Origin: Gemmatimonas sp.
GTDB lineage: Bacteria; Gemmatimonadota; Gemmatimonadetes; Gemmatimonadales; Gemmatimonadaceae
Assembly (NCBI RefSeq): GCF_021298855.1
Contig: NZ_JAJTHI010000002.1
Coordinates: forward strand, 1 to 64,000
DNA length: 64,000 nucleotides
Reading direction: 5' to 3'
Of this stretch, positions 1-64,000 are shown in pieces. Below the pieces are notes generated by a model that made no database searches, had not been told where the DNA came from, and saw only the letters and a list, made by a program, of their open reading frames with translations. The position numbers and the translations under genes are program-made. Every line of letters begins with the position of its first letter. Positions within the stretch are counted from its first letter, which is position 1.

Positions 1-191
1 CCGGCAAGGTGTGCGGGCTCAGTGCGAGAAGTTCAGAATAGGGGCGACAGCGGTCTCGAACGTCTGAACGGGTCAAGTCGGCACCCTCCGTGAGACTGAG
101 GGACTGTGGTCGCTCCACTGAGGGACCCCGCGGTCCCAAGCACGGTCTTCTCCTCTGGAGAACGCCCCAGTACGCCCAAGTGGCACCGGAC

Positions 192-233
192 CTGAAAATC
201 CGCGTGTCGGCGGTTCGATTCCGTCCCAAGCCA
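192..233 (+). other. 3' half of tRNA-Phe(GAA), probable att remnant
   Basis: This stretch reads as the right half of a tRNA: anticodon loop CTGAAAA (anticodon GAA), a 5-nt variable loop GTGTC, a T stem 209-213/221-225 closing a TTCGATT loop, an acceptor strand 226-232 and discriminator A233. Upstream there is no D arm and no partner (GGCTTGG) for the acceptor strand, and an extra C at 191 breaks the anticodon stem. Tyrosine integrases often use the segment from anticodon loop to tRNA 3' end as their crossover, so the fragment fits the far end of an integrated element lying to the left. A degenerate tRNA is the alternative. Confidence 0.45.
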
Positions 234-249
234 CTGCACCGGAACCAAA

Positions 250-280
250 GCGGCGCCCTGACTCGGTCGGGGCGCCGCTT
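250..280 (+). terminator. Intrinsic terminator-like hairpin after the tRNA fragment
   Basis: A perfect 9-bp GC stem (250-258 with 270-278) closes an 11-nt loop and is followed by TT. It sits 17 bp after the tRNA-like 3' end, where the native terminator of a tRNA-Phe gene would be expected. The T tract is weak. Confidence 0.55.
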
Positions 281-672
281 CGCTCAGGTACCCCTTCGGG
301 TCGCACGTCCGGCAATCGGCGGCCGACGAGCCGATGGACGTCGCCACTGCGGCGATCACCGATGGCGCTCCGCCGAGCGCGTGCTCACGCCCCCCGGCGG
401 CCCACCGTCACCAGCCGGAGCAGCGCCAGTGGCCACGCCAGCGTGCAGGCTGCCAGCGCGGTGGTTGGTCCGACCGTCAGGACGATCACCCCCATGACGA
501 TCGCCGGTGGCGTCCACTGGGTCTCAGGGAGGAGACGGCTGGTGACCCCACCGTGCCACCGATCGGTGCCCAAACCCCGTCGCCGGCGCTCTCCCGCGCC
601 GGGCGTCCGCCGCCCGACGAAAGACCTCGGCCGGCGCGCACATCCCGGCGGCTCCCGGCGTAAAATGCAGGT
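281..672. other. Intergenic region, little recognisable
   Basis: About 390 bp with no convincing gene. On the minus strand 495-385 could encode a 36-residue hydrophobic peptide that looks like a membrane hairpin, but it has no Shine-Dalgarno and an arbitrary start. It could be the tail of a decayed membrane-protein gene. The right end carries the promoter of the next gene. Confidence 0.4.
661..666 (+). promoter_or_regulatory. -10 box TAAAAT, leaderless start
   Basis: TAAAAT ends 6 nt before the ATG at 673, so transcription would begin at or next to the start codon. No clear -35 is seen. No Shine-Dalgarno precedes the ATG. Confidence 0.45.
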
Positions 673-1779
673 ATGCCCACTTCCCTCGTGGTCGTACTGG
701 CGCTCGCGGTGGCTCTGGTCGCTCTGCCGCCGGCGCCGACCCGTGCCCAAGGCACACCGCCTGCGGCCGCCACCGTCCCGCGCGATTCGCTGGTGGCGCG
801 CCTTGCCGACCTGCGGCGCATACATACCCCCACCGGCATCGAGCTGCTGGAGCCGGTGCGCATCGATGGCACCACGCAGTGGGTGAATGTGCGCGGCAAG
901 CACCGCGACAACCCCGTGATCGTGATGATCCACGGCGGCCCCGGTACGCCCACGCTCTCCTCCGCGTGGGCCTACCAGGCGCCGTGGGAAGACTTCTTCA
1001 CGGTGGTGCACTACGACCAGCGCGGCGTGGGCAAGAATGCCGTGGGCGCCGATCGGGACGCTCTTGCCCCGACCCTGACCTTCGACCGGCTCGTGCTCGA
1101 TGCCGAGGCCATGGTGGCCTGGGTGCGCCAGCGGCTGGGGGTGGAGAAGGTGATCGTGATGGGGTACTCCTACGGCACCATGCTGGGCATGGCGCTCGTG
1201 CAGCGCCGGCCCGAGTGGGTGCATGCGTACGTGGGCGTGGGGCAGGTGAGCGGCAGCGGCGATGACTACCTGTATCGGAAGCTGCGCGCGCTGGCCACGG
1301 AAACCGGCAACCGCGAGGCGCTGCGCGAGCTCGACGCGATTGCACCGTATCCGCGACCGGGCGCCCCGGTGAGCACGGTGCTGCTCACGCGCAAATGGGC
1401 GCGCCTGTTCAACGGGGGATGGTACGGCAAGCCCACCTTCGACCTGCTCTTCAGCCTGCCGGAGTGGGCACCCGAATACACGGCCGCCGATGTGGCGGAG
1501 CAGCGCGCCGCCACGCAGTGGACCACGCGCACCCTCGTGGGGCGCGGGGGCACTCCGTTGCCGACCACGTTTGCCGTGCCGGTGGTGATCGTGCAGGGGA
1601 AACATGATCTGCACACGCCGTACGAACCGGCGCGCGATTACGTCGACCGCATTACGGCACCGCGCAAGCGGTTCGTGACGCTCGACTGGTCGGCGCACGT
1701 GCCGTTTCTCGAAGAGCCGGGACGTTTCCTGCAGGTGCTGCTGGACGAGGTCCGGCCGCTGGCGTTCGCGCCGAGGTGA
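673..1779 (+). CDS. Secreted alpha/beta hydrolase, proline iminopeptidase-like (S33)
   Basis: A 368-residue alpha/beta-hydrolase with an N-terminal signal peptide (hydrophobic residues 5-20, Ala-rich cleavage near 25). HGGPG at residues 87-91 is the oxyanion-hole motif typical of the prolyl aminopeptidase/S33 branch, followed by DQRGVG at about 115. The nucleophile elbow is GYSYG with Ser166; Asp312 (in GKHD) and His342 (in SAHVP) complete the triad. It probably acts in the periplasm on small peptides or esters; the substrate cannot be read from sequence. The ATG was chosen because it follows a TAAAAT box by 6 nt and begins the signal peptide. Its stop overlaps the GTG of the next gene, so the two are probably co-transcribed. 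Confidence 0.85.
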
Positions 1780-2681
1780 GTGACAGCCACCCGCACGCCG
1801 GCGATACCAGCCGGCACGCCGCGTGGGCCGCGGCCGTGGCGAGCGTGCTCTTCGGGGCGTCGGTGGTGGTCACGCGCTATGTCGTGCCGCAAACGACCCC
1901 GGTGGTGCTGGCGTTTCTCCGCTACGTGCTGGCCACGATCTGTCTGTTGGCGGTGCTGCAGCGCGCCGCCTTTCCCGTCATGCCCTGGCGCGACCGGGTG
2001 CAGGTGACCCTGCTCGGGGTGCTCTTCTTCGGCGTGTTCCCCTGGAGCTTCAGCGCGGCGCTCACGCACCTGCCGTCGGCGCCGGTGGCGCTGGTGGTGG
2101 CCACCATGCCGCTGGTGACGTTGGGCCTCTCGGTGTGGCGCGGGGTGGAACCGTGGCGCGCCCGCGCCGCGCTGGGGCAGGGGCTGGCCTTCGTGGGCCT
2201 GCTGATGGCGCTCTGGCCGAGCCCGGGGGCCGACGCCGTGCGGCCCGCCGCCGATGCGTGGCTGGGCTACGTGGAGATCAGCATCACGGTGTTGTGCGGG
2301 GCCACGTACAACGTGTGGTCACGCCCACTGCTCAGGCAATACGACGCCATGGCCGTGTCGGCGCAATCCATGCTGGCGGGCGCCGTGGCGCTGGCTCCGC
2401 TGGCCGTGGCTGAGGGCCTGTTCGCGCGCGTTTGGCAGGTGACGCCCCTGGGCTGGGCGGCCGTGCTCTTCCTTGGCGTGTGCGGCGGGGCGCTGGCATT
2501 CGGCCTGTGGATCTGGGCGTTGCGGCACTCGACACCGTCGCGCGTGGCGGTGTTTCTGGCGCTCAACCCCATCACGGCGATCGTACTGGGGGTGGCGCTG
2601 CTCGGTGAGCCGGTCACGCTGCGCCTTGCGCTGGCGCTGGTCACGGTACTGGCGGGCATTCAGCTGGCCTCACGCCGCTAG
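1776..2681 (+). CDS. EamA/DMT-family permease
   Basis: A 301-residue integral membrane protein of the drug/metabolite transporter superfamily. It has about ten hydrophobic segments arranged as two EamA repeats (roughly residues 14-145 and 160-298), each ending in a GxxLxGEPV- or LGVALLGEP-like segment. Such proteins export metabolites or amino acids at the inner membrane; the substrate is unknown. The GTG start overlaps the upstream hydrolase stop by 4 bp (GTGA), indicating translational coupling. One hypothesis is export of products made by the neighbouring peptidase, but nothing in the sequence proves it. Confidence 0.85.
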
Positions 2682-2793
2682 ATTGCGTCGCACTGTGCTC
2701 ATGCCTCCCCTGCCCCGCGCCATTTTCGGCCCCACGCGCGCCATCGTTCCCCTCACGCTGACGGCCGCTCGCCGCACCACGGAGTGCCGCTGA

Positions 2794-3405
2794 GTGCGCG
2801 TCGCCATCGTGGGGGGACCGGGGATCGGCAAGAGCACGCTCGTGCGTCAGCTGGGCGATCTCTATCGCAACGGCTCGTACGGCGAGGGAGAGCAGGGGGT
2901 ATGGGACCCGCGCGTGCTGGCCGACATCGAGGCCGGGCGCAATCCGGTGGGCGTGACCGCATACTTTGCGCGGCTGTACGACGCGAATTACCGCCATGCG
3001 GCCACCCACGACGAGCCCGGGGCGGTGGTGCTGGTGGAAGGGGCGCAGATCACCCTCGAAGCCCACATCGCCGAGTATCCGGTGGAGACGCACCCGGCGC
3101 TGCACGAGGTGGTGGGCATGGGCGCCCATTGGTGCCCGGATCGCACCATCGTGCTGACGTCGGGGACCGACACGATCGAGAAGCACATCCGGCTGCGCCG
3201 CCGTCCGCATGAGGAAGTGCAGCGCATGATTGAGCGGTTCCGGCTCATCGACGCGGAATTCCGGCGACTGGCGCCGCAGCACGCGGGGGCGGTGCTGGTG
3301 GACCGCGACGGCATGGAATTTCATACCCGCGAAGGGCTGCAGGCGGTCGCGGCGGCGGCGGGGCTGCCGCCGTTTCCCGAGATTCCGTACGAGCAGCTCG
3401 ACTGA
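2794..3405 (+). CDS. P-loop deoxynucleoside-kinase-like ATPase
   Basis: A 203-residue single-domain protein with a Walker A motif GGPGIGKST at residues 7-15 and an overall layout like small deoxynucleoside/AAA_28-type kinases. A VLVEGAQIT strand sits at about residue 72 and an arginine-rich lid-like segment (RLRRRPHEE) near 130. It probably phosphorylates a nucleoside or small metabolite in the cytoplasm. The GTG start at 2794 follows GGAG by 10 nt and puts the P-loop at the N-terminus, as expected. The gene lies 112 bp after the EamA gene and ends at a strong hairpin. Confidence 0.65.
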   Translation: MRVAIVGGPGIGKSTLVRQLGDLYRNGSYGEGEQGVWDPRVLADIEAGRNPVGVTAYFARLYDANYRHAATHDEPGAVVLVEGAQITLEAHIAEYPVETHPALHEVVGMGAHWCPDRTIVLTSGTDTIEKHIRLRRRPHEEVQRMIERFRLIDAEFRRLAPQHAGAVLVDRDGMEFHTREGLQAVAAAAGLPPFPEIPYEQLD

Positions 3406-3414
3406 CGACCGCCG

Positions 3415-3438
3415 GCGCGCTCCCGGTCGGGAGCGCGC
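3415..3438. terminator. Bidirectional terminator hairpin
   Basis: A perfect 10-bp stem (3415-3424 with 3429-3438) with a GGTC tetraloop lies between the convergent kinase and lipoprotein genes. There is no T tract on either side, so it may act with Rho or simply protect 3' ends. Confidence 0.55.
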
Positions 3439-3452
3439 GTGATCCGGTCACG

Positions 3453-4343
3453 TCAACGCACGGGGACGCGGCTGTGCTGCCACACGAAGCGCGATCCGGT
3501 GGCTGGATCGAGCCCCGGTACCAGCGTGCTCACGACCAGCGGCGTGCTCACGGTGACGGCGCGGCCCAGTTCCGCGTGGAACCGCGCGGAGACCAGATCA
3601 CTCACGGCCGCCACGTCCCGTACGCTGCTGTAGAGGCGCAGCGGCCCGGTGGGGGAGAGATTGAGCTGGGTCCAGGTGGCGGTGCGGTCGGCCAGCAGCT
3701 GGAGCGCGCCAGCGGCGTCGCGCGTGTACCCCGCGTCGCCGCCGGTCACGATACTGCGGGCCTTGGTTGCCCGCGGGATTACCCAGGCCTCGAGGGCGCC
3801 GTCGGCGACGGTGACCGGCACCACCGAGAAGGGGCGCCCACGCTTGTTCCAGGTGGGGCGCACGAGGACCGCCACGTCGCGGGCGAGCTTGGCGGCGCGC
3901 GCCAGGCGGGCGGTGTCGAGCGGTTCGGTGAAGCGCGGCCGGGCGCCATCGAGACGCACGAGCTGCAGGCGGCGTACGGTGGTGTACGCGCTGTCGATGT
4001 CGTACACGCCGCCCACCGGTACGCCATCGGCCGTCCGCTCGCACACGATGGCCCGCGGAGCCCGGGCCGCCGGCCCATAGGTGCCTTCGGCGCGCAGCCG
4101 GGCCACGGTGGCGGTGCACTGCAGCCAGAAGCTGACTGCCCGGGCGCGCAGGTCGGCCGCCGCGAACTGCTCGGCAAAGCCCGACGGCAGCCCCGAGGCG
4201 TCGGGGGCCGGGGCGGGCTCGGCGGGTGCGGCGCGCACTGGCACGGCCTCGGGCGAGGCCGCCGGTGTTCCGCCGGCGCAGGCGCCCACCACGAGCAGGG
4301 AGAGCACCGGCGAGATCAGACGACAGGCGCGACGCAGCGGCAT
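3453..4343 (-). CDS. Hypothetical lipoprotein
   Basis: A 296-residue protein with a lipoprotein signal (hydrophobic core then LVVGAC, Cys at about 22) followed by a Pro/Ala-rich linker to residue 50. The mature part is a mixed alpha/beta domain that I do not recognise; it contains a VCERTADGVPVGGVYDID segment and a stretch resembling a beta domain. It is probably anchored in the outer or inner membrane facing the periplasm. It is transcribed away from queD and converges on the kinase gene. No function is inferred. Confidence 0.6.
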   Translation of the reverse strand: MPLRRACRLISPVLSLLVVGACAGGTPAASPEAVPVRAAPAEPAPAPDASGLPSGFAEQFAAADLRARAVSFWLQCTATVARLRAEGTYGPAARAPRAIVCERTADGVPVGGVYDIDSAYTTVRRLQLVRLDGARPRFTEPLDTARLARAAKLARDVAVLVRPTWNKRGRPFSVVPVTVADGALEAWVIPRATKARSIVTGGDAGYTRDAAGALQLLADRTATWTQLNLSPTGPLRLYSSVRDVAAVSDLVSARFHAELGRAVTVSTPLVVSTLVPGLDPATGSRFVWQHSRVPVR

Positions 4344-4428
4344 GACAGGCGGGTAAGGGGGAGGCGCGTGCGAGCGCGATGGACGGACGGCCCAAACAAG
4401 GTAGCCGCAGGGGTCGAGAGACGCGTGC

Positions 4429-4434
4429 TACATT
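4429..4434 (+). promoter_or_regulatory. -10 box TACATT, leaderless queD start
   Basis: TACATT lies 5 nt before the ATG at 4440, placing the likely transcription start at the start codon. There is no Shine-Dalgarno before this ATG. Confidence 0.4.
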
Positions 4435-4439
4435 GACGC

Positions 4440-4823
4440 ATGTCTGCGTCCCGCCCCACCTCCGTCGAGTTGTACAAGCAGTTCACGGTGGAAGCCGCTC
4501 ACCGCCTGCCCAACGTCCCGCCCGGTCACAAGTGCGCGCGACTGCACGGACACTCGTTCGGGATCGAACTGCGTGTGCGCGGTCCGCTGGATCCCGCGCT
4601 GGGGTGGGTCATGGACTTCGCGGAGATCAAGACGGCCTTTCAGCCGCTCTACGACCAGCTCGACCATCATTACCTGAACGACATCCCCGGCCTGGAGAAC
4701 CCCACGAGCGAGGTGCTGGCCGTGTGGATCTGGGATCGTCTCAAGCCGGTCCTGCCGCTGCTGAGCGCGGTGGTGGTGCGCGAGACGTGTACGTCGGGGT
4801 GCGAGTACCGGGGTTCGGCCTAG
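4440..4823 (+). CDS. queD: 6-carboxytetrahydropterin synthase QueD
   Basis: A 127-residue protein of the PTPS/QueD family, which converts 7,8-dihydroneopterin triphosphate to 6-carboxy-tetrahydropterin in queuosine (7-deazaguanine) synthesis. Zinc ligands His21, His36 and His38 are present. The C32-x3-HGH arrangement is the signature of the CPH4-synthase group, and the [12 protein letters not shown] and C-terminal Glu motifs follow. Length is normal for QueD. No other queuosine gene lies nearby. Instead it precedes a TonB receptor and a lipoprotein, a context like zinc-responsive QueD paralogues, so it may be a spare copy expressed under metal limitation (inference). Confidence 0.9.
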
Positions 4824-4830
4824 ACCGATC

Positions 4831-4857
4831 GGCGCGTCGTGCGACGCGCCGCACTTT
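4831..4857 (+). terminator. Terminator after queD
   Basis: A perfect 8-bp stem (4831-4838 with 4843-4850) with a GTGC loop is followed by GCACTTT. It is 8 bp after the queD stop, separating queD from the receptor gene. Confidence 0.6.
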
Positions 4858-4892
4858 CATGATTAACCGTTCTCATTATGCTTCAACGTGTA
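4851..4892 (+). promoter_or_regulatory. AT-rich promoter/operator before the TonB receptor
   Basis: A 40-bp AT-rich island in otherwise GC-rich DNA, containing TGATTAACCG and CATTATGCT. TATGCT (4876-4881) could be a -10 box for a transcript beginning near the second ATG at 4893. The composition is what a Fur/Zur-type operator would need, but no clean palindrome was found. Confidence 0.35.
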
Positions 4893-7313
4893 ATGAGCGC
4901 CCCCTTCCGCTTTCTCGTTCGCGCCAGTGTCCGGCCGCTCGCACGTCGGTGCGCGGCGTTGACCGGAGCGGCGGCGGCCACCGTGATGACCATGACGGTG
5001 CCGCTCCAGGCGCAGGATACGCACGGCGCGCTGCGGCACCTGCACGGGGTGGTGGAAGCGGGAGAGAGTGGCCGCCCCATTCGCGACGCGGACGTGGTGG
5101 TGAGCTGGCGCCTGCGCACCGGCGACCGTGTGGCCGAGAAGGCGGCGCGCCAGCGCACCGACGGCAACGGGCGCTTCGACCTGCGTGATCTGCCACCGCA
5201 GGTGGTGAGTCTGCGCGTGCGGGCGCTGGGCTACGCACCGTTCGTCCGTGACGTGGACCTGCGTGACGCCGACCGCCTGCTCACCGTGCATCTCGACGTG
5301 GCCACGACGGTCCTGCAGGAGGTGGCCGTACGGGCGGACACGGCGCCGGAGCGGTTGTCGCGAGTGGCGGCAACCAGCACGCTCGATGCGCAAGCGCTGG
5401 CCGCCACGCGGGGCCAGACGCTGGGCGAGACCATCAAGAACCTGCCCGGTGTCACGGTCATCCAGTTCGGCCCCAGCATTGCCAAACCGGTGATTCGCGG
5501 CCTCAACTCGCAGCGGGTGCTGGTCATGAACGGCGGCCTGCGCCAGGAAGATCAGCAGTGGGGCACCGAGCATGCTCCCAACATCGACAGCTTCGAAGCC
5601 GACGCGGTCACGGTGGTGCGCGGCGCGGCCACGGTGCTGTACGGTCCCGATGCCCTGGGGGGCGTGGTGCGTGTGGATCACGCGGCGCTCCCCGACACGG
5701 GGGGGCTGCGTGGCACCGTGGCGCTCAATGCCTTCTCCAACAGCCGGCAGGGCGCCGTGTCGGTGGGCGTGCAGGGGGCGGATCTTTCGCTTCCGCGCAT
5801 CGGCACCACGGGGTACCGGGTGCGCCTCACCTCGCGCCTGGCCGGCAACGGCGGGGCGCCCGACTACTATCTCACCAACACCGGGTTCCGGGAGCTCAAC
5901 GGGAGCGTGGCGCTGGGGGTCGCGCGCGACTGGGGACGCGCCGAGGTGTCGCTGACGCGGTTCAGCACCGAGCTGGGGGTGTTGCGGCAGGCGCATGTGG
6001 GCAACGCCAGCGACCTGGCGCGGGCCATGAGCGGGGCCCCCCCCGACTCGGCGTTCAGCTACACCATCGGGCGCCCCAACCAGCGTGTGGCGCACACCAC
6101 GTTTCGCGTGCGCACCGTACGCACGTTCGCACAGGCCGGCGATCTCGAGGTGGTGTACGGGCTGCAGTACAACCACCGCCGCGAGTACGACAACCACGGT
6201 CCCCTGCGCTTCCGCAACGAACCGGCGTTCAACCTCAAGCTGTTCAGCAACGCGCTCGATGTGCGGTGGACACACCCGCGCTGGAAGGGATGGCGCGGCA
6301 CGGTGGGCACGAGTGCCATTGCGCAGGGCAACCAGACGCTCGGCAAGGCGTTCCTGATTCCCGGCTACGACCTGTGGCAGGGGGCGGTGTACGCGCAGGA
6401 AGAGCTGGCGATCGGGCGTCTGTCGATCAACACCGGGCTGCGCGGCGATGCCATTGCGCAGACCACGATTGCCTTTGCCGACGCGGGCATTCGCAGTCCG
6501 GCCGGCACGAAGTCGTGGCGCAACCTGGCGGGCTCGCTGGGCGCGGCGTACCTGGTGCGCGACGGGCTCGACGTGGGCGTGCGCCTGGCGCGGGCGTGGC
6601 GGCCACCCACCGTCAATGAGCGGTACGCGCAGGGGGTGCACCATGGCACAGCGCAGTACGAGCTGGGCGATGCGGAGCTCTCGAGCGAACAGTCGGTGGG
6701 CGTGGAGGGTACGCTGCGCTTCCGCCGTCGCACGGTGCAGGTGGATGCGGCGGCGTACTCCAACCGCGTGAACGGCTTCATCTACCTGCAGCCCACGCAG
6801 CCAATACAGACCATTCGTGGTGCCTTCCCGGGCTTCCGGTATGCCCAGGCCGATGCCCGCCTGCGTGGTGTGGAGCTGGCCACCTCGTACACCCCGCACA
6901 CGCGCGTGCAGATCACCGCGAACGGCACCGTGGTGCGCGGCACGAACCGGCGCACCGACGAACCGCTGTTCGACATGCCGGCCGATCGGCTCTCGCTCAA
7001 CACGCGCCTGCTGGGCGCGCGTGGTGGCGGTCAGGACCCGTCATCGTGGCACCTGGGGATGGGCACGCTGCTGGTGCGCCAGCAGGATGGCGTGCCCAAC
7101 GGCACCGTGTACACGCTGCCCACGGCCGGCTATGCGCTGCTGCAGCTCGAGGCGGGGATCCAGCGTTGGACCCTCCTGGGGCGACGCGCCGATATGTCAC
7201 TGTCGGTGAACAACGCCCTCGATACACGCTATCGCGACTACTTGAGTCGCTACCGGCTCTTCGTGAACGACGCCGGGCGGGATGTGGTACTGCGGCTGAC
7301 GATGCCGTTCTGA
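4878..7313 (+). CDS. TonB-dependent outer-membrane receptor (metal/metal-chelate type)
   Basis: An 811-residue receptor. A signal peptide ends near residue 45 (LQAQD). It is followed by a CarboxypepD-regulatory-like beta domain (about 53-140), a plug domain (about 145-265, with the segment RVLVMNGGLRQEDQQWG and VVRGAATVLYGPDALGG), and a 22-strand-type barrel ending in an aromatic residue (TMPF). The 'QEDQQWG..HAPNID' plug region resembles receptors for zinc, haem or iron chelates. The ATG at 4878 has no Shine-Dalgarno; ATG 4893 may be the true start if the transcript is leaderless. The downstream lipoprotein (62 bp away) is its likely surface or periplasmic partner. Confidence 0.85.
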   Translation: MLQRVMSAPFRFLVRASVRPLARRCAALTGAAAATVMTMTVPLQAQDTHGALRHLHGVVEAGESGRPIRDADVVVSWRLRTGDRVAEKAARQRTDGNGRFDLRDLPPQVVSLRVRALGYAPFVRDVDLRDADRLLTVHLDVATTVLQEVAVRADTAPERLSRVAATSTLDAQALAATRGQTLGETIKNLPGVTVIQFGPSIAKPVIRGLNSQRVLVMNGGLRQEDQQWGTEHAPNIDSFEADAVTVVRGAATVLYGPDALGGVVRVDHAALPDTGGLRGTVALNAFSNSRQGAVSVGVQGADLSLPRIGTTGYRVRLTSRLAGNGGAPDYYLTNTGFRELNGSVALGVARDWGRAEVSLTRFSTELGVLRQAHVGNASDLARAMSGAPPDSAFSYTIGRPNQRVAHTTFRVRTVRTFAQAGDLEVVYGLQYNHRREYDNHGPLRFRNEPAFNLKLFSNALDVRWTHPRWKGWRGTVGTSAIAQGNQTLGKAFLIPGYDLWQGAVYAQEELAIGRLSINTGLRGDAIAQTTIAFADAGIRSPAGTKSWRNLAGSLGAAYLVRDGLDVGVRLARAWRPPTVNERYAQGVHHGTAQYELGDAELSSEQSVGVEGTLRFRRRTVQVDAAAYSNRVNGFIYLQPTQPIQTIRGAFPGFRYAQADARLRGVELATSYTPHTRVQITANGTVVRGTNRRTDEPLFDMPADRLSLNTRLLGARGGGQDPSSWHLGMGTLLVRQQDGVPNGTVYTLPTAGYALLQLEAGIQRWTLLGRRADMSLSVNNALDTRYRDYLSRYRLFVNDAGRDVVLRLTMPF

Positions 7314-7374
7314 CCGGCGCGCAGGGGCGCGCCACCTGCAGGACTCTTCACCCTTCACACACATGGAGCACACG

Positions 7375-7938
7375 ATGGAGCAGTTCTCGTCGCGCCGCTG
7401 GATGGCGCTTGGTTCCGGTCTGCTGGTTTCGCTCGCGGCCTGCGGCGACTCGTCCACGGCCCCCGGCGGTGAGTCGGAAGTGATCTCGCGCGTCACGCTC
7501 ACGCTCACGCCGGCCAGCGGCCCGGCGCTGACCACCTACATCGACGACGCCGACGGCAATGGCCCCACGGCGCCGTCGGCGCAGGTGGCCATTCCGGCGC
7601 TGGTGCGCGGCGTGACCTACACCGGGACCGTGCGTTTCGAGAACCGCCTGGTGAACCCGGTCGAGGACATCACGGCCGAAGTGCAGACCGAGTCCAACGA
7701 GCATCGGGTCTTCTTCACCGTCACGGGCTCCGGCGTGACCGTCACGACGACCGACAACGACGGTCAGGGTCGCCCGCTCGGCCTGCGCTTCACCAAGGCC
7801 GTGGCCGGCACGGCCACGGCAGGTACCACGCGTGTCGTGCTGTGCCACTACGACGATTCGCCGAAGGTGGCGTCGGCCACGTCGTGCACCGGTGACACCG
7901 ACATCGACGTGACGTTCGCGCACACCATCGCGCCGTAA
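7375..7938 (+). CDS. Lipoprotein of the 'type 1 periplasmic-binding-fold' family paired with TonB receptors
   Basis: A 187-residue lipoprotein: signal peptide with lipobox SLAAC (Cys at about 22), then a beta-rich domain. The layout 'VxLTLTP... YIDDADG... DITAEVQTESNEHRVFF... DNDGQGRPLGL' matches a family seen next to TonB receptors in Bacteroidota and annotated there as a type 1 periplasmic binding fold protein. The acidic/His segment ESNEH could bind metal (inference). Of two in-frame ATGs, 7375 is preferred because GGAG lies 6 nt upstream; 7363 would add four residues. It is probably co-transcribed with the receptor gene and ends at a very strong terminator. Confidence 0.7.
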   Translation: MEQFSSRRWMALGSGLLVSLAACGDSSTAPGGESEVISRVTLTLTPASGPALTTYIDDADGNGPTAPSAQVAIPALVRGVTYTGTVRFENRLVNPVEDITAEVQTESNEHRVFFTVTGSGVTVTTTDNDGQGRPLGLRFTKAVAGTATAGTTRVVLCHYDDSPKVASATSCTGDTDIDVTFAHTIAP

Positions 7939-7956
7939 CGATTGCGGCGGCCAGGA

Positions 7957-7990
7957 CACGCCTCCGGTGCGAAACGGCACCGGAGGCGTG
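7957..7990 (+). terminator. Strong terminator hairpin
   Basis: A perfect 14-bp stem (7957-7970 with 7977-7990) with a 6-nt loop, 18 bp after the lipoprotein stop. It ends the receptor-lipoprotein unit. Confidence 0.75.
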
Positions 7991-8285
7991 CTGTCGTTCG
8001 GGACGGTGCGCTTTGCAGGCCCGCGCTGCTCTCACACCCTGCTGTGTGGTGCCGTTCATGAGATGTCCGGCCCGGAGCGGATCCACGCCGTGCCCCCGGG
8101 GACGTACCGCCTGAGTGCGGAATTTCCGTCACGCCGCCACACGGCCAATCTCCGGATCGGGCCGCGGGCCACGATGACGAGTGATGTTATCATCGTCAGG
8201 GTACGCCAGCGGCCCGATGTGCACCCCGAGGCACGATCGTTGCCTCGGGTCGTTGGCGGGATGCACCCATCAACCGGAGCCTGCC
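7991..8285 (+). promoter_or_regulatory. Intergenic leader of the M48 gene with two hairpins
   Basis: A 295-bp gap with no supported gene. At 8174-8199 there is an interrupted inverted repeat (GACGA-g-TGAT / ATCATCGTC) that could be an operator. At 8225-8249 a 9-bp stem (CCCGAGGCA / TGCCTCGGG, 7-nt loop) sits about 37 bp before the M48 start and could be an attenuator or the terminator of an unseen transcript. GGAG at 8276-8279 is the M48 ribosome-binding site. Confidence 0.4.
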
Positions 8286-9731
8286 ATGCGACCGACCTTA
8301 CGCCTGCCCTTTCGCTCGCTGGTCGTCGGCCTGTCGCTGACGACCAGTGCCTGCGCCACCAATCCGGTGACGGGACGGCGCGAGCTGTCGCTGGTGTCGG
8401 AGGCGCAGGAGGTGCAGATGGGGCGTGACGCCTCCCGTGGCGATCTGCAGCGGGTTGGCACGGTGGCCAACCCGGCGGTGCAGGCGCTCGTGCGGCGCAT
8501 CGGGACCCAGATGGCGACCACCTCGGAACGGCCGGGGCTGCCGTGGGAATTTCACGTGCTCGACGATGCGGCGGTGAATGCCTTTGCGTATCCGGGGGGA
8601 TTCATCTTCGTGACCCGAGGGCTCCTGACCCATCTCAACAGTGAAGCCGAGCTGGCGGAGGTGATCGGTCACGAGATCGGGCACGTGACGGCGCGACACA
8701 GCGCCGCGCAGATGAGCCAGGCCACGCTGGCGCAACTGGGGCTGGCGGGGGCGAGCATCTTCTCGCCCCAGATTGCCCGCTACGGCGATCTGCTGGGTAC
8801 CGGGGCCTCGCTGCTCTTCCTCAAGTTCGGCCGTGACGACGAGCTGCAGGCCGATGCGCTCGGCTTCCGGTACTCGCTGGCGCAGGGATATGACGTGCGC
8901 GAGTCGCCGAAGGTGTTCACCACGCTGGGCCGCCTGGGCGGCGGGGCCGGCCGCGTTCCCGAGTGGCAGAGCACCCACCCCGATCCGGGGAATCGCGTGC
9001 AGCGGGCGCAGCAGCGCATTGCCGAAACGCCGCCCACCGCCTTCGCCAACGCGCGGGTGAATCGCGCGGAGTACCTGCGGCTGCTCGACAACATGGTCTT
9101 CGGAGAGAACCCGCGAAACGGGTTCTTCGACCGCTCGCGCTTTGTTCACCCCGACCTGCGCTTCCAGCTCGATTTCCCCGGCGGCTGGAAGACTTCGAAT
9201 CAGCCCGACGCGGTGATTGCCGTGAGCGCCGACAACGGCGCGCAGATTCAGCTGGTGCCGGGACAGGGGACGCCGACGCAGGCGTTGCAGGGGCTGCTGC
9301 AGCGTCAGGGCGTCACGGTGAAGCAGTCGGCGCAAACGACGGTGAACGGCATCCCCGCCGTGCTGGTGGCGTTCGATGCGCAACTCGAGCAGGGGGCGCT
9401 GAACGGCCTGGCCATGGCGGTGCGCTACGGCGACGTGACCTACGTCCTGCTGGGGCTCACCGTGCCGCAGGTGGCGGCCCAGCACGGTCCCGCCATTGAC
9501 GCCACGTTGCGTTCGTTCCGCCCCCTCACCGACCCGGCCGCCCTCAATGTGCAGCCCGCGCGCGTGCAGCTGGTGACGCTGGACCAGGCGATGACCGGAC
9601 AGCAGTTCGTGCAGCGGTTTCCCAGCACCGTTCCCGCCGAGCAGGTGTACGTGATCAACGGCATCGAGGCCGGGACGGCGCTGCCACGCGGGACGCTGCT
9701 GAAGCGGGTGGTGGGGGGCGCAGGGCGGTAG
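8286..9731 (+). CDS. M48-family metalloprotease lipoprotein (BepA-like)
   Basis: A 481-residue zinc protease with a lipobox (LTTSAC, Cys23) placing it in the periplasm. The AYPGGFIFVTRGLL segment typical of M48C/YfgC (BepA) proteases precedes the catalytic HEIGH (129-133). The third zinc ligand is likely Glu187 in DELQAD. Residues 290-480 form an extra C-terminal region in place of a TPR array. It contains a PsbP/lipoprotein-like fold at about 300-415 and a short LVTLDQ... terminal domain ending in INGIEAGTALPRG, which resembles a LysM-type or BON-type tail. The probable role is outer-membrane protein quality control. ATG 8286 is chosen for its GGAG and for the lipoprotein signal. Confidence 0.85.
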   Translation: MRPTLRLPFRSLVVGLSLTTSACATNPVTGRRELSLVSEAQEVQMGRDASRGDLQRVGTVANPAVQALVRRIGTQMATTSERPGLPWEFHVLDDAAVNAFAYPGGFIFVTRGLLTHLNSEAELAEVIGHEIGHVTARHSAAQMSQATLAQLGLAGASIFSPQIARYGDLLGTGASLLFLKFGRDDELQADALGFRYSLAQGYDVRESPKVFTTLGRLGGGAGRVPEWQSTHPDPGNRVQRAQQRIAETPPTAFANARVNRAEYLRLLDNMVFGENPRNGFFDRSRFVHPDLRFQLDFPGGWKTSNQPDAVIAVSADNGAQIQLVPGQGTPTQALQGLLQRQGVTVKQSAQTTVNGIPAVLVAFDAQLEQGALNGLAMAVRYGDVTYVLLGLTVPQVAAQHGPAIDATLRSFRPLTDPAALNVQPARVQLVTLDQAMTGQQFVQRFPSTVPAEQVYVINGIEAGTALPRGTLLKRVVGGAGR

Positions 9732-9837
9732 CCGGGTTTTGGGCGTTCGGGGTTGATGACCCGCGCGCCGACCTGCACACTGATGGGCGAGCGCGTGGCG
9801 AGCCGAGCCGCGCCGGTGGTCCCTCTCCTCCCCGCCC

Positions 9838-12255
9838 ATGTCCGTACTCTTCCGTTCTGCTCTGGCCAGCGCCCTGCTGCTGGCTCCCACGCTCGTCGGG
9901 GCGCAGCACGCCCGCGTGACGGCCGACGATTATGCGCGCGCCGAACAGCTGCTTCCATGGAACGCCGGCCGTCTGGTAACGGGAGACGAGGTCGCCCCGA
10001 CCTTTCTCAAGGACGGCAACCGGTTCTGGTACCGCAACAAGACGCGCAGCGGCGCCGAATACGTCCTCGTGGATCCCGTGAGCAACACGCGCAGCCTGCT
10101 CTTCGACCACGCGCGTCTCGCGGCCACGATGAGTCTGGCTGCCGACACCACGTACGACCCCGACCGGTTGCCCTTCCGCGCCTTCCGGTTCGGCGCCGAT
10201 GGCGACGACGAACGCACCATCGAGTTCCGCACGGGGAAGCGGCAGTTCGCCTGCGACATCGTGACGTACAACTGCGTGGCGAAGGACACGACGTACAACG
10301 AAGCCCCGTTCGTGCTCTCCCCCGACAAGAAGCTCGAAGTCTTCGTGCAGGGGCACGATCTGTACGTGCGTCCGCGCGGCGGCAAGGGCGACACGGTGCG
10401 CCTCACCACCGATGGCGCGGAGTACTTTGCGTACGGGGTCACGGCCATTTCTCCGCAGCAGCAGCTGCGCGGCAACCGCACGCGGCGCCCCAACGTGCGC
10501 TGGAGCCCGGACTCGAAGAAGCTGCTGGTGGTGCGTACGGACCAGCGCAACGTGGGCCTCATGCCCTACGTGAGCTACACGTCGCAGCGGCCGCGGCTGT
10601 TCACGCAGCCCTACGCCCTGCCGGGTGACAGCATCGTGCCCACGCCGCACTACTACGTGATCGATGTGCCCACGAAGCGCAGCACCAAGGTGGAGCTGCC
10701 GGTGCGCTTCAATATCGCCAGCATCGGTGGCTCGTTGCGCGACTCCACGTGGACGCCCACGTCGGACAAGGCGTACATCAGCGGGTTGGCGCGCGCCTCC
10801 AAGGCGGCCTACCTGGTGGAAGTGGATGCGACCACCGGCAAGGGCACGCTCATTGCGAAGGACACCGGCAAGACGTACGTGGAGCTGGCGAGCCCGCGTG
10901 ATCCGGAAAGCTGGTACGTGCTCAAGTCGGGCGAGGTGATCTGGTGGTCGGAGCGTGATGGCTACGGCCATCTGTGGCTGCTGGGCAAGGACGGCAGCGT
11001 GAAGCGCCAGATCACGAGCGGCACGTGGCAGGTCGGGGCAGTGCAGCACGTGGACGAAGGCACGCGCACCGTGTGGTTCACGGCGCGCGGCCGCGAGACC
11101 GACCAGCTGGTGTACAACACGCACCTCTATCGGACGGGGCTCGATGGTGGCGTGATCCAGCGGCTCACCCCCGACACGCTCAACCACGACATCACCGTGA
11201 GCCCGAGCGGGCGCTTCGTGGTGGATCGGGCGAGCGCCATTCACGTGGCGCCGGTCACGGTGCTGCGCGACGCGGCCACCGGGCGCGTGCTGCGCACGCT
11301 GGAGAAGGCCGATGTGTCACAGCTCGTAGCGCAGGGGTGGAAGCGGGCGGTGCCGTTCACCGTGAAGGCGCGCGACGGCCTGACGGACATTCACGGCGTG
11401 ATGTACCTGCCGGCCAAGCTCGACAGCACGCGGCGGTACCCCATCATCTCGCACATCTACCCGGGGCCGCAGGTGGGGTCGGTGGGTGCGTGGAGCTTCA
11501 AGAGCAGCGGGGAACCGTTCGCGCTCGCGGAGCTGGGCTTCGTGGTGGTGCAGATCGACCACCTCGGTACGCCGGGGCGCTCGAAGGCCTTCCATGACAA
11601 CTACTACGGCAACTTCACCGACAACGGCCTTCCCGATCACATCGCGGCCATCAAGCAGCTGGGCGCGCGTCATGCGTTCATCGATGTGTCGCGCGTGGGC
11701 ATCTTCGGCCACTCCGGCGGCGGCTTCGCCAGCACCGACGCGCTGCTGCGCTTTCCCGAGTTCTTCTCGGTGGCGGTGTCGGGGGCGGGCAACCACGACA
11801 ATCGCTCCTACAACATCTACTGGGCCGAGAAGTACCAGGGGCTCCTGCGCCGCGACAGCACCCGGCGGGGCGAGGACAACTTCACGGCGTCGGCCAACAA
11901 GACGTACGCGGCCAACCTCCGCGGCAAGCTGCTGCTCATGCACGGGGACATGGACGACAACGTGCACCCGGCGATGACCATCCAGGTGGTGGACGAGCTG
12001 ATCAAGGCGAACCGTGACTTCGACCTGATCATGGCGCCCAACCGGGCGCACGGCCTCAACGAGGCCTACTTCATTCGTCGTCGCTGGGATTACTTCGTGC
12101 AGCACCTGGCCAAGGCCATTCCGCCGGAGAGCTACAAGATGACACCGGCGGCCGGGCAGGGGGGCTTCAGCACCGACGATGGTCCCGATGCGAACGATCT
12201 GTGGAATCGCGGGGCCTTCGACGAACTGCTGGTGCCGGTGATCACGCCGTACTGA
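9838..12255 (+). CDS. S9-family dipeptidyl/prolyl oligopeptidase
   Basis: An 805-residue exported serine peptidase. A signal peptide (residues 1-22) is followed by a DPP-IV-type beta-propeller (about 50-510) and a C-terminal alpha/beta-hydrolase domain. The catalytic residues are Ser626 (GHSGGG), Asp706 (HGDMDDNVH) and His738 (RAHGLN). Length and order match dipeptidyl-peptidase IV-like enzymes. It would trim peptides in the periplasm, which suits a proteolytic heterotroph carrying the M48 and M28 enzymes in the same window. The gene is preceded by a 106-bp gap and followed directly by a repeat-rich hairpin region, with a convergent MFS gene beyond. Confidence 0.9.
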   Translation: MSVLFRSALASALLLAPTLVGAQHARVTADDYARAEQLLPWNAGRLVTGDEVAPTFLKDGNRFWYRNKTRSGAEYVLVDPVSNTRSLLFDHARLAATMSLAADTTYDPDRLPFRAFRFGADGDDERTIEFRTGKRQFACDIVTYNCVAKDTTYNEAPFVLSPDKKLEVFVQGHDLYVRPRGGKGDTVRLTTDGAEYFAYGVTAISPQQQLRGNRTRRPNVRWSPDSKKLLVVRTDQRNVGLMPYVSYTSQRPRLFTQPYALPGDSIVPTPHYYVIDVPTKRSTKVELPVRFNIASIGGSLRDSTWTPTSDKAYISGLARASKAAYLVEVDATTGKGTLIAKDTGKTYVELASPRDPESWYVLKSGEVIWWSERDGYGHLWLLGKDGSVKRQITSGTWQVGAVQHVDEGTRTVWFTARGRETDQLVYNTHLYRTGLDGGVIQRLTPDTLNHDITVSPSGRFVVDRASAIHVAPVTVLRDAATGRVLRTLEKADVSQLVAQGWKRAVPFTVKARDGLTDIHGVMYLPAKLDSTRRYPIISHIYPGPQVGSVGAWSFKSSGEPFALAELGFVVVQIDHLGTPGRSKAFHDNYYGNFTDNGLPDHIAAIKQLGARHAFIDVSRVGIFGHSGGGFASTDALLRFPEFFSVAVSGAGNHDNRSYNIYWAEKYQGLLRRDSTRRGEDNFTASANKTYAANLRGKLLLMHGDMDDNVHPAMTIQVVDELIKANRDFDLIMAPNRAHGLNEAYFIRRRWDYFVQHLAKAIPPESYKMTPAAGQGGFSTDDGPDANDLWNRGAFDELLVPVITPY

Positions 12256-12261
12256 TGCCCG

Positions 12262-12490
12262 AAGTCCGACGTCGGATTCGTCGGACGTCGGACCACCGAT
12301 TCGTCGGATGTCCGAGGTCGGATGAATGTCCGAGATCGGAACCGGGAAACGGCTTTCGGAGGTCGGAAGTCGGAGTGGGGCGGCACCAGCCACCGAGCAA
12401 TCCGGCCTCCGATTTCCGAACGCCGTTTCCGGCCTCGGACATCCGGCATGCATCCGATGTCCGACTTCCGACGATCGGACCATCCGACCT
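12262..12490. repeat. TCCGANN/TCGGANN heptad repeats between convergent genes
   Basis: Almost the entire gap is built of pentamers TCCGA or its complement TCGGA, spaced mostly 7 bp apart. TCGGA copies dominate the left half and TCCGA copies the right half, so the region can fold into a large imperfect hairpin. It lies between the S9 peptidase (+) and MFS (-) genes, where a bidirectional terminator would be placed. Confidence 0.75.
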
Positions 12491-12505
12491 CCGCCCCCGC
12501 CCCGA

Positions 12506-13708
12506 TCAGGATCCCGCTGCGGTTTCGGATTTCGCCTGTCGCGTGTCTCGGGCCACAAAGATCAAGCCACCCAGACAGATGGCGGCGCCAAGCACGAAGG
12601 GCGCCCCCAGTCCGGCCAGGCTGGCCACCCCGCTGCCCAGCACCGGCCCCACCACGCGGCCGAGCGATGAGGCGGCCTGATAGGCGCCCAGCACCCCGCC
12701 CCGCTCGTGCGGTTGGGCGGCGGCGGCCACCAGGCCACTGATGCTGGGGTTGAAGAGCGCCGACCCGATACTGAATACCGCCAGCGAGATCAGCAGGAAG
12801 GGAATGGTGGAGGCCGGCGGGATGCCGGCCATGCCGATGGCTACCAGCACCACACCGGTCACGGCCAGGCGGCGCGCCCCGAAGCGGGCGGTGAGCCGGC
12901 CAATGACGCCGGCCTGCACGGCGACGGAAACGGCCCCACTGAAGGCGTAGATCCACCCCAGCATGCGCGGACCCACGCCCAGCCGCTCGGCGGAAAAGAG
13001 TGCCAACGCACTCTGCATGAGGGCCACGGCCGAGATGACGACGAAGGTGGCGGTCAGCAGTCCGCGCAGTGCCGGTCGCGACAGGAACACGGCCGGGCTC
13101 AGCCGGGGCGCATGCGGCTGGCGGCGTTTCTCCGGCGGCAGCGACTCAGGCAGGCGCAGCGCCGTCAGCACCAGCGCCGCGAGCGAAAGGATGGCGGCGG
13201 TGTGCGCCACCCGCGTGAGCGAGGCGGTGTTCTCGTCGGTGCCGCCGGCGAGCAGCCCTCCCAGCGCCGGTCCCAGAATGAACCCCATGCCGAACGCGGC
13301 GCCGAGCAATCCCAGCGCCTTGGGCCGCGTGGCGTCAGTGGTGATGTCGGTGGTGTAGGCGTACGCGGTGGAGATGTTGCCGGCGGCCAGGCCGGCCACC
13401 ACGCGCGACAGGGCCAGGGTGAGTCCGGTGTCGGCATAGGCGAGGAGCCAGGTGGACACCGTATTGGCCACCAGCGTGAACAGCAGCACCGGACGGCGGC
13501 CGATGCGGTCGGAGAGGCTGCCCCACAGGGGCGCCCCCAGCAGCTGCCCCGCCGAATAGAGGCCGATGAAGAAGATGACCGCCGAGGGCGACACCCCGAT
13601 CCGTTCGGCATAGAACGGAAAGACGGGAATGATCATCCCGAAGCCGACCAGATCGAGAAAGACGACGAGAAAGAGCGTGAACACGATCGTGGGGTGGCTG
13701 CGGGGCAA
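12506..13708 (-). CDS. MFS transporter, TetA-like
   Basis: A 400-residue transporter with 12 predicted membrane helices. Motif A (GSLSDRIGRRP) lies between helices 2 and 3, and motif C-like glycines occur in helix 5 (GMGFILGPALGG), features of the TetA/drug:H+ antiporter-1 group. It probably exports a small compound across the inner membrane; the substrate is unknown. The start is TTG at 13708, since no in-frame ATG or GTG gives a full first helix. It is divergent from the next gene with only 20 bp between starts, so both promoters must overlap coding sequence or be very compact. Confidence 0.85.
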   Translation of the reverse strand: MPRSHPTIVFTLFLVVFLDLVGFGMIIPVFPFYAERIGVSPSAVIFFIGLYSAGQLLGAPLWGSLSDRIGRRPVLLFTLVANTVSTWLLAYADTGLTLALSRVVAGLAAGNISTAYAYTTDITTDATRPKALGLLGAAFGMGFILGPALGGLLAGGTDENTASLTRVAHTAAILSLAALVLTALRLPESLPPEKRRQPHAPRLSPAVFLSRPALRGLLTATFVVISAVALMQSALALFSAERLGVGPRMLGWIYAFSGAVSVAVQAGVIGRLTARFGARRLAVTGVVLVAIGMAGIPPASTIPFLLISLAVFSIGSALFNPSISGLVAAAAQPHERGGVLGAYQAASSLGRVVGPVLGSGVASLAGLGAPFVLGAAICLGGLIFVARDTRQAKSETAAGS

Positions 13709-13728
13709 ACGGTGACGAAGATTGCAGC

Positions 13729-14187
13729 ATGAACGAACCCACCGGCACCCCCGATACCGGCGACCGTCAGGCGCGCATCCTCGACGACCTGCAGGATGCG
13801 GTACAACGCATGCACGTGCTCGCCCGTTCGCCGCGTATCGTCGTGGCGTCCGGAACGCGGCACGCAGGGGCCCGTCCCATGGCGTGGCAGGTCCTGTTCG
13901 AGCGCAGCCTGGGAGCGCACCCGGTGCTGCACTACCGCGGCACCACGGCCATGCGGCTGCAGGCGGTCCTGGTCAACGGGTACGACAGCGAGCCCACGCT
14001 CACGCCGGGGTGGGCATGCGGCCGGTTGGGCGACGCCATGAGTGCGGGACCGGTCGTGCAGGTGTTTCGTGCCGACCGTCTCCCGGACGATGTGAGCCGT
14101 GCGCTCGTTGGCGTGATCGTGTTCGAAGAGGACGGCCTGTCGCTCGCGGGGGTGCGCGCGGTCGTGCAGGAGCTGGGGCTGCGCTGA
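13729..14187 (+). CDS. Hypothetical protein
   Basis: A 152-residue soluble protein with no signal peptide and no motif that I recognise. Residues 14-35 form a likely helix (ILDDLQDAVQRMHVLAR); the rest alternates beta and alpha segments, with WACGRLG and VVQVFRADRLPDD regions. It is divergent from the MFS gene and followed by a 115-bp gap. Codon use is like its neighbours, so it is probably a genuine gene, possibly of limited distribution. Confidence 0.5.
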   Translation: MNEPTGTPDTGDRQARILDDLQDAVQRMHVLARSPRIVVASGTRHAGARPMAWQVLFERSLGAHPVLHYRGTTAMRLQAVLVNGYDSEPTLTPGWACGRLGDAMSAGPVVQVFRADRLPDDVSRALVGVIVFEEDGLSLAGVRAVVQELGLR

Positions 14188-14302
14188 CCGGGGTGGGTGC
14201 GGTCGGCACTGAAGATGCACAGGGAGCGGGACATGGGCGCGGTACACGCTGCGCTCGACACTCCCTTGGCCGAATCCGACGCCGGATTCACAGGACGGAC
14301 TC

Positions 14303-14599
14303 ATGCCCCTCGCCCTTCGCCCGCATTTTGGCGCGCACGCCGGCGGACTCGAGCACGCGCTGGCCCTGGCCACCCTCGCGCACGCGGTGCATCCCGTCGG
14401 CGGCCGCCTCGCGGCCGCTGCCGAGCCCGAGTCCTGGGGGCGCCCGAGCAGCGACTTCGAGCAGTTCTCCCGTCTGGTGACCCTGCTGCAGGATGTGGTG
14501 CGGCACCCTGGCTACACCATCGAGGACTTGCGCCGGGAAGGATTCGCCGAGCCGGTGCTGGCGACGCTGGCGGCGCTGGCAGTCGGCCCGTCGATGTGA
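14303..14599 (+). CDS. Short HD-domain-like protein lacking the HD dyad
   Basis: A 98-residue protein. Its second half (LVTLLQDVVRHPGYTIEDLRREGF, then VLATLAALA) closely resembles the stretch around the catalytic HD dyad of small HD phosphohydrolases/RelA-like proteins. There the sequence normally reads LLHDVVEDT..TLEDLRxxGF..EVVxAVxALT. Here His-Asp has become Gln-Asp and the following acidic pair is lost. The N-terminal LALATLAHAVH segment could be the first helix. It is therefore probably an inactive relic or a binding protein. It is shorter than functional family members (about 130-180 residues). Confidence 0.45.
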   Translation: MPLALRPHFGAHAGGLEHALALATLAHAVHPVGGRLAAAAEPESWGRPSSDFEQFSRLVTLLQDVVRHPGYTIEDLRREGFAEPVLATLAALAVGPSM

Positions 14600-14625
14600 G
14601 GCGCGACCGCCGGTGGCGGCGCGAC

Positions 14626-14664
14626 ATGGCGCGGGTGGTACCCTACCGGTACCTTCCGCGCCAT
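14626..14664 (+). promoter_or_regulatory. Palindromic promoter/operator covering the matB start codon
   Basis: A 9-bp outer stem (14626-14634 with 14656-14664) and a 6-bp inner stem GGTACC/GGTACC (14637-14642 with 14648-14653), separated by a 2x2 internal loop, close a 5-nt loop. A possible -10 box TACCTT (14650-14655) lies in the right arm, 7 nt before the matB ATG, whose first two bases lie in the stem. The palindrome could be a repressor operator or a translation-controlling hairpin. Confidence 0.55.
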
Positions 14665-16153
14665 GTCATTGCTGGGACTCCTTGACCGTGCGCTGATCGG
14701 GCGCGCCGAGTCGTCGGCGCTCGAATTCGAAGACGCCGCGGGGCGCCTCACGACGTTCACGTTCGGCGATCTCGAGCGTCGCAGCAATGCGCTGGCGCAG
14801 CAGCTCATCGCTCGCGGCGTGGGGCGCGGGGATCGGCTGGCGTTCTATCTCGCCAACCAGCCGTTCATCATCGAGCTGTGGCTGGCGTGCATCAAGCTGG
14901 GCGTCATCGTGGTGCCGATCAACGTGCTGTACCGCGAGCGCGAGATCGCCCACATCGTGCACGACGCGGCGCCATGCGCCGTGATCAGCGAGGCCGCGCA
15001 GGCTTCGCTGCTGCCGACCGATGTGGCATGGTGGGACGTGGCCGAGCTCATGCGGGAGGCGGCAGGCGCCGCGACCGGGCGTACGCCGGCGCTGAGTGCG
15101 ATGGGTCTCGATGCCGAGACCCCCATGGCGCTGGTGTACACCTCGGGGACCACCGGTGCCTCGAAAGGTGCGGTGCTCACGCACGGCAACTTCGCGGCGA
15201 ATGGTCTGGCGCTGGTGCACGCCTGGGAAATCACGCCCGCCGATCGCTATCTGGCGGTGCTGCCGCTGTTTCATGTGCACGGCCTTGGCAACGGGGTGCA
15301 CGCCTGGCTGCTGAGCGGCTGTCACATGAAGCTCGTGGAGCGGTTCGAGCACGACAAGGCGGCCACCTGGTTTGCGTCGTACCGCCCCACGCTCTTCTTC
15401 GGCGTGCCGACCATGTACGTGCGCCTGCTCGAGCAGCCTGCCGCGGTGGCGCGCGCCATTGGTGAGTCCATGCGCCTGTTCGTGTCGGGGTCGGCGCCGC
15501 TGCCGGCGCCGGTGCTGAGCGCGTTTGCGGAACGCTTCGGGCATGTGATTCTCGAACGGTACGGCATGACCGAAACGCTCATGAACGTGAGCAACCCGTA
15601 TCGGGGAGAGCGCCGCCCCGGCACGGTGGGGCTGCCGCTGGGGCTCACGGCGGTGCGCATCGTGGATGACGCGCTGCAGGATGTGCCCGACGGCACGAGC
15701 GGCGAGCTGCTGGTGCGCGGCCCGAACGTGTGCCGCGGCTACTGGAACCGCCCCGATGCCGACGCGGCCGCCTACGTGCACGGCTGGTTCCGCACGGGCG
15801 ATGTGGGGGTGCGCAGCGCCGACGGGTACATCACCCTGGAAGGCCGTCGCAGTGATCTCATCATCTCCGGCGGCTTCAACATCTATCCGCGGGAAATCGA
15901 GGAGCTGCTGGCGGAGTTGCCGGGCATTGCCGAAGCCGCGGTGGTGGGCGTGCCGGATGCCGTACGCGGCGAAGTGCCGGTGGCGTATGTGGTGTGTGGT
16001 GACGACGTGAATCTCGATACTCTTGCCGGCGACGTGCGCCGCCAGCTGGCGTCGTTCAAGGTGCCGCGCGGTTTCGTGCGCGTGGACGCGCTGCCACGCA
16101 CGGCGCTGGGCAAGGTGCAGCGGCATCTGCTGCCACCGTGGCGCGCCGACTGA
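14663..16153 (+). CDS. matB: Malonyl-CoA synthetase (acyl-CoA ligase, MatB-like)
   Basis: A 496-residue ANL-superfamily ligase with the AMP-binding P-loop YTSGTTGASKG (about 158-168). RYGMTETLMNVSNPYRGER follows at about 299; the SNPY-x-GER variant is typical of MatB malonyl-CoA synthetases. The hinge motif GRRSDLIISGGFN lies at about 393, and the adenylation Lys484 (ALGK) near the C-terminus. It would activate malonate (or methylmalonate) with ATP and CoA in the cytoplasm. A MatC-like permease gene follows after 22 bp, which supports the malonate assignment. No malonyl-CoA decarboxylase (matA) is adjacent. There is no Shine-Dalgarno; see the palindrome at its start. Confidence 0.8.
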   Translation: MSLLGLLDRALIGRAESSALEFEDAAGRLTTFTFGDLERRSNALAQQLIARGVGRGDRLAFYLANQPFIIELWLACIKLGVIVVPINVLYREREIAHIVHDAAPCAVISEAAQASLLPTDVAWWDVAELMREAAGAATGRTPALSAMGLDAETPMALVYTSGTTGASKGAVLTHGNFAANGLALVHAWEITPADRYLAVLPLFHVHGLGNGVHAWLLSGCHMKLVERFEHDKAATWFASYRPTLFFGVPTMYVRLLEQPAAVARAIGESMRLFVSGSAPLPAPVLSAFAERFGHVILERYGMTETLMNVSNPYRGERRPGTVGLPLGLTAVRIVDDALQDVPDGTSGELLVRGPNVCRGYWNRPDADAAAYVHGWFRTGDVGVRSADGYITLEGRRSDLIISGGFNIYPREIEELLAELPGIAEAAVVGVPDAVRGEVPVAYVVCGDDVNLDTLAGDVRRQLASFKVPRGFVRVDALPRTALGKVQRHLLPPWRAD

Positions 16154-16175
16154 TGGTTCGCCGCGCAGGCGCCCG

Positions 16176-17423
16176 GTGAGCGCGGCCGCGCTCTCGTTGT
16201 TCGCGCTGCTGCTGGTGGTGGCCGTGAGCCTCACCTCGCGGCTGAACGTGGGCGTGCTGGCCGTGGCGCTGGCCTGGGGCGTGGGTGTGTTCGCGGCCGG
16301 GTTGAAGGTGGAGCAGGTCATGACCCTGTTCCCCTCGTCGCTTTTCCTCACGCTGCTCGGGGTTACGCTGCTCTTCGGCGTGGCGCAGGCCAACGGCAGC
16401 ATGGCGGCCATCACGCACGCCGGATTGCGGCTGCTGCACGGCCATGCGGCGTGGCTGCCGCTGCTGCTGTTCGTCCTGGCCGGGGTGATCAGCACGTCGG
16501 GGCCCGGCGCCATTGCCACGGTGGCGTTGCTGGCGCCGCTGGGCATGGGCATGGCGCACCGCGCGCGCGTGCCGATGCTGCTGGCCGTGCTCATGATCGG
16601 CAACGGCGCCAACGCCGGCAATCTGTCGCCCATCAGCGCCATTGGCGTGCTTGTGCTGTCGCTCATGGAGCAGACCGGGCTCGGTGGCCACGCCGGCGCG
16701 GTCTTTCTGGCCAACTTCACGGCGCACGCCATGGTCGCGCTGGTCGCGTGGGCGCTCTTTGGTGGGCCGGCACTGCGTCATGCGCCGGTGATGACGGATG
16801 CGCTGGCCACGCCGATGCCCTTTGCGCGGCAGCATGTGATCACGCTGGCGGTTGGTGCGACGTGGGTGGCTGCCGTGCTGCTGCTCAAGTTGCCGCCCGG
16901 GCTCACCGCCTTTGCCGCCGCGGCGCTGCTCGTGCTGCTGGGGGTCGGCGACGACAGCGCCATGCTCAAGCAGGTCCCGTGGGCGGTGATCACCATGGTG
17001 TGCGGGGTGAGCGTGCTCATTGGCGTGCTGGAGAAGACGGGCGGCATGGATCTCTTCACGACCCTGCTGTCGCAGCTGGCCACCCCGGCGACGGTGAACG
17101 GGGTCATGGGCGGCGTCACGGGACTCATTTCCACGTACAGCTCCACCTCGGGGGTGGTGTACCCCGCCTTCATCCCCGCCATTCCCGGGCTCGTGGCCAA
17201 ACTTGGCGGTGGCAACCCCGTGGAGATCGCCCTCAGTGTGAACGTGGGCGCCGCGCTGGTGGATGTCTCCCCGCTCTCCACGCTTGGCGGGTTGTGCATT
17301 GCCGCCGCGCCCGAGGGGTGCGATGTCCGGCGTCTGTTCCGGCAACTCCTGCTCTGGGGCTTCGCCATGAGCGTGGTGGGCGCGCTCTTCTGTCAGACCG
17401 TGGTTCCACTGTTCGTGCGGTAA
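16176..17423 (+). CDS. matC: Dicarboxylate carrier, MatC-like malonate transporter
   Basis: A 415-residue polytopic protein with about eleven membrane segments. Its first 150 residues match the layout of the MatC N-terminal family: a short first helix, then FPSSLFLTLLGVTLLFGVAQANG and ISTSGPGAIATVALLAPLG. The second half repeats the GGxTGLISTYSSTSG motif of Na+/dicarboxylate carriers. It would import malonate across the inner membrane for MatB. The GTG start at 16176 removes a spurious Arg-rich extension and begins just before helix 1. Co-transcribed with matB (22-bp gap). Confidence 0.75.
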   Translation: MSAAALSLFALLLVVAVSLTSRLNVGVLAVALAWGVGVFAAGLKVEQVMTLFPSSLFLTLLGVTLLFGVAQANGSMAAITHAGLRLLHGHAAWLPLLLFVLAGVISTSGPGAIATVALLAPLGMGMAHRARVPMLLAVLMIGNGANAGNLSPISAIGVLVLSLMEQTGLGGHAGAVFLANFTAHAMVALVAWALFGGPALRHAPVMTDALATPMPFARQHVITLAVGATWVAAVLLLKLPPGLTAFAAAALLVLLGVGDDSAMLKQVPWAVITMVCGVSVLIGVLEKTGGMDLFTTLLSQLATPATVNGVMGGVTGLISTYSSTSGVVYPAFIPAIPGLVAKLGGGNPVEIALSVNVGAALVDVSPLSTLGGLCIAAAPEGCDVRRLFRQLLLWGFAMSVVGALFCQTVVPLFVR

Positions 17424-17471
17424 CGCGGCTCCACCGCCGCCCTCGTTCCCCCGCTTCACCGGTCACGCGAC

Positions 17472-18623
17472 ATGTCCGCCTCCGACAAAGTGCACCGCTG
17501 GCTCGACCTGCTGGCGTCGCTGCTTTCGCGCCACTACCCCGTGTCCCTTGCCGACTTGCGCCGGGATGTGCCGGGGTACGCCGACGACTCCGTGCAGGAG
17601 GAGAGCCTGCTGCGCACCTTCGAGCGCGACAAGGGAGAGCTGCGCGAGCTCGGCGTGGTGATCGACACCGTTCCCGACGAGAACGGCGTGGGGCGCTACC
17701 AGCTGCGCAAGCAGGACTTCTACCTGCCGTTGCTGCTGGTGTGCGAAGCGCTGCTCCCCAACGAAACCGAGGTGCGGGAGCAGCCGCGACGGGGACGTCC
17801 GGCCGGTCTGTCGGCCGTGCCGTCGCTCGTGCTCACGCCCGACGAGTGTCATGCGCTGCGGCGGGCCGCGGCGCGTATCGTGGCGCTGGGTCACCCCGAG
17901 CTGGCCACCGACGCCACGCGCGCCATGCGCAAGTTGCAGTTCGACCTCGAGGACTTCGTGGCCGAGCTGCCGGCGGCCACGGTGTTGCGTGTGGATGGCG
18001 ACGTCTTCGACGTGCTCACGGAGTCGGTGGCGCTGCGCAAGCGGCTCACGTTCCAGTACCACAGCATGGAGCGCAACGACACGTCCACGCGCACGGTGGA
18101 ACCGTACGGGCTCGTCTTTCTCACCGGTCACTGGTACCTCGTGGCGTTCGATCCGACGGCCAACGGCATGCGGCAATTTCGCGTGAGCCGCATACGCGAG
18201 GCGGTCATGGCGTCGCGACCGCAGCACCCCGACTTCGAGGTGCCCGCCACCTTCGACCTGTCGGCGTACGCCGCCTCGCGGCGTGCCTGGGAGCTGGGCA
18301 GTGGCGAGCAGGAACGCATCATCGTGGCGTTCCGGGGCGACTCGGGGCTGGTGGCGCAGGGGAGCCAGCTGGGTGACGATGCCCCCGAGTGGCCGGGCGA
18401 GTGGTCCGGTGCACTGCCCCCGGCCGACACGCTGTGGCGTGCCTTCAGCGTGCGGCGCCGCGATCCGTTCCTGCGGTGGCTGCTGTCGTTTGCCGGCGAG
18501 GCGCGGCCCGTGGCACCGCCCACCGTGGTGGCGGCGTGGCGCGACCTCCTGGCCGCGACGCGCGCGGCCCAGCTGGACGCTGCGCGCATCACGCCGCTGC
18601 CGACAGCCACGGAGGTGGCATGA
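17472..18623 (+). CDS. WYL-domain transcriptional regulator (PafB-like)
   Basis: A 383-residue regulator: an N-terminal winged-helix segment (about 8-95, with LRTFERDKGELRELGVVID), a central helical linker, and a WYL domain (about 180-250: KRLTFQYHSM, TGHWYLVAFD, FRVSRIREAV), then a WCX-type C-terminal region. The family senses single-stranded DNA or nucleotides through the WYL pocket. Its stop overlaps the ATG of a second WYL gene (ATGA), the same two-gene arrangement as actinobacterial pafB-pafC, which form a DNA-damage activator. No proteasome genes are present here, so the targets are unknown. Confidence 0.75.
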   Translation: MSASDKVHRWLDLLASLLSRHYPVSLADLRRDVPGYADDSVQEESLLRTFERDKGELRELGVVIDTVPDENGVGRYQLRKQDFYLPLLLVCEALLPNETEVREQPRRGRPAGLSAVPSLVLTPDECHALRRAAARIVALGHPELATDATRAMRKLQFDLEDFVAELPAATVLRVDGDVFDVLTESVALRKRLTFQYHSMERNDTSTRTVEPYGLVFLTGHWYLVAFDPTANGMRQFRVSRIREAVMASRPQHPDFEVPATFDLSAYAASRRAWELGSGEQERIIVAFRGDSGLVAQGSQLGDDAPEWPGEWSGALPPADTLWRAFSVRRRDPFLRWLLSFAGEARPVAPPTVVAAWRDLLAATRAAQLDAARITPLPTATEVA

Positions 18624-19585
18624 TTCGCGCCGACGAACGGTTGCAGCGGTTGCTCATGGCCTTTCCGCTCATGGCCGACGAACCCCGGCTCACGCTGGAG
18701 GAGCTGGCGCAGCGGGTGGGTACCGAGGCCAAGGTGCTCACCAGGGATTTCGCGTCGCTCGAACGGTGGGATACGCCCGCCGGCTGGGTAGACACCGTGC
18801 AAGTGTTCATTCAGGGCAGTCAGGCGTCCATGCACTCGTCGCACTTTCGCCGTCCGCAGAAGCTCAACCGCCCCGAGATGCTTGCCCTCGACCTCGGGCT
18901 GGGCATGCTGCAGCGGGAGCTGCCGGTGGACGAGCAGGCGGTCATCACGCAGGCGCGTGCGCATCTGCAGGCCGTGACGGTGCGCCGCGCCGCCAGCGGC
19001 GCCGAGGGACAGCGGCGCGAGGGGACCGTGCAGGCGGAGGGGGCGCCGGAGCCGCAGCTCGCCATGCTGGCCATCCTGCAGACGGCGTTCGAAGCACGTC
19101 TTGTGGTGCAGCTGGAGTACCAGCGCCCCACCGATGCCCAGCCGGGCACGCGGCGCGTGCGCCCGTATGCGCTCGTGCGCGCCGACGCCACGGTGTACAT
19201 GGTGGCGTGGTGCGAGCGCGCCGAGGGGTTGCGCGTGTTTCGCCTCGATCGCGTCACCGGCGCCGTGGCGACGCCCGACGTGTTTCAGGTGCCCGGCGAC
19301 TTCTCACTCGCGCAGGTGCTGCAGCAGGGGCACGTTTTCGCGCGCGATGAGCGGCCGGAGGAAACGCTCGTGGTACGCTACTCACCGCAGGTTGCGCGGT
19401 GGGTGGCCGAGCGCACCGGACGTGCTGTGGCTGCCGACGGGACGCTCGACGTGCCGTATCCGCTGGCCGACGAAGCCTGGGCGGTGCGGCACGTGCTGCA
19501 GTACGGGCCCGACGCCATCGTCCTGTCGCCGGCGAGTCTTCGCGATCGGGTGGTGGCGGTCCTCGACGAACTGCTCGGCGCGTAA
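18620..19585 (+). CDS. WYL-domain transcriptional regulator (PafC-like)
   Basis: A 321-residue protein: N-terminal helix-turn-helix-like region (about 1-60, LTLEELAQRVGTEAKVLTRDFASLERW) and a WYL domain (about 150-230: LVVQLEYQRP, YALVRADATVYMVAW, FRLDRVTGAV), then a WCX-like tail. The start at 18620 gives an ATGA overlap with the upstream paralogue and is preceded by GGAGG, so the pair is translationally coupled and probably works as a heterodimer. It converges on the minus-strand holin-like gene with 15 bp between. Confidence 0.75.
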   Translation: MIRADERLQRLLMAFPLMADEPRLTLEELAQRVGTEAKVLTRDFASLERWDTPAGWVDTVQVFIQGSQASMHSSHFRRPQKLNRPEMLALDLGLGMLQRELPVDEQAVITQARAHLQAVTVRRAASGAEGQRREGTVQAEGAPEPQLAMLAILQTAFEARLVVQLEYQRPTDAQPGTRRVRPYALVRADATVYMVAWCERAEGLRVFRLDRVTGAVATPDVFQVPGDFSLAQVLQQGHVFARDERPEETLVVRYSPQVARWVAERTGRAVAADGTLDVPYPLADEAWAVRHVLQYGPDAIVLSPASLRDRVVAVLDELLGA

Positions 19586-19600
19586 ACGCCCGGCGGCGGG

Positions 19601-19972
19601 TCAATCGTCGTCGCGTTCGCGCGGAATGAGCATCCACCCCAGCACGGTGGCCACGATGCTCACCAGCAACGCGCCCACGAGTGCGGGGCCGAACCCGTCC
19701 ACATGGAAGGGAATGTCGAGGCGCGTGGCCACGGCGCTGGTGATGAGCAGCATGGCGGCATTGAGCACCAGCGCGAACAGCCCCAGCGTGAGGATGAGCA
19801 CCGGGAGCGAGAAGAACTGGAGCACCGGCCGGATGAACGCGTTCATGACACCGAACACGAGCGACAGCCCCAGCAGTCCGGTCGTGCTGCCGGTGTAGCG
19901 AATCCCGTCCACGAACTGCGCCGCGCACCAGAGCGCGAAGGCGTTGATGAGGAGGCGCAGCAGCACATGCAT
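19601..19972 (-). CDS. Phage-holin-family (PF04020-type) small membrane protein
   Basis: A 123-residue protein with four membrane helices, the motif YTGSTTGLLGLSLVFGVMNAFIRPVL and a basic/acidic tail RERDDD. This pattern belongs to the widespread 'phage holin family'/DUF360-like membrane proteins, which are usually chromosomal and not lytic. The role is unknown; cell-envelope association is likely. ATG 19972 is preferred over the upstream GTG (20041), because it begins immediately before helix 1. It is divergent from the PLD gene. Confidence 0.7.
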   Translation of the reverse strand: MHVLLRLLINAFALWCAAQFVDGIRYTGSTTGLLGLSLVFGVMNAFIRPVLQFFSLPVLILTLGLFALVLNAAMLLITSAVATRLDIPFHVDGFGPALVGALLVSIVATVLGWMLIPRERDDD

Positions 19973-20033
19973 GGCATCACGATGCACGCGCGGCGGCGCT
20001 GGCGGAAGTGTGGGGTAACGCACATCGTGCGGC

Positions 20034-21455
20034 GTGACCACCAGTACCGACCTTCACGTGTCGTCGCGGCCGAGTGACGCGCCATCGCGGGCCGTACGCG
20101 CCTGGCGCGCCTATGGCGTGGCGCGCGGGCTCCCCGACGGGGTGCGCGACCCCGGTTTCCGTGCGCTCGTGCAGCAGATCGATGGCAGCCCCGTGCATGT
20201 GTCCCCGCCGGTGCGCCTCCTGGCCGACGGCGAAGCGGCCTTCGCCCGCATGCGGCAGGCCATTGCCACCGCCCGCGAGGAAGTGCTGGTGGAGACGTAC
20301 ATCCTGCGCGATGATCGCCTGGGGGTGAGCGTGCAGCAGGCGCTCATCGACGCGGTCGGCCGTGGCGTGCGCGTGTGCGTGCTGGCCGACGCCGTGGGGT
20401 CCCTGGCCACGCGAGACGACTTCTGGTCGACGCTCGAGAGTGGCGGGGTCGTGGTGCGCCAGTTCCATCGCTTCTGGCATCATCCATTCGACGCATTGCG
20501 CCGTGATCATCGCAAGCTGCTGGTGATCGACCGTACGGTGGGCTTCACCGGGGGCATGAACATCGGCGAGGAATACGGCTCGAGCATCACGCGGCGGCAC
20601 GACGCGTGGCGCGACACCTTCGTGGAGCTGCGCGGGTCGGTGGTGGGGGAGCTGGCGGCGGTGTTTGCCGAGGGGTGGGATCGCGCGCGCGGGCCGGTGC
20701 TGCCCGGACTCGAGTACGTGAGCTGGAGCGAGGGGGCGGCGCACACGCCGGCGAACGCGCAGCGAGTGCGGCATTCGTCACCATCGGCGGTGCGGGCGCT
20801 GCAGGCGCGGTTGCAGTCGGAGTGGCAGCAACGGCTGGGCAAGCAACGGGACCGGCGGCGCGGCCGTCGTGTGCGCCGCAATGCCGAGGCGGCAGCCAGC
20901 GATATGCCCGGGGTGGTGGTGCTCGACCCGCGGCCGGGACGCGGCCAACGGGAAATGCTGACGGTCCTCGTGGCGCTGGCAGGGGCGGCGCGCGAGCGCC
21001 TGTGGATTACCACGCCATACTTCGCCCCCCCCGCCCGCGCCCTCAAGCTGCTCGCCTCGGCGGCGCAGCGCGGCGTGGATGTGCGCCTGCTGCTGCCAGG
21101 CGAGCGCACCGACGTGCCGCTCGTGCGGCACGCCGCGCACGGCGCGTATCAGATGCTGCTGGACCGCGGCGTGCGGGTGTTCGAGTACCAGCGGGCCACG
21201 CTGCATGCCAAGACGCTGGTGGTCGATGGCTATGCGAGTCTGGTCGGCTCGTCGAACCTCGACTTCCGGTCCTTCTGGCTGAATGCCGAATGCAACGTTC
21301 TGCTCTTCGATGACGTCTGCGGCGCCGCCATGGAACGCATCTTCGCCACGGACCTCGAGGGGAGCGTGGAGATCACCTCGGCGGCCTGGCGTGCGCGGAG
21401 CTGGCCGCATCGGATGCTTGACCGTGTGGCGCGGGCGCTACGCTGGGCGCTGTAG
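20034..21455 (+). CDS. Phospholipase D-family protein, cardiolipin synthase-like
   Basis: A 473-residue protein with two HxKxxxxD motifs: His159 in DHRKLLVIDRT (followed by GFTGGMNIG) and His391 in LHAKTLVVDG (followed by SLVGSSNLDFRSF). Both halves carry the conserved Asn, as in ClsA/ClsB-type cardiolipin synthases. There is no N-terminal membrane hairpin, so it resembles the ClsB branch. Residues 270-300 are very basic (GKQRDRRRGRRVRR), suggesting peripheral membrane attachment. It would condense two phosphatidylglycerols or transfer phosphatidyl groups at the inner membrane. GTG start at 20034. Confidence 0.8.
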   Translation: MTTSTDLHVSSRPSDAPSRAVRAWRAYGVARGLPDGVRDPGFRALVQQIDGSPVHVSPPVRLLADGEAAFARMRQAIATAREEVLVETYILRDDRLGVSVQQALIDAVGRGVRVCVLADAVGSLATRDDFWSTLESGGVVVRQFHRFWHHPFDALRRDHRKLLVIDRTVGFTGGMNIGEEYGSSITRRHDAWRDTFVELRGSVVGELAAVFAEGWDRARGPVLPGLEYVSWSEGAAHTPANAQRVRHSSPSAVRALQARLQSEWQQRLGKQRDRRRGRRVRRNAEAAASDMPGVVVLDPRPGRGQREMLTVLVALAGAARERLWITTPYFAPPARALKLLASAAQRGVDVRLLLPGERTDVPLVRHAAHGAYQMLLDRGVRVFEYQRATLHAKTLVVDGYASLVGSSNLDFRSFWLNAECNVLLFDDVCGAAMERIFATDLEGSVEITSAAWRARSWPHRMLDRVARALRWAL

Positions 21456-21560
21456 CGGTCGGCGTTCCAGCTTCCGTACCGTGTCATGACGATGGCGACG
21501 GGGAAACGGTTCCTCATGTCCGTGTGCGGGATTCCCTGACTCCGTGCGGCGTCAACCCCG

Positions 21561-21582
21561 ATAGAGTACGCGGCTACTCTAT
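21561..21582 (+). promoter_or_regulatory. Perfect 8-bp inverted repeat upstream of the Usp gene
   Basis: ATAGAGTA (21561-21568) and TACTCTAT (21575-21582) are exact inverted copies around a 6-bp spacer, in an AT-richer patch about 100 bp before the universal-stress gene. It fits a regulator-binding operator or a short hairpin; no regulator is assigned. Confidence 0.4.
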
Positions 21583-21685
21583 GCGACCCTCTGTCCTGTG
21601 TCGCGTGTGGTGCCGCATCGGAGCCATTGGTGGCGTCCGGTGGCGTCGGCACCTGCCAACGGCGCGGTCTCGCCGGAGGGTTTCC

Positions 21686-22618
21686 ATGTCCGCCATCGCT
21701 CACATCCCCTTGAGTTCCCCAAGCCGAGTCCCGTCGGTGCTGGGCGGCCCGGTGCTGGTCGCCACCGACGGCAACCCGGTCTCACACGAAGCCGTGTTCA
21801 ACGCCGCGCGTCTGGCGGCGTCCGCATTCGGCGGCTCGATCGAGGTGATTGGCGTCTGTGAGCCGATGCCGGGGGTGGCGGCGGGCATGGACGTGCTGCC
21901 GGTGCCGGCGGAGCTCGACGAAGCGCGGCGGGGGGCGATGCGCGATGATCTGCGTCGGTCCGTGAACATCGCCGCGGCCGGCGACCCGTCGTGGCCCATT
22001 CATGTGCTGGTCGGTTCGCCGGCCCGCACGCTGGCGTCGGAGGCCGAGCGGCGGGATGCGGCCCTCATCGTGATGGGCATTGGGCGACACAATCCACTCG
22101 ATCGCCTGTTCGGCACCGAAACCACGCTGGCCACGTTGCGGGAATCGCGGGTGCCCATCCTGGCGGTCGGTCCCAACTTCCCGGCGGTGCCTGCGCGCGC
22201 GGTGGTGGGGCTCGACTTCAGCACGTCCAGCATCCAGGCGGCGCATCTGGCGCTGCGCCTGCTGGCGCCGGGCGGACGACTCACGCTGGTGCATGTGCGC
22301 CCCCGCTTCGAACACCCGAGCGCGGATTGGCAGGCGTGGGACGCGGAGTACGGCCGCACGCTGCCCCCGCTCTTCGCGCAGGTCAGTGGGCAGCTCGAGG
22401 TGCCGGCGGGGATCACGGTGGACACGGTGGCGGTGCGCGGCGATCCGGCGCCGGCGCTGCTGGCCTTCGCCCAGCAGGTGAACGCCGATCTCGTGGCGGT
22501 GGGCACCCAGCGCCACGCGTTCTTCGAACGCCTCGTGGTGGGGTCGGTGGCGACCCGCGTGTTGCGCACCTCGCGCGTGGGCGTGCTGGCGGTGCCGGCG
22601 AAAGAGCGGGAACGCTAG
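21686..22618 (+). CDS. Tandem universal stress protein (UspA x2)
   Basis: A 310-residue cytoplasmic protein made of two Usp domains (about 22-158 and 170-303). Domain 1 ends with the nucleotide-binding pattern MGIGRHNPLDRLFGTETTLATLRESRVPILAV. In domain 2 the equivalent is VGTQRHAFFERLVVGSVATRVLRTSRVGVLAV, both near the GxxGx9GS consensus. Such proteins help survival under starvation, oxidative or respiratory stress. ATG 21686 is chosen because GGAGG precedes it by 7 nt and no earlier start has a ribosome site. Its TAG stop overlaps the TAG of the convergent MlaD gene. Confidence 0.85.
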   Translation: MSAIAHIPLSSPSRVPSVLGGPVLVATDGNPVSHEAVFNAARLAASAFGGSIEVIGVCEPMPGVAAGMDVLPVPAELDEARRGAMRDDLRRSVNIAAAGDPSWPIHVLVGSPARTLASEAERRDAALIVMGIGRHNPLDRLFGTETTLATLRESRVPILAVGPNFPAVPARAVVGLDFSTSSIQAAHLALRLLAPGGRLTLVHVRPRFEHPSADWQAWDAEYGRTLPPLFAQVSGQLEVPAGITVDTVAVRGDPAPALLAFAQQVNADLVAVGTQRHAFFERLVVGSVATRVLRTSRVGVLAVPAKERER

Positions 22619-23628
22619 AAGACCCGCACGTTCACATACCGCCGCGGGTTCTTCTTCACGTCGGCCACCAGGGCGCGCAGCTCGCGCACCAGCGAATCGC
22701 TCTGCTGATACAGCGACGGATCGTTGATGATGAGCCCCATCGTGCCGGTGCGGCTGTTCGCCTTGGCGAAGACCGAATCGGCGCGGGCGACGGCGCGAGA
22801 GAGGTTCGTCTCGGTGCGATCGAGCCGGTCGGTGATGCCCTTGAGATTCTGCGCGGCCTGCACGAGTTCGCGCGCGGCGTTCTGTGAGTTGGCGACGATG
22901 GTTTGCAGTTCCCCGCGACTGGTCGCCGAGTCCACGCGTCCGGCGAAGGCGTCGAGGCGGGCTGCGGCTTCGTTGATGGTGCCGAGTCCGGTCTGCACGT
23001 TCGTGCTGATGCGGTCGAGATTCCTGGATTGCGCGTTCACCGTGCGCGCGAGTTCGGCCGACAGCACCGCGAAGTTGCGAATGCTTTCGCGCAGCTCGCG
23101 CGCGGCGGCGTCGTCGAACGCCACCTGCACCCGTTCGGCCACCTTGGCCACATCGCCGCTGATGCGGCCGGCGACGGCCGTGAGCTGCGCGATATCGGGG
23201 AGCACGGCGCCGGCGATCGTGTCGCTCCCCGCCCGCGCCTCGTCGATGGCGGCGCGCAGGTTGCGGTCGGGGGGCACGCCGTCGCGACTGGTCACGGTGG
23301 CTTGCCATTCGCCGAACAGGCTCGAGGCGGTGAGTAGCACCACGGGGTCCTTGGGCAGCACCACCTCGCGGTCGAGCCCCAGTTGCAGCACGACCCAGTC
23401 GTTGTCGCCGAGGGCGATCTGCTCCACCCGCCCCGCCCGCACCCCGCGAATGACCACGGGATTGCCCAGCGCCACGCCCCCCACATCGCGGGAACGCACG
23501 ATGAGGTGTTTGGTGCGCCCGCCAAGGTCGGCTTGCCTGAGCCACAACGTACCGCCGATGAGCACCACCACCGTGACGAGCACGGTGAGCCCGACGACGA
23601 AATCGCTGGTGCGTTTGCTGGTCGTCAT
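22615..23628 (-). CDS. mlaD: MCE-domain protein, MlaD-like
   Basis: A 337-residue protein: one N-terminal membrane anchor (about 10-32), an MCE domain (about 40-120, with VGGVALGNPVVIRGVRAGRV) and a long helical C-terminal region (about 150-310) predicted to be coiled coil. MCE proteins form hexameric rings that carry lipids between membranes in the Mla/Mce systems. The start overlaps the MlaE gene by 4 bp, so the two are translationally coupled. The C-terminal tail is longer than in E. coli MlaD, as in needle-type MCE proteins. Confidence 0.8.
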   Translation of the reverse strand: MTTSKRTSDFVVGLTVLVTVVVLIGGTLWLRQADLGGRTKHLIVRSRDVGGVALGNPVVIRGVRAGRVEQIALGDNDWVVLQLGLDREVVLPKDPVVLLTASSLFGEWQATVTSRDGVPPDRNLRAAIDEARAGSDTIAGAVLPDIAQLTAVAGRISGDVAKVAERVQVAFDDAAARELRESIRNFAVLSAELARTVNAQSRNLDRISTNVQTGLGTINEAAARLDAFAGRVDSATSRGELQTIVANSQNAARELVQAAQNLKGITDRLDRTETNLSRAVARADSVFAKANSRTGTMGLIINDPSLYQQSDSLVRELRALVADVKKNPRRYVNVRVF

Positions 23629-24413
23629 TTGAGTGTACGGTTGGTGAGCCAGACGAGGGCCCAGAAGGCATCGAGCACGAGGATCATCACGGCGGAAATC
23701 ACCACGGCGCGCGTGGCGCCGCGGCCGACGCCCTGTGCGCCACCCTGCGTGGTGAGCCCGGCCCGGCAGCCGATGAGCGCCACGGCGGCGCCGAAGCTGG
23801 CGGACTTCACCAGGCCGTAGCGCACGTCGAAGCTGGTGAAGAAGATGCGCACGCCCTTGAGGAATTGCGGGGTGGTGATGTCGAGCAGCAGCAGCGAGGC
23901 GGCCCATCCCGATACCAGGCCCACCAGCATGGCCACGCCCACCACGATGGGAAACATGGCCGCTGACGCCAGGACGCGCGGCACCACGAGATGGCTCATG
24001 GGGTCGAAGGTGAGCGTCTCGAGCGCATCGATCTGCTCGGTGACGCGCATGGTGCCCAGTTCGGCCGCGATGTTGGCGCCCACGCGACCGGCGAGCGCGA
24101 GACCGGTGAGCACCGGCGCCAGTTCGAGCGTGACGGTCTTCTGCACCAGCGTGCCCACGAAGTACGGCGGGACGATGTTGCCCACGCTGTAGCTGGCGAG
24201 CAGCGCGAGCACGATCCCGGTGAAAAGCGCGATGAAGATGCCGATGGGGAGCGATTCCACCCCCAGCACGCGCGCGTGCGTGGAGAATTCGGGGCCCCAG
24301 CTGCGGACGTCGCGGCTGGCGCGGGCCACTTCGAGGACGAAGTGCGTGCCCGTGCCGATCGGCTCGACGAGTGCGCGCGCGGTGCGCCCGACAGCGCTCA
24401 CCTGCCTCCTCAT
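23625..24413 (-). CDS. mlaE: MlaE-family ABC lipid-transport permease
   Basis: A 262-residue permease with five or six hydrophobic segments and the family signatures ESLPIGIFIALFTGIVLALL, LTGLALAGRVGANIAAELG and EQIDALETL. Together with MlaD it would form the inner-membrane core of a lipid ABC transporter. The MlaF ATPase normally encoded beside it is not found in this window. ATG 24413 gives a 4-bp overlap with the upstream DUF4010 gene; GTG 24422 is an alternative three codons earlier. Confidence 0.85.
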   Translation of the reverse strand: MRRQVSAVGRTARALVEPIGTGTHFVLEVARASRDVRSWGPEFSTHARVLGVESLPIGIFIALFTGIVLALLASYSVGNIVPPYFVGTLVQKTVTLELAPVLTGLALAGRVGANIAAELGTMRVTEQIDALETLTFDPMSHLVVPRVLASAAMFPIVVGVAMLVGLVSGWAASLLLLDITTPQFLKGVRIFFTSFDVRYGLVKSASFGAAVALIGCRAGLTTQGGAQGVGRGATRAVVISAVMILVLDAFWALVWLTNRTLK

Positions 24414-25717
24414 CGCGGCCACCCCAGTGCGAGGCCGGCGGCGCTCCCTACCGCGAGCATTGCCAGTCCGCCGGCGGCGTGCCGCCGATACCGCGGCTCA
24501 CCAATGGCGAGCACGAGCCCGCACTTGAGCGCCGTGTTGGAGAGCACCCCCACCCCCACGGCGACCGCGGCCATGGGCACCGCGTCGGGGGACGCGGCGT
24601 AGCGGGTCATGGAGAGCGTGAGGGCATCCATGTCGGTGAGGCCGAGCACGGTGGCCGACGCGAGCAGGCCGGTGTCGCCGGCGTGCTGCTGGATCCAGGC
24701 CAGCGCGAACAGCACCAGCTGAAACGCCACGGCCATTTGCAGCGACGAGGTGAGCCCCAGGGGATTCTGACCGAGCCCGTTGGCGGAGCGCGGTCCGGCA
24801 GCGGGCCGTTCGGCGGACGGGGTTCCCGCAGGGCGCGTATCGCGCTCGCGCCAGAGCACGAAGCCGATGAGGAGAAGCCCGGCGAGGAGGACCGGGCCCA
24901 GCACGGGCAGGAGCGCGAGCGCCAGCGGGGGGCGGAGCATGGTGGTCACCACGAGCAACCGCGGAATGAGCACCGTGCAGGCGGCGACCACGCCCAGGGC
25001 GAGTGGCAGGGCGAGCGCCGGCTCCTCCCGACTGCGCCGGCTGAAGTTGAGGGCGACGGCGGTGCTGGACACAAAGCCGCCGACGAGTCCGGTGACGGCG
25101 AGGCCGCGGGTTTCGCCGATCAGCCGGCGCGTGATGTAGCCGGCAAAGTTGAGGGCAGAGAAGATGAGGACGACCGTCCACAGCTGTCGCGGCCGAAAGG
25201 CCTGATAGGGGCCGTAGCCCCCGTCGGGGAGGACCGGCAGCACGACGAGCGCCAGCACGGCGAAGAGCAGGGCGGCGCGCATCTCCGTGGCATCCACCCG
25301 TTGGAGTGTCTGCTGGAGACGGGTCTTTTCGGCGAGCAGGACTACGGTGATCACCCCGACGGCAGCGGCGGGGGTGCGCATGCCGAGTCCGGCCGTGAGT
25401 CCGAGGGCGACGACCAGAACGGCGGCCACCTCGGTGGTGCCATCGGTGGTGGTGCCGGGCCGGCGCATGGTGGCCCAGTACGCCACGATGGGCAGGAGCA
25501 CCCCGCCGGCGGCAATGACGGTGGCGAGGGCCGGATACCCGAGTCGCACCAGCCACCCGGCGAACCCGCCGATGGTGCCGAGCAGGGCGAACGTGCGCGC
25601 CCCGGCGAACCGGCCGTCGGGCCCGTCGGTGTGCCCCGTCCACTCGCGCTGCACCCCCACGGCGAGGCCCACGAGTGCGGCCACCAGGAGGTCGAACGCC
25701 ACGGAGAGATCAAGCAT
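24410..25717 (-). CDS. MgtC/SapB-DUF4010 membrane protein
   Basis: A 435-residue polytopic protein. Residues 5-140 form an MgtC/SapB-type N-terminal domain (LLVAALVGLAVGVQREWTG, ARTFALLGTIGGFAGW). The rest matches the DUF4010 pattern, with LRPRQLWTVVLIFSALNFAGYI and GGFVSSTAVALNFSRRS. The function is unknown; relatives are linked to Mg2+ or membrane homeostasis. ATG 25717 starts at the first helix. The gene is first of a three-gene overlapping unit with mlaE and mlaD, so a role in envelope lipid balance is plausible but unproved. Upstream it is divergent from the ArsR-methyltransferase gene. Confidence 0.75.
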   Translation of the reverse strand: MLDLSVAFDLLVAALVGLAVGVQREWTGHTDGPDGRFAGARTFALLGTIGGFAGWLVRLGYPALATVIAAGGVLLPIVAYWATMRRPGTTTDGTTEVAAVLVVALGLTAGLGMRTPAAAVGVITVVLLAEKTRLQQTLQRVDATEMRAALLFAVLALVVLPVLPDGGYGPYQAFRPRQLWTVVLIFSALNFAGYITRRLIGETRGLAVTGLVGGFVSSTAVALNFSRRSREEPALALPLALGVVAACTVLIPRLLVVTTMLRPPLALALLPVLGPVLLAGLLLIGFVLWRERDTRPAGTPSAERPAAGPRSANGLGQNPLGLTSSLQMAVAFQLVLFALAWIQQHAGDTGLLASATVLGLTDMDALTLSMTRYAASPDAVPMAAVAVGVGVLSNTALKCGLVLAIGEPRYRRHAAGGLAMLAVGSAAGLALGWPR

Positions 25718-25836
25718 CGAGAACAATGGTACAGCGCGGGGGGCGGAGTGCGGAGAGGGAAAACCGCACAAGGGCAGGGGATACGGTGCGGGAAACGGGG
25801 TGGGTGCAGGGTTTTCGGGGGCTGGACTATCCAATC

Positions 25837-25857
25837 ATCCGGATATCCGGATATGTT
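25837..25857 (+). promoter_or_regulatory. Operator palindrome overlapping a -10 box (SahR-like)
   Basis: A perfect 16-bp palindrome ATCCGGATATCCGGAT (25837-25852) abuts the -10 box TATGTT (25852-25857), which ends 6 nt before the ATG at 25864. Binding here would block the promoter, a typical arrangement for an autorepressed ArsR-family gene. No second copy precedes ahcY, so both genes probably share this promoter. Confidence 0.6.
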
Positions 25858-25863
25858 TCTCGG

Positions 25864-26829
25864 ATGACCGCCCCGCGCCTGGCCATTCACGACCGTATGG
25901 TCGAGCTCGCCGACATCACCCGGTGTCGGCTGCTCGTGGCGCTCGAGCGGCAGGAGCTCACCGTCGGGGAGCTGGCGCTGGCGCTGCAGCTGCCGCAGAG
26001 CACGGTGAGCCGCCACCTGCGCATTCTGGCCGACCAATCGTGGGTGTCGTCGCGGGCGGAGGGCGCGAGTCGGTGGTACCGCCGCAACCCGACGCTCGAC
26101 CCCGCGATGCTGACGCTGTGGGAGTTGGTGCGCGGGGCCATGACCGACACCCCCGCCGCGGTGCAGGATGCGGCCCGTATCGACGCGGTGCTGGCGTCGC
26201 GCCGCGCCGTGACGCAGGCGTTCTTCGCGACGGCCAGCGCCGACTGGGACGCGCTGCGCACCGAGATGTTCGGCGCGCGCGCCGACCTCACGGCGGCCTT
26301 CGCACTGCTGTCACCCGACCTGGTGGTGGGCGACCTGGGGTGTGGCACGGGCGCGCTCAGCGCCGCCCTCGCGCCTCACGTGCACCACGTGCACGCGGTG
26401 GACGCGTCGCCGGCGATGCTCGCGAGCGCGCGCACGCGACTGGCGGCGTTTCCCAACGTGCAGGTGGACGAGGGCGCGCTCGAGGCGTTGCCGCTGGACG
26501 ACGGCGTGCTCGACGTGGCCGTGCTCATGCTCGTGCTGCACCACGTGAGCGATCCGGTGCGCGCCCTGCGCGAGGTGCACCGGGTGCTGCGTCCGGGCGG
26601 GCGGGTGCTCATTGGTGACATGCGCCCACACACGCACGAGCGCTATCGCGAACAGATGGGACACGTGTGGCTGGGCTTCGATGACCACACGCTGCACGAC
26701 TGGTTGCACGCGGCGGGCTTCGTGCACCCGCGATACGTGCCGTTGCCCGTGGATCCGGACGCCAGCGGGCCGGCGTTGTTCAGTTGTACGGCGGTGGCGA
26801 TGCCGCGGCCGATCATGGTGTTGTCGTAA
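25864..26829 (+). CDS. ArsR-family regulator fused to SAM-dependent methyltransferase (SahR-like)
   Basis: A 321-residue fusion. Residues 5-85 form an ArsR winged helix (LALQLPQSTVSRHLRILADQ is the recognition region). Residues 110-300 form a class I methyltransferase domain with motif I GDLGCGTG at about 156 and LMLVLHHVSDPVRALREVHR later. There are no metal-binding cysteines in the HTH, so it is not a metal sensor. ArsR-methyltransferase fusions next to ahcY are known as SahR regulators of the SAM/SAH cycle in Proteobacteria. The methyltransferase fold presumably senses S-adenosylhomocysteine rather than catalysing. ahcY follows after 33 bp. The start is leaderless-like (see palindrome). 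Confidence 0.75.
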   Translation: MTAPRLAIHDRMVELADITRCRLLVALERQELTVGELALALQLPQSTVSRHLRILADQSWVSSRAEGASRWYRRNPTLDPAMLTLWELVRGAMTDTPAAVQDAARIDAVLASRRAVTQAFFATASADWDALRTEMFGARADLTAAFALLSPDLVVGDLGCGTGALSAALAPHVHHVHAVDASPAMLASARTRLAAFPNVQVDEGALEALPLDDGVLDVAVLMLVLHHVSDPVRALREVHRVLRPGGRVLIGDMRPHTHERYREQMGHVWLGFDDHTLHDWLHAAGFVHPRYVPLPVDPDASGPALFSCTAVAMPRPIMVLS

Positions 26830-26862
26830 CGCCACAGAAACCTTTCCCAATCGAACCATCTC

Positions 26863-28353
26863 ATGGCCACCTCCATCATGACCGAACACGGCGTTGCGTT
26901 GCTGACGTCGCTCGACCGTCCCGCCTTTGCCGTGCGCGATCTCGCGCTGGCCGAGTGGGGCCGCAAGGAAATCCGCCTCGCCGAGCAGGAGATGCCGGGG
27001 CTCATGGCACTGCGCGCGGAGTTCGCCGGCAAGGCGCCGCTCACGGGCGCGAAGATCATGGGCTCGCTGCACATGACGGTGCAGACGGCCGTCCTCATCG
27101 AGACGCTCGTGGCGCTCGGCGCCGATGTGCGCTGGGTGTCGTGCAACATCTTCTCCACGCAGGATCACGCGGCAGCCGCCGTGGCGGTGGGGCCGCACGG
27201 GACCGTGGACAACCCCAAGGGCACGCCCGTGTTCGCGTGGAAGGGCGAGACGCTCGAGGAGTACTGGTGGTGCACCGAGCAGGCGCTCATGTGGCCTGAC
27301 GGCACGGGCCCGAACCTGCTGCTCGACGACGGTGGCGATGCCACGCTGCTCGTGCACAAGGGCACCGAGTACGAAGCGGCCGGCGCGGTGCCGGGCTTCG
27401 ACCGCGACAATGAGCCGGAAGAGTGGGGCGTGATTCTCGACCTGCTGCGCGCGGAACAGCAGAAGAATCCCGGCCGCTGGACCAAGGTGCTCGCCGGCAT
27501 TCGCGGCGTGTCGGAAGAGACCACCACGGGCGTGCACCGCCTGTACGAGATGGAGCGTGCCGGCACGCTGGCCTTCCCGGCCATCAACGTGAACGATGCC
27601 GTGACCAAGTCGAAGTTCGACAACCTGTACGGCTGCCGTCACTCCGTGGTGGACGGGCTCAACCGCGCCACCGACGTGATGCTCGCCGGCAAGATCGTGG
27701 TGGTGCTGGGCTACGGCGATGTGGGCAAGGGGTGCGCGCAGGCGCTCAAGGGGCAGGGCGCGCGCGTCATCGTCACCGAGATCGATCCCATCTGCGCGCT
27801 GCAGGCGGCGCTCGAGGGCTATCAGGTCACCACGCTCGAAGACATCGTGGAGCAGGCGGACATCTTCGTGTCGGCGACGGGCAACAAGAACGTCATTACC
27901 GTCGAGCACATGAGCCGCATGAAGGACAAGGCCATCGTGAGCAACATCGGCCACTTTGACAATGAGATCGACATGGCCGGTCTCAAGAAGGTCGAAGGGA
28001 TGAAGCGCATCAACATCAAGCCGCAGTACGACGAGTTCGTGCTGCCGAACGGCCGCTCCATCCTCATCCTGGCCGAAGGCCGCCTCATGAACCTCGGCTG
28101 CGCCACGGGCCACCCGAGCTTCGTGATGAGTGCCAGCTTCAGCAATCAGGTGCTGGCGCAGCTCGAGCTGCACGCCAATGCCGACAAGTACGAAAAGAAG
28201 GTGTACACGCTGCCCAAGCATCTCGACGAGAAGGTGGCGCGGCTGCACCTGGACAAGCTCGGCGTGAAGCTCACCACCCTCACGCCGGACCAGGCCGCCT
28301 ACATCGGCGTGGACCTGCAGGGGCCGTACAAGGCGGCGCACTACAAGTACTGA
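26863..28353 (+). CDS. ahcY: Adenosylhomocysteinase
   Basis: A 496-residue S-adenosylhomocysteine hydrolase that splits SAH into adenosine and homocysteine, keeping methylation reactions running. Conserved features include [14 protein letters not shown] (substrate site), the [14 protein letters not shown] segment, [14 protein letters not shown], the NAD-binding [10 protein letters not shown] (about 283-292) and the C-terminal KY ending, whose Lys-Tyr contacts NAD in the tetramer. It includes the roughly 40-residue insert found in many bacterial enzymes. It is immediately downstream of its likely regulator and ends at a strong hairpin. BchM-type methylation in pigment synthesis would be one SAH source if the organism is phototrophic. 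Confidence 0.95.
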
Positions 28354-28406
28354 GGGACGAGAGGCAACCGACAGGGAGCAGGACGCAGGGAGCAGGAGGA
28401 AGTATC

Positions 28407-28439
28407 GAGGCGCCGTCACGATGCTCGTGGCGGCGCCTC
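28407..28439 (+). terminator. Terminator after ahcY
   Basis: A 9-bp outer stem (28407-28415 with 28431-28439), a T/G mismatch and a 5-bp inner stem close a 3-nt loop. It lies 53 bp after the ahcY stop. The intervening stretch is a degenerate repeat of 'cagggagcagga' units. Confidence 0.7.
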
Positions 28440-28453
28440 GGCACTTTCGGTGT

Positions 28454-28459
28454 TATGCT
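28454..28459 (+). promoter_or_regulatory. Extended -10 box TGTTATGCT, leaderless start
   Basis: TATGCT with an upstream TGn extension ends 6 nt before ATG 28466. The transcript would start at the codon; there is no Shine-Dalgarno. Confidence 0.45.
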
Positions 28460-28465
28460 CAAGTC

Positions 28466-29929
28466 ATGATGAAATCACTGACATTGGGCGCGAGTGTGCT
28501 GTCATTGATTCCGCTGCTGCTGGGGGCGCAGTCCACCCGCCCGGCGCGCATCAGCGGCACGGTGTTCGACAGCACAATGAGTGCGCCACTCGGGCAGGCC
28601 ACGGTGGACGCCGTGGATGCGAATGATCCGCTTCGGCTGTGGACCACCACCACCGATGCCAAGGGCGAGTTCACCTTCGACGCGTTGCCGCCGGGCCGCT
28701 ACGCCGTGGCGGTGTCGCATCCGCGGCTCGACTCCCTCGGCATTCGGCAACTGTCGCGCGGCGTTGCGCTGCGGGCCGGCGACCGCGAACGGGTGCGCCT
28801 GGGTGTGCCGTCGGCGCCCACACTCATTGGCCAGGTGTGCGGTGACAGCATCGTGGGGCAGCGCCTCGGGTATGTGCGCGGCGTGCTGCGTGACGCCGAC
28901 CGCGCCCCGCTGGCGGTGTCCGGCACCGTGCGGCTGCACTGGCTCGAGCTGTCCATTACCGAGGGGGGCATCGGGCGGCAGATCGCCTCGGTCGAGGCGC
29001 GCGCCGACGACAGCGGCCGTTTCACGGCCTGCGGCGTGCCCGCCGAAGGGGTGCTGCAACTGCGTGCCTGGAGCGGCGGCGATTCCACCGGGGTGCTGGA
29101 GCTGAGTGTGCCGTACAACGGCATCCTGCTCCGCGACCTGTACGTGGGGCGTGGTCGTACGGCCACCGTGGCGTGGCGTGACTCCGTCCCGCTCACGACC
29201 CCGGAGTCCGCCGCCGACACCGCGGCCGTGGAAGTGCGCGTGCGCCGCGGCGATGGCACCCTGCGGGGCACGACACGGACCGGCGAAGGTACGGCGGTTT
29301 CCGACGTGCGCGTGTCGGTGTGGGGCACGGGCCTCGGCGTACGCACCACGGCCGAGGGGCAGTTCTTTCTGAACGACTTGCCGCTGGGCTCACACACGGT
29401 AGACGTGCGCGCGATCGGGTATCTGCCCACGCGCCAGATCGTGGATGTGCTGCCTGGCGACAGCGGACGGATCGAGTTCAACCTCGATCGCATGGCGCGG
29501 CTTGATACCATCCGCATCATGGCCACGCGCGAGCAGATCCTCGAGCGGCGCCTCGCCGAGTTCGAGCTCAATCGCAAGACGCGCGGGTTGGGGCGCTTCA
29601 TTCCTCCCGAGGCGCTCGAGCGGCACCCGCCGCTGCGCGTGGCCGACATGTTCCGCACCATCCCGGGGCTGCGTGTGGTGCCGGCGGCTGGGGGCGACGC
29701 GGTGGTCATGCGCGGGCAGTCGTTCGGCCAGTGGTGTGCGCCCGAATTGTGGATCGATGGCGTTCGCACGGTGACCAACATGGGGCTCGACGTGCTGGTG
29801 AATGCGCAGGACGTGCTGGCCGCAGAGGTGTACAACAGCGGCGCCGCCGTACCGGCGCAGCTGGCAGGGTTTACCGGCTGCGGGGCCATCGTGCTGCATA
29901 CCGGCATGCGGGAACGTGCCAGACGCTGA
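28466..29929 (+). CDS. Exported carboxypeptidase-regulatory/plug protein without a barrel
   Basis: A 487-residue protein: signal peptide (1-24), a first CarboxypepD-regulatory-like beta domain (about 28-115), a second unrelated beta region (about 120-260), and another CarboxypepD-like domain (about 275-350: GTAVSDVRVSVWGTGLG, LPLGSHTVDVRAIGYLP). The last 100 residues resemble a TonB-receptor plug (LRVADMFRTIPGLRVV, VVMRGQSFGQW, LWIDGVR). The protein stops there, with no 22-strand barrel. Such proteins may be periplasmic or outer-membrane accessory subunits. It converges on the large TonB receptor with 8 bp between stops, so it is not a simple frameshift of it. Confidence 0.65.
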   Translation: MMKSLTLGASVLSLIPLLLGAQSTRPARISGTVFDSTMSAPLGQATVDAVDANDPLRLWTTTTDAKGEFTFDALPPGRYAVAVSHPRLDSLGIRQLSRGVALRAGDRERVRLGVPSAPTLIGQVCGDSIVGQRLGYVRGVLRDADRAPLAVSGTVRLHWLELSITEGGIGRQIASVEARADDSGRFTACGVPAEGVLQLRAWSGGDSTGVLELSVPYNGILLRDLYVGRGRTATVAWRDSVPLTTPESAADTAAVEVRVRRGDGTLRGTTRTGEGTAVSDVRVSVWGTGLGVRTTAEGQFFLNDLPLGSHTVDVRAIGYLPTRQIVDVLPGDSGRIEFNLDRMARLDTIRIMATREQILERRLAEFELNRKTRGLGRFIPPEALERHPPLRVADMFRTIPGLRVVPAAGGDAVVMRGQSFGQWCAPELWIDGVRTVTNMGLDVLVNAQDVLAAEVYNSGAAVPAQLAGFTGCGAIVLHTGMRERARR

Positions 29930-29937
29930 GACCCGGC

Positions 29938-32900
29938 TCACCCGCTGATGTTGATGGAGCGGTTGCCGGGGCCGCCGGGATCGCCCCCGACGCGCGGACG
30001 GTTGTGCGTGAGAGGTACCGGGAAGCCGAAGTTCCACCGGCTGTTCTTTCGTTGCTCGGTGGTGACGGCGCTGATGTTCAGGAGGAACGGCAGCAGCTCG
30101 CGCTGTTGCGGCTGCACGATGGGCTGCACGATGTCCACCTGCTCCCAGAAGATCGGCCAGTAGAGCTTCGTGGTGGCCTGCACGCTGTCGAGGGCCGCCT
30201 TGCCTGCCACGCCGTCTTTCTGTTCGGCGAGGAAACGGGCGAGCGGTACGTACAATGCGCGGACCTTGGCCGAGTACACACTGTCGGCGGTGAGGAGTTG
30301 CCCGATCTGCTCCTTGGTGAGGAACAGCGAGTCGCTCTCGGCCAGTAGCATGCGGTGCAAGTTCGAGGTGCGGCTCAGATACAGATCCGCAATCGAGTCT
30401 GCGCCGCGGCGTGTCCAGGTAACCTGCTTCGTCTGGGCATCACGCTGCTTCACCGGCTCGAGTGCGCGTCGCAGCGTCTGCAGGTCGTAGGGCACCGACA
30501 GGTCCATCTGCACGTCCACCACCACGCGGAAGGGGACACGCGAAAGGGTACGGAAGGCCCGCGTATCGCCGAAGCGCGGGTTCACATCGTAGCGGAAACG
30601 TGCGCTCTCGTTATCGAAGCCACGCGGCAGCAGCAGCACGGGGTCGGGCTGCGCCTGCGAGCCCCAGCCACGCAGCCCACTCGCGCCATGCAGCAGCTGG
30701 TCGAGCCCGGCCAGCGGGTTCTCGAACACCACGTTCATCTGCGCGCGGCGACCACGAATGCGCCCAAGATTGGGCTGCAGCATGAGATTCATCTGCTGGG
30801 TCCATGGTCCGCGGCAGCTCATGCGCCCGGCGACACGCCCGGCCTGTGAGGTAAGGCACTCGCGCACGTTGGCGGGCGCCGAGGCCAGCAGCGCCTGCAT
30901 CTGTGTCTGCGTGGCCGCATCGGCACCACCGCTCATCGTCGGAATGAACGCCCGGTCGTTGGCGCGACCGTCACCGTTGATGTCGCCGCTGACCACGGGG
31001 GTGAACGGTGTCCCCGATTGCAGCCGCGTGAAGAGGGTAAGGGCACCAACCTTGGGAATGTCCACCCCGGTCTGAAAGAGGAAGGCGTGCCGCGCATCGT
31101 TGACGCCGGCGCCCCACTCTTTCTCTCGCGGGTCGCCGAAGGTGCCACCGTCGAACCCCCGGAACTGCTGACGCACCTGCTGCACGGTGTACGAGGCCGA
31201 GAACATGACCGGCGGTGGCCCGCGATGGCCACGGAAGATCTCCGGCTGCAGCGTGGTGGTGAGTTGCGTGCCGTAGCCACGCAGGTCACTCGTGCGCAAT
31301 GCCACACGGCCGTAGCTGCTCGAGCGTCGTGAGTCGCGTGGGGACACCGCCCCCGATCCCGGGTCGATGGACGCGCCCTGCACGAACATGGGACGATCGT
31401 TCTCGCTGGCCAACCGGAACACCGTGGCGCCGCGGAAGTTGGCGTCGAGGGTGCTGGGCTGCGACAGGTCGTACGAGGCGAGACCATCCAGCTTGAGCAT
31501 CCACCCCTTCATGCTCGAGGCCCATCCCAGCGCCGCACGCCAGCTGCGCGGGACATCGAACGACGGGTCCACCAGGGTCACGCTCGGCGCACGCTCCACG
31601 AGACTGCCAGTGCCATCGAGACAGGCGCTGGGCAACGCGGTGCTCCCGCTCGCAAAGCCACGCCAGTCCGGCGCAGGAACCGTGGTGCCCACGCACGACA
31701 GCGAGAGCGTGCTGCCGGCAATACCGGCACCCACCATGGCGTCGGCCAGAGTGCCGGGGCGATAGAGGTCGCGGAACTCGCCAATGCCGCCGCGTACGAT
31801 GCCCATGGTGTTGCGGTACCACGACCCCGTGTTGGTACCCATCTGGCCATTGCCGTTCTCGCGTGAACGCGAGTAGGTGTACGAGAAGCCCACCCGCGGC
31901 GACACGCGCACCCGCGTGGGAGCCACCCCCGTGCGTACACCCAGCGCCTGTTCCAGTGCAGCGTTCTCGGGGGGCGTGTCGCCGAACCTGCTGCCTTCCA
32001 ATCGCGCGCCCGAGAGCAGGCTGAACCAGCGATTGGGGTTCCACTGATGCGAGAAGGCCAGAGCGCCGTTGTACGCCAAGGCATGGCGTGACGGCTGCGT
32101 GAGCGTACGCTGATACGACGCGGGGCGGTTGGCGGCAAAGTCGGCCAACGACATGAAGGTGTACGCGCCGAGGGTATTCGGGCGTCCGTCCTGTGTGAGA
32201 CCGTCCGCGCGCGCCCACGCCGATGTCTTGAAGCGATGCTTGCGCCCCTGGGCGTTCCACACCATCTCGTTCGCCGCTTCCACCGTCCAGCGCGTGTCGT
32301 CGGTGTCCAGGAACGGATTGCCCCCAAGCTGCAATGCCACCACGTCACTGGTTGCGGCGTCGCTGGCGGAGCGGGCCAGCACCGTGGCGCCGGGAAGCGA
32401 CAGATAGGGTGTGCTGCGCTCGCGTACGCGGCTGGCCGCCACCCGGTTCTGCATGAGCGTGTAGTAGCCGCTGCCCACATAGCGACTTTGCAGCAACTGT
32501 CCGCCCACGGTCTGCTGCGACTGCTTGCCGCCGGCGCCGGGGCTGGTGAGGGGGCCGAAGCCCACGGCCCCTTCGGTGGTGGCCGATGCGAACGACGTGA
32601 GGGTAAGGGTGCGCAGCGTGTCGCGCACATCGTCGAGGCGCCCGAGCCAGGTGACGCTGTTCTGCACGCGTGACCCGGGAATGCCAGTGCCCGCCAGCGG
32701 CAAGCCCACCGTGCCGGCGATCTGCTGCGCGCGACGCGCCGAGTCGGGCGCCAGTCCGGCGCGAAGGAGCGCGTCATCGTTCGTACCGACCAGCGACGCC
32801 GGATCGCTTACCGTGCGCCCCACATCGAGCGCCACATTGTAGGTGAGGGCCCGCCGCACGAGTTCACCGTCGGCGCCGGCGCTGGAACGGAACCCGCCGC

Positions 32901-33750
32901 TGGTGATGCCGAGTGAGCGCCCCACGGCATCGGTGGCCTGCAACTGCGGCGCGTTGAGGGTGAGGAACGCCGTGCGGTTCTGCGCATGGCGGTTGCCTGG
33001 CCCGAGGCGCACATCGATGTTGGCGCCGGCAAACCCCCCGCGTGTCGCATCGAAGGTGGCCCCGCTCACGCGCACTTCGGCGCGCGCTGCACGCGGCAAC
33101 CCGCCGGCGGGGAGCGCCATTCCATTGAGCGTGGTCAGGTTGGATGCCGCGCTGGCGCCCAGCATGCTGGGGCCATTCGGGGTCACGGTGACGCCGGGCA
33201 TGGTGGCGGCAATCATGCCAAGATTGCCCGCCACATTGGGGCTCACGCGTCCCTCGACGCCCTGGTCGTACTGTTCGGCGGCGCCGACCTCACGCTCGTA
33301 CGGACTGGCCACGCTCGCCACGGCGCGCTCCGGTCGGTTGGCGTTCACCTTGACCGCGACCAGCAGGGCGAGATCGCGGCCAAGCGTGAAATCGGCGACG
33401 AGTTCACGTTCGCTGCCCACCCGCTCGACCCGGCGTCGTGCCGGCCGGAAACCGGCGAAGGAGACGTGCACGAGATAATCACCGGTCCCGGGATCGAAGC
33501 GCAGACTGTAGCGCCCGGCCGAGTCGGTCATGGTGGAGAGCACGAGGCGGTCGGGGCCGCGGGTGATGCTGACCGCTGCCCCACGGACTACGCGCGCCGA
33601 GTCATCCACCACGCGGCCGCGCACGATGTCGGCACCTTGCGCTTGGAGCGTTCCGGGGAGCAGCACGAGGAGTGCGAGCAGCGCGACGAGGTGCACGCGA
33701 CGCGACGGGCGACGGCCGTCCGGTGAGCAATGTGCGAAGGGGACGGTCAT
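29938..33750 (-). CDS. Large TonB-dependent receptor with CarboxypepD-like N-domain (Oar-like)
   Basis: A 1270-residue exported protein. Signal peptide to about residue 37 (LQAQG). A carboxypeptidase-regulatory-like domain follows (about 40-130: GRVVDDSARVVRGAAVSI, YLVHVSFAGFRPARRRVER), then a degenerate plug (PGVTVTPNGPS, NGMALPAG) and a long barrel with many aromatic strand ends. It resembles Oar-type receptors of myxobacteria and other large receptors, which import peptides or export signals; the ligand is unknown. ATG 33750 is the last Met before the signal; ATG 33756 is an alternative. Residues 1150-1250 form a helical tail, unusual for a barrel end. Confidence 0.75.
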   Translation of the reverse strand: MTVPFAHCSPDGRRPSRRVHLVALLALLVLLPGTLQAQGADIVRGRVVDDSARVVRGAAVSITRGPDRLVLSTMTDSAGRYSLRFDPGTGDYLVHVSFAGFRPARRRVERVGSERELVADFTLGRDLALLVAVKVNANRPERAVASVASPYEREVGAAEQYDQGVEGRVSPNVAGNLGMIAATMPGVTVTPNGPSMLGASAASNLTTLNGMALPAGGLPRAARAEVRVSGATFDATRGGFAGANIDVRLGPGNRHAQNRTAFLTLNAPQLQATDAVGRSLGITSGGFRSSAGADGELVRRALTYNVALDVGRTVSDPASLVGTNDDALLRAGLAPDSARRAQQIAGTVGLPLAGTGIPGSRVQNSVTWLGRLDDVRDTLRTLTLTSFASATTEGAVGFGPLTSPGAGGKQSQQTVGGQLLQSRYVGSGYYTLMQNRVAASRVRERSTPYLSLPGATVLARSASDAATSDVVALQLGGNPFLDTDDTRWTVEAANEMVWNAQGRKHRFKTSAWARADGLTQDGRPNTLGAYTFMSLADFAANRPASYQRTLTQPSRHALAYNGALAFSHQWNPNRWFSLLSGARLEGSRFGDTPPENAALEQALGVRTGVAPTRVRVSPRVGFSYTYSRSRENGNGQMGTNTGSWYRNTMGIVRGGIGEFRDLYRPGTLADAMVGAGIAGSTLSLSCVGTTVPAPDWRGFASGSTALPSACLDGTGSLVERAPSVTLVDPSFDVPRSWRAALGWASSMKGWMLKLDGLASYDLSQPSTLDANFRGATVFRLASENDRPMFVQGASIDPGSGAVSPRDSRRSSSYGRVALRTSDLRGYGTQLTTTLQPEIFRGHRGPPPVMFSASYTVQQVRQQFRGFDGGTFGDPREKEWGAGVNDARHAFLFQTGVDIPKVGALTLFTRLQSGTPFTPVVSGDINGDGRANDRAFIPTMSGGADAATQTQMQALLASAPANVRECLTSQAGRVAGRMSCRGPWTQQMNLMLQPNLGRIRGRRAQMNVVFENPLAGLDQLLHGASGLRGWGSQAQPDPVLLLPRGFDNESARFRYDVNPRFGDTRAFRTLSRVPFRVVVDVQMDLSVPYDLQTLRRALEPVKQRDAQTKQVTWTRRGADSIADLYLSRTSNLHRMLLAESDSLFLTKEQIGQLLTADSVYSAKVRALYVPLARFLAEQKDGVAGKAALDSVQATTKLYWPIFWEQVDIVQPIVQPQQRELLPFLLNISAVTTEQRKNSRWNFGFPVPLTHNRPRVGGDPGGPGNRSINISG

Positions 33751-33881
33751 GACCATGGTAGAAGGCGCAATGCAGGACGATGGAGCACAGCCCATACGAC
33801 GTCACGTCGTCGCAATTGGTTGCAGCACCTGCGATGAGAGGCCTGCATTGACCGGGGCGTCGCCGCCGACGAGCATTGGAG

Positions 33882-34688
33882 ATGGGCGTTTCCCGGGCAC
33901 TCCACCGTCGGGCTCGGCCGTGGCGCGTGCCGAGGCCATGGGCCGCAGGGCTGCTGGTCTGTGTGCTGATGCCGTGCGCCCTGAGCGCGCAGGTCGTGCC
34001 ACGCCCGCCGGCGGCGCCCGCCGCGCCGGTGCTGCCGCCGCGGGTGCTGCCTGGGGATGCGTCGCTGCGCCCGCTGCCGTCGCTGCACGATTCGGTGCGC
34101 TACACGCTCACCATGTACCGGGATGCCGACGAGATTCCGGTGGGGCGTCTCACGGAACTGTGGCGCACCGACAGTGCGAGCGGCACGCCGTTGGTGCTGC
34201 GCGTGCAGCGACTGCAGCGCAACACGATGCAGCTCATCGACTCCACGTGGACCGATGCGCGCACGCTGGCGCCGCGCGCCCGTCGCTCGCTGCAGCAGAA
34301 CCGTCGCGTGCTGCTCGAGTTCAACGGGGCGCGGGTGAAGGGATCACTTGCGCCGCTCGACGCACCGCCGGTGCCGGTGGATACGACCCTGCGCCTCGCC
34401 CCCTTCGACGCCGGCAACTGGGAGCTCGTGCTGCGCGCGCTGCCGCTGGCCACCGGGTATGCCGCGCGTTTGCCGGTGTACGACCTCGACGGCGGACTGC
34501 GCGAGTATCTGGTGCAGGTGACCGGCCAGACCACCATGCAGGAGGAAGCCGCGCACGTGGTGGTGCTCACCCTCGCCCGCAATCGCGAGTCGGTGGTCTG
34601 GGTGAGCGTGCACTCCGGTCAGGTGCTGCAGATCGAAACGATGCTGGGCGAGACGACCATGCTGCGGCAGGTGCGCGTGCGCCCCTGA
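33882..34688 (+). CDS. Hypothetical secreted protein
   Basis: A 268-residue protein with a signal peptide (hydrophobic PWAAGLLVCVLMPCALSAQ near residues 20-38) followed by a Pro-rich linker. The mature part is beta-rich with repeated YxVxL strands and resembles DUF3108-like lipid-binding or outer-membrane-assembly beta proteins only in a general way. I do not recognise the family. ATG 33882 is chosen; a TTG two codons earlier is possible. Its stop is 12 bp from the convergent gene on the minus strand. Confidence 0.5.
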   Translation: MGVSRALHRRARPWRVPRPWAAGLLVCVLMPCALSAQVVPRPPAAPAAPVLPPRVLPGDASLRPLPSLHDSVRYTLTMYRDADEIPVGRLTELWRTDSASGTPLVLRVQRLQRNTMQLIDSTWTDARTLAPRARRSLQQNRRVLLEFNGARVKGSLAPLDAPPVPVDTTLRLAPFDAGNWELVLRALPLATGYAARLPVYDLDGGLREYLVQVTGQTTMQEEAAHVVVLTLARNRESVVWVSVHSGQVLQIETMLGETTMLRQVRVRP

Positions 34689-34700
34689 CGTGGTCCGGCC

Positions 34701-35465
34701 TCAGAATGTGCGGCCAATCTCGAACACGATCCCGTCGCCGCGGGTCCCCGGCGCGTTGGCCAGCTTGTAGCCGAGGATGACGACGGTCTTGCCGCGGTGG
34801 TAGTTGAAGCCCGGCACGAAGTCGGCAAACTCATGCTGCCCGGCCCACCACTCCCCCAGCAGCGTGACGTCGTGCAGCGCGTGCCCGAGTGCTCCGGGCA
34901 GGGCGGCCAGCGGTTGTTCGAAGCTGCCCATGAAGTGGGTGGTGGCCTTGCCGAACATGGCCTTGGGCCCGTCACTCACCCCGGCCATGAGGCGGGTGCG
35001 CAGCACGGGCAGCCGCACGCTCGATTGCAGGTAGCTCCACACCCCCACTCGCTCGCCGCGCAGCGGGATGGCCACCATCTGCCCCGCGCCCACCTTGGCC
35101 TCCCACTGGGGTGCTCGCCTGGCCAGCCCGGGGATGTCGGCGGCCCCCTTCCAGCCGACGCCCAGGGTGGCGAGCCGTTTGAGGGGGGTCCCGATGTTGT
35201 AGGCGGTCACGGCGAGTTCGACATGCTTGGTCACTCCGTAGGTGACGAAGTGGGTGGTCTGCCAGAAGCTGGTGTCGCCCCACGTCCGGACTTGGGACTC
35301 GTGCAGGGCAAACACCCGACCCTTGGGTGTCTGGTCTACCGATGGCGCGTTGATGACTGTCTGCTGTGCGTATATGGGCGCTGTGAATGTCGCGAATGCG
35401 AGGGCAAGGGCGAGCGCGCGCAGCAGGCGGGACACCCTGGGGCGTGAGAGCGAACCAAGCAGCAT
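34701..35465 (-). CDS. Hypothetical exported beta-barrel-like protein
   Basis: A 254-residue protein with a signal peptide (hydrophobic LLRALALALAFATFTAPIYAQ ending near 33). The mature part consists of alternating amphipathic strands with frequent aromatic residues, a C-terminal GYKLANAPGTRG... strand and a final Phe, as in small outer-membrane beta-barrels. No family could be named. ATG 35465 starts directly before the signal. It is preceded by a 286-bp gap. Confidence 0.5.
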   Translation of the reverse strand: MLLGSLSRPRVSRLLRALALALAFATFTAPIYAQQTVINAPSVDQTPKGRVFALHESQVRTWGDTSFWQTTHFVTYGVTKHVELAVTAYNIGTPLKRLATLGVGWKGAADIPGLARRAPQWEAKVGAGQMVAIPLRGERVGVWSYLQSSVRLPVLRTRLMAGVSDGPKAMFGKATTHFMGSFEQPLAALPGALGHALHDVTLLGEWWAGQHEFADFVPGFNYHRGKTVVILGYKLANAPGTRGDGIVFEIGRTF

Positions 35466-35751
35466 GGGGCAATGGGCGAGGCGTGAGCGAACAACGCCAT
35501 GGACGCCACTGTGGGAGGCGCGACGGACCACGGCACGAATGGACGTGCGGTGGTCTCGCGCGCTGCGGGGCTCTGTCGAGTCAATCCGCAGGTGGGCAAC
35601 CGGAGGCCAGTGGCCTCGTATTGACGATTGCCCGCTTCGCCGGCGCTGCCGGCGAATGGCTACTCCCCAACCAACGGCGGGGGAACCTAGAACGTCCGGT
35701 CCCGTGCGTCAACGGGTCCGGGCTGTCACGCTGCTGGCCCCGGGACCGCTG
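35466..35751. other. Intergenic region with terminator hairpin
   Basis: A 286-bp gap on the minus strand between hemJ and the barrel-like gene. It contains a 9-bp perfect hairpin TTCGCCGGC/GCCGGCGAA with a 3-nt loop (35636-35656), a plausible terminator for the hemJ operon. No gene and no clear promoter could be supported. Confidence 0.45.
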
Positions 35752-36189
35752 CTACATCGGCCGACGCACGATCACGCCAATGACGATGAAGAAGAGCAGG
35801 ATGGTGGGGACCTCGTTGATCCACCGACAGGCCGACTCACTGAGGAAGTAGTCCTTCGCCAGAAATCGCTTGCGGGTATACGACGAGAAGCCGTGATAGC
35901 CGAGCAGGAACACGATGGCGCCCAGCTTCATGTGCATCCATGGCATCGTGAGCAGCGCCGGCTGCAGGTAGAGCATGGTGGCACCCAGTCCGATGGACAC
36001 GAGCATGGCGGGCATCATGATGCCGCGCAGCAGACGACGCTCCATGACCTCGAGCGTGGCGGTCACCGCCGGCTCGTCACGCTTCTGCACGTGGTAGACG
36101 TACAGGCGGAAGATGTAGAAAAGCCCCGCGTACCAGGCGATGACCGCGATGACGTGGAACGCCTTGATCCAGAGATAGTGGGCAGCCAT
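35752..36189 (-). CDS. hemJ: Protoporphyrinogen IX oxidase HemJ
   Basis: A 145-residue membrane protein with four helices. The invariant N-terminal FHVIAVIAWYAGLFYIFRLYVYH segment contains the essential His12, and KLGAIVFLLGYHGF... is the second conserved stretch. HemJ oxidises protoporphyrinogen IX to protoporphyrin IX at the inner membrane, the last step before haem and chlorophyll branches separate. It is the fourth gene of the bchE-hemN-bchJ-hemJ unit, 5 bp downstream of bchJ, which supports a dedicated pigment-precursor operon. Confidence 0.85.
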   Translation of the reverse strand: MAAHYLWIKAFHVIAVIAWYAGLFYIFRLYVYHVQKRDEPAVTATLEVMERRLLRGIMMPAMLVSIGLGATMLYLQPALLTMPWMHMKLGAIVFLLGYHGFSSYTRKRFLAKDYFLSESACRWINEVPTILLFFIVIGVIVRRPM

Positions 36190-36194
36190 GCCGC

Positions 36195-36848
36195 CTAAGA
36201 TATCCCGGTGACCTCGAAGCGGCAGCAGTGACCGCCCTGCGCCTGGCACTCCACTTCCCGCACGGTGGCGTGCGGCGTGATCAGGGTGCGAATGAGGCGG
36301 GCGAAGGTGCCGGCGTAGAAGTCGCAGACGGGGAGGGTGGTGACCATGTCGCGGCACATCGCGCAGTCGTGGAAGGTGAGCTGCGCGCCCTGACGGGAGG
36401 TGGTCACGGTGAAGCGGCCGCTGCCGGCGAAGGTCCACGCGTTGGCGCGCATGGCCGCCAGCAGCAGCCGGAGTCCGGCCTGCCGGGGCAGCCATCGCAT
36501 GAGCCACTGCGCCGGCCGCGGGATGCGGTGCGCCATGAGGTAGTCGGCGGTCCGCCGGCCGGCTTCGTGCAGCAGCCGGGCACCGGGACGCTCGCCCAGC
36601 TCGCGCATGACGGCGCGCACGAACGCCTGGGCTTCGCGTTCGTCCACCATGGCCCGCGGCAGCGCCCCCAACGCATACCCGGTGCTGGTGAAGAGCAGAC
36701 GGGCCGCCGCCGACTCGCCACAGCGGTCGCGCAGCACCTGCGCGAGCTGGATGATGGTATTGGGGCCGATGCGCGCCACCGGCGCCTCGGCCATGACCAC
36801 ACCGGTCACCGCCGTGTCAGACGGCGCGGGAAAAGCGGCGTGTGCCAT
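36195..36848 (-). CDS. bchJ: V4R-domain protein BchJ (bacteriochlorophyll 4-vinyl reductase family)
   Basis: A 217-residue protein. Its core begins at ARIGPNTIIQLAQVL, the hallmark of BchJ, and ends in a V4R (4-vinyl-reductase) domain with FHDCAMCRDMVTTLPVCDFY and a second Cys pair ECQAQGGHCC that may bind metal. BchJ was first described as a divinyl reductase; it is now more often viewed as an accessory to Mg-chelatase or divinyl conversion, since BciA/BciB do the reduction. ATG 36848 is preceded by GGAG and overlaps hemN by 32 bp; ATG 36794 would remove that overlap and 18 residues. Its position between hemN and hemJ, behind bchE, is strong contextual support. Confidence 0.8.
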   Translation of the reverse strand: MAHAAFPAPSDTAVTGVVMAEAPVARIGPNTIIQLAQVLRDRCGESAAARLLFTSTGYALGALPRAMVDEREAQAFVRAVMRELGERPGARLLHEAGRRTADYLMAHRIPRPAQWLMRWLPRQAGLRLLLAAMRANAWTFAGSGRFTVTTSRQGAQLTFHDCAMCRDMVTTLPVCDFYAGTFARLIRTLITPHATVREVECQAQGGHCCRFEVTGIS

Positions 36849-38169
36849 CGGCCGCTCCGCGATAGGCATCGAGAGGGAAGGCGAGATTGCGCAGGAAGAA
36901 GCGCCCCAGCGGGGTCACGGTGAGGCGATCGGACTCGAAGCACACCAGCCCATCGGCCGCGCACTGCTCATAGGCATCCACGAGCGGCTCGATGTCGCCG
37001 GGAAACAGGTCGAAGGGGAGCTCGGCGTTGCACATGAGGTGCGCAATCGCGGTGCCGCGCTGGCGATCGTCGTCGCTCATGACATGGCCACGCGCGATGG
37101 GCAGCCGATGCGCGTCGATCTCCCGCTGCCACGGCCCCAGGTCGGCGGCATTCTGCGCGAACCAGCCGTCGATCTCCGAGATGGAACTCGTGCCGATGCC
37201 CAACAGGTGCTCACCGCTGCGCGTGGTGTAGCCCATGAAGTTGCGGTGCAGCCGTCCGGCATCGGCGGCGAGCGACAGCGGATCTTCGGGGCGTGCGAAG
37301 TGATCGATGCCGATCCATCGGTACCCGCCGTTGGTGAAGCGACGCACGGCATCGCGGAAGAGTGCAAACCGCTCGCTGGCGCGCGGCAGCGTACTCTCCT
37401 CGATGCGCTTCTGGTGCGCCTTCATCCAGGGAACGTGCGCGTAACCAAAACAGGCCACGCGATCGGGGGCCATGGACAGCGCCGTCTCGATGGTGCGCGA
37501 GAAGCTGCCGGGGGTCTGCCGTGGCAGCCCGTAGATGAGGTCGAGGTTGAGGCTGGCGAACCCCTCGGTGCGCGCCAGCTCGACCATGTCCCGTACCATA
37601 CTCACCGGTTGCACCCGGCCGATCGCTTCCTGCACCGCCTCATCGACATCCTGCACGCCGTAGCTGATGCGGGAGAAGCCGAGCTGCCGGAAGGTGCGCA
37701 GCTGTTCCCGCGTCACGAGCCGTGGGTCGGCTTCCACCGAACATTCGGTGCGCGCATCGATGCCGAAGGTGTCCTGCAGCCGGGCGAACAGCTGCTCGCA
37801 CTGCCGATCGGTGAGAAAGTTGGGCGTGCCGCCTCCCCAGTGCATCTCGCACACGTGCGCACGCTCGCCCATGGCGTTGGCGAGCATGTCGAGCTCGCGA
37901 TAGAGCCGCGTGAGGTAGCGGTCCACGACCTCGGCGCGCGTGGTCACCGTGGCGTTGCAGCCGCAGTAGAGACAGCGCGACGCGCAGAAGGGGAGGTGCA
38001 CATACAGGGCGAGTGGCGCCGCGCTGGTGCCGAGCACCGCGAGATGCCCCGCCCACGCCGCGTGATCGAACGCGCCGCGCCAGTCGGGCACGGCCGGGTA
38101 GCTGGTATAGCGGGGACCGGGCACATCGTAACGGCTGAGCAGCGCCGGGGTGACCTCCGGCACGCTCAC
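36817..38169 (-). CDS. hemN: Oxygen-independent coproporphyrinogen III oxidase HemN
   Basis: A 450-residue radical-SAM enzyme that decarboxylates coproporphyrinogen III to protoporphyrinogen IX without oxygen. The N-terminal PRYTSYP segment and the cluster motif CASRCLYC (Cys62, Cys66, Cys69, followed by Cys71) identify true HemN rather than HemW. EMHWGGGTPNFL, SISYGVQDVD and the C-terminal HemN domain are present. The GTG at 38169 is chosen to give the usual N-terminus 10 bp after bchE; GTG 38190 would overlap bchE. Together with BchE it indicates pigment synthesis at low oxygen. Confidence 0.9.
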   Translation of the reverse strand: MSVPEVTPALLSRYDVPGPRYTSYPAVPDWRGAFDHAAWAGHLAVLGTSAAPLALYVHLPFCASRCLYCGCNATVTTRAEVVDRYLTRLYRELDMLANAMGERAHVCEMHWGGGTPNFLTDRQCEQLFARLQDTFGIDARTECSVEADPRLVTREQLRTFRQLGFSRISYGVQDVDEAVQEAIGRVQPVSMVRDMVELARTEGFASLNLDLIYGLPRQTPGSFSRTIETALSMAPDRVACFGYAHVPWMKAHQKRIEESTLPRASERFALFRDAVRRFTNGGYRWIGIDHFARPEDPLSLAADAGRLHRNFMGYTTRSGEHLLGIGTSSISEIDGWFAQNAADLGPWQREIDAHRLPIARGHVMSDDDRQRGTAIAHLMCNAELPFDLFPGDIEPLVDAYEQCAADGLVCFESDRLTVTPLGRFFLRNLAFPLDAYRGAADGTRRFSRAV

Positions 38170-38179
38170 GAACGCCCCA

Positions 38180-39781
38180 TCAGCACGCACGAACGGCCTC
38201 CTCTTCCTGGGGGCGCGACGGCGCGTGGCCCAGCACGGGCACACTGCCGCTGAAGTCCACGTCGGCCGCCATCTCCGGACGGGCCTCGCTCATGGTGCGC
38301 AGCGCCTCGCGCGTGAACACCTTGTCCTCGTCGAAACCGAAGTCGGCATCCAATCTCGTGCCGTTGAACTTGAGTCGCTCGAGATCGTAGAACGTCTTGT
38401 TGATGGTGGTTTTGGCGAAGGCGCGCAGGCAGCCGCGCAGATACTTCCGCTTGAACGGATCCTTCTGCCACGGATACGACAGGACCGCCTTCTTGCCGTA
38501 GAAGCGGGCATAGTTGCGGAGCACGCCCTTGAGCACCTGATCGCGCGTCATCGCGTCGGGCTGGATGATGGGCGTCACGAAGTTGTACTTGGCGTAGTCG
38601 CGCACCTCGACGCGCTCGCCGAGTTCCTGGAACAGCTCGGCGAAGGGCCATGGCGTGTACATGTTCCAGTTGGCCATGTCCGGTTGCCAGTCCTGCGAAT
38701 ACTTGTAGGTCTCCTCGATCGTTTCCGGCGTTTCGCTCTCGAGTCCGATGATGAACTGCGCCTCGGCGATCATGCCGGCCTCCTTGAGCAGGCGAATGGC
38801 GCGCTTGTTCTGCTCGAGGGTGGTCTGCTTGCGGAAGCGATCGAGCTTGAGCTGCGCGGCGGCTTCGGTGCCGAGGGAGACGTGCACGAGTCCGGCATTG
38901 CGGTAGAGGGGCAGCTCCTTCTCGTCGCGCAGGATGTCGGTGACGCGCGTGTTGATGCCCCAGTGCACCGGCAGGTTGCGCGCAATGAGCTCTTCGCAGA
39001 GCGCGATGAACTTTTTCTTGTTGATGGTGGGTTCTTCGTCGGCCAGGATGAAGAAGCCCACCTTGTGATCGCGCACGAGTGTTTCGATTTCATCGACGAA
39101 CTTCCTGGGGTCACGCGTGCGGTACTTGCGCCAGAACTTCCACTGGCTGCAGAAGCGGCAGGTGAACGGGCAGCCGCGCGCGAAATTGGGCACGGCCACG
39201 CGGCAGTTGAGCGGGATATAGATGTACTTGTCCCACTCGAGCAGCGACCAGTCGGGGGTGAGGTCATCGAGGTTCGCAATGGGCGGGCGCGCGGGGGTGG
39301 CCACCACCTGCCCGTCTTCCACGAACGCGATGCCCTTGATGTCACGGCGGGTGGTGCGTGCCGTGCCGTCGCGCAGCCGCTGCATGAGCTCGACGATGAT
39401 CTCCTCGCCTTCGCCGCGCACGATGTAATCGATCCAGGGCGCCTCGCTGAAGACCTGCTGGTACATGAAGGTGGGGTGAATGCCGCCCAGGATGGTGTGG
39501 GCGCGGGGATTCACCTCCTTCGCGATCTCCAGGGTTTTTTGCGCCTGGTAGATCATGGGCGTGATGGCGGTGGCCAGCACGGCGTCGGGCTCGAGCTCCA
39601 TGAGCCGGCGACGCAGCGTGGCGTCGTCAATGTGGTTGGTCATGGCGTCCACGAACGTGATGTCCGTGAAGCCGGCGTGCCTGAGGGCGCCGCCAATGTA
39701 GGCCACCCACCCGGGGGGCCAGTTGCCGGCGATCTCCGCTCCACCGGCGTGGTAGTTGGGCTGCACAAAGACCAGCTTCAT
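38180..39781 (-). CDS. bchE: Anaerobic Mg-protoporphyrin IX monomethyl ester cyclase BchE
   Basis: A 533-residue B12-binding radical-SAM protein. The N-terminal [20 protein letters not shown] and FVDAMTN motifs and the cobalamin-type Rossmann domain (to about 140) precede the cluster motif CPFTCRFC (Cys204, Cys208, Cys211). Then come [16 protein letters not shown] and [16 protein letters not shown], all specific to BchE rather than generic B12 radical-SAM enzymes. It forms ring E of bacteriochlorophyll using water-derived oxygen. ATG 39781 is preceded by a good GGTGGAG. It is first in the operon, with about 390 bp of upstream non-coding DNA. Its presence implies bacteriochlorophyll synthesis, by vertical or transferred ancestry. 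Confidence 0.93.
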
Positions 39782-40173
39782 CGACGAGCTCCACCGTGGG
39801 TGACAAAAGGACACGCACAGGGTGCCGATGGCGGAGTGGTCCTACAGTCGGTGTTTTTGCCGGGCTTGTGTGAGGGAAGTCTTTACGTGCCGATCCGCAT
39901 GTGTATATCGGAGATCGTGTGTGGGGCGAACGGGGAACGACAGACGGCAAACCACAGACGGCAAACCACAGACGGCAGACGGCAGGAACTACAGACGGCA
40001 GTTCGGGAGGAGAATGGAAAGCGGCGGTCGGCGCGAAGCGCCGCCGCCGATTTCCCTACCGCAAAGGAAATCGGGCGCGCCCGCTTCGCGGCGCGCCCGT
40101 TCTTCCATGTTCCTGCGTACTGCTCACTGTGGTTCCTGCCGTCTGCCGTCTGCTGTTCAGCGTAGTTCGCTGT
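39782..40173. repeat. Structured intergenic region: 7-bp repeats and three hairpins
   Basis: 392 bp between bchE and the M28 gene. Units of CAGACGG/ACAGACGGCA repeat on the left (39946-39998) and an exact 21-bp inverted copy (CAGACGGCAGACGGCAGG plus AAC) lies near 40127-40150. Between them are hairpins at 40022-40049 (GAA loop), 40049-40072 (GATTTCC/GGAAATC) and 40072-40099. The part next to bchE (39782-39940) should hold its promoter; no PpsR-type TGT-N12-ACA site or FNR box could be found. A 19-mer at 39883-39901 nearly equals one in the aromatic leader. Confidence 0.55.
40072..40099 (-). terminator. Terminator downstream of the M28 gene
   Basis: A perfect 10-bp stem CGGGCGCGCC/GGCGCGCCCG closes an 8-nt loop; on the minus strand it is followed by ATTTCCTTT. 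It is about 75 bp after the M28 stop. The plus side is also T-rich, so it may work in both directions. Confidence 0.6.
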
Positions 40174-41937
40174 TCAGCGGAGTTTCACCAGCAGCATGGC
40201 CCGCTCCACGCGCCCCCTCGCCGCCGCAACTGCCGCCGTGAGATCCACCGGCCCGACGACCATCTCCGGCACGCGATCGATCGCGCCAAGGTAGTACGCG
40301 CCCCACACATCCAGAATGTGCTGCTCGTGCTCGCGCGACCCGCCGCGGGCGAGCGTGTCGCGCGACAGGGTGGCCTGGGTGCGCAGGGCGCGCTCGGCGG
40401 TGGCGGCCAGTTCGTCGAGCGCCGCGCGCGCCACGGCGGGCGTGCCGTCGGCCAGCAGCAGCCCGGTCGTGAGCGCGCAGGCGCCCACGTGGCCCAGCGT
40501 GGTGGCACTCACATTCTCGATGCGATCGAGATCGGTGTGATAGAAGACGTCGGTGAAGTGCCAGAGCAGCACCGCCGGGATCTTCGCGTTGAGGAACGGG
40601 GTGTGGTCGCTCCCGCCCTCGAACGGATTGGCCTTCACCACCCATCCGGTACGGCGGGCGCGGTCGAGGCAGCGCTGCCGCACGAAGTCGTTGAACCAGT
40701 GGTGCACGATGGCCGACTCGGCGATGGGCCGTCCGCCCCACTCGCTGTGCTGGTCGTCGCCGCGCACCCACACCGCCGAGGGGTCGGGCATCTTCTCGAT
40801 GAGAAAGGTGCCACCGGTGCGCGCCGTGTTCTCCCCCACCATGTCCAGCGACATGCCCCACTTCACGCCGGCGCGGCGCACGCTGTCTTCCTTGAGGAAG
40901 CGGTCGGTGCTGCGAATCTCGTCGCCCCACAGAAAGGTGAGGGTGCGCTGCGGGCGGGCGGTGCCGTTGCGCACCAGTGTGGCCGCCACGCGCGCCATCT
41001 CGGCGAGCGCGCCCACGCCGGAGGCGTTGTCGTTGGCGCCCGGTTCCTGCACATGCGCCGAGTAGACGAACCGTTCGTGCGGTGCCGAACGGCCACGCAC
41101 CTCGGCCACGAGCGTGCGCTCGGGACGGCGGGCGAACGCCGTACGCACGAGGGCGTGTACCTGCACCGGCCCCGCCCGCAATGCCGTTTGCAGCGTGTCG
41201 TACGAGCGGCGGGACACGAAGAGCACCCACCCCTGGTTCACCGTGTCACGCGCGATGCCGGTGAACTGGATGGCGCCTGGGTGCTTGGTTTGCTGGTTGT
41301 ATGCGGGGAGTGTCTGCGACGCCAGCACTCCGAGCGCGCCGGCACGCTGGGCGCGCGGCAGGACATTGCGTGCGTTGCCGGTGGTAAGCACCACGGCCCC
41401 CCGCACGTTGAGGGCGCGGAACGCCGAGTCACTGCCAGTGCCCACGTCCACGAGCGGAGCAGTGACGCCGCTGTCGGCGGTGGACGCCGAGTTGATGGCA
41501 ATCATGTTGAGATTGCCGGCGAGCGTCTGCAGCGGGACGGGGCGTCCCACGATGGTCAGGCGCGCGTCGTGCGGTGTCCATGCGTCGCCGGCCATGGGGC
41601 GCGACTCGATGCGATACACCAGCCGCGTGCCTGGCGCAGCTGCGGCTTCGTCGACGTAACCGGCGGCGCGCAGCAGCGACGCCACGGAGTCGATGGCCAA
41701 GTCGAAGCCTTCGTTCCCCGGGAGGCGGAACCGGCGCTGCACGTACTCCACGGTCGTGAAGGCGCGCGACCCGCTGATGCTGCGGTGCACCGCCTCGGTG
41801 ATGCGCGCAAAGGCGGCCGGCATGGCACCCTCCTGCGCCCGGAGTGCCGCGTGCGGCACGCCGAGCAGGGTGCCCAGCAGGGGAACGACGAGCCGGAGCG
41901 GGACCGCGGGCCGGACGCCGCGCAGGCGCGGCGTCAT
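40174..41937 (-). CDS. M28-family zinc aminopeptidase with PA domain
   Basis: A 587-residue exported peptidase: signal peptide (to about 35), a protease-associated insert (about 155-235) and an M28 catalytic domain with His295 (SAHVQEPGANDNASG), Asp303, Glu340 (WGDE, catalytic), a MSLDMVGEN segment and a late HTDLDRI. It would release N-terminal residues from peptides in the periplasm. Its start overlaps the cytochrome b/c stop by 4 bp, so it is translated as part of that unit, an odd partnership for a peptidase; the simplest reading is fortuitous operon extension. Confidence 0.85.
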   Translation of the reverse strand: MTPRLRGVRPAVPLRLVVPLLGTLLGVPHAALRAQEGAMPAAFARITEAVHRSISGSRAFTTVEYVQRRFRLPGNEGFDLAIDSVASLLRAAGYVDEAAAAPGTRLVYRIESRPMAGDAWTPHDARLTIVGRPVPLQTLAGNLNMIAINSASTADSGVTAPLVDVGTGSDSAFRALNVRGAVVLTTGNARNVLPRAQRAGALGVLASQTLPAYNQQTKHPGAIQFTGIARDTVNQGWVLFVSRRSYDTLQTALRAGPVQVHALVRTAFARRPERTLVAEVRGRSAPHERFVYSAHVQEPGANDNASGVGALAEMARVAATLVRNGTARPQRTLTFLWGDEIRSTDRFLKEDSVRRAGVKWGMSLDMVGENTARTGGTFLIEKMPDPSAVWVRGDDQHSEWGGRPIAESAIVHHWFNDFVRQRCLDRARRTGWVVKANPFEGGSDHTPFLNAKIPAVLLWHFTDVFYHTDLDRIENVSATTLGHVGACALTTGLLLADGTPAVARAALDELAATAERALRTQATLSRDTLARGGSREHEQHILDVWGAYYLGAIDRVPEMVVGPVDLTAAVAAARGRVERAMLLVKLR

Positions 41938-43724
41938 GGCTTGGGCGCGGAGGCGGGCTTGGCAGGCATGCGCCAGTCGTTGCGCAACCAGTCCACGACC
42001 ATGGCGATCTCCCGGTCGGAGAGACTCTTCTCCTTGCCGAACGACGGCATGCGGTCGTTGTCGCGACCGAAGAAGCGCGGGTGCTCCGGGTCGTTGATGA
42101 AGGCGATCATGTACTCGCGTGACCCCCAGCCGGTGAGCTCGGGGCTGTCGGTCCCGACGTCCTCGAACCGGTGGCAGGAGGCGCAGCCGTAGTCGGTGTT
42201 GCGCAGGAACTCCCGGCCGGCGGCAATGCGCGCGCTGTCGCGCTGGTCGATGGCGCGCTGCCCGGGGAGTTGGGCCTGCGCCGAGAGCGCGAACACCACG
42301 TTCTGGCGGGTCAGCTTCTCCTCGGCGGTCTCGGGTTGGTGATCACCCAGCCATCCCACCATGTCCCCTTCGGCGTGGTAGGTGCCGCCCCAGTACTTCT
42401 TCGAGAGGATGGTGTCGGCGTGCAGGAAGCCGCTCAGCCAGCGGCGTGAGGCGAAGTCCTTGAGGTCGGAGGCGGAGATGGAGTCGGCCGGGAGCGGGTA
42501 GCCCATGCCGTCGTGCCCGTCGAAGCGATGACAGGAGGCACAGTTGCGGGAGAAGATGCGCGGCCCCTGCGTGTACGGATCATCGCGCATGACCGAGAGC
42601 GCGCCCGTGATGGGAATGCCGGCGCTGGCGAGTTGCACGGCGCGTTCAGCATCGCGCGTGGCCACGCGGCGCGAGATCTGGTAGTCGCTGTCGGCGCGGT
42701 CGGCCGTGATGGCCTGCACGGTGAGCAGGCCGGCACCGGCGAGCAGCACGCCCAACACGCCCACGTTGAAGCGATGCCCCAGGCGCCAGCGGCCAAGGAA
42801 GGGCATGGCCACGATGAGCAGCAGCACCAGCGTGGGAAGGATGATGGCGCCAATGATCTCCGCCTTCCCCGGGAAGTACTTGAGAAACTGGAAGAGGAAG
42901 AGGAAGTACCACTCGGGGCGTGCTGCCGCGAACTGCTCGGCCGGGTCGGCGGGGGCGCCCAGCGGGGCGCCATGTTCGCGCACCGCAAACCACAGCACGG
43001 CGGCGAACACGGCGAGACAGGCCACCGCATCCCGCAGCACCTGCTCGGGCCAGAAGCCTTCGTCGGGCTTGCGAATGGGCTGTTTGGGGGTGAGGCCGTG
43101 CCGCCGGAAGAGGTACACGTGCCCCACGATGAGCAGACCGATGGCCAGCGGCACGAGCCCGGCGTGCAACGCGAAGAAGCGCGTGAGCGTGTGGTGGCCG
43201 TAGCTGGCGCCACCCACGAGCACGGTCTGCAGTGCGGGGCCAATGCCCGGGCTCATGCCCACGAGATTCGTGGAGACGGCCGTGCTCCAGTAGCCGTTCT
43301 GGTCCCACGGCAGCAGGTAGCCGGTGAGCGACAGCGCCAGCACGAGCAGCAGCAGCGCCACGCCGAACCAGAAGTTCACTTCGCGCGGGGCCTTGTACGC
43401 CCCGTCGATGACCACCTGCATGAGGTGCAGCACCAGCAGCACGGTCATGGCCTGGGCGGCGAAGTGGTGGATGCCGCGCAGCAGCCAGCCGCCCCACATC
43501 TGGTGCTGAATCCAGTAGACACTCTCCCAGGCCGTCTGGGAGCTGGGGCTGTAGGACATCCACAGGATCAACCCGGTGATGACCTGCACCGCGAAGAAGA
43601 AGGTGAGGGTGCTCCCCCACACGTACCGCCAGCGGGCGCCGCCGGGGACGTTCTCGAAGAGCGCCTCGTGCAGCAGTCCCTTGTAGCCAGTCCGGTGGTC
43701 CAGCCAGGCGCGCAGTCCACTCAT
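41934..43724 (-). CDS. Cytochrome b fused to two cytochrome c domains (quinol oxidoreductase subunit)
   Basis: A 596-residue fusion. Residues 1-340 are a full cytochrome b with eight or so helices, b-haem ligands near His86/His100 and His187/His202, and the Qo motif PEWY (270-273), the variant of b6f and Gram-positive enzymes. After one more helix come two c-type haem sites, CASCH at 395-399 and 514-518, with a likely Met ligand in DRMPSF. The enzyme would oxidise quinol and pass electrons through Rieske FeS to its own c haems. It follows the Rieske gene with a 1-bp overlap. Split b/c1 subunits are the norm; such a fusion is uncommon. Confidence 0.88.
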   Translation of the reverse strand: MSGLRAWLDHRTGYKGLLHEALFENVPGGARWRYVWGSTLTFFFAVQVITGLILWMSYSPSSQTAWESVYWIQHQMWGGWLLRGIHHFAAQAMTVLLVLHLMQVVIDGAYKAPREVNFWFGVALLLLVLALSLTGYLLPWDQNGYWSTAVSTNLVGMSPGIGPALQTVLVGGASYGHHTLTRFFALHAGLVPLAIGLLIVGHVYLFRRHGLTPKQPIRKPDEGFWPEQVLRDAVACLAVFAAVLWFAVREHGAPLGAPADPAEQFAAARPEWYFLFLFQFLKYFPGKAEIIGAIILPTLVLLLIVAMPFLGRWRLGHRFNVGVLGVLLAGAGLLTVQAITADRADSDYQISRRVATRDAERAVQLASAGIPITGALSVMRDDPYTQGPRIFSRNCASCHRFDGHDGMGYPLPADSISASDLKDFASRRWLSGFLHADTILSKKYWGGTYHAEGDMVGWLGDHQPETAEEKLTRQNVVFALSAQAQLPGQRAIDQRDSARIAAGREFLRNTDYGCASCHRFEDVGTDSPELTGWGSREYMIAFINDPEHPRFFGRDNDRMPSFGKEKSLSDREIAMVVDWLRNDWRMPAKPASAPKP

Positions 43725-44266
43725 CAGACGGCAACCCGTTCGGGTGAACCCTTCCGGAAGTTCTGGAACTTCACCCACACCTCACCATTCCGGACCACTG
43801 CTTCCAAGGGATCCATGCCGCGCGGGCTCGGGCTCTTGGGGTCGGCGATGCTGCCGTCGAGGGCGAAGCTGCTCTTGTGGCAGGGGCAGAAGTAGCCGCG
43901 CCCGGCGGCGTTGTAGCCCACGCTGCAGCCGAGGTGCGGACAGACGGAGTGGAGGACGCGTACGGCGTTCTCGCCGGTGCGCTGCACGTAGACGCTGCCC
44001 ACAGGCACGTTCTCGGTGCGGTTCCACGCATCGACGAGCGTGTCGAGCACGGGGAACTTGCGGGGCACGCCGTCCTCGGGAAGGGCGGCGAACGAGGTGA
44101 CCCGCACCATGCCGCGCGTATCGCTGCGGCGGCGGAGCGGGTCGAGGATGGGAAAGAGCCCGGCGATGGGCGCGGCGATGGTGATGAGACCGCCCACGAT
44201 GGCAGCGGAGACCTTGGCCACGAAGGTCCGCCGATCGGAGGGGGGGACGGGGGCGTGTTCGGACAT
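43724..44266 (-). CDS. petA: Rieske iron-sulfur protein of the quinol-cytochrome c oxidoreductase
   Basis: A 180-residue protein. A Tat-like twin-arginine (DRRTFV, about 11) and one membrane anchor (21-42) are followed by a Rieske domain. Cluster ligands are Cys109-x-His111 and Cys127-xx-His130, with Cys114/Cys129 as the usual disulfide (CPHLGC ... CPCHKSSF). The ATG 44266 start gives the anchor directly. It is first of the Rieske-cytochrome b/c-M28 unit and the only extra subunit of the complex encoded here. Confidence 0.9.
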   Translation of the reverse strand: MSEHAPVPPSDRRTFVAKVSAAIVGGLITIAAPIAGLFPILDPLRRRSDTRGMVRVTSFAALPEDGVPRKFPVLDTLVDAWNRTENVPVGSVYVQRTGENAVRVLHSVCPHLGCSVGYNAAGRGYFCPCHKSSFALDGSIADPKSPSPRGMDPLEAVVRNGEVWVKFQNFRKGSPERVAV

Positions 44267-44492
44267 GATGGACGTGCACTCCGGGACGAACGGGGGCCGC
44301 AGCCGGGAAGGACGCGCGGCAGACGGCGCAGGGGCTGGGGAGATGATACGTGACGGTACCGCGATTCGCTGGCCGCCAGCGAATCGCCCCGGTGGCGCGT
44401 ACTCCTCTCGGGCTCCGGCCGTACATCGGACGGGTCCGCACCATCTGGCCACTGCACGACGCGGTGGTTGTTCCTTTCATCCCTGCCTGTAC
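44267..44492. promoter_or_regulatory. Divergent promoter region, Rieske versus cytochrome b562-like
   Basis: 226 bp between divergent starts. No convincing -35/-10 pair, Shine-Dalgarno or palindrome was found by eye. Confidence 0.3.
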
Positions 44493-44948
44493 ATGACCAT
44501 TCGCATCCGGCAGCTCGGAACGGCGCTGGTCCTCGCCTTCTCGATGGCGGGCACCGCCCAAGCTCAGCAGGAGGAGCCGAAGACCCTGCTCGGCAAGAAG
44601 ATGGCCGCCATGAACACGGCGTTCAAAGCCGTGGGGCGGCAAGTCGAGGATCCCGCGAAGAACGCGAGCACGCTCGAGCAGATTGCGATCATCGAAACCA
44701 ACGCCAAGGCGTCGCTCACCCTGGAGCCGGAGAAGAAGGCCAAGGTGCCCACCGGCGAGCAGGCGAAGTTCGTGAGCGATTATCAGGCGGAGATGAAGCA
44801 GTTGCTGGCCACGGTGGAGAAGCTCAAGGCCGCCGTGAAGGCCGGGAACAACGCTGAAGCCGTGAAGATCGTGGACGACATGAAGGCGGCACAACGCCAA
44901 GGACATCGCGAGTTCCGTCTGCGCAAGGCGGGTGCACCGCCCGTGTAA
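44493..44948 (+). CDS. Cytochrome b562-like four-helix protein
   Basis: A 151-residue exported protein (signal to about 25, AQAQQ) forming a predicted four-helix bundle. The C-terminal segment RQGHREFR with His138 corresponds to the distal ligand motif of cytochrome b562. A methionine in the first helix (Met37 or Met40) would be the other ligand. There is no CxxCH, so haem would be non-covalent, as in b562. It may shuttle electrons near the divergently encoded quinol oxidoreductase. The ORF could start further left, but ATG 44493 starts the signal peptide. Confidence 0.6.
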   Translation: MTIRIRQLGTALVLAFSMAGTAQAQQEEPKTLLGKKMAAMNTAFKAVGRQVEDPAKNASTLEQIAIIETNAKASLTLEPEKKAKVPTGEQAKFVSDYQAEMKQLLATVEKLKAAVKAGNNAEAVKIVDDMKAAQRQGHREFRLRKAGAPPV

Positions 44949-44987
44949 CACGGCGGGAAACACCGCGTGATTCCTGCAGTGGCAGTG

Positions 44988-45021
44988 ACCGGCGTCCGGT
45001 ACACGGACGCCGGTTTCTTTT
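44988..45021 (+). terminator. Intrinsic terminator with T tract
   Basis: A perfect 11-bp stem (44988-44998 with 45004-45014), 5-nt loop, followed by TTCTTTT. The clearest Rho-independent terminator in the window; it ends the b562-like transcript. Confidence 0.85.
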
Positions 45022-45137
45022 GGGCGCATGCCAATTGCTTGCTGACGCCGACTGGCGGCTGCATTGTCGTGCGGGCGATCACCGTTTCCTGCTCCCCCTC
45101 CGCCCTCCTCCCTCCTCCCCCTCCGGAGACCCACCCC

Positions 45138-48107
45138 ATGCTTGGCGTCCTCGCGCGACGAGGGCTGCTGTTTGCGGCCCTCGCGCTCACTGCGGCTCCC
45201 CTCGCCGCGCAAACCCGCACGATCACCGGCAAGGTGCTCGAAGAAGGATCGCGCGCCCCGATTGCCGCGGCCCAGCTCCAGGTGCAAGGCACCAGTGTCG
45301 GCACACTCACCCGCGACGACGGTGCCTTTTCCATTGTGGGGGCGCCGGCGCGGGAGGTCATACTCGTGGTGCGCCGGATTGGCTATCCGCTCACGCGCAT
45401 CACCGTGGCCGCCACGAGCGGCCCGCTCGAGATCGTGCTCAAGCGTGACGTGCTCAACCTCGATCAGGTGGTGGTCACCGGTCAGGCCAGCGGTATCTCC
45501 CGCCGCAACCTGGCCAACGACGTAGCCAGTGTGAGTGGGGCCGACATGAACAAGGTGTCGGCGCAGTCCATCGAAAACGCCATGCAGGGCAAGATCGCCG
45601 GCGCGCAGATCTCGCAGTCCACGGGCGCACCCGGTGGCGGCAATCGCATTCGCATTCGCGGCATCTCGTCCATTCTCGGTTCGGCGCAGCCGCTCTACGT
45701 CATTGATGGCGTGATCGTGACCGACGTGGCCATCGGCTCGGGCACCAACAAGGTCACCCGTGCGGCCGGCACGGCCATTTCGGTGGGCAATCAGGAAGCG
45801 CCGGTCAATCGCATTGCCGACCTCAATCCCAACGACATCGAGAACGTCGATGTGCTGAAGGGATCGGCCGCGGCGGCCATCTACGGTTCGAAGGCGTCGG
45901 GTGGCGTCATCATCATCACCACCAAGCGGGGGCAGGCGGGCAAGCCGCGCTTCGCGCTGCGCACGGGCATGGGCACCGCCGAGCTGGCGTACCGCAACGG
46001 GTCGCGCCGCTTCCAGACGCTCGATGACGCGGTGCGCGTGTTCGGCCCCGGCATCACGCCCTTCTTCGACCCCAACCAGTACCTCGACTACGAGACGCTG
46101 GCCTACGGCAACCGCCCGGTGAACTCCGACCTGTCGCTGAGCGTGAGCGGCGGCACCGATGCCACGCGCTACTTCGTGTCGGCGAGCCGCCGCAACGAAG
46201 AGGGGATCGTGGACAACACCTTCGCGCGCAAGACCAACGTGCGCGTGAATCTCGACCAGCGCATCTCCTCGCGCCTCAACCTGCAGGTGGGCAACGAGAT
46301 CCTCAACAACGCCAGCGATCGCGGCCTGTTCGGCAACGACAACGCGGGCAACTCGATTGCGTACACGCTCACCAAGATCCCCGGCTTCCTCGACCTGCGC
46401 CGCCGTCCTGACGGCACGTGGCCGGTGAACCAGTTCTACCCGTCCAACCCGCTGCAGACCATCGACCAGTTCCAGAACGACGAGAACGTGTGGCGCAACA
46501 TCACCACCGGGCGTCTCACGGCCGACCTGCTCACCGGCGATACGCACACCCTGCAGTTCATCGCCTTCGGCGGTGTGGACCTGCTCAACCAGACCAACCT
46601 GGTGTATTCGCCGCCCACGCTGCAGTTCGAGCCGGTGGACGGCCTCCCCGGCACGAGCGGCAACTCCAAGACCACCAACCTGCAGCGCAACCTCAACCTG
46701 AACGCGGTGCACGGCTGGCAGCCGACCAGCTCCATCAAGGTCACCTCGCAGGTGGGTACGCAGTACGAAGAGCGCGACTTCAACCAGACGCGCGCCTCGG
46801 CGCAGAACCTGCTGGGCGGCCTCGAGGTGGTGACCTCGGGCACGGTGCGCGACATCGACGAATCGCGCCTGCGCGTGCAGGACTTCGGCGTGTTCGTGCA
46901 GAGCGAAGCGCTGTGGAACGAGAAGCTGCTGCTCACGGTGGGTGCGCGCGCCGACCGCAGCAGCAACAACGGCGACCCGGCGAAGTTCTTCCTCTTCCCC
47001 AAGGCTGCCAGCTCGTACCGTTTCCAGAACGTCCTCGACGGCTGGATCGACGAGGCCAAGTTGCGCGTGGCGTACGGTGAAACGGGCAACCAGCCGCTGT
47101 ACGGCCAGAAGTTCACCAATCTCGACCTGTCGAGTGTGGGTGGCCTGGGCGCCTTCCGTGTAGGTTCGGTGCGCGCCGCATCGGACCTGCGCCCCGAGCG
47201 GCAGCGCGAGTTCGAGGCCGGTGTGGACCTCAACCTGCTGCGCAACCGCGCGACCATGTCGGTCACAGGGTTCCGCCGCAACATCTCCGACCTGCTCATC
47301 ACGCGCACGCTGGCGCCCACCACGGGCTTCAGCAGCGAAACGTCGAATGGCGCCGAGATGCAGGTGACGGGCGCGGAAGTGTCCATCAACGCGTTCCCGG
47401 TGCAGACCACCAACGTGACCTGGACGACGCGCCTCAACTGGGGCACGAACCGCTCCAAGGTGACGCGCCTGCCGGTGCCCACCTTCCTGCTGGGGGCGCC
47501 GCAGGTGGGCGCGGTGCGCATCGAACAAGGCAAGTCGGCCACGCAGCTCATCGGCAACGACACCCTGCCGCAGCCTGGTGGCCGCGTGGTGGTGCCGGTG
47601 GTCATGGGCGACGGCAACCCGCTGTGGACGGCCGGCCTGAGCAACGAGGTGCGGTACAAGCGCTTCTCGCTGTACGCCCTCGTGGACCAGCAGAAGGGGG
47701 GCATGCTGGCCAACGGGACGTGGCGTCACTACGACCTGGGGCAGAACTCGCGCGACTACGACGAGCTCGATGAGTTCGGCCGGAAGAAGGGCGACGTGCG
47801 CCGCACCAGCTACCTGCAGGTCACGCGCATCTTCTACCAGAACACGTCGTTCATCAAGCTGCGCGAAGTGACGTTCACGTGGGACATGCCGCAGGCGTGG
47901 ACGCAGTCGGTATGGAAGGGGGCGAGCAATGCCCGGCTGTCGCTGAGCGGCCGCAACCTGATCTGGTGGACCAAGTTCCGCGGTGGGGACCCGGAGGCGC
48001 AGAACTTCGGCGGTGGCGGTGCCCCCGACGCCGTTCAGCGCAATCGCGAACTGGCCGCCTATCCCGCCAGCCGCAACTTCTGGCTCAACTTCAGCGTGGA
48101 CTTCTGA
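45138..48107 (+). CDS. SusC/RagA-family TonB-linked outer-membrane protein
   Basis: A 989-residue protein: signal (to about 27), CarboxypepD-like domain (about 30-105, GRVL-type strand ITGKVLEEGSRAPIAAAQ), plug (about 115-245, with the SusC signatures IENAMQGKIAGAQI, RIRGISSI and LYVIDGV), and a barrel ending in NFSVDF. SusC proteins pair with SusD lipoproteins to import glycans or peptides. It begins at ATG 45138, preceded by GGAG. The pair is not accompanied by glycoside hydrolases, so the substrate is unknown. SusC/D are a hallmark of Bacteroidota but also occur in Gemmatimonadota. Confidence 0.92.
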   Translation: MLGVLARRGLLFAALALTAAPLAAQTRTITGKVLEEGSRAPIAAAQLQVQGTSVGTLTRDDGAFSIVGAPAREVILVVRRIGYPLTRITVAATSGPLEIVLKRDVLNLDQVVVTGQASGISRRNLANDVASVSGADMNKVSAQSIENAMQGKIAGAQISQSTGAPGGGNRIRIRGISSILGSAQPLYVIDGVIVTDVAIGSGTNKVTRAAGTAISVGNQEAPVNRIADLNPNDIENVDVLKGSAAAAIYGSKASGGVIIITTKRGQAGKPRFALRTGMGTAELAYRNGSRRFQTLDDAVRVFGPGITPFFDPNQYLDYETLAYGNRPVNSDLSLSVSGGTDATRYFVSASRRNEEGIVDNTFARKTNVRVNLDQRISSRLNLQVGNEILNNASDRGLFGNDNAGNSIAYTLTKIPGFLDLRRRPDGTWPVNQFYPSNPLQTIDQFQNDENVWRNITTGRLTADLLTGDTHTLQFIAFGGVDLLNQTNLVYSPPTLQFEPVDGLPGTSGNSKTTNLQRNLNLNAVHGWQPTSSIKVTSQVGTQYEERDFNQTRASAQNLLGGLEVVTSGTVRDIDESRLRVQDFGVFVQSEALWNEKLLLTVGARADRSSNNGDPAKFFLFPKAASSYRFQNVLDGWIDEAKLRVAYGETGNQPLYGQKFTNLDLSSVGGLGAFRVGSVRAASDLRPERQREFEAGVDLNLLRNRATMSVTGFRRNISDLLITRTLAPTTGFSSETSNGAEMQVTGAEVSINAFPVQTTNVTWTTRLNWGTNRSKVTRLPVPTFLLGAPQVGAVRIEQGKSATQLIGNDTLPQPGGRVVVPVVMGDGNPLWTAGLSNEVRYKRFSLYALVDQQKGGMLANGTWRHYDLGQNSRDYDELDEFGRKKGDVRRTSYLQVTRIFYQNTSFIKLREVTFTWDMPQAWTQSVWKGASNARLSLSGRNLIWWTKFRGGDPEAQNFGGGGAPDAVQRNRELAAYPASRNFWLNFSVDF

Positions 48108-48109
48108 CC

Positions 48110-49498
48110 ATGACCGCGAATCGCAAGTCCTGGAGTCGCGCGTTCGCACTCCTGGCCGGCTGCGCCACCGCTGTGGCCTGCAACGCCGCCGACATCGGCA
48201 ACTTCAACAGTCCCAACACCTCCCAGCTCGAGGACAACCCCAACGCGTCCACGGTCAACACCACCGTGGCGGGGGTGCTCGCGGGCGCCCGTGGCGGCGC
48301 CGGCGCCTGGGCCAGCACGCTCGGCATCTTCGGCCGCGAAATCATGAACCTCGACGGCGCCGAGCCGCGCAACGTGCTGGCGCTGCTCATCGGCCCGCTC
48401 GAGCCGGGTGGCTTCGGCGTGGATGTGGGGTGGACCAACAGCTACCGCAACCTGCGTACGGCCTACACGATCCTGGACGTGATCGACCGGGTGCCCGACT
48501 ACACGCCGGCGCAGCGCAGTGCCGTGAAGGGATTCGTGAAGACGTTCATTGCCAACGAATACCTGAACCAGCTGCGTGTGCGTGACACCTTCGGCATTGT
48601 CTTCGAGGTGCCCAAGAACCCCACCGAGCAGGGGGCGTTCGTGACCCGCGAGGAAGGGTACACACGCACGGCGGCGCTCTTCGACGAGGCGCGCACCGAT
48701 CTCGCGGCCGGTGGCACGGCGTTCCCGTTCACGCTCACCACGGGCTTTGCCGGCTTCAACACCCCGGCCACCTTCGTGCGCTTCAATCGGGCCCTCAAGG
48801 CGCGGCTCGAGCTGTACCGCGGACGCTGGAGCGATGTGCTCACGGCACTCAACGAGTCGTTCCTCAGCACGGCGTCGGGCACGGCGGCCTCGCTCAACAC
48901 CGGGGTGTACCACGTGTACAGCACGGCGTCGGGTGATGCGGTGAACCCGCTCTTCGATCCGGCTCCGCGCGCCATCGTGGCGGTGCCCGAGTTCCTCACC
49001 GAGGCGCGCAACCGTCCCGACGGGTCGCGCGACCTGCGGGCGTCGGGCAAGGCGGTGGTGGGCACGGTCCTCCTGGCCACGCAGGGAATCAGCTCCAACG
49101 TGCGGCCCACGGTGTACTCCACCAACGTCACGCCGGTGCCCATCATCCGCAACGAGGAGCTCATCCTCATGCGCGCCGAGGCCAACATCGGGCTGGGCAA
49201 CCGCAGTGCGGCCATTGCCGATCTCAACTTCGTGCGCACCAATTCCGGCGGGCTCGCGCCGCTGGCGGCCGACTTTGGTGGAGATCTCATCACCGAACTG
49301 CTCTACGATCGCCGCTATTCGCTCTTCTTCGAATACGGCCATCGCTGGGTGGACTCCCGCCGCTACAACCGCCTTGGTGAACTGCGCAAGCAGCTGCCGT
49401 CGCACCGGGTCTTCCCGCTCGTGCCCATTCCCGTGGACGAGTGCAACCAGCGCACCGCGGCACTGCCCCGTGGCTGCGTGAACGTGCTGGGCAACTGA
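48110..49498 (+). CDS. SusD/RagB-like surface lipoprotein
   Basis: A 462-residue lipoprotein with lipobox at Cys24 (ATAVAC). Helical TPR-like substrate-binding architecture, conserved LNFVRTNSGGL and LLYDRRYSLFFEYGHRWVDSRRY near the C-terminus, as in SusD. It starts 2 bp after susC stops, so it is the surface lid for that barrel. The last residues include Cys pairs (ECNQRT, RGCVNV) that are unusual. The transcript ends at a long inverted-repeat hairpin. Confidence 0.88.
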   Translation: MTANRKSWSRAFALLAGCATAVACNAADIGNFNSPNTSQLEDNPNASTVNTTVAGVLAGARGGAGAWASTLGIFGREIMNLDGAEPRNVLALLIGPLEPGGFGVDVGWTNSYRNLRTAYTILDVIDRVPDYTPAQRSAVKGFVKTFIANEYLNQLRVRDTFGIVFEVPKNPTEQGAFVTREEGYTRTAALFDEARTDLAAGGTAFPFTLTTGFAGFNTPATFVRFNRALKARLELYRGRWSDVLTALNESFLSTASGTAASLNTGVYHVYSTASGDAVNPLFDPAPRAIVAVPEFLTEARNRPDGSRDLRASGKAVVGTVLLATQGISSNVRPTVYSTNVTPVPIIRNEELILMRAEANIGLGNRSAAIADLNFVRTNSGGLAPLAADFGGDLITELLYDRRYSLFFEYGHRWVDSRRYNRLGELRKQLPSHRVFPLVPIPVDECNQRTAALPRGCVNVLGN

Positions 49499-49533
49499 GC
49501 GGGCTGATGTCCCGGCGGTAGTCGGGGGAACAG

Positions 49534-49620
49534 CACCACGGAAAACACGGAATCTCACGGAAGGACACGGAGGAACAGCGGTTCCGTGTGCTTCCGTGAG
49601 ATTCCGTGTTTTCGGTGGTG
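49534..49620. repeat. Long near-perfect inverted repeat between convergent genes
   Basis: Left arm (49534-49576) consists of CACGGAA-type units and is mirrored by the right arm (49581-49620), about 40 nt each with only a few mismatches or bumps. They can form a single long hairpin with a short loop. It lies between susD (+) and the LVIVD gene (-) and could end both transcripts; unit length is about 9-10 bp. Confidence 0.8.
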
Positions 49621-49654
49621 CCGCTTCGCTCTATCGAGTGGAGAGGTTGTACCC

Positions 49655-51424
49655 TTACTGCGCCAGCTGCTTCACCACGTCACTGAGGGCACGCACGCGC
49701 GCGGCCTCGGCGCTGCCAGCGGCGTCACGATCGAGCTGCGAGGCCAGTGCCGTCAGGGCGCTGGTGCGTGCGCTCCCCTTGGCCTTTTCGGCGCTGGCGA
49801 GCTGTGTGACCACGCCATCGAGCCACGCCTTGGGCACGGCGCTGTTGCGCGCCAGCTGGTCGGTGTAGGCGCGCGCCACCACGAAGGCGGCGGGCCACAC
49901 GAGCTTGGGCTGCTCCTGCGGATTGAAGTAGGCGAACTTCACCAGCTTGGCGGCATCGAGTTCGTTCTGCGACAGGAATTCGCTGGGGGTGAGCTCCAGC
50001 ACGTCGAGGCCGCGCGCAATCTCGGAGCCGTAGATGTAGCCGTTGTACCAGTAGGCCGACCAGTGGCCGGCGCTCGTGAGGCGCGTGGCGTCAACGGGGC
50101 CGCGATCGAAGTAGGCGATTTCGAACGCCTTGTCGGGGTTGGTCCAGTCGAAAACGTTGATGCCGCCCTGATACCACGACTGCACCATGATCTCCCGTCC
50201 CGGCACCGGAATGAGCGAGCCGTTGTGCGCGACGCAATTCTCCTGGCTGGTCTGCGCAGCGGGCAGCTTGAAGTAGCTGCGGAAGTCGAGCGAATCGCCT
50301 TTGCGCACGAAGATGGCGTCGGCGCCCCACTCCACCTTGTCGGTGGCCCGGCAGCGCGGCGAGCTGCCGCCGCCCCACTCGTCGGAGAAGAGCACCTTGC
50401 TGCCGTCGTTGCTGAAGGTGGCCGAGTGCCACGCCGACATGTTGGTGTCGGCGGCCGCGTAGAGACGCTTGGGGTTCTTGATGTCCTTGATGTCGAGCAG
50501 AATGCCGTAGCCGCTGCACGCACCACCGGCGAGACCGAGCGCCGGATACGTGGTGATGTCATGGCACTGCGTGGGGCCGCGCCCCGCCACCGACGGACGC
50601 ATGGGGGCGCCTTCGGGGCGCTCGCGACGGTCCCCCGGCGCATCGCCATGGCGCTTGGCTTCGCCCAGCCCTTCGAAGATGCGCGGGGAGCTCACGATGG
50701 CGGCCGCCTGCGGGTTCTTCACCGGCACCTTGATGACTTCGATGCGGAAGAGAGCGGTGTTGGGATCGGCGTCGGGGGCGCCGGCCGAACAGCCTTCGAG
50801 CTCCTGGTTGGAGCGCACGCCCGCCGATCCGGAGACGTAGATGTAGACGTTCTCCGGATCGTTGGGATCGGTGACCAGCGTATTGGTGTGCGAACCGCGG
50901 CAGGTTTGCACCACCTTGATCGACTTGGGCTTTTCGATGTTGCTGATGTCGAAAATGCGGATGCCGCGCGCGCGGTCCTTGCTCACCTCGGCTTCCACGC
51001 CCTCGAGGCCGCAGTCCACGCGCCCCGCCACGGCTTCAGCCGAGACGAAGAGCAGGTTACCGTACACGGTGACGTCGCTCTGCGAGCCCGGGCACACCAC
51101 GGCGGCGCGCAGCTTCGGCTTGCGCGGATCGGCGATGTCCCACACCTGCCAGCCGCTGTAGTTGCCCTGGAAGACGCGCGTCCCGCTGAAGGCGAGGTCG
51201 GAGTTCTTGAGGCGCGCGTCGGGCGCGTTCTTGCTGAGGAATGCGTCGGACGGCGGCGTGGCCGAAACGAGCTTCATGTTCCACGTGGCCTCCCCGGCGT
51301 CGAACCAGCCGGCCCTGAGACCGACGCGTGTGTCGGGAACGGGCTGGGCGTGCGCCACGGCGGCGGAGAGGCCAAGCAGGGCGAGGGCGCCGCGGGCCGG
51401 GAGCGAGGGCGACAGGATGCGCAT
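49655..51424 (-). CDS. LVIVD-repeat beta-propeller protein
   Basis: A 589-residue exported protein (signal ends AVAHAQ near 27). It consists of repeated short segments of the LVIVD type (VWDIADPRKPKL, IFDISNIEKPKSI, LLDIKDIKNPKRL, VFDWTNPDKAFEI), predicted to form a beta-propeller. Cysteines are scattered (CPGS, CGLEG, CRGSHTN). The function of such proteins is unknown; many sit near copper or choice-protein genes. It is encoded 26 bp downstream of the DUF305 lipoprotein and probably shares its transcript. Confidence 0.75.
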   Translation of the reverse strand: MRILSPSLPARGALALLGLSAAVAHAQPVPDTRVGLRAGWFDAGEATWNMKLVSATPPSDAFLSKNAPDARLKNSDLAFSGTRVFQGNYSGWQVWDIADPRKPKLRAAVVCPGSQSDVTVYGNLLFVSAEAVAGRVDCGLEGVEAEVSKDRARGIRIFDISNIEKPKSIKVVQTCRGSHTNTLVTDPNDPENVYIYVSGSAGVRSNQELEGCSAGAPDADPNTALFRIEVIKVPVKNPQAAAIVSSPRIFEGLGEAKRHGDAPGDRRERPEGAPMRPSVAGRGPTQCHDITTYPALGLAGGACSGYGILLDIKDIKNPKRLYAAADTNMSAWHSATFSNDGSKVLFSDEWGGGSSPRCRATDKVEWGADAIFVRKGDSLDFRSYFKLPAAQTSQENCVAHNGSLIPVPGREIMVQSWYQGGINVFDWTNPDKAFEIAYFDRGPVDATRLTSAGHWSAYWYNGYIYGSEIARGLDVLELTPSEFLSQNELDAAKLVKFAYFNPQEQPKLVWPAAFVVARAYTDQLARNSAVPKAWLDGVVTQLASAEKAKGSARTSALTALASQLDRDAAGSAEAARVRALSDVVKQLAQ

Positions 51425-51450
51425 GGGAGCGTGGTGGGGGAGAGGGAGAT

Positions 51451-52122
51451 TCAGGGGCGGGAACGCTTGCGCAGCATGAGCTCCATGCGATCGATCTCGG
51501 TGCTTTGGTCGGCCACCACGTCGCTCACGAACTTGAACACGTCATCATCGTGGGCGGCGTTCTTCGTGGCCATGAGCTCATCCACCATGGTGATGGCGCC
51601 GCGGTGATGCTGGATCATGTACGTGAGGAAGTACCAGTCGAAGGCGGGGCCCTTGGCGCTGCGCAGCGTGTCGAGCTGCGCGGCGGAAAGCATGCCGGGC
51701 ATCGCGGGGCTGCCGGCGCTGCCACTCATGCCGGCATGACCGGCATGCTGCAGGTGCGCGGCGTGATCGTCGGTGGCGGCCGGTACGGTCTGCTTCCGGG
51801 TGCGCAGCCAATCCTGCATGAACGCGATCTCGTCGGTCTGCGCAACGGCGATGCGACCGGCGAGCACCTTCACTTCACCACTGGCGCCGTTCGGTTCGGC
51901 CATGGCTGACATGACGACCGCCTGGGCGTGGTGGCCGATCATGCCCTGCATGAAGGCCACATCGGCGGCGGTGTAGGGCGGAATGCCCCCGTCGCGATCG
52001 ACGAGTTGCGCGGGGGTGAGCGGGCGCGTGGCCTTGCCTGCGGGGGCACAGGCGCTGACGGCGCAGAGGCTCGTGGTGGCCAGCGCAGCGCTGGCGAGCA
52101 GACGCAGGGAGAACGGAGTCAC
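51451..52122 (-). CDS. DUF305 lipoprotein
   Basis: A 223-residue lipoprotein (lipobox AVSAC). The DUF305 domain carries two double-His motifs, MIGHHAQAVVMS and MIQHHRGAITM, in a ferritin-like four-helix bundle. A His/Met-rich insert (HAAHLQHAGHAGMSG) lies between them, suggesting metal binding, possibly copper. GTG 52122 is chosen because it starts the lipoprotein signal; ATG 52167 would add 15 residues. It precedes the LVIVD gene and follows prephenate dehydratase after 112 bp. Confidence 0.75.
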   Translation of the reverse strand: MTPFSLRLLASAALATTSLCAVSACAPAGKATRPLTPAQLVDRDGGIPPYTAADVAFMQGMIGHHAQAVVMSAMAEPNGASGEVKVLAGRIAVAQTDEIAFMQDWLRTRKQTVPAATDDHAAHLQHAGHAGMSGSAGSPAMPGMLSAAQLDTLRSAKGPAFDWYFLTYMIQHHRGAITMVDELMATKNAAHDDDVFKFVSDVVADQSTEIDRMELMLRKRSRP

Positions 52123-52234
52123 GGGAGCGCGGCGGTTCGGGGAAACGGTGCAGTGCCCCGAGAACATGCGTGCCGCGCGCGGGAAGCGCCAATGCGTGCG
52201 CGGCGGCGCGCCCGTCATTGTTCGTCGCCGTTCG

Positions 52235-52810
52235 TCAGTCGCGCTTGCTTACGACCACGAAGCGGGTCCAGTTGGCGGACACATCCTCAATGTGGCGCGC
52301 GATGATCTCGAGGCCATACCGTTCTGCCGCCATGGCGCTGGCCACGGCACCGCGGGTGCGCTCCCCGGCGGCAGCCACATCCCGCGCGGCGCCGGCGGTA
52401 TCGGCGTGCGGCGTGGATACGAGCCAGCTGTGCCGCGCGAAGAAAATGCGGCACTGCGCGAGCGCCACGGGGTGACTGTACACATCGCGCAGCTCGGCGA
52501 GCGTGGCGCCGCGCGGCGCCAGCAGGCAGAGGTGGACCGGTACGCGCGTTTCGGCGCGCACCTCCACCGCGTCGCCAACGGCTTCGAGCGCATCGAGCGC
52601 GACCTTCACGCGCCCTACGATCGCGTTCTCCACCGGCACGATGGCGTAGTGCACATCGCCGGCCAGCACGCGCGCCAGCGCCTCGGGGAAGGTGGCCGAG
52701 GGGATGGGCTCCACGCCGTTGGGCCATTGCTGGCGAAGGGCCATTTCGGAGAAGGCGCCGAACTCGCCCTGGAAGGCGACGCGGGGAACGGGCGTGGTGA
52801 ATTCGGTCAC
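52235..52810 (-). CDS. pheA: Prephenate dehydratase catalytic domain, no ACT domain
   Basis: A 191-residue prephenate dehydratase (prephenate to phenylpyruvate, last common step of phenylalanine synthesis). It runs from VAFQGEFGAFSEMAL to the conserved Asn-x-TRF motif (SANWTRFVVV near 182) and stops there. Family members normally have a further 80-100 residue ACT domain that binds phenylalanine; this one lacks it, so it should not be allosterically inhibited. The GTG start is used. Transcribed divergently from the DAHP synthase leader. Confidence 0.82.
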   Translation of the reverse strand: MTEFTTPVPRVAFQGEFGAFSEMALRQQWPNGVEPIPSATFPEALARVLAGDVHYAIVPVENAIVGRVKVALDALEAVGDAVEVRAETRVPVHLCLLAPRGATLAELRDVYSHPVALAQCRIFFARHSWLVSTPHADTAGAARDVAAAGERTRGAVASAMAAERYGLEIIARHIEDVSANWTRFVVVSKRD

Positions 52811-52876
52811 GGGGGTGGCGGGGATCAGGGAGCGGGTGGCAGGTGGCAGGGAGCAGCGGGTGACGCCGGATACATA
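52811..52876. repeat. Short-period repeat upstream of the aromatic promoter
   Basis: Purine-rich GGGAGCGGGTGGCAGGTGGCAGGGAGCAG-type units at 52826-52862, similar in style to other intergenic repeats. It separates the divergent prephenate dehydratase and DAHP synthase promoters. Confidence 0.4.
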
Positions 52877-52905
52877 TTGACACCGATACGTGCGAGCCGT
52901 AGTGT
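52877..52905 (+). promoter_or_regulatory. Sigma-70-like promoter of the aromatic leader
   Basis: TTGACA (52877-52882), 17-bp spacer, TAGTGT (52900-52905). The -10 box ends 7 nt before the leader ATG at 52913, so the leader would be translated from a leaderless transcript. Confidence 0.7.
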
Positions 52906-52912
52906 CTCTGGT

Positions 52913-52993
52913 ATGACGCGTCACTGCTACGCCTGCCGATTTTATTACGTGCCGACCCGCATGGGCCCCGGCATGTCTGGCGTGCGCAGCTAA
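52913..52993 (+). CDS. Aromatic attenuator leader peptide
   Basis: A 26-codon ORF beginning immediately after the promoter and encoding MTRHCYACRFYYVPTRMG... with Phe-Tyr-Tyr at codons 10-12 and another Tyr at codon 6. It stops 18 bp before a strong terminator hairpin that precedes the DAHP synthase gene. This is the organisation of an amino-acid-responsive leader: ribosome stalling at FYY when aromatic amino acids are scarce would alter folding of the downstream RNA. It is too short for standard gene callers. Expression is inferred, not shown. Confidence 0.65.
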   Translation: MTRHCYACRFYYVPTRMGPGMSGVRS

Positions 52994-53010
52994 GTCCTGA
53001 CGCTCCCGAC

Positions 53011-53052
53011 CGACCGAGAGGCCCGTGCACCCGCACGGGCCTCGGTCGTTTC
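53011..53052 (+). terminator. Attenuator hairpin upstream of DAHP synthase
   Basis: An 8-bp outer stem (53011-53018 with 53041-53048), a 2-nt bulge, an 8-bp inner stem GCCCGTGC/GCACGGGC and a 4-nt loop, followed by TTTCC. The 5' inner arm GCCCGTGC is also complementary to GCATGGGC at 52959-52966 inside the leader ORF, just after the FYY codons, giving a possible antiterminator. Confidence 0.7.
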
Positions 53053-53111
53053 CGGGCACGCGCGATTCGCGGGACCCTCGGTGGACCAACGCCACCATAT
53101 CAGAGGACCGC

Positions 53112-54167
53112 ATGATCATCGTCACCACCGCCGGCATCACGGCTGACCAGCTGGACCGTCTCATCGAACACGTGGAAGCGGCCGGCCTGCGCACGCACGT
53201 CTCGCGCGGTGAGCAGCGCACCATCGTGGGGTGCATTGGCGAGGAGGGCAAGCTCAGCGAGCATGGGTTGACTCAGTTGGACGGAGTGGAGCGGGTGATG
53301 CCCGTGCTCAAGCCCTACAAGCTGGCGTCGCGGGAGTTCTCGCTGGGGGACACCGCCATTCGTCTGGGGGACTCGGCGGACACCGTGATTGGCGGGCGTG
53401 ATGTGGTGGTGATGGCCGGCCCGTGCAGTGTGGAAGGGCGCGACATGATGTTCGAGACGGCGCGGGCGGTGCAGCAGCGTGGCGCGCGGCTGCTGCGCGG
53501 CGGGGCCTTCAAGCCGCGCTCGAGTCCCTACGCCTTCCAGGGGATGGGCGAAGAGGGGCTGCGCATCATGGCCGAGGTGCGCGCGGAGACCGGCATGCCG
53601 GTGGTGACCGAGGTGATGGATCCGCGGCAGGTGGAGCTGGTGGCGAGTTACGCCGACGTGCTGCAGATCGGCGCGCGCAACATGCAGAACTTCTCGCTGT
53701 TGAGCGAAGTGGGGCGGGTGCAGCGGCCGGTGCTGCTCAAGCGCGGGCTCAGTGGCACCATTACCGAGCTGCTCATGGCGGCCGAGTACATCATGGCGCA
53801 GGGGAACGGCGACGTGATGCTGTGTGAGCGCGGCATTCGCACCTACGAAACGGCGACGCGCAACACAATGGACGTCGCGGCCATTCCCGTGCTCAAGCGC
53901 GAGACGCACCTGCCGGTGATCGTGGACCCCTCGCATGCGGGTGGGCGGGCGCATCTGGTGGCGCCGCTGGCGCTGGCGGCGGTGGCGGCGGGGGCAGATG
54001 GACTGATCGTGGAGGTGCACCCGGACCCGGCGTGTGCCAAGAGCGACGGCGAGCAGAGTCTTACGCCCGCGGCGTTCGCGCAGATGATGACGCAGGTGCA
54101 GGCGGTGGCGCGGGCGGTGGGGCGTGACTGCGCGGTGGGCAGCTGGCATCGCGAGGTGCCGGTATGA
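53112..54167 (+). CDS. aroF: 3-deoxy-7-phosphoheptulonate (DAHP) synthase, type I-beta
   Basis: A 351-residue enzyme condensing PEP and erythrose-4-phosphate, first step of the shikimate pathway. An N-terminal ferredoxin-like regulatory domain (about 1-85) precedes the TIM barrel, which has [37 protein letters not shown] and DPSHAGGR. This architecture matches the Thermotoga-type enzyme inhibited by aromatic amino acids. ATG 53112 follows AGAGGA. Its stop overlaps the ATG of a chorismate-mutase fragment, and its transcript is probably controlled by the attenuator upstream. Confidence 0.93.
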
Positions 54168-54271
54168 GCCCCGCCGATGCGGTGGCGCTGGGCGCGCTGC
54201 GCAGCGAGATCGAGGCGGTGGACGCCGCGCTGATGGACGCGATCGCGCGGCGGGTGCAGGTGGAGGGGTGA
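54164..54271 (+). pseudogene. Truncated chorismate mutase (AroQ N-terminus)
   Basis: A 35-codon ORF overlapping the DAHP synthase stop (ATGA), encoding the first helix of an AroQ chorismate mutase (ALRSEIEAVDAALMDAIARRVQV) before a TGA. A working AroQ needs about 85-95 residues including the catalytic Arg, Lys and Glu/Gln of helices 2 and 3; these are absent. The stop lies in the direct repeat that starts at 54267. This looks like a coupled DAHP synthase-mutase arrangement that was interrupted. Another mutase must supply prephenate elsewhere in the genome. Confidence 0.75.
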
Positions 54272-54281
54272 GACTTGAGAC
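54267..54281 (+). repeat. Left direct repeat of the GxxExxY element
   Basis: GGTGAGACTTGAGAC is identical to 54941-54955. The intervening 660 bp contains the GxxExxY gene. On its right are GGCAGAAC-type units (GAACAGGCAGAAC) that resemble, in degenerate form, those near the right copy. Confidence 0.7.
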
Positions 54282-54379
54282 CTTGAGGCCTCGAGAGGGG
54301 AGGAACGGCACACGGCTCAACAGAACAGGCAGAACGGGCAGAACAGGCAACGACATGCGAGGGGCGGAGTGGGGGCGCC

Positions 54380-54835
54380 TCATTGGTTGAGCGGTTCTGT
54401 CTGCTGCGGCTGTTCTACTCGGAGTCGGCTGTTGGCGCCGTCATCGTGCTCCGGTACCCGGTAGTTGGTGACTCTATTGACGCCGTCGATGGCGCGCGAC
54501 AGGCCGAGATTCACGACCATACCATGCCGGAGACCGAGACCACGCAGATACGTGAGTACCTGCTGTTCGAAGATCGGCGCGTGGCGTTCGGCGCTCTTGA
54601 TTTCGACCACCACCAGGTGGTCCACGAGGAGATCGAGGCGATAGCCGCGGTCGTACGTGCGCTCCTTGAAGCGGATGGGGACCACGAGCTGGCGCTGGAC
54701 GATGTGGCCGCGTGTGAGGAGCTCGTCGGCGATGATGGCCTCGTACGCGGATTCGAGCAGACCGGGGCCGAGTTCCCGATGCACCTCGATGGCCACGTCG
54801 AGCACGTCATTCATGACCGCGTGCGGTGTGAGCAT
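54380..54835 (-). CDS. GxxExxY protein (PD-(D/E)xK-like)
   Basis: A 151-residue protein with VHRELGPGLLESAYE, which contains the G-x-x-E-x-x-Y signature, and YRLDLLVDHLVVVEIKS, a PD-(D/E)xK-like nuclease motif. The family is often found in repeat-rich or rRNA-intervening contexts and is suspected to be mobile; its activity is unproved. ATG 54835 is a compromise: GTG 54862 and ATG 54814 are alternatives and none has a good ribosome site. It is flanked by exact 15-bp direct repeats and lies antisense just past the truncated chorismate mutase. Confidence 0.7.
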   Translation of the reverse strand: MLTPHAVMNDVLDVAIEVHRELGPGLLESAYEAIIADELLTRGHIVQRQLVVPIRFKERTYDRGYRLDLLVDHLVVVEIKSAERHAPIFEQQVLTYLRGLGLRHGMVVNLGLSRAIDGVNRVTNYRVPEHDDGANSRLRVEQPQQTEPLNQ

Positions 54836-55240
54836 GCCACATGCATACTGCGGGGGCGTCACCCAGCTGTCAGCGCGTGGCCATCAATGCTGGCTCCGGC
54901 GCAATGGTGGAGGGCACGGGCCGAGCGCATGGCGTGAGACGGTGAGACTTGAGACTTGAGACACCGCGAACCGCTTGACGGAACCGGCAGAACCGGCAGA
55001 ACCGGCAGAACCGGCAGAACCGGCAGAACCGGCAGCACAGCACAGCGCGGCAAGGCACCGCCGAGATTGCGCCGTCACATGAAAGAACACGGCAGCTGCA
55101 ACACCAATCACCGGGTGTGCAGCCGCCGTCTCTTTGTGCTGCTCGGTCGGTTCTGCCTGTTCCGCCGGTTCCGTCTGTTCTGTAAAGCAGTGGGCCCTTT
55201 CTCTCACCGCCTCAACTCACCGCCTCAAACTCTCCCGCTG
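54836..55240. repeat. Repeat-rich gap with six GAACCGGCA copies
   Basis: 405 bp. The right direct repeat is at 54941-54955, followed by six perfect tandem copies of GAACCGGCA (54981-55034). Inverted relatives (GGTTCTGCC, GTTCCGCC, GGTTCCGTC, GTTCTGT) lie at 55147-55183, and inverted GGTGAG/TTGAGGC units at 55200-55235. Readings such as (CRF)n or (GRT)n across the tandem block are artefacts. The region can fold as a long hairpin. Confidence 0.75.
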
Positions 55241-56311
55241 TCACCCGATCGGCTTCTTCCCCGCCGGCGGCACCACCGCACGCCCGATGGTGCCGCGGTC
55301 ACTGCCGAACCAGATGCTGCGCGTGCTCTTGTCGAACACCATGTGACGCACGGTGTTTGGCATGGCGGGGCCCAGATCCACCTTGGCGGTAAAGCTGTTG
55401 GTGCGCGGGTCGAAGGCCACCAGCTTGTTGGGTTGGCTGCCGGTCTCCACCAGCCACAGGCGGTCAGCGTCGTCGACGGTCATGGCGTAGGGCATGCTGG
55501 TCCCACCGCCCGGCAGCGCCCACTCCTTCACGGCGCCGCTCACGGGGTCGAGACGGCCCACGTAGCCGCGCGAATAGTCGCCATACCACACGGCACCATC
55601 GCTGGTGAGCGCAATGCGCCGGCCGCGGGCGCGCTCATCGGGCAGCAGGTACTCGCGCACGCGCATGCTCTGTGGATCGATGGTGCCGAGCTTGTTGGTG
55701 CCGAACAGGTTGAACCACGGCCGTCCGCCCTTGTCCATGACAATGCCATAGGGGCGCGAGCGTGGCGTGTTCATGGTGGCCAGCTTCACTTCACCGGTCT
55801 TGCGGTTGAGGAAGCCTACCATGTTGCTGTTCTGCAGCGTGAACCACAGATCGCCGGCCGGCGTGAAGGTGATGGTGTGCGGGTCCTTCGCGGCAGGATC
55901 GGGCATGGGATAGCGGGTGATCTTGCCCGTCTTGCCGTCGATGCGCCCGATCATGCCGTTGCGGTTGCCGGCGTACCACGCGTCGCCCTGCGCGTCCACG
56001 TTCACGGTGTGCGGGTGGGTGCCGGGATCGATCTCGAAGCGCTCGAACTTCTTCGTCTTCGGGTCGAAGCGCGCCACGTAGTTGCCCTCCTGCCCCACGA
56101 ACCAGATGCGCCCCTGCGGATCCACGCTGGGATCACGCGGGCGGCCAGCGGCGCCCCACGGTACGTCCCATTCGGTGAGTTGTACGGTGTCGGCGGCCGC
56201 ACGTCCCTGTGCCGGCAGCAGGGCGGGCAGCCCCATGTTCGCGGAGGCGGCCAGCGTGAGCGACAGGGCCAGCGTCGAGGCCGCAACAACAGCGCGCGGT
56301 AACGGCGTCAT
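55241..56311 (-). CDS. Exported Vgb-like (virginiamycin B lyase family) beta-propeller
   Basis: A 356-residue exported protein (signal to about 38) of the streptogramin-lyase/SMP-30-like propeller superfamily. Repeated blades end in phrases such as DPQGRIWFVGQEGNYVARFDP, DAQGDAWYAGNRNGMIGRID and TSDGAVWYGDYSRGYVGRLDP. Real Vgb lyases have a catalytic His and Mg site; HTITFTPAGDLWF offers a candidate His, but function is not certain. It overlaps the histidine kinase stop by 4 bp, so it is the output or sensor-associated member of that operon. Confidence 0.75.
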   Translation of the reverse strand: MTPLPRAVVAASTLALSLTLAASANMGLPALLPAQGRAAADTVQLTEWDVPWGAAGRPRDPSVDPQGRIWFVGQEGNYVARFDPKTKKFERFEIDPGTHPHTVNVDAQGDAWYAGNRNGMIGRIDGKTGKITRYPMPDPAAKDPHTITFTPAGDLWFTLQNSNMVGFLNRKTGEVKLATMNTPRSRPYGIVMDKGGRPWFNLFGTNKLGTIDPQSMRVREYLLPDERARGRRIALTSDGAVWYGDYSRGYVGRLDPVSGAVKEWALPGGGTSMPYAMTVDDADRLWLVETGSQPNKLVAFDPRTNSFTAKVDLGPAMPNTVRHMVFDKSTRSIWFGSDRGTIGRAVVPPAGKKPIG

Positions 56312-57873
56312 GATCGGTCTCCTGCGGAGGGAATGAGCGGAAGCGCCACCTCAAACGTGGCGCCGGATGCCGTATCGAGCAACGTGAGCCGCCCGCCGTG
56401 TGCCTGCGCGATGGCCCGGGCAATGGCGAGGCCGAGCCCGGCACCGGTCCCCGCTGCGCCCGTGGCATGTGCGGAGGCACCAGCCGGTGACACGGCCGAG
56501 TCGGGCCCCCGCTGCACGCCGTGGACGAAGCGTTCGAACACGCGCTCGCGCTGCGCGGCAGGAATGCCGGGACCCTCGTCGGCCACGGTCACGCGCAGTT
56601 CGCCCTGGACCCGCTGCTGCCGCACCCACACGGTGCTGTTGGCCGGCGCGTGCTTGAGGGCGTTGTCGAGCAGGTTGAGCACGAGCCGATGCAGCAGCAT
56701 GGCGTCGCCACGCACCGCCGCCTGCGGCTCGAGGGTGTCCGGTTCCACGACCAGCGTGACGCGCTGGGAATCGGCGAGCGAGCGGACGCTGCGCACGGCG
56801 TCATGCACGAGCGCCGGCACATCCACGGCGTCACGGCGCAGGGTTGCATCGCGTCCGGGGTAACTGCCGGCGTCCACCCGGGTGAGCAGAAACAGGTCAT
56901 CGACGATGCGCGAGAGCCGCACCGATTCGCCGAGCACGACGGTGAGCGCTTCCCGGTACTCCTGCTCACTGCGGGCGCTGCGCCGAAGGGTGACCTCGGC
57001 CTCTCCGCGAATGATGGCGATGGGGGTGCGCAACTCGTGGGACGCGTCGGCCACGAACTGCCGCTGCGTGCGGAAGGCATCGCCAACGCGGGCGAGCAGG
57101 TCATTGATGATGCGTGCCAACCGACCGAGTTCGTCGTGGGCATTCACCACCGGCAGTCGGTCGTCGAGATTGGCCGCGGTGATGCCAGCGGTGCGCGTGA
57201 CGATGGCATCGAGGGGCGCGAGGCTGCGTCGCGCCAGCAGGAAGCCGGCAATGAGCGCCACGAGCGACGCCATGGGAATGGCGAACAGAATGGTGGTCCG
57301 CACCTGCCGCAGCAGCAGGGTATCGTCCACGTCGGAGCGCAGCGCGGTAATGAGCAGCGCCGGTTCGTTCTCGTCACCCGCTTCGGGCACGACCCGCAGC
57401 AGCGCGGCGCGCGCCGGCCCGCTCTCCAGCACGAGATCGCGCACCACGACCGTGGAGTCGGAGAGCGCACCGGCGTCGCGCTGTGCCCGCACCGTTGCCA
57501 TGAGCGTGCGCACTGCCGGCGGGAGCACGACCGCGGGCTCGGCGAGCTCCGGTTGCCGCGCCGCCATGAGCTGCTCGGCTTCGTCGGTGATGAAGATGTC
57601 GAGATCGCCCACGCGCAGTTCGCGCAGCACCGCCTGCTCGTGCTCACCGCGCACCGTCTCCACCTCGCCGCGCGCCGCCGCGGCCCGTCGTTCGGCCAGG
57701 ATGGCCCCGGCTACCGCGCGCGCCGATTCGCGCACCACGGTGGCGGCACGCTGGCGCACCACCCGCTCGAGCGTGAAGACGCCCACTCCCGCAAAGGCCA
57801 TGAGCATGACGGCCAGCACCGCCGCGTTGAGCGCGGTGAGCCGCAGCAGGATGGACGGGCGAACAGGGAGCAT
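56308..57873 (-). CDS. Two-component sensor histidine kinase
   Basis: A 521-residue membrane kinase: helix 1 (about 12-34), a periplasmic sensor region (to about 190), helix 2 (about 195-215), HAMP (about 216-270), the H-box FVADASHELRTPIAI, then LLDNALKHA (N box), DEGPGIP (G1) and GAGLGLAI (G2). It autophosphorylates on His and passes phosphate to the response regulator encoded 3 bp upstream. A 20-residue Ala/Gly/His loop lies between F and G2. The stop overlaps the propeller gene by 4 bp, hinting that the propeller takes part in signal sensing or output. Confidence 0.9.
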   Translation of the reverse strand: MLPVRPSILLRLTALNAAVLAVMLMAFAGVGVFTLERVVRQRAATVVRESARAVAGAILAERRAAAARGEVETVRGEHEQAVLRELRVGDLDIFITDEAEQLMAARQPELAEPAVVLPPAVRTLMATVRAQRDAGALSDSTVVVRDLVLESGPARAALLRVVPEAGDENEPALLITALRSDVDDTLLLRQVRTTILFAIPMASLVALIAGFLLARRSLAPLDAIVTRTAGITAANLDDRLPVVNAHDELGRLARIINDLLARVGDAFRTQRQFVADASHELRTPIAIIRGEAEVTLRRSARSEQEYREALTVVLGESVRLSRIVDDLFLLTRVDAGSYPGRDATLRRDAVDVPALVHDAVRSVRSLADSQRVTLVVEPDTLEPQAAVRGDAMLLHRLVLNLLDNALKHAPANSTVWVRQQRVQGELRVTVADEGPGIPAAQRERVFERFVHGVQRGPDSAVSPAGASAHATGAAGTGAGLGLAIARAIAQAHGGRLTLLDTASGATFEVALPLIPSAGDRS

Positions 57874-57876
57874 GCG

Positions 57877-58557
57877 TTACGCCGGTGCGATGTCGGTGAG
57901 CACGTAGCCCACCCCACGCCGCGTGTGCAGCAGCGGCGTGAAGGGCTCACGGTCGATCTTGCCGCGCAACCGGTTCACGTACACCTCCACGGCGTTGGTG
58001 AGCGGGTCATGGTTGTCATCCCAGACGTGCGCCACGATCTCGGCGCGCGAGACCACGTGTCGCGCGTGGCGCACCAGCAGCGCGAGCAGCGCGAACTCCT
58101 TGCCGGTGAGCGGGATGGGCACGCCGCTGCGGGTGGCGGAGTGCGCCTGCAGGTCCACCACCAGATCGGCCAGCTGCACCAGCATGGGTTGCACGGCCTC
58201 GGGGCGCCGCAGCAGCGCCCGCAGGCGCGCCAGCAGCTCGCCGAAGTCGAAGGGCTTCACGAGGTAGTCGTCGGCGCCGGCGTCGAGTCCCGCGATGCGA
58301 TCGCTCACGGCATCGCGCGCGGTGAGCATGAGCACGGGGGTGCGCACCTGGCGCGCGCGCAGGGCCTGCACCACACCGAAGCCATCGGTACCGGGCAACA
58401 TGACGTCGAGCACGATGGCGTCGTAGCTGTTCACCACCGCCTGGGTGATGGCACTGGTGCCGTCGCTGCACACGTCGACGGCGTACGTCTCCTCGCGCAG
58501 GCCGCGGGCGATGAGGGCGGAGAGCCGTGGATCATCTTCAACGACGAGCACGCGCAT
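57877..58557 (-). CDS. OmpR-family response regulator
   Basis: A 226-residue regulator: receiver domain (1-120) with acidic Glu8/Asp9, phospho-acceptor Asp51 (LDVML), Thr80 (LTARD) and Lys102 (VKPFDF), then an OmpR/PhoB winged helix (about 128-222, ending RRGVGYVL). It precedes its kinase by 3 bp. It lies 11 bp downstream of the UvrC-like gene, so the repair gene may share the transcript. Target promoters are unknown. Confidence 0.92.
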   Translation of the reverse strand: MRVLVVEDDPRLSALIARGLREETYAVDVCSDGTSAITQAVVNSYDAIVLDVMLPGTDGFGVVQALRARQVRTPVLMLTARDAVSDRIAGLDAGADDYLVKPFDFGELLARLRALLRRPEAVQPMLVQLADLVVDLQAHSATRSGVPIPLTGKEFALLALLVRHARHVVSRAEIVAHVWDDNHDPLTNAVEVYVNRLRGKIDREPFTPLLHTRRGVGYVLTDIAPA

Positions 58558-58568
58558 ACCGGGCTGTG

Positions 58569-59723
58569 CTAGAGGTGAACGGGGTGGGCGCGCTGCTTCT
58601 CTTCCGGACGGCGGCGGAACCAGCTGGCCACGAGATAGAACTCGTCGAGGTCGTGCGTGGGGACGTCGGCGCCGGCGGGATCGGCCCCGGCGTACACCCG
58701 CTCGGCGAGCGCGTCGAACGCCGCCTGCTCGTCGGGGGTGCGCGGCGCGCGCACTTCGGCGCGCACGGTGCCGCGGCGCACGAGATACACCCACTCCACG
58801 TCGGCGTGCCCGATGGCATGATAGCGGAAGGTGAGGCGGTCGACGTTGGCATGGAAGTGCTGCACGCGTTCGTGCAGCCAGCGCACGAGGGCCAGTCGAT
58901 CGCGCAACACGCCGGCGCGTTCGAAGGCCAGCTCGCTCGCGGCGTGCTGCATGGCGTCTTCGAGGAGCCGCACGGGCCCATCGCTCCGGCCCTCGAGAAA
59001 GGTGCGCACATCGGCGGCGGTTTCGCGGTAGCGCATCGCGGTGCCGGCGCCGATGCACGGCCCGGCACAGGTGCCCAGGTCATGGCGCAGGCACCCGGGC
59101 GCGCGCGCCCGCGCGGTGGCGCGGGGCCTGGTGGCGGGGTCGTCGGCAAACCAGAGGGTGCTGCCGCGGGCCCGGCCGGTGCCGCGCACGGCGTCCTCGA
59201 GGGTGCAGTCGCGCAGCCCGGTGGCTTCGGCGAGTGCGCGCACGGCCTCGCGCACGCGCGCCACGCGGCGGAACGGCCCGAAGAGCGCCACGGCCGCGGG
59301 ATCGTCGGAGCGGGGCACCACGCGCAGCCCGGGCACCGGTCCGCCGGTGAGGGCCACGTAGGCGCGTGGCCACTCGTCCATGACCATCATGGTGTTGAAG
59401 TGGGGCCGGTATTGCTTGATGAGGCGCAGTTCGCGCAGCAGGGCGCCAAACTCGGTGTGGGTGTACTCCCACTCGATGTGAAAGGCGTGGCGCAGGATGC
59501 GCGCCGCCTTGTTGCGGCGCCCGGTGGCGCGGAAGTAGGAGAGCAGCCGGGTGCGCAGCGCGCGTGACTGGCCCACGTAGATGACGGTGCCGGTGGGGCC
59601 GAGCATGCGGTAGACCCCGGGCCGGTTCTCGACGCCCTGTCGCACGAGCGCCCGCAGCTGCTTGCGGTGGGCGGGGGTGGTGTGGGGCGGTTTGACGTGC
59701 AGGCGGGGAATGGGGTCCGGCAT
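58569..59723 (-). CDS. UvrC N-terminal-half homologue (GIY-YIG nuclease, Cho-like)
   Basis: A 384-residue protein carrying the UvrC N-terminal GIY-YIG nuclease (PGVYRMLGPTGTVIYVGQSRALRTRL and TEFGALLRELRLIKQYRP) and the Cys cluster CLRHDLGTCAGPC. It also carries a UVR helical hairpin (LEDAMQHAASELAFERAGVLRD), but lacks the C-terminal endonuclease/HhH part. It therefore resembles Cho, which makes only the 3' incision in nucleotide excision repair. ATG 59723 follows a TAGCTT -10 box by 7 nt (leaderless). It is longer than E. coli Cho (about 295) owing to the extra C-terminal region from 290 onwards. Confidence 0.8.
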   Translation of the reverse strand: MPDPIPRLHVKPPHTTPAHRKQLRALVRQGVENRPGVYRMLGPTGTVIYVGQSRALRTRLLSYFRATGRRNKAARILRHAFHIEWEYTHTEFGALLRELRLIKQYRPHFNTMMVMDEWPRAYVALTGGPVPGLRVVPRSDDPAAVALFGPFRRVARVREAVRALAEATGLRDCTLEDAVRGTGRARGSTLWFADDPATRPRATARARAPGCLRHDLGTCAGPCIGAGTAMRYRETAADVRTFLEGRSDGPVRLLEDAMQHAASELAFERAGVLRDRLALVRWLHERVQHFHANVDRLTFRYHAIGHADVEWVYLVRRGTVRAEVRAPRTPDEQAAFDALAERVYAGADPAGADVPTHDLDEFYLVASWFRRRPEEKQRAHPVHL

Positions 59724-59730
59724 ATCCGGC

Positions 59731-59736
59731 AAGCTA
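59731..59736 (-). promoter_or_regulatory. -10 box TAGCTT of the UvrC-like gene
   Basis: TAGCTT on the minus strand lies 7 nt before the ATG. No clear -35 or ribosome site. Confidence 0.4.
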
Positions 59737-59757
59737 TGGACATGGTTCGGTATGTGC

Positions 59758-59789
59758 GACACGCCGCGACACGCCGCGACACGCCGCGG
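59758..59789. repeat. Three copies of a 10-bp unit
   Basis: ACACGCCGCG repeated three times in tandem, immediately upstream of the UvrC-like promoter. Confidence 0.65.
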
Positions 59790-59822
59790 GGCGCTCCCGC
59801 TCACCCCGTTCGCTGCTCTCTT

Positions 59823-60042
59823 CGGGGGTGGCCGGGCGCGCTCCGGCGCTCCGCGCCCGGGCGCGCCGGCGTCACCCCCTCAGGGATCCGCTCACGGGGC
59901 GGCGGGGCGCGCCGCGGCTGCACTCGCTCGGCGTTTCCTGCGCCCAGGCAAAGCATACCCGATCCAGCGGTGGGGCCCCGCCGCCCGAGCGAGCGGCTCT
60001 CTGAGGGGGCGACGCCGGCGCGTCAGCGCACGGCCGCCCCCG
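59823..60042. repeat. 220-bp nested inverted repeat, possible structured RNA
   Basis: Three tiers of complementarity nest around a centre near 59940. The outer tier is 59823-59839 with 60026-60042 (about 14 of 17 paired); the middle is 59862-59883 with 60001-60022 (21 of 22); the inner is 59897-59908 with 59975-59986 (12 of 12). The result is one long imperfect hairpin. It lies downstream of the photolyase gene and upstream of the UvrC-like gene (both minus). No ORF or known RNA motif was recognised. Confidence 0.65.
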
Positions 60043-60135
60043 AAGCAAGCCGCGAGTCGGGTGAGCGGGTGCCCCACTGCGTGTCGCGGCGGCCCTGCAG
60101 GTGCCCTACCACGCGTCCCGGCGGCCCCTCACGTC

Positions 60136-61698
60136 TCAAGACTCGTACGTGAGCGACTCGCGAAACTCGCGCGCCTGACGACGGATCTGCACCAGCTCCT
60201 GCTCGGCCATGCCGTCGAGGTGCTTGGTCATCATGCGCATGCGCGGGTGCCTGGCAAACCGCTCCCGGTGCTGGGCCATGAAATCCCAGTAGAGAAAATT
60301 CATGGGACAGGCGTCGGGTCCCGTGCGCTGCTTCACGTCGTAGCGGCACTGGCCGCAGTAGTTGCTCATGCGGTTCACGTAGGCGCCACTGGCCACGTAC
60401 GGCTTGCTGGCCAGCGCCCCGCCGTCTCCCCAGGTGCCCATACCCGCCACGTTGGGCAGCTCCACCCACTCGTAGGCGTCGGTGAACGCGGCCCAATACC
60501 AGCGCGACAGGGCCGCGGGCTGCACCCCCAGCATGGTGGCGAAGTTGCACTGCACCATGAGCCGGCCAATGTGATGCGTGCGGCCGTAGTCGCGCACCTG
60601 GCGAATGGTGTCGGAGAGGCAACGCATTTCACACGCACCGTGGTGCGCGCCTGCATACGCCTCGCCGTCCGGCGCCCAGAACCACATCGGCAATGCGAGG
60701 GGCGCCTCGAGGGCGTTGGCCGTGCGCAGCCCCGGCATGAGCTGCCAGTACATGCCGCGGATGTACTCGCGCCAGCCCAGAATCTGTCGAATGAACCCCT
60801 CGGCGCTGGCAATGGGCACGTGCCCCTCGCGATACGCGCGCTCCGCGCGTTTCACCACCTCGAGCGGATGCAGCAACCCCACGTTGAGGATGCTGGAGAG
60901 CGTGCTGTGCAGCAGGTCGGGCGCCCCATGCACGAGCGCATCTTCGTAGGGGCCGAACTCGGGGAGCCGTTCAACGACGAACCGTTCGAGCCACGCCTTG
61001 GCGTCCGCGCGCGTGACGGGCAATGCGAAACGATCCACCGACCCCCAGCGCCCCTTCCAGCCGGAAACCCGTTCCATCTGCTCGCGCGTGATCGCGTCGG
61101 GCTCCACGCGCCATACGTCAGGTACCGCGCGGTTCTTCGGCCACGGCTTGCGATTGTCGGCGTCGAAATTCCAGTCGCCACCGCTGGGCGTGCCGTCGGC
61201 CTCCATGAGAATGCCGTGCTGGCGCCGCATCTCGCGATAGAACCACTCCATGCGGTATTCCTTGCGCCCGCGTGCCCACGTGGCGAACTCCTCGCGCGTG
61301 GCGAGGAAGCCGCGATCTTCCCGCAGCACGAGCGACACGCCGGCGTCGCGAAGGAGCATGCGCGCACGATCGAGTTCGTCCACCATGTCCTGCTCCCGCC
61401 CTTCGGTGGCGACGACCCGCGACGCCCCAAGCTCCCGGGCCACCGACGCGAGCCCCTCGGCGTACGACGGCGCGTTGCGCAGCAACACGCGATAGCCCGC
61501 CGCTTCGAGCGACGCGGCGAAGTGGCGCATGGCCGAGAGCAGCAGGACGAGCTTCTGCCGGTGCCAGGGCAGCGATGCGCCCTTGGCGACCGACTCGAGC
61601 AGCAGCACCACGACATCCTCGCGCGGTTCGCGCGGAATGTTGGCCACGGCGCGGGAGCACTCCCACGGGGCGACGAAGGCAAGCGTTGGACCGGACAC
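60136..61698 (-). CDS. FeS-BCP-type cryptochrome/photolyase
   Basis: A 520-residue photolyase-related protein of the prokaryotic (6-4)/FeS-BCP group (PhrB/CryPro). It has an N-terminal antenna-type Rossmann domain (about 1-140, VVATEGREQDMVDEL) and a helical FAD domain. Four cysteines are placed as in PhrB for a 4Fe-4S cluster (CEMRC region, YCGQC, DACPM). WREYIRGMYW and the NCNFATMLG-like MVQCNFATMLG segment are conserved. It would repair UV photolesions in blue light, sensible for a sun-exposed or phototrophic organism. Confidence 0.88.
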   Translation of the reverse strand: MSGPTLAFVAPWECSRAVANIPREPREDVVVLLLESVAKGASLPWHRQKLVLLLSAMRHFAASLEAAGYRVLLRNAPSYAEGLASVARELGASRVVATEGREQDMVDELDRARMLLRDAGVSLVLREDRGFLATREEFATWARGRKEYRMEWFYREMRRQHGILMEADGTPSGGDWNFDADNRKPWPKNRAVPDVWRVEPDAITREQMERVSGWKGRWGSVDRFALPVTRADAKAWLERFVVERLPEFGPYEDALVHGAPDLLHSTLSSILNVGLLHPLEVVKRAERAYREGHVPIASAEGFIRQILGWREYIRGMYWQLMPGLRTANALEAPLALPMWFWAPDGEAYAGAHHGACEMRCLSDTIRQVRDYGRTHHIGRLMVQCNFATMLGVQPAALSRWYWAAFTDAYEWVELPNVAGMGTWGDGGALASKPYVASGAYVNRMSNYCGQCRYDVKQRTGPDACPMNFLYWDFMAQHRERFARHPRMRMMTKHLDGMAEQELVQIRRQAREFRESLTYES

Positions 61699-61739
61699 GC
61701 GGGGGCAACGGGCTGGCGGGTGGGGGCGTTCCCGTCCGG

Positions 61740-61876
61740 CGGTGTGGATCGGCTTCTGGCCCCCTGCCCCCTGCCTCCCGCTTCCTGCCTCCCGCCTCCT
61801 GCTTCCTTCGCCGCTGCGACGAAGGATGCAGCTGGCGGGCCGCAGGCCGCAGGCCGCAGGCCGCAGGCAGCAGGTG
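61740..61876. repeat. Short-period repeats: CCTGCC-type units and four CGCAGGC copies
   Basis: 61760-61800 is a run of CCCCTGCC/CTCCCG/CTTCCTG units, and 61841-61868 is four exact tandem copies of the heptamer CGCAGGC. The two blocks are roughly complementary in composition and may pair. Located between the photolyase start and the DUF6524 gene stop. Confidence 0.6.
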
Positions 61877-61882
61877 GAGCGA

Positions 61883-62314
61883 CTAGTCCGTCGCGTCCAT
61901 GTCCACCTGTCCCGACAGGCGGCGGGAGAGGTGCGACCAGCTCATGCCCACGGCCAACAGCAGCGCGGTGCAGACGAGCACGACATAGGAAATGCCGCGG
62001 GCGGAGGTGGCGCTCACGATGCCGACGTCAATGAGCAACCAGACGAGACCACCACACAGGGCGAGCACGAGCAGTGCACCACCCAGACCAATGGAGCGGC
62101 GCGTAGCATTGAGGAAGATGCCCCAGCCGCCAAGCAGGGCGAGGCCGGCCAGGAACTTGAGCGACGCGGGGCCGCCGGTGGCTTCGCCGGTGCGCAGCGG
62201 CGCCAGTGCCCAGTGGAAGTAGCTCACCCGCTCGGGGTTGTAGGTGGCGAACACCAACACCAGCGCGGCGAGGGTGCGGGCGGCGATGCCGCCGAAGCCG
62301 GGGCCGTTAGCCAT
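61883..62314 (-). CDS. DUF6524-like membrane protein
   Basis: A 143-residue inner-membrane protein with four helices and the N-terminal pattern ARTLAALVLVFATYNPERVSYFHWAL, which fits the DUF6524 family. Function unknown. ATG 62314 gives the natural start before helix 1; its first 8 bp overlap the end of the next upstream gene, so the two membrane-protein genes form a small operon. Confidence 0.65.
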   Translation of the reverse strand: MANGPGFGGIAARTLAALVLVFATYNPERVSYFHWALAPLRTGEATGGPASLKFLAGLALLGGWGIFLNATRRSIGLGGALLVLALCGGLVWLLIDVGIVSATSARGISYVVLVCTALLLAVGMSWSHLSRRLSGQVDMDATD

Positions 62315-62843
62315 GGGAGGGAGCGGAGGAAGAGGAGAGCAGGCGCCGTGACAGCACGGTGAGGCACCAGCCGGTGGTGACGGCAATGAGCAGGAACTTG
62401 AGCGAGGCGGCGGCGCCCGCCAGTGCGGCCAGCGTCGCACTGGGTCCCACGTCGATCATGCGCCAGAGCGCCCAGTTTTCCGCGGCGTCGAGTGGCGTGC
62501 AGGCGAGTACCGTGGCACCCAGCGCGGCACCGGCGCGGTCCATCGTGCTGCCGGGGCGTGTGAAGCGCGGCTGCCGCAGCAGCAGCACGCTCCAGCGGAA
62601 GAACCACGGGTAGACGAGCAGGAAGCCCACGTCCACGCCCAGACTCACCCGTGCCGACTCGGTCACACCGGCGATGCGCCAGCTGTCGAGGATCTCGCGG
62701 GCCCGTTCGGTGGTAAAGGCGAGTTCGTACGCCACGATGCCCCCCGGCGTGACCGCCGCGAGCGGGGCGTCGATTCCCCGCAGCTGCAGCAGGAGAATCA
62801 GTGACAGCGTGGCAAAGAACAGCCAGATCAGCAGGCGGGACAT
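62307..62843 (-). CDS. Hypothetical membrane protein
   Basis: A 178-residue protein with about four membrane helices (residues 3-20, 68-90, 104-122, 140-165). An external loop contains VAYELAFTTERAREILDSW, which resembles heme/steroid-associated or dihydrolipoate-like membrane families only vaguely. No family is named. ATG 62843 is preferred over GTG 62849. Divergent from the DUF4126 gene. Confidence 0.5.
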   Translation of the reverse strand: MSRLLIWLFFATLSLILLLQLRGIDAPLAAVTPGGIVAYELAFTTERAREILDSWRIAGVTESARVSLGVDVGFLLVYPWFFRWSVLLLRQPRFTRPGSTMDRAGAALGATVLACTPLDAAENWALWRMIDVGPSATLAALAGAAASLKFLLIAVTTGWCLTVLSRRLLSSSSAPSHG

Positions 62844-62901
62844 GCCCACACGGTAGCGCCGGGTGTTCGCGGGCGGAACGGGAAGGCGCTATTTCTTCGG
62901 C

Positions 62902-63546
62902 ATGGAGGCATTCCCTGTGACGGCCGACGCGCTGCTGGGCATTGCCGTGGGCCTTGGGCTCGCGGCCGCGGCCGGCTTTCGCGTCTTCGTGCCGCTGCTC
63001 GCCGCCGCCATTGCCGCGAAGACGGGGGTGCTGGAGCTGTCGCCGGGCTTCCAGTGGCTGGCTACCACGCCGGCGCTCGCGGCGCTCGGTACGGCCACGC
63101 TCCTCGAGGTGGGGGCCTACTCGGTGCCGTGGCTCGATCAGCTGCTCGATCTGGTGGCCACCCCGGCCGCCATGGTGGCGGGCATGCTGGCGGCGGCCAG
63201 TGTGGTGGTGGATCTCCCCCCGGTGCTCAAGTGGGGCGCCGTGCTGCTGGCCGGCGGGGCAGCGGGCGTCACACAGGGGGCCACGGTGTTCACCCGCTTC
63301 AAGAGCACCACCCTTACCGGCGGCATGGGGAACCCGGTGGTGAGCACACTCGAGCTGGTGAGCGCGGTGGTCACGAGCGCGCTGGCGATCTTCCTGCCCA
63401 TGCTCACGCTGGTGGCGGTGCTGCTGCTGTTCGTGTTCTTCACGCGGCGCGTGCACGGCGTGCTCTTCGGGCGTCGCGCCGCGCGGGCGGCCGCCGCGGC
63501 CGCCAACGGCCCGCCCAAGGTGCCGCGTGGGCCCATGCGGCGCTGA
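62902..63546 (+). CDS. DUF4126 membrane protein
   Basis: A 214-residue protein with five or six helices and the DUF4126 pattern: GLAAAAGFRVFVPLLAAAIA near the start, VPWLDQLLDLVATPAAMVAG, and GGAAGVTQGATVFTRFKSTTLTGGMGNP. A charged tail follows. Function unknown, often near genes of membrane homeostasis. The ATG 62902 start follows a TATTTC box by 6 nt; an upstream ATG (62863) would add only non-conserved residues. Confidence 0.7.
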   Translation: MEAFPVTADALLGIAVGLGLAAAAGFRVFVPLLAAAIAAKTGVLELSPGFQWLATTPALAALGTATLLEVGAYSVPWLDQLLDLVATPAAMVAGMLAAASVVVDLPPVLKWGAVLLAGGAAGVTQGATVFTRFKSTTLTGGMGNPVVSTLELVSAVVTSALAIFLPMLTLVAVLLLFVFFTRRVHGVLFGRRAARAAAAAANGPPKVPRGPMRR

Positions 63547-63601
63547 GTCGCGATGGCTGCGGGGCGGTTGCCGTGCTGCCGCGCTGCCGCGCCAATGCAC
63601 G

Positions 63602-64000
63602 CTACCCCGGCTTCGCCACCATGCACCACACCGCGTAGACGAGCGGCGCGGTGGCGGTCCACCCCCACACGCTCCAGCGGCCATAGGCGCGCACGAGGGA
63701 TTCGTCGTTGGCGCCCCCGGTGTGTTGCACCATGCGCCGCTGTGCGGGCACGAGCACGACGACCCACAGCACCGTGGAGAGCGTGAGCGCTACGATCGCC
63801 TGCCGTATCCACGGCGTGCCCCACAGCGGCAGGCCGCGCTGCAGCGCCAGGGTGATGCCGCTCACGGTGAGCAGTGCGCCGCCCCCCACGGTGAACCACC
63901 AGTCGGTGATCACGATGGCGCGCGCGGCGCGCCGAAAGTCGTGCGTGTGCCGCGCGCGCCAGAAGATGGCGGTCCATACCCCGGTGACGATCACGTTTCC
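63602..64000 (-). CDS. DUF2269-like membrane protein (N-terminus beyond window)
   Basis: At least 132 residues ending at 63602, with three to four helices and the pattern GNVIVTGVWTAIFWRA ... DWWFTVGGGALLTVSG ... LVPAQRRMV ... GRWSVWGWTATAPL, as in DUF2269 proteins. The reading frame stays open to the window edge, and the initiating region (normally about 15 residues upstream of GNV) is cut off, so the start is not known. Function unknown. Confidence 0.6.
   Translation of the reverse strand, partial: GNVIVTGVWTAIFWRARHTHDFRRAARAIVITDWWFTVGGGALLTVSGITLALQRGLPLWGTPWIRQAIVALTLSTVLWVVVLVPAQRRMVQHTGGANDESLVRAYGRWSVWGWTATAPLVYAVWCMVAKPG

Follow-up and report, generated by a model that had tools for sequence, protein, structure and literature searches.

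The window, by which we mean the whole stretch of 64,000 nucleotides of Gemmatimonas sp. DNA that was analysed, contains a malonate gene pair, matB and matC, with two co-directional genes upstream and a pair of putative regulator genes downstream. Between the stop codon of the 98-residue open reading frame (at 14599) and matB lies a two-tier palindrome that covers the predicted promoter and the start codon. The features of the locus are:

13729 to 14187, plus strand: open reading frame of 152 amino acids, syntenic in all 15 neighbourhoods compared
14303 to 14599, plus strand: open reading frame of 98 amino acids directly upstream of matB, no family found
14623 to 14667, no strand: two-tier palindrome with its axis at 14645, which is -18 relative to the A of the ATG
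14625 to 14634, no strand: left outer half-site CATGGCGCGG, invariant in seven genomes
14637 to 14642, no strand: left inner hexamer GGTACC
14648 to 14653, no strand: right inner hexamer GGTACC, overlapping the -10 box
14650 to 14655, plus strand: -10 box TACCTT of the predicted leaderless promoter, 7 nt before the ATG
14656 to 14665, no strand: right outer half-site CCGCGCCATG, with the start codon inside it
14663 to 16153, plus strand: matB, malonyl-CoA synthetase homologue of 496 amino acids with AMP-binding domains
16176 to 17423, plus strand: matC, dicarboxylate carrier (MatC_N, PF07158, 3e-29)
17472 to 18623, plus strand: PafB-like WYL regulator (PF13280; PafBC 6sj9, E 3e-22), the nearest candidate regulator gene
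18620 to 19585, plus strand: PafC-like WYL regulator (HTH_PafC, WYL and WCX; 6sj9, E 7e-23)

The identities given to matB and matC in an earlier, sequence-only reading of this DNA are supported by their domains and by the best solved match of MatB, the malonyl-CoA synthetase 4fuq (E 6e-98); the best NCBIfam model for MatB is PRK07514, malonyl-CoA synthase, at 459 bits, below that model's cut-off of 558. The 152-residue gene, matB and matC occur together in 15/15 neighbourhoods (16 stretches were fetched and one was left out), and in several relatives the 152-residue gene adjoins matB directly. Both upstream genes are close to matB and run in the same direction. The 98-residue frame is present in six of the seven genomes that have the palindrome, our own included, and also in G068; dependence of the palindrome on this gene was rejected, since G061 has the palindrome without the gene. 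The same reading had stated that no GntR/MatR regulator adjoins the pair, and this holds for the 16 products that were scanned in the span from 2.8 to 28.4 kb (part of the frames there, MatB and MatC included), none of which is of GntR type. A search of the own genome for malonyl-CoA decarboxylase (PF05292) gave no match, and the control of that search was also without any match. Absent from the earlier reading was the PafB/PafC-like WYL pair just downstream of matC. Its PafB-like gene is found in 7/7 palindrome genomes but in 21/30 genomes of the genus overall, and we therefore rejected the pair as a specific marker of the palindrome, as it is present also where the palindrome is absent.

The palindrome, first described as a near-perfect one of 9+6 bp, is real but larger than that description allowed. 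Its arms (14623-14642 and 14648-14667) are 20 nt each and complementary at 18/20 positions (90%) around a 5-nt loop, with a perfect outer part of 11 bp (GACATGGCGCG/CGCGCCATGTC) and a perfect inner part of 6 bp (GGTACC/GGTACC). It spans -40 to +5 relative to the matB ATG, and the right arm contains the -10 box TACCTT, the string CCGCGCC and the first bases of matB. The palindrome is well above chance expectation: the outer pattern matches once in the window against 0.00 expected from 100 shuffles, and inverted repeats of at least 18/20 with a loop of at most 30 nt occur twice in the window against none in each of 20 first-order Markov simulations, with nine more in 400 kb elsewhere in the genome (11 in 464 kb, the matB palindrome included). 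Among 79 TANNNT-N5-7-ATG sites in these 464 kb, the inverted repeat at matB ranks first by far with a score of 15, the next being 8, where a background of 3000 random 55-mers has a 99th percentile of 9 and a maximum of 13.5. The RNA fold z score at the palindrome is -3.9 over 101 nt and -7.0 over 55 nt. Elsewhere in the window, at 49544-49610, an inverted repeat that is perfect over 20 bp around a loop of 27 nt lies between or overlaps the ends of two plus-strand reading frames, and it too is single copy in the own genome.

Because the matB palindrome is single copy in the own genome, a dispersed repeat element was rejected. Searches of the own genome with the outer-arm pattern and with GGTACC-N4-7-GGTACYTT found no promoter site besides matB, the sole other match (C64:66268) lying inside a coding frame, while a looser pattern gave 12 matches against 5 for its control, those besides matB being without the GGTACC pair. 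A regulon sharing the site was likewise rejected, there being no second promoter site in this genome, and none of the genomes searched has the full site anywhere but at matB.

At the promoter itself the earlier description was accurate: TACCTT stands at -13 from the ATG at 14663, and just before this ATG no Shine-Dalgarno-like stretch was seen. TANNNT leaderless promoters of high-GC bacteria carry their -10 box some 12 bp ahead of the start codon and have no Shine-Dalgarno sequence (PMC3160421). In a sample of 464 kb of the own genome (the window plus 400 kb; 300 open reading frames chosen by codon-position GC, 1009 candidate ATG or GTG starts), TANNNT peaks at -12 with 21 occurrences, against 7 at -13, 6 at -11 and 0-7 at other positions, so that leaderless promoters look common in this genome. 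Moreover, six sister species that are without the palindrome (L043, L044, L045, L048, L049 and L053) have TTGACC-N16-TANNTT, then 6-7 nt, and then the same matB ATG. On the strength of this sister-species promoter and of the -12 peak, matB transcription most likely starts at the ATG, which would place the left arm outside the matB mRNA. The second of two options offered by the sequence-only reading, a hairpin within a leaderless mRNA that hides the start codon, is thus contradictory as worded, because an mRNA that starts with its AUG, as a leaderless one does, leaves no room for the left arm; compensatory change, which such a hairpin might have left, was seen in 0/18 pairs. The clear -12 signature speaks for leaderless transcription being common in Gemmatimonas. 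Our literature search for leaderless transcription in this genus found no description; the available parts of the main text of PMC3160421 do not name Gemmatimonas, and those of PMC10783764 do not describe leaderless genes of Gemmatimonadetes.

We also considered a divergent leaderless promoter on the minus strand and rejected it, as the mirror of the -10 box is without its TT in 7/7 genomes. The palindrome genomes do not have the TTGACC of the sister species, and the axis at -18 falls inside the spacer between -35 and -10, where a protein might remodel and activate a promoter that has no good -35 element; MerR-like regulators bind at a comparable position. We hold this reading to be improbable. 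Leaderless-type promoters in the own-genome sample show no -35 enrichment, so the absent -35 is a general property of the sampled promoters rather than a special trait of matB, and a palindrome reaching +5 would be expected to hinder the polymerase.

The palindrome is confined to part of the genus. MatB was found at E <= 1e-100 in 25 of the 30 genomes in our genus set, 24 of them with a readable 5' end (L058, without its 5' end, was dropped), and the palindrome is present at matB in 7/24 upstream regions (G000, G076, G061, G081, G075, G071 and G048). The conservation of the arms in relatives, on which the earlier proposal had staked itself, is therefore real within these seven. The other 17 comprise one compact form (G068), six plain promoters and ten with neither, and in 6/10 of the last matB begins at or almost at the upstream stop codon. 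L046, L047, L050 and L051 do not have the promoter segment of the sister species, and their matB ATG directly adjoins or overlaps the stop codon of the 152-residue gene, which suggests promoter loss with operon fusion. The compact palindrome of G068 (locus L040) has outer half-site centres 19 bp apart together with a TTGACC; it could have arisen by deletion between the GGTACC pair, or it could be an ancestral form. On a MatB tree of 27 rows (the 24 plus three outgroups) one change is enough to account for the palindrome rows relative to the other labelled ones (support 76/94). This count leaves out 13 unlabelled rows, and in the tree L042 and L052, neither of which has the palindrome, share an unresolved region with the palindrome rows. 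In the wider family MatB occurs in 23/59 genomes. Setting aside G000 and G048, 20 of these have a readable 5' side, and none of the 20 shows such a palindrome; in L019 another inverted repeat, 9 bp long, spans -54 to -29. With one base relaxed, the outer pattern matches the matB locus of the same seven genomes out of 179 in the wider family, and sites away from that locus in eight others, all through the relaxed base alone.

Aligning the upstream regions, as the sequence-only reading had proposed in order to separate an operator from an RNA stem, brought out half-sites conserved as sequence and no compensatory change. Between the four lineages (ungapped, 17 sequence pairs) the left outer half-site has an identity of 1.00, whereas the 50 bp immediately upstream reach 0.27; the value is 0.97 for the right arm beside the ATG, 0.87 for the -10 part, 0.73 for matB coding DNA, 0.58 for the loop and 0.50 for the inner left part. 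The outer half-site centres lie at -33 and -2 in 7/7 genomes, a spacing of 31 bp that is kept although the loop varies, and the inner left GGTACC is present in 7/7 but moved by 1 bp in 4/7.

These data bear directly on a different hairpin, one formed by the arms in mRNA that reads through from the 152-residue and 98-residue genes. By masking the matB AUG there, it would restrict translation of matB to the gene's own leaderless mRNA. All seven palindrome genomes are predicted to form a strong hairpin here (z -3.7 to -7.3; 84.9% of cells paired across the seven sequences), the upstream genes are close and co-directional, and pairing would tolerate the 1-bp shift of the inner hexamer. We nevertheless regard it as unlikely. 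None of the 18 pairs changed on both sides, a count of low power since 10/18 are invariant, and the outer spacing is held at 31 bp where a loop would be free to vary. Moreover, the bases opposite the TT of the -10 box are GT, TT, CC or GG and never AA, of which only GG pairs fully, by wobble, and G071 keeps a stem mismatch (CCGCGCG, symmetry lost at one base) with no compensation. Comparison with known RNA families gave none at the palindrome; the only matches were to two miRNA models and scored far short of the gathering thresholds. Very unlikely, in our view, is a mutational relic, in which a template switch copied the promoter and start segment in inverted orientation and repeated correction keeps the arms alike with no function. 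The segment from the -10 box to the ATG does occur without the left arm in relatives, and the left arm may therefore be the newer; but differences between the arms persist, the TT of the -10 box was never copied, the GGTACT and CCGCGCG changes of the right arm were not copied to the left, and the left half-site is 100% identical over four lineages.

Taken together, we favour with moderate confidence the reading that the matB palindrome is a putative operator over a leaderless promoter, bound by a dedicated regulator that blocks matB-matC transcription. It is preferred because the half-sites are conserved as sequence, the outer spacing is fixed and the left arm lies outside the predicted mRNA, and repression is preferred because of the position over -40 to +5. 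According to this model transcription of matB from its leaderless promoter would start at the A of the ATG or right beside it, and the palindrome would act as DNA over the region bound by RNA polymerase. The centres of CATGGCGCGG and CCGCGCCATG would stand about three helical turns apart, and the inner hexamers, 9-12 bp from the outer half-sites and from each other, would give four sites on roughly one face of the helix. We infer a regulator that probably binds as one dimer or as two, and that would keep the promoter closed presumably until malonate or a signal derived from it is present; control of malonyl-CoA supply through MatB and MatC in response to malonate presumably follows from the gene families. 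Of the two options in the sequence-only reading it is thus the dimeric repressor over the promoter that gains, since the half-sites kept both their sequence and their outer spacing as the loop and the flanks changed, although no regulator was found. Some observations weigh against the operator. The 1-bp shift of the inner left hexamer in 4/7 genomes and the change in G071 are not what one would expect of a strict four-site operator, no second genomic site defines a regulon, and 17/24 matB upstream regions are without the palindrome. In addition, the -10 box and the ATG constrain the right arm, so that an RNA model, too, would make a left arm complementary to it appear conserved. The two roles might also be combined, the palindrome serving as DNA operator of the leaderless promoter while the arms in read-through RNA lock the AUG, so that matB is expressed only from its own operator-controlled leaderless transcript; we give this little credence, and if true it would be a compact case of a leaderless gene insulated jointly at the DNA and the RNA level. 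The operator reading, for its part, offers a clean and testable putative operator in a phylum with little regulatory work.

Several known systems resemble parts of this arrangement. In rhizobia MatR, of the GntR family, controls matABC, and similar to that system malonate genes would here stand under an operator, whereas no GntR gene was found nearby and no matA lies next to matBC. The palindromic DdrO/RDRM-type operators of Deinococcus, which lie over or beside the promoters of genes, many of them leaderless, are alike in that placement; they differ in sequence, in their shorter palindrome and in serving a multi-gene regulon, in contrast to the matB-only site described here. The matB promoter agrees with the TANNNT leaderless promoters (PMC3160421) in its TACCTT at -13 and its lack of a Shine-Dalgarno sequence, and differs in the palindrome, an addition that is not described in the available parts of that paper. 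Finally, BrxR, a dimeric WYL repressor, binds 11-bp inverted repeats with a 5-bp spacer (PMC9122601), and this likeness makes the PafB/PafC-like pair downstream of matC a candidate, the only local one and nothing firmer, for the regulator of the putative operator. The likeness lies in inverted repeats bound by a WYL protein; the matB outer half-sites differ from the BrxR boxes in being 21 bp apart, and the local WYL proteins, PafB/PafC-like, are candidate binders.

What the first reader, a model, noticed from the sequence alone, without database searches (positions are those of the whole stretch)
59823..60042. 220-bp three-tier inverted repeat: candidate structured RNA or cruciform
Nested arms of 17, 22 and 12 nt pair almost perfectly around one centre, far beyond a usual terminator, with internal loops between tiers reminiscent of long hairpin RNAs such as 6S RNA. 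It lies between two minus-strand DNA-repair genes and has no coding signal. A 10-bp triplicate repeat lies just beside it.
Basis: seen in the sequence. Interest (0 to 1): 0.6.

Follow-up and report, generated by a model that had tools for sequence, protein, structure and literature searches.

The report
Dispersed hairpin repeat pair in Gemmatimonas
The big hairpin is real, but it is not a one-off RNA gene: it is one of many copies of a previously unnamed, roughly 140-base palindromic repeat, here present as an inverted pair, that is scattered between genes of Gemmatimonas bacteria in the way other bacteria carry REP or ERIC repeats.

Summary
The inverted repeat is real and larger than reported: about 330 bp (59756-60097), z about -10 on either strand. 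It is not a unique structured RNA. It is a head-out inverted pair of a ~140-bp hairpin unit that recurs in this genome (8 units) and in 16 of 30 genus genomes (up to 18 per genome). No hit was found in the other genera of the order that were sampled, viruses or plasmids. The '10-bp triplicate' is a tandem iteration of the unit's own 5' end motif.

The same pair sits between phr and the uvrC-like gene in seven Gemmatimonas genomes. Five others have a 55-70 bp spacer there. Units lie mostly just downstream of genes, often just past intrinsic terminators, and are rare in divergent intergenic spaces.

Stem covariation is strong, but G-U pairs are no commoner than A-C mismatches, pairing at one orthologous site comes and goes, and one copy has lost its core. 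This fits DNA-level arm homogenisation (template switching) better than a conserved RNA. There was no Rfam match and no 6S match.

Best reading: a non-autonomous REP/ERIC-like interspersed palindrome whose mobilising enzyme was not found. The genus's RAYT carries a different, short REP. It is a new family of a known kind.

The parts
59766..59929 (+). Unit A: ~140-164 bp hairpin repeat unit, 5' end motif outward (towards the uvrC-like gene)
   Evidence: CM R1 hit, 86.7 bits, E 4e-14 (it was in the training set), and BLAST paralogues in the same genome
59956..60097 (-). Unit B: inverted second copy, 5' end motif outward (towards the phr stop codon)
   Evidence: CM R1 hit, 103.3 bits (in the training set)
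59756..59788 (+). Tandem triplicate of GCGACACGCC, an iteration of the unit's conserved 5' end motif (GTGYGCGCGAnACGCC)
   Evidence: D2; the same motif ends nearly all units and is also iterated at the L063/L141 and L127 sites
60065..60128 (.). Two imperfect 32-bp tandem copies that duplicate the outer end of unit B
   Evidence: D1
59930..59955 (.). Short unconserved spacer between the two units; its length varies between orthologous pairs
60139..61698 (-). Flanking gene upstream of the pair: DPRP/FeS-type photolyase-like (phr)
   Evidence: Pfam DPRP 7.9e-56
58569..59804 (-). Flanking gene downstream of the pair: GIY-YIG + UVR motif, uvrC-like ORF (true start probably ~59723)
   Evidence: Pfam GIY-YIG 4.5e-07, UVR 1.1e-05; orthologues align from residue ~22-30

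Best explanation
The feature is an inverted (head-out) dimer of a non-autonomous interspersed palindromic repeat confined to Gemmatimonas. Each unit is a ~140-nt hairpin made of a conserved 5' end motif (GTGYGCGCGAnACGCC), a variable but self-complementary outer stem, a conserved core (CGCTCACCCCGTTCGCTGCTCTCTTCGGGGGTGGCCGnGCGC ... GCGCCGGCGTCACCCCCTCAGGGATCCGCTCACGGGGC) with fixed bulges, a variable apical stem-loop, and a 3' end GGGCTGCATCG. Shown here: multiple copies, a fixed dimer geometry, clade restriction, vertical inheritance at some sites and absence at the same site in relatives, and a bias to gene 3' ends next to terminators. Inferred: the units spread in the past as hairpin DNA, probably moved by an enzyme acting in trans and recognising the fixed core bulges and end motif. 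They survive where they do little harm, downstream of genes. Their arms are kept matched largely by replication template switching, which produces the covariation. Today most copies are probably inherited passengers that may act passively as 3'-end hairpins or cruciforms.
For: Own-genome copies on other contigs. 21 of 41 relatives have DNA matches, in some cases at chance-like scores. The CM finds units in 16 of 30 genus genomes but, among 151 genomes of the order, only in this genus. A core pattern in GTDB hits only four Gemmatimonas or Gemmatimonadaceae-type MAGs, and none in viral contigs or plasmids. The pair is present at phr-uvrC in G000, G015, G003, G005, G008, G017 and G042, and absent with a 55-70 bp spacer in G014, G010, G006, G009 and G007. 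The own-genome C58 pair has empty counterparts in G003, G017, G012 and G042. At topA one relative lacks the unit and another has a copy with its core deleted. Gene context: 10 convergent, 2 divergent, 25 tandem; 25 of 30 single units have the 5' end facing a stop codon, orthologous sites not merged. Intrinsic terminators lie in the 5' flank of 8 of 47 units, the 3' flank of 2, and 1 of 47 shuffled. G-U pairs do not exceed A-C mismatches (11 v 16 in the outer stem). Template switching as a source of compensatory stem changes is published (PMC8794818).
Against: No target-site duplication could be defined, because intergenic flanks have diverged too far. No mobilising enzyme was found: the only Y1 transposase in the genus is flanked by a different short REP and is absent from the genome with most units. 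Copy number is low (up to 18) compared with hundreds for typical REPs. The conserved core bulges imply that some recognition function is, or was, under selection.
Confidence: 0.72

Rival explanations
1. A structured RNA element: each unit is transcribed as the 3' end of the upstream gene (or as a free small RNA) and works as a long hairpin, for example protecting the mRNA 3' end, stopping Rho, or binding a protein at the conserved internal loops.
For: Strong covariation on the unit strand; conserved asymmetric internal loops; most units have the 5' end facing the stop codon of a gene, usually within ~120 bp.
Against: Several units lie just past a canonical intrinsic terminator and so should be mostly untranscribed. 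There is no excess of G-U over A-C. Pairing of the outer stem lapses in G019, G023, G014 and G024 at one orthologous site, and G024 lost the core. Many members of the genus have none. No Rfam match. In the window unit A precedes the uvrC-like start, not a stop codon.
Confidence: 0.17
2. REP/REPIN proper: units are mobilised by the RAYT (Y1 transposase) found in the genus.
For: Hairpin units in inverted pairs, extragenic; a single-copy Y1_Tnp in 8 of 30 genus genomes, 5 of them unit-rich.
Against: No unit near any of the eight RAYT genes. These RAYTs are flanked by GGGGTCAGAGTC/GACTCTGACCCC or a related repeat, not by units. G042 has most units but no Y1. The unit is far larger than a REP.
Confidence: 0.06
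3. A single-locus cruciform with a local role (for example a replication or repair signal between the two repair genes).
For: The pair is conserved at phr-uvrC in seven genomes.
Against: The same unit lies beside unrelated genes (aconitase/AhpC by the translated flanks, topA, miaB-like, pyrophosphatase and others) and is absent from this site in other members of the genus.
Confidence: 0.03

Closest known systems
REP / REPIN / BIME (GTAG- and CGTC-tagged repetitive extragenic palindromes)
   Same: Extragenic palindromes, multi-copy, in inverted dimers, preferring gene 3' ends, species-limited; some known families lack a dedicated transposase (PMC3733652)
   Different: REPs are 20-40 bp; this unit is ~140 bp with several stems, fixed core bulges and a variable outer stem; copy number <20; not linked to RAYT
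ERIC / IRU-type elements (from general knowledge)
   Same: A ~127-bp imperfect palindrome between genes, no coding capacity, restricted to a clade
   Different: Different clade and, as far as read, unrelated sequence; here regular head-out dimers and a hypervariable but complementary outer stem
MITEs with long terminal inverted repeats
   Same: The inverted pair resembles a MITE with ~150-bp terminal repeats and a short core
   Different: Each 'TIR' is itself a complete hairpin and also occurs alone; no target-site duplication or partner transposase found
6S RNA
   Same: Long hairpin with internal loops
   Different: No covariance-model match at E up to 10 in the whole genome; multi-copy and patchy
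Integron attC sites
   Same: ~120-140 nt imperfect hairpin, structure more conserved than sequence, sits after a gene stop codon
   Different: Ends are GTGYGCGCGA / TGCATCG, not the RYYYAAC/GTTRRRY R boxes; inverted pairs beside ordinary chromosomal genes, no cassette array seen

Membership tests
REP/REPIN | Short (20-40 bp) palindrome with an unpaired GTAG or CGTC tag | tested here: not met
   Unit is ~140 bp; its conserved end is GTGYGCGCGAnACGCC
REP/REPIN | Cognate RAYT gene flanked by the repeat | tested here: not met
   No unit near the eight Y1 genes; they carry another repeat
Interspersed extragenic palindrome (general kind) | Many dispersed extragenic copies in one genome | tested here: met
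   8 units in G000, 18 in G042
Interspersed extragenic palindrome (general kind) | Single-strand hairpin potential beyond chance | tested here: met
   z about -10 for the pair; individual units fold as single hairpins
Interspersed extragenic palindrome (general kind) | Presence/absence at orthologous sites | tested here: met
   phr-uvrC, C58 and topA sites
MITE | Target-site duplication | tested here: inconclusive
   Flanks too diverged to place the junction
MITE | Autonomous element sharing the terminal repeats | tested here: inconclusive
   ORFs between paired units that were scanned are AhpC/TSA or unassigned, no transposase; not all loci scanned
6S RNA (RF00013) | Covariance-model match | tested here: not met
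ERIC/IRU | Sequence match to the enterobacterial consensus | not tested
   Consensus not available in the tools; the core pattern occurs only in Gemmatimonas-type genomes
attC | Conserved R boxes (RYYYAAC/GTTRRRY) at the ends | tested here: not met
   Unit ends as aligned and read by eye
attC | Integron integrase in the genome | not tested
   No search made
Structured RNA | Transcript | not testable with these tools
   No expression data

The most novel reading that the evidence does not exclude
The unit is a previously undescribed mobile hairpin whose conserved bulged core is recognised as folded single-stranded DNA by an unidentified enzyme. It inserts next to transcription terminators in a fixed orientation, and its outer stem is rewritten by template switching, giving RNA-like covariation with no RNA function.
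Probability: 0.2. Interest if true: 0.65.

Novelty: new member of a known kind. Interest (0 to 1): 0.36.

Why it matters
It names and models a repeat family that is likely to be mis-scored as a structured RNA in covariation-based RNA searches. Strong covariation here comes without G-U intermediates and lapses at an orthologous site, which makes the family a natural test of how far DNA template switching alone can imitate RNA-structure conservation. If a mobilising enzyme were found, it would add a long-hairpin class to the known REP/RAYT systems.

Tried and rejected
6S or another Rfam RNA: no match. Unique cruciform: other copies found. RAYT-driven REP: RAYT genes carry a different repeat. attC: end motifs do not fit. 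Plasmid or viral origin: no matches. Terminator function for the window copy: no terminator-like site in 59600-60250, and several other units lie after an existing terminator. Group II intron, prompted by the GTGYG start: rejected on size and on the absence of an evident catalytic domain V, read by eye only. A first count seemed to show a strand bias in mismatches (12 G-T v 50 A-C); it was driven by a fixed core mismatch and vanished when counted on alignment columns. Target-site duplication search: inconclusive. Literature search for a described Gemmatimonas palindromic repeat found none.

Full report
Observation. The inverted repeat is present and larger than described. Within 59600-60300 the repeat finder gives arms 59772-59792/60071-60091 (90%), 59790-59839/60026-60075 (80%), 59851-59893/59991-60033 (84%) and 59897-59908/59975-59986 (100%) around one centre. 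The reported 220 nt folds at z = -9.3 and -7.6 on the two strands. The extended 391 nt folds at z = -10.0 and -10.5. The direct triplicate GCGACACGCC is at 59756-59788, and a 32-bp imperfect tandem duplication lies on the other side at 60065-60128. Rfam gave nothing up to E = 1 over 2 kb. 6S gave nothing in the whole genome at E up to 10.

It is a repeat. A DNA search of the window's own genome returned further copies on contigs C57, C58 and C4, several of them themselves inverted pairs. Relatives in the genus have many more. Aligning 40 copies defined a unit of about 140 bp. It has a 5' end motif GTGYGCGCGAnACGCC, an outer stem of variable sequence, and a conserved left core. An apical stem-loop of variable length follows, then a conserved right core, the other half of the outer stem, and a 3' end GGGCTGCATCG. 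Each unit folds by itself into one long hairpin. In the window, unit A is 59766-59929 (+) and unit B is 59956-60097 (-), with 5' ends outward. The 10-bp triplicate is the 5' end motif of unit A repeated in tandem. The same motif is repeated, with other periods, next to units at other sites (L063/L141, L127).

Distribution. A covariance model of the unit finds matches in 16 of 30 genomes of the genus: 8 in G000, 18 in G042, 17 in G017, 14 in G008, 12 in G005, and none in 14 genomes, including some that are 99% complete. Among 151 genomes sampled from the order, only genomes of this genus match (with stricter filters). A core pattern over the GTDB collection hit only contigs of four Gemmatimonas or Gemmatimonadaceae-type MAGs. 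Viral contigs and plasmids gave no match.

History at individual sites. The inverted pair sits between phr and the uvrC-like gene in G000, G015, G003, G005, G008 and G017, and in G042 as judged from the flanks of its 4539969-4540399 pair. In G014, G010, G006, G009 and G007 the two genes are only about 55-70 bp apart. The own-genome pair on C58 is also in G015, while G003, G017, G012 and G042 align straight across the junction. At topA, single units occur in G041, G013, G019, G023, G014 and G010. G045 has none there, and G024 keeps the outer stem but has lost the core. No clean target-site duplication could be read, because the intergenic flanks are too diverged.

Where units sit. With simple ORF calls, 43 unit clusters (orthologous sites not merged) divide into 25 tandem, 10 convergent and 2 divergent gene arrangements, with 6 undecided. 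In 25 of 30 single-unit clusters the unit's 5' end faces the stop codon of the neighbouring gene. Intrinsic-terminator-like hairpins with T tails are in the 5' flank of 8 of 47 units, in the 3' flank of 2, and in 1 of 47 shuffled flanks. At topA the unit follows a terminator-like hairpin directly. These units should be poorly transcribed.

Covariation and what it means. On the 40-unit alignment, 15 of 34 pairs change on both sides. The covariation score is 0.270, against 0.093 ± 0.007 for shuffles and at most 0.084 for slid partners. This is strong structural covariation. Three facts speak against reading it as RNA selection. G-U cells are not commoner than A-C cells in the outer stem (11 v 16) or overall once columns with a fixed wobble are set aside (16 v 21). 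At the orthologous topA site, G041 and G013 have perfect stems of different sequence and G010 a nearly perfect one, while G019, G023, G014 and G024 have several mismatches. One copy has lost its core altogether. Template switching in replication is a documented source of multi-base compensatory changes in hairpins (PMC8794818) and would explain the arm matching. It does not explain the conserved asymmetric bulges of the core, which suggest recognition by some factor, now or in the past.

Mobiliser. A single-copy Y1 transposase (RAYT-like) is found in 8 of 30 genus genomes. No unit lies near these genes, which are flanked by a different repeat. Perfect copies of that short REP, GGGGTCAGAGTC...GACTCTGACCCC, occur in eight genomes, most of which also have the Y1 gene, but not in G000, G015 or G042. 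G042, with the most units, has no Y1. No enzyme can therefore be assigned.

Verdict. The RNA interpretation is only partly supported. The most likely nature is a non-autonomous interspersed hairpin repeat, comparable in kind to REP/REPIN dimers (PMC3733652) and in size to ERIC (general knowledge). It fails the tests for REP proper (size, tag, RAYT linkage). No description of a palindromic repeat in Gemmatimonas was found in the searchable literature; much of the subscription literature is not in that library.

Noticed in passing
L176-L183 (RAYT loci); genus-wide: A single-copy RAYT-like Y1 transposase in 8 of 30 Gemmatimonas genomes, flanked by short REPs around GGGGTCAGAGTC or a related repeat; up to 19 perfect inverted pairs of that REP per genome, sometimes beside the 140-bp units.
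   Followed up: partly
L141 (G005:C1:762500-772000), 809-6726: In G005 a full phr gene is followed ~3.9 kb later by a second copy of its last ~139 codons, directly before the unit pair; the stretch between holds unassigned ORFs and an ACR_tran-like fragment. Looks like an insertion flanked by a long direct repeat, or an assembly artefact.
   Followed up: partly
window 59756-59788; L127 ~2360-2440; L063/L141 5' flanks: The 5' end motif of the unit is iterated in tandem about three times at independent sites with different periods (10 and ~17 bp).
   Followed up: partly
L127 and L140: An AhpC/TSA gene is bracketed by inverted units in both G042 and G005; the flank search suggests a unit site shared across the clade downstream of a gene whose C-terminus reads like aconitase.
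   Followed up: partly
window 58569-59804: The uvrC-like gene holds only GIY-YIG and UVR motifs in 411 aa and is probably annotated too long at its 5' end; Pfam shows no C-terminal UvrC domain.
   Followed up: no
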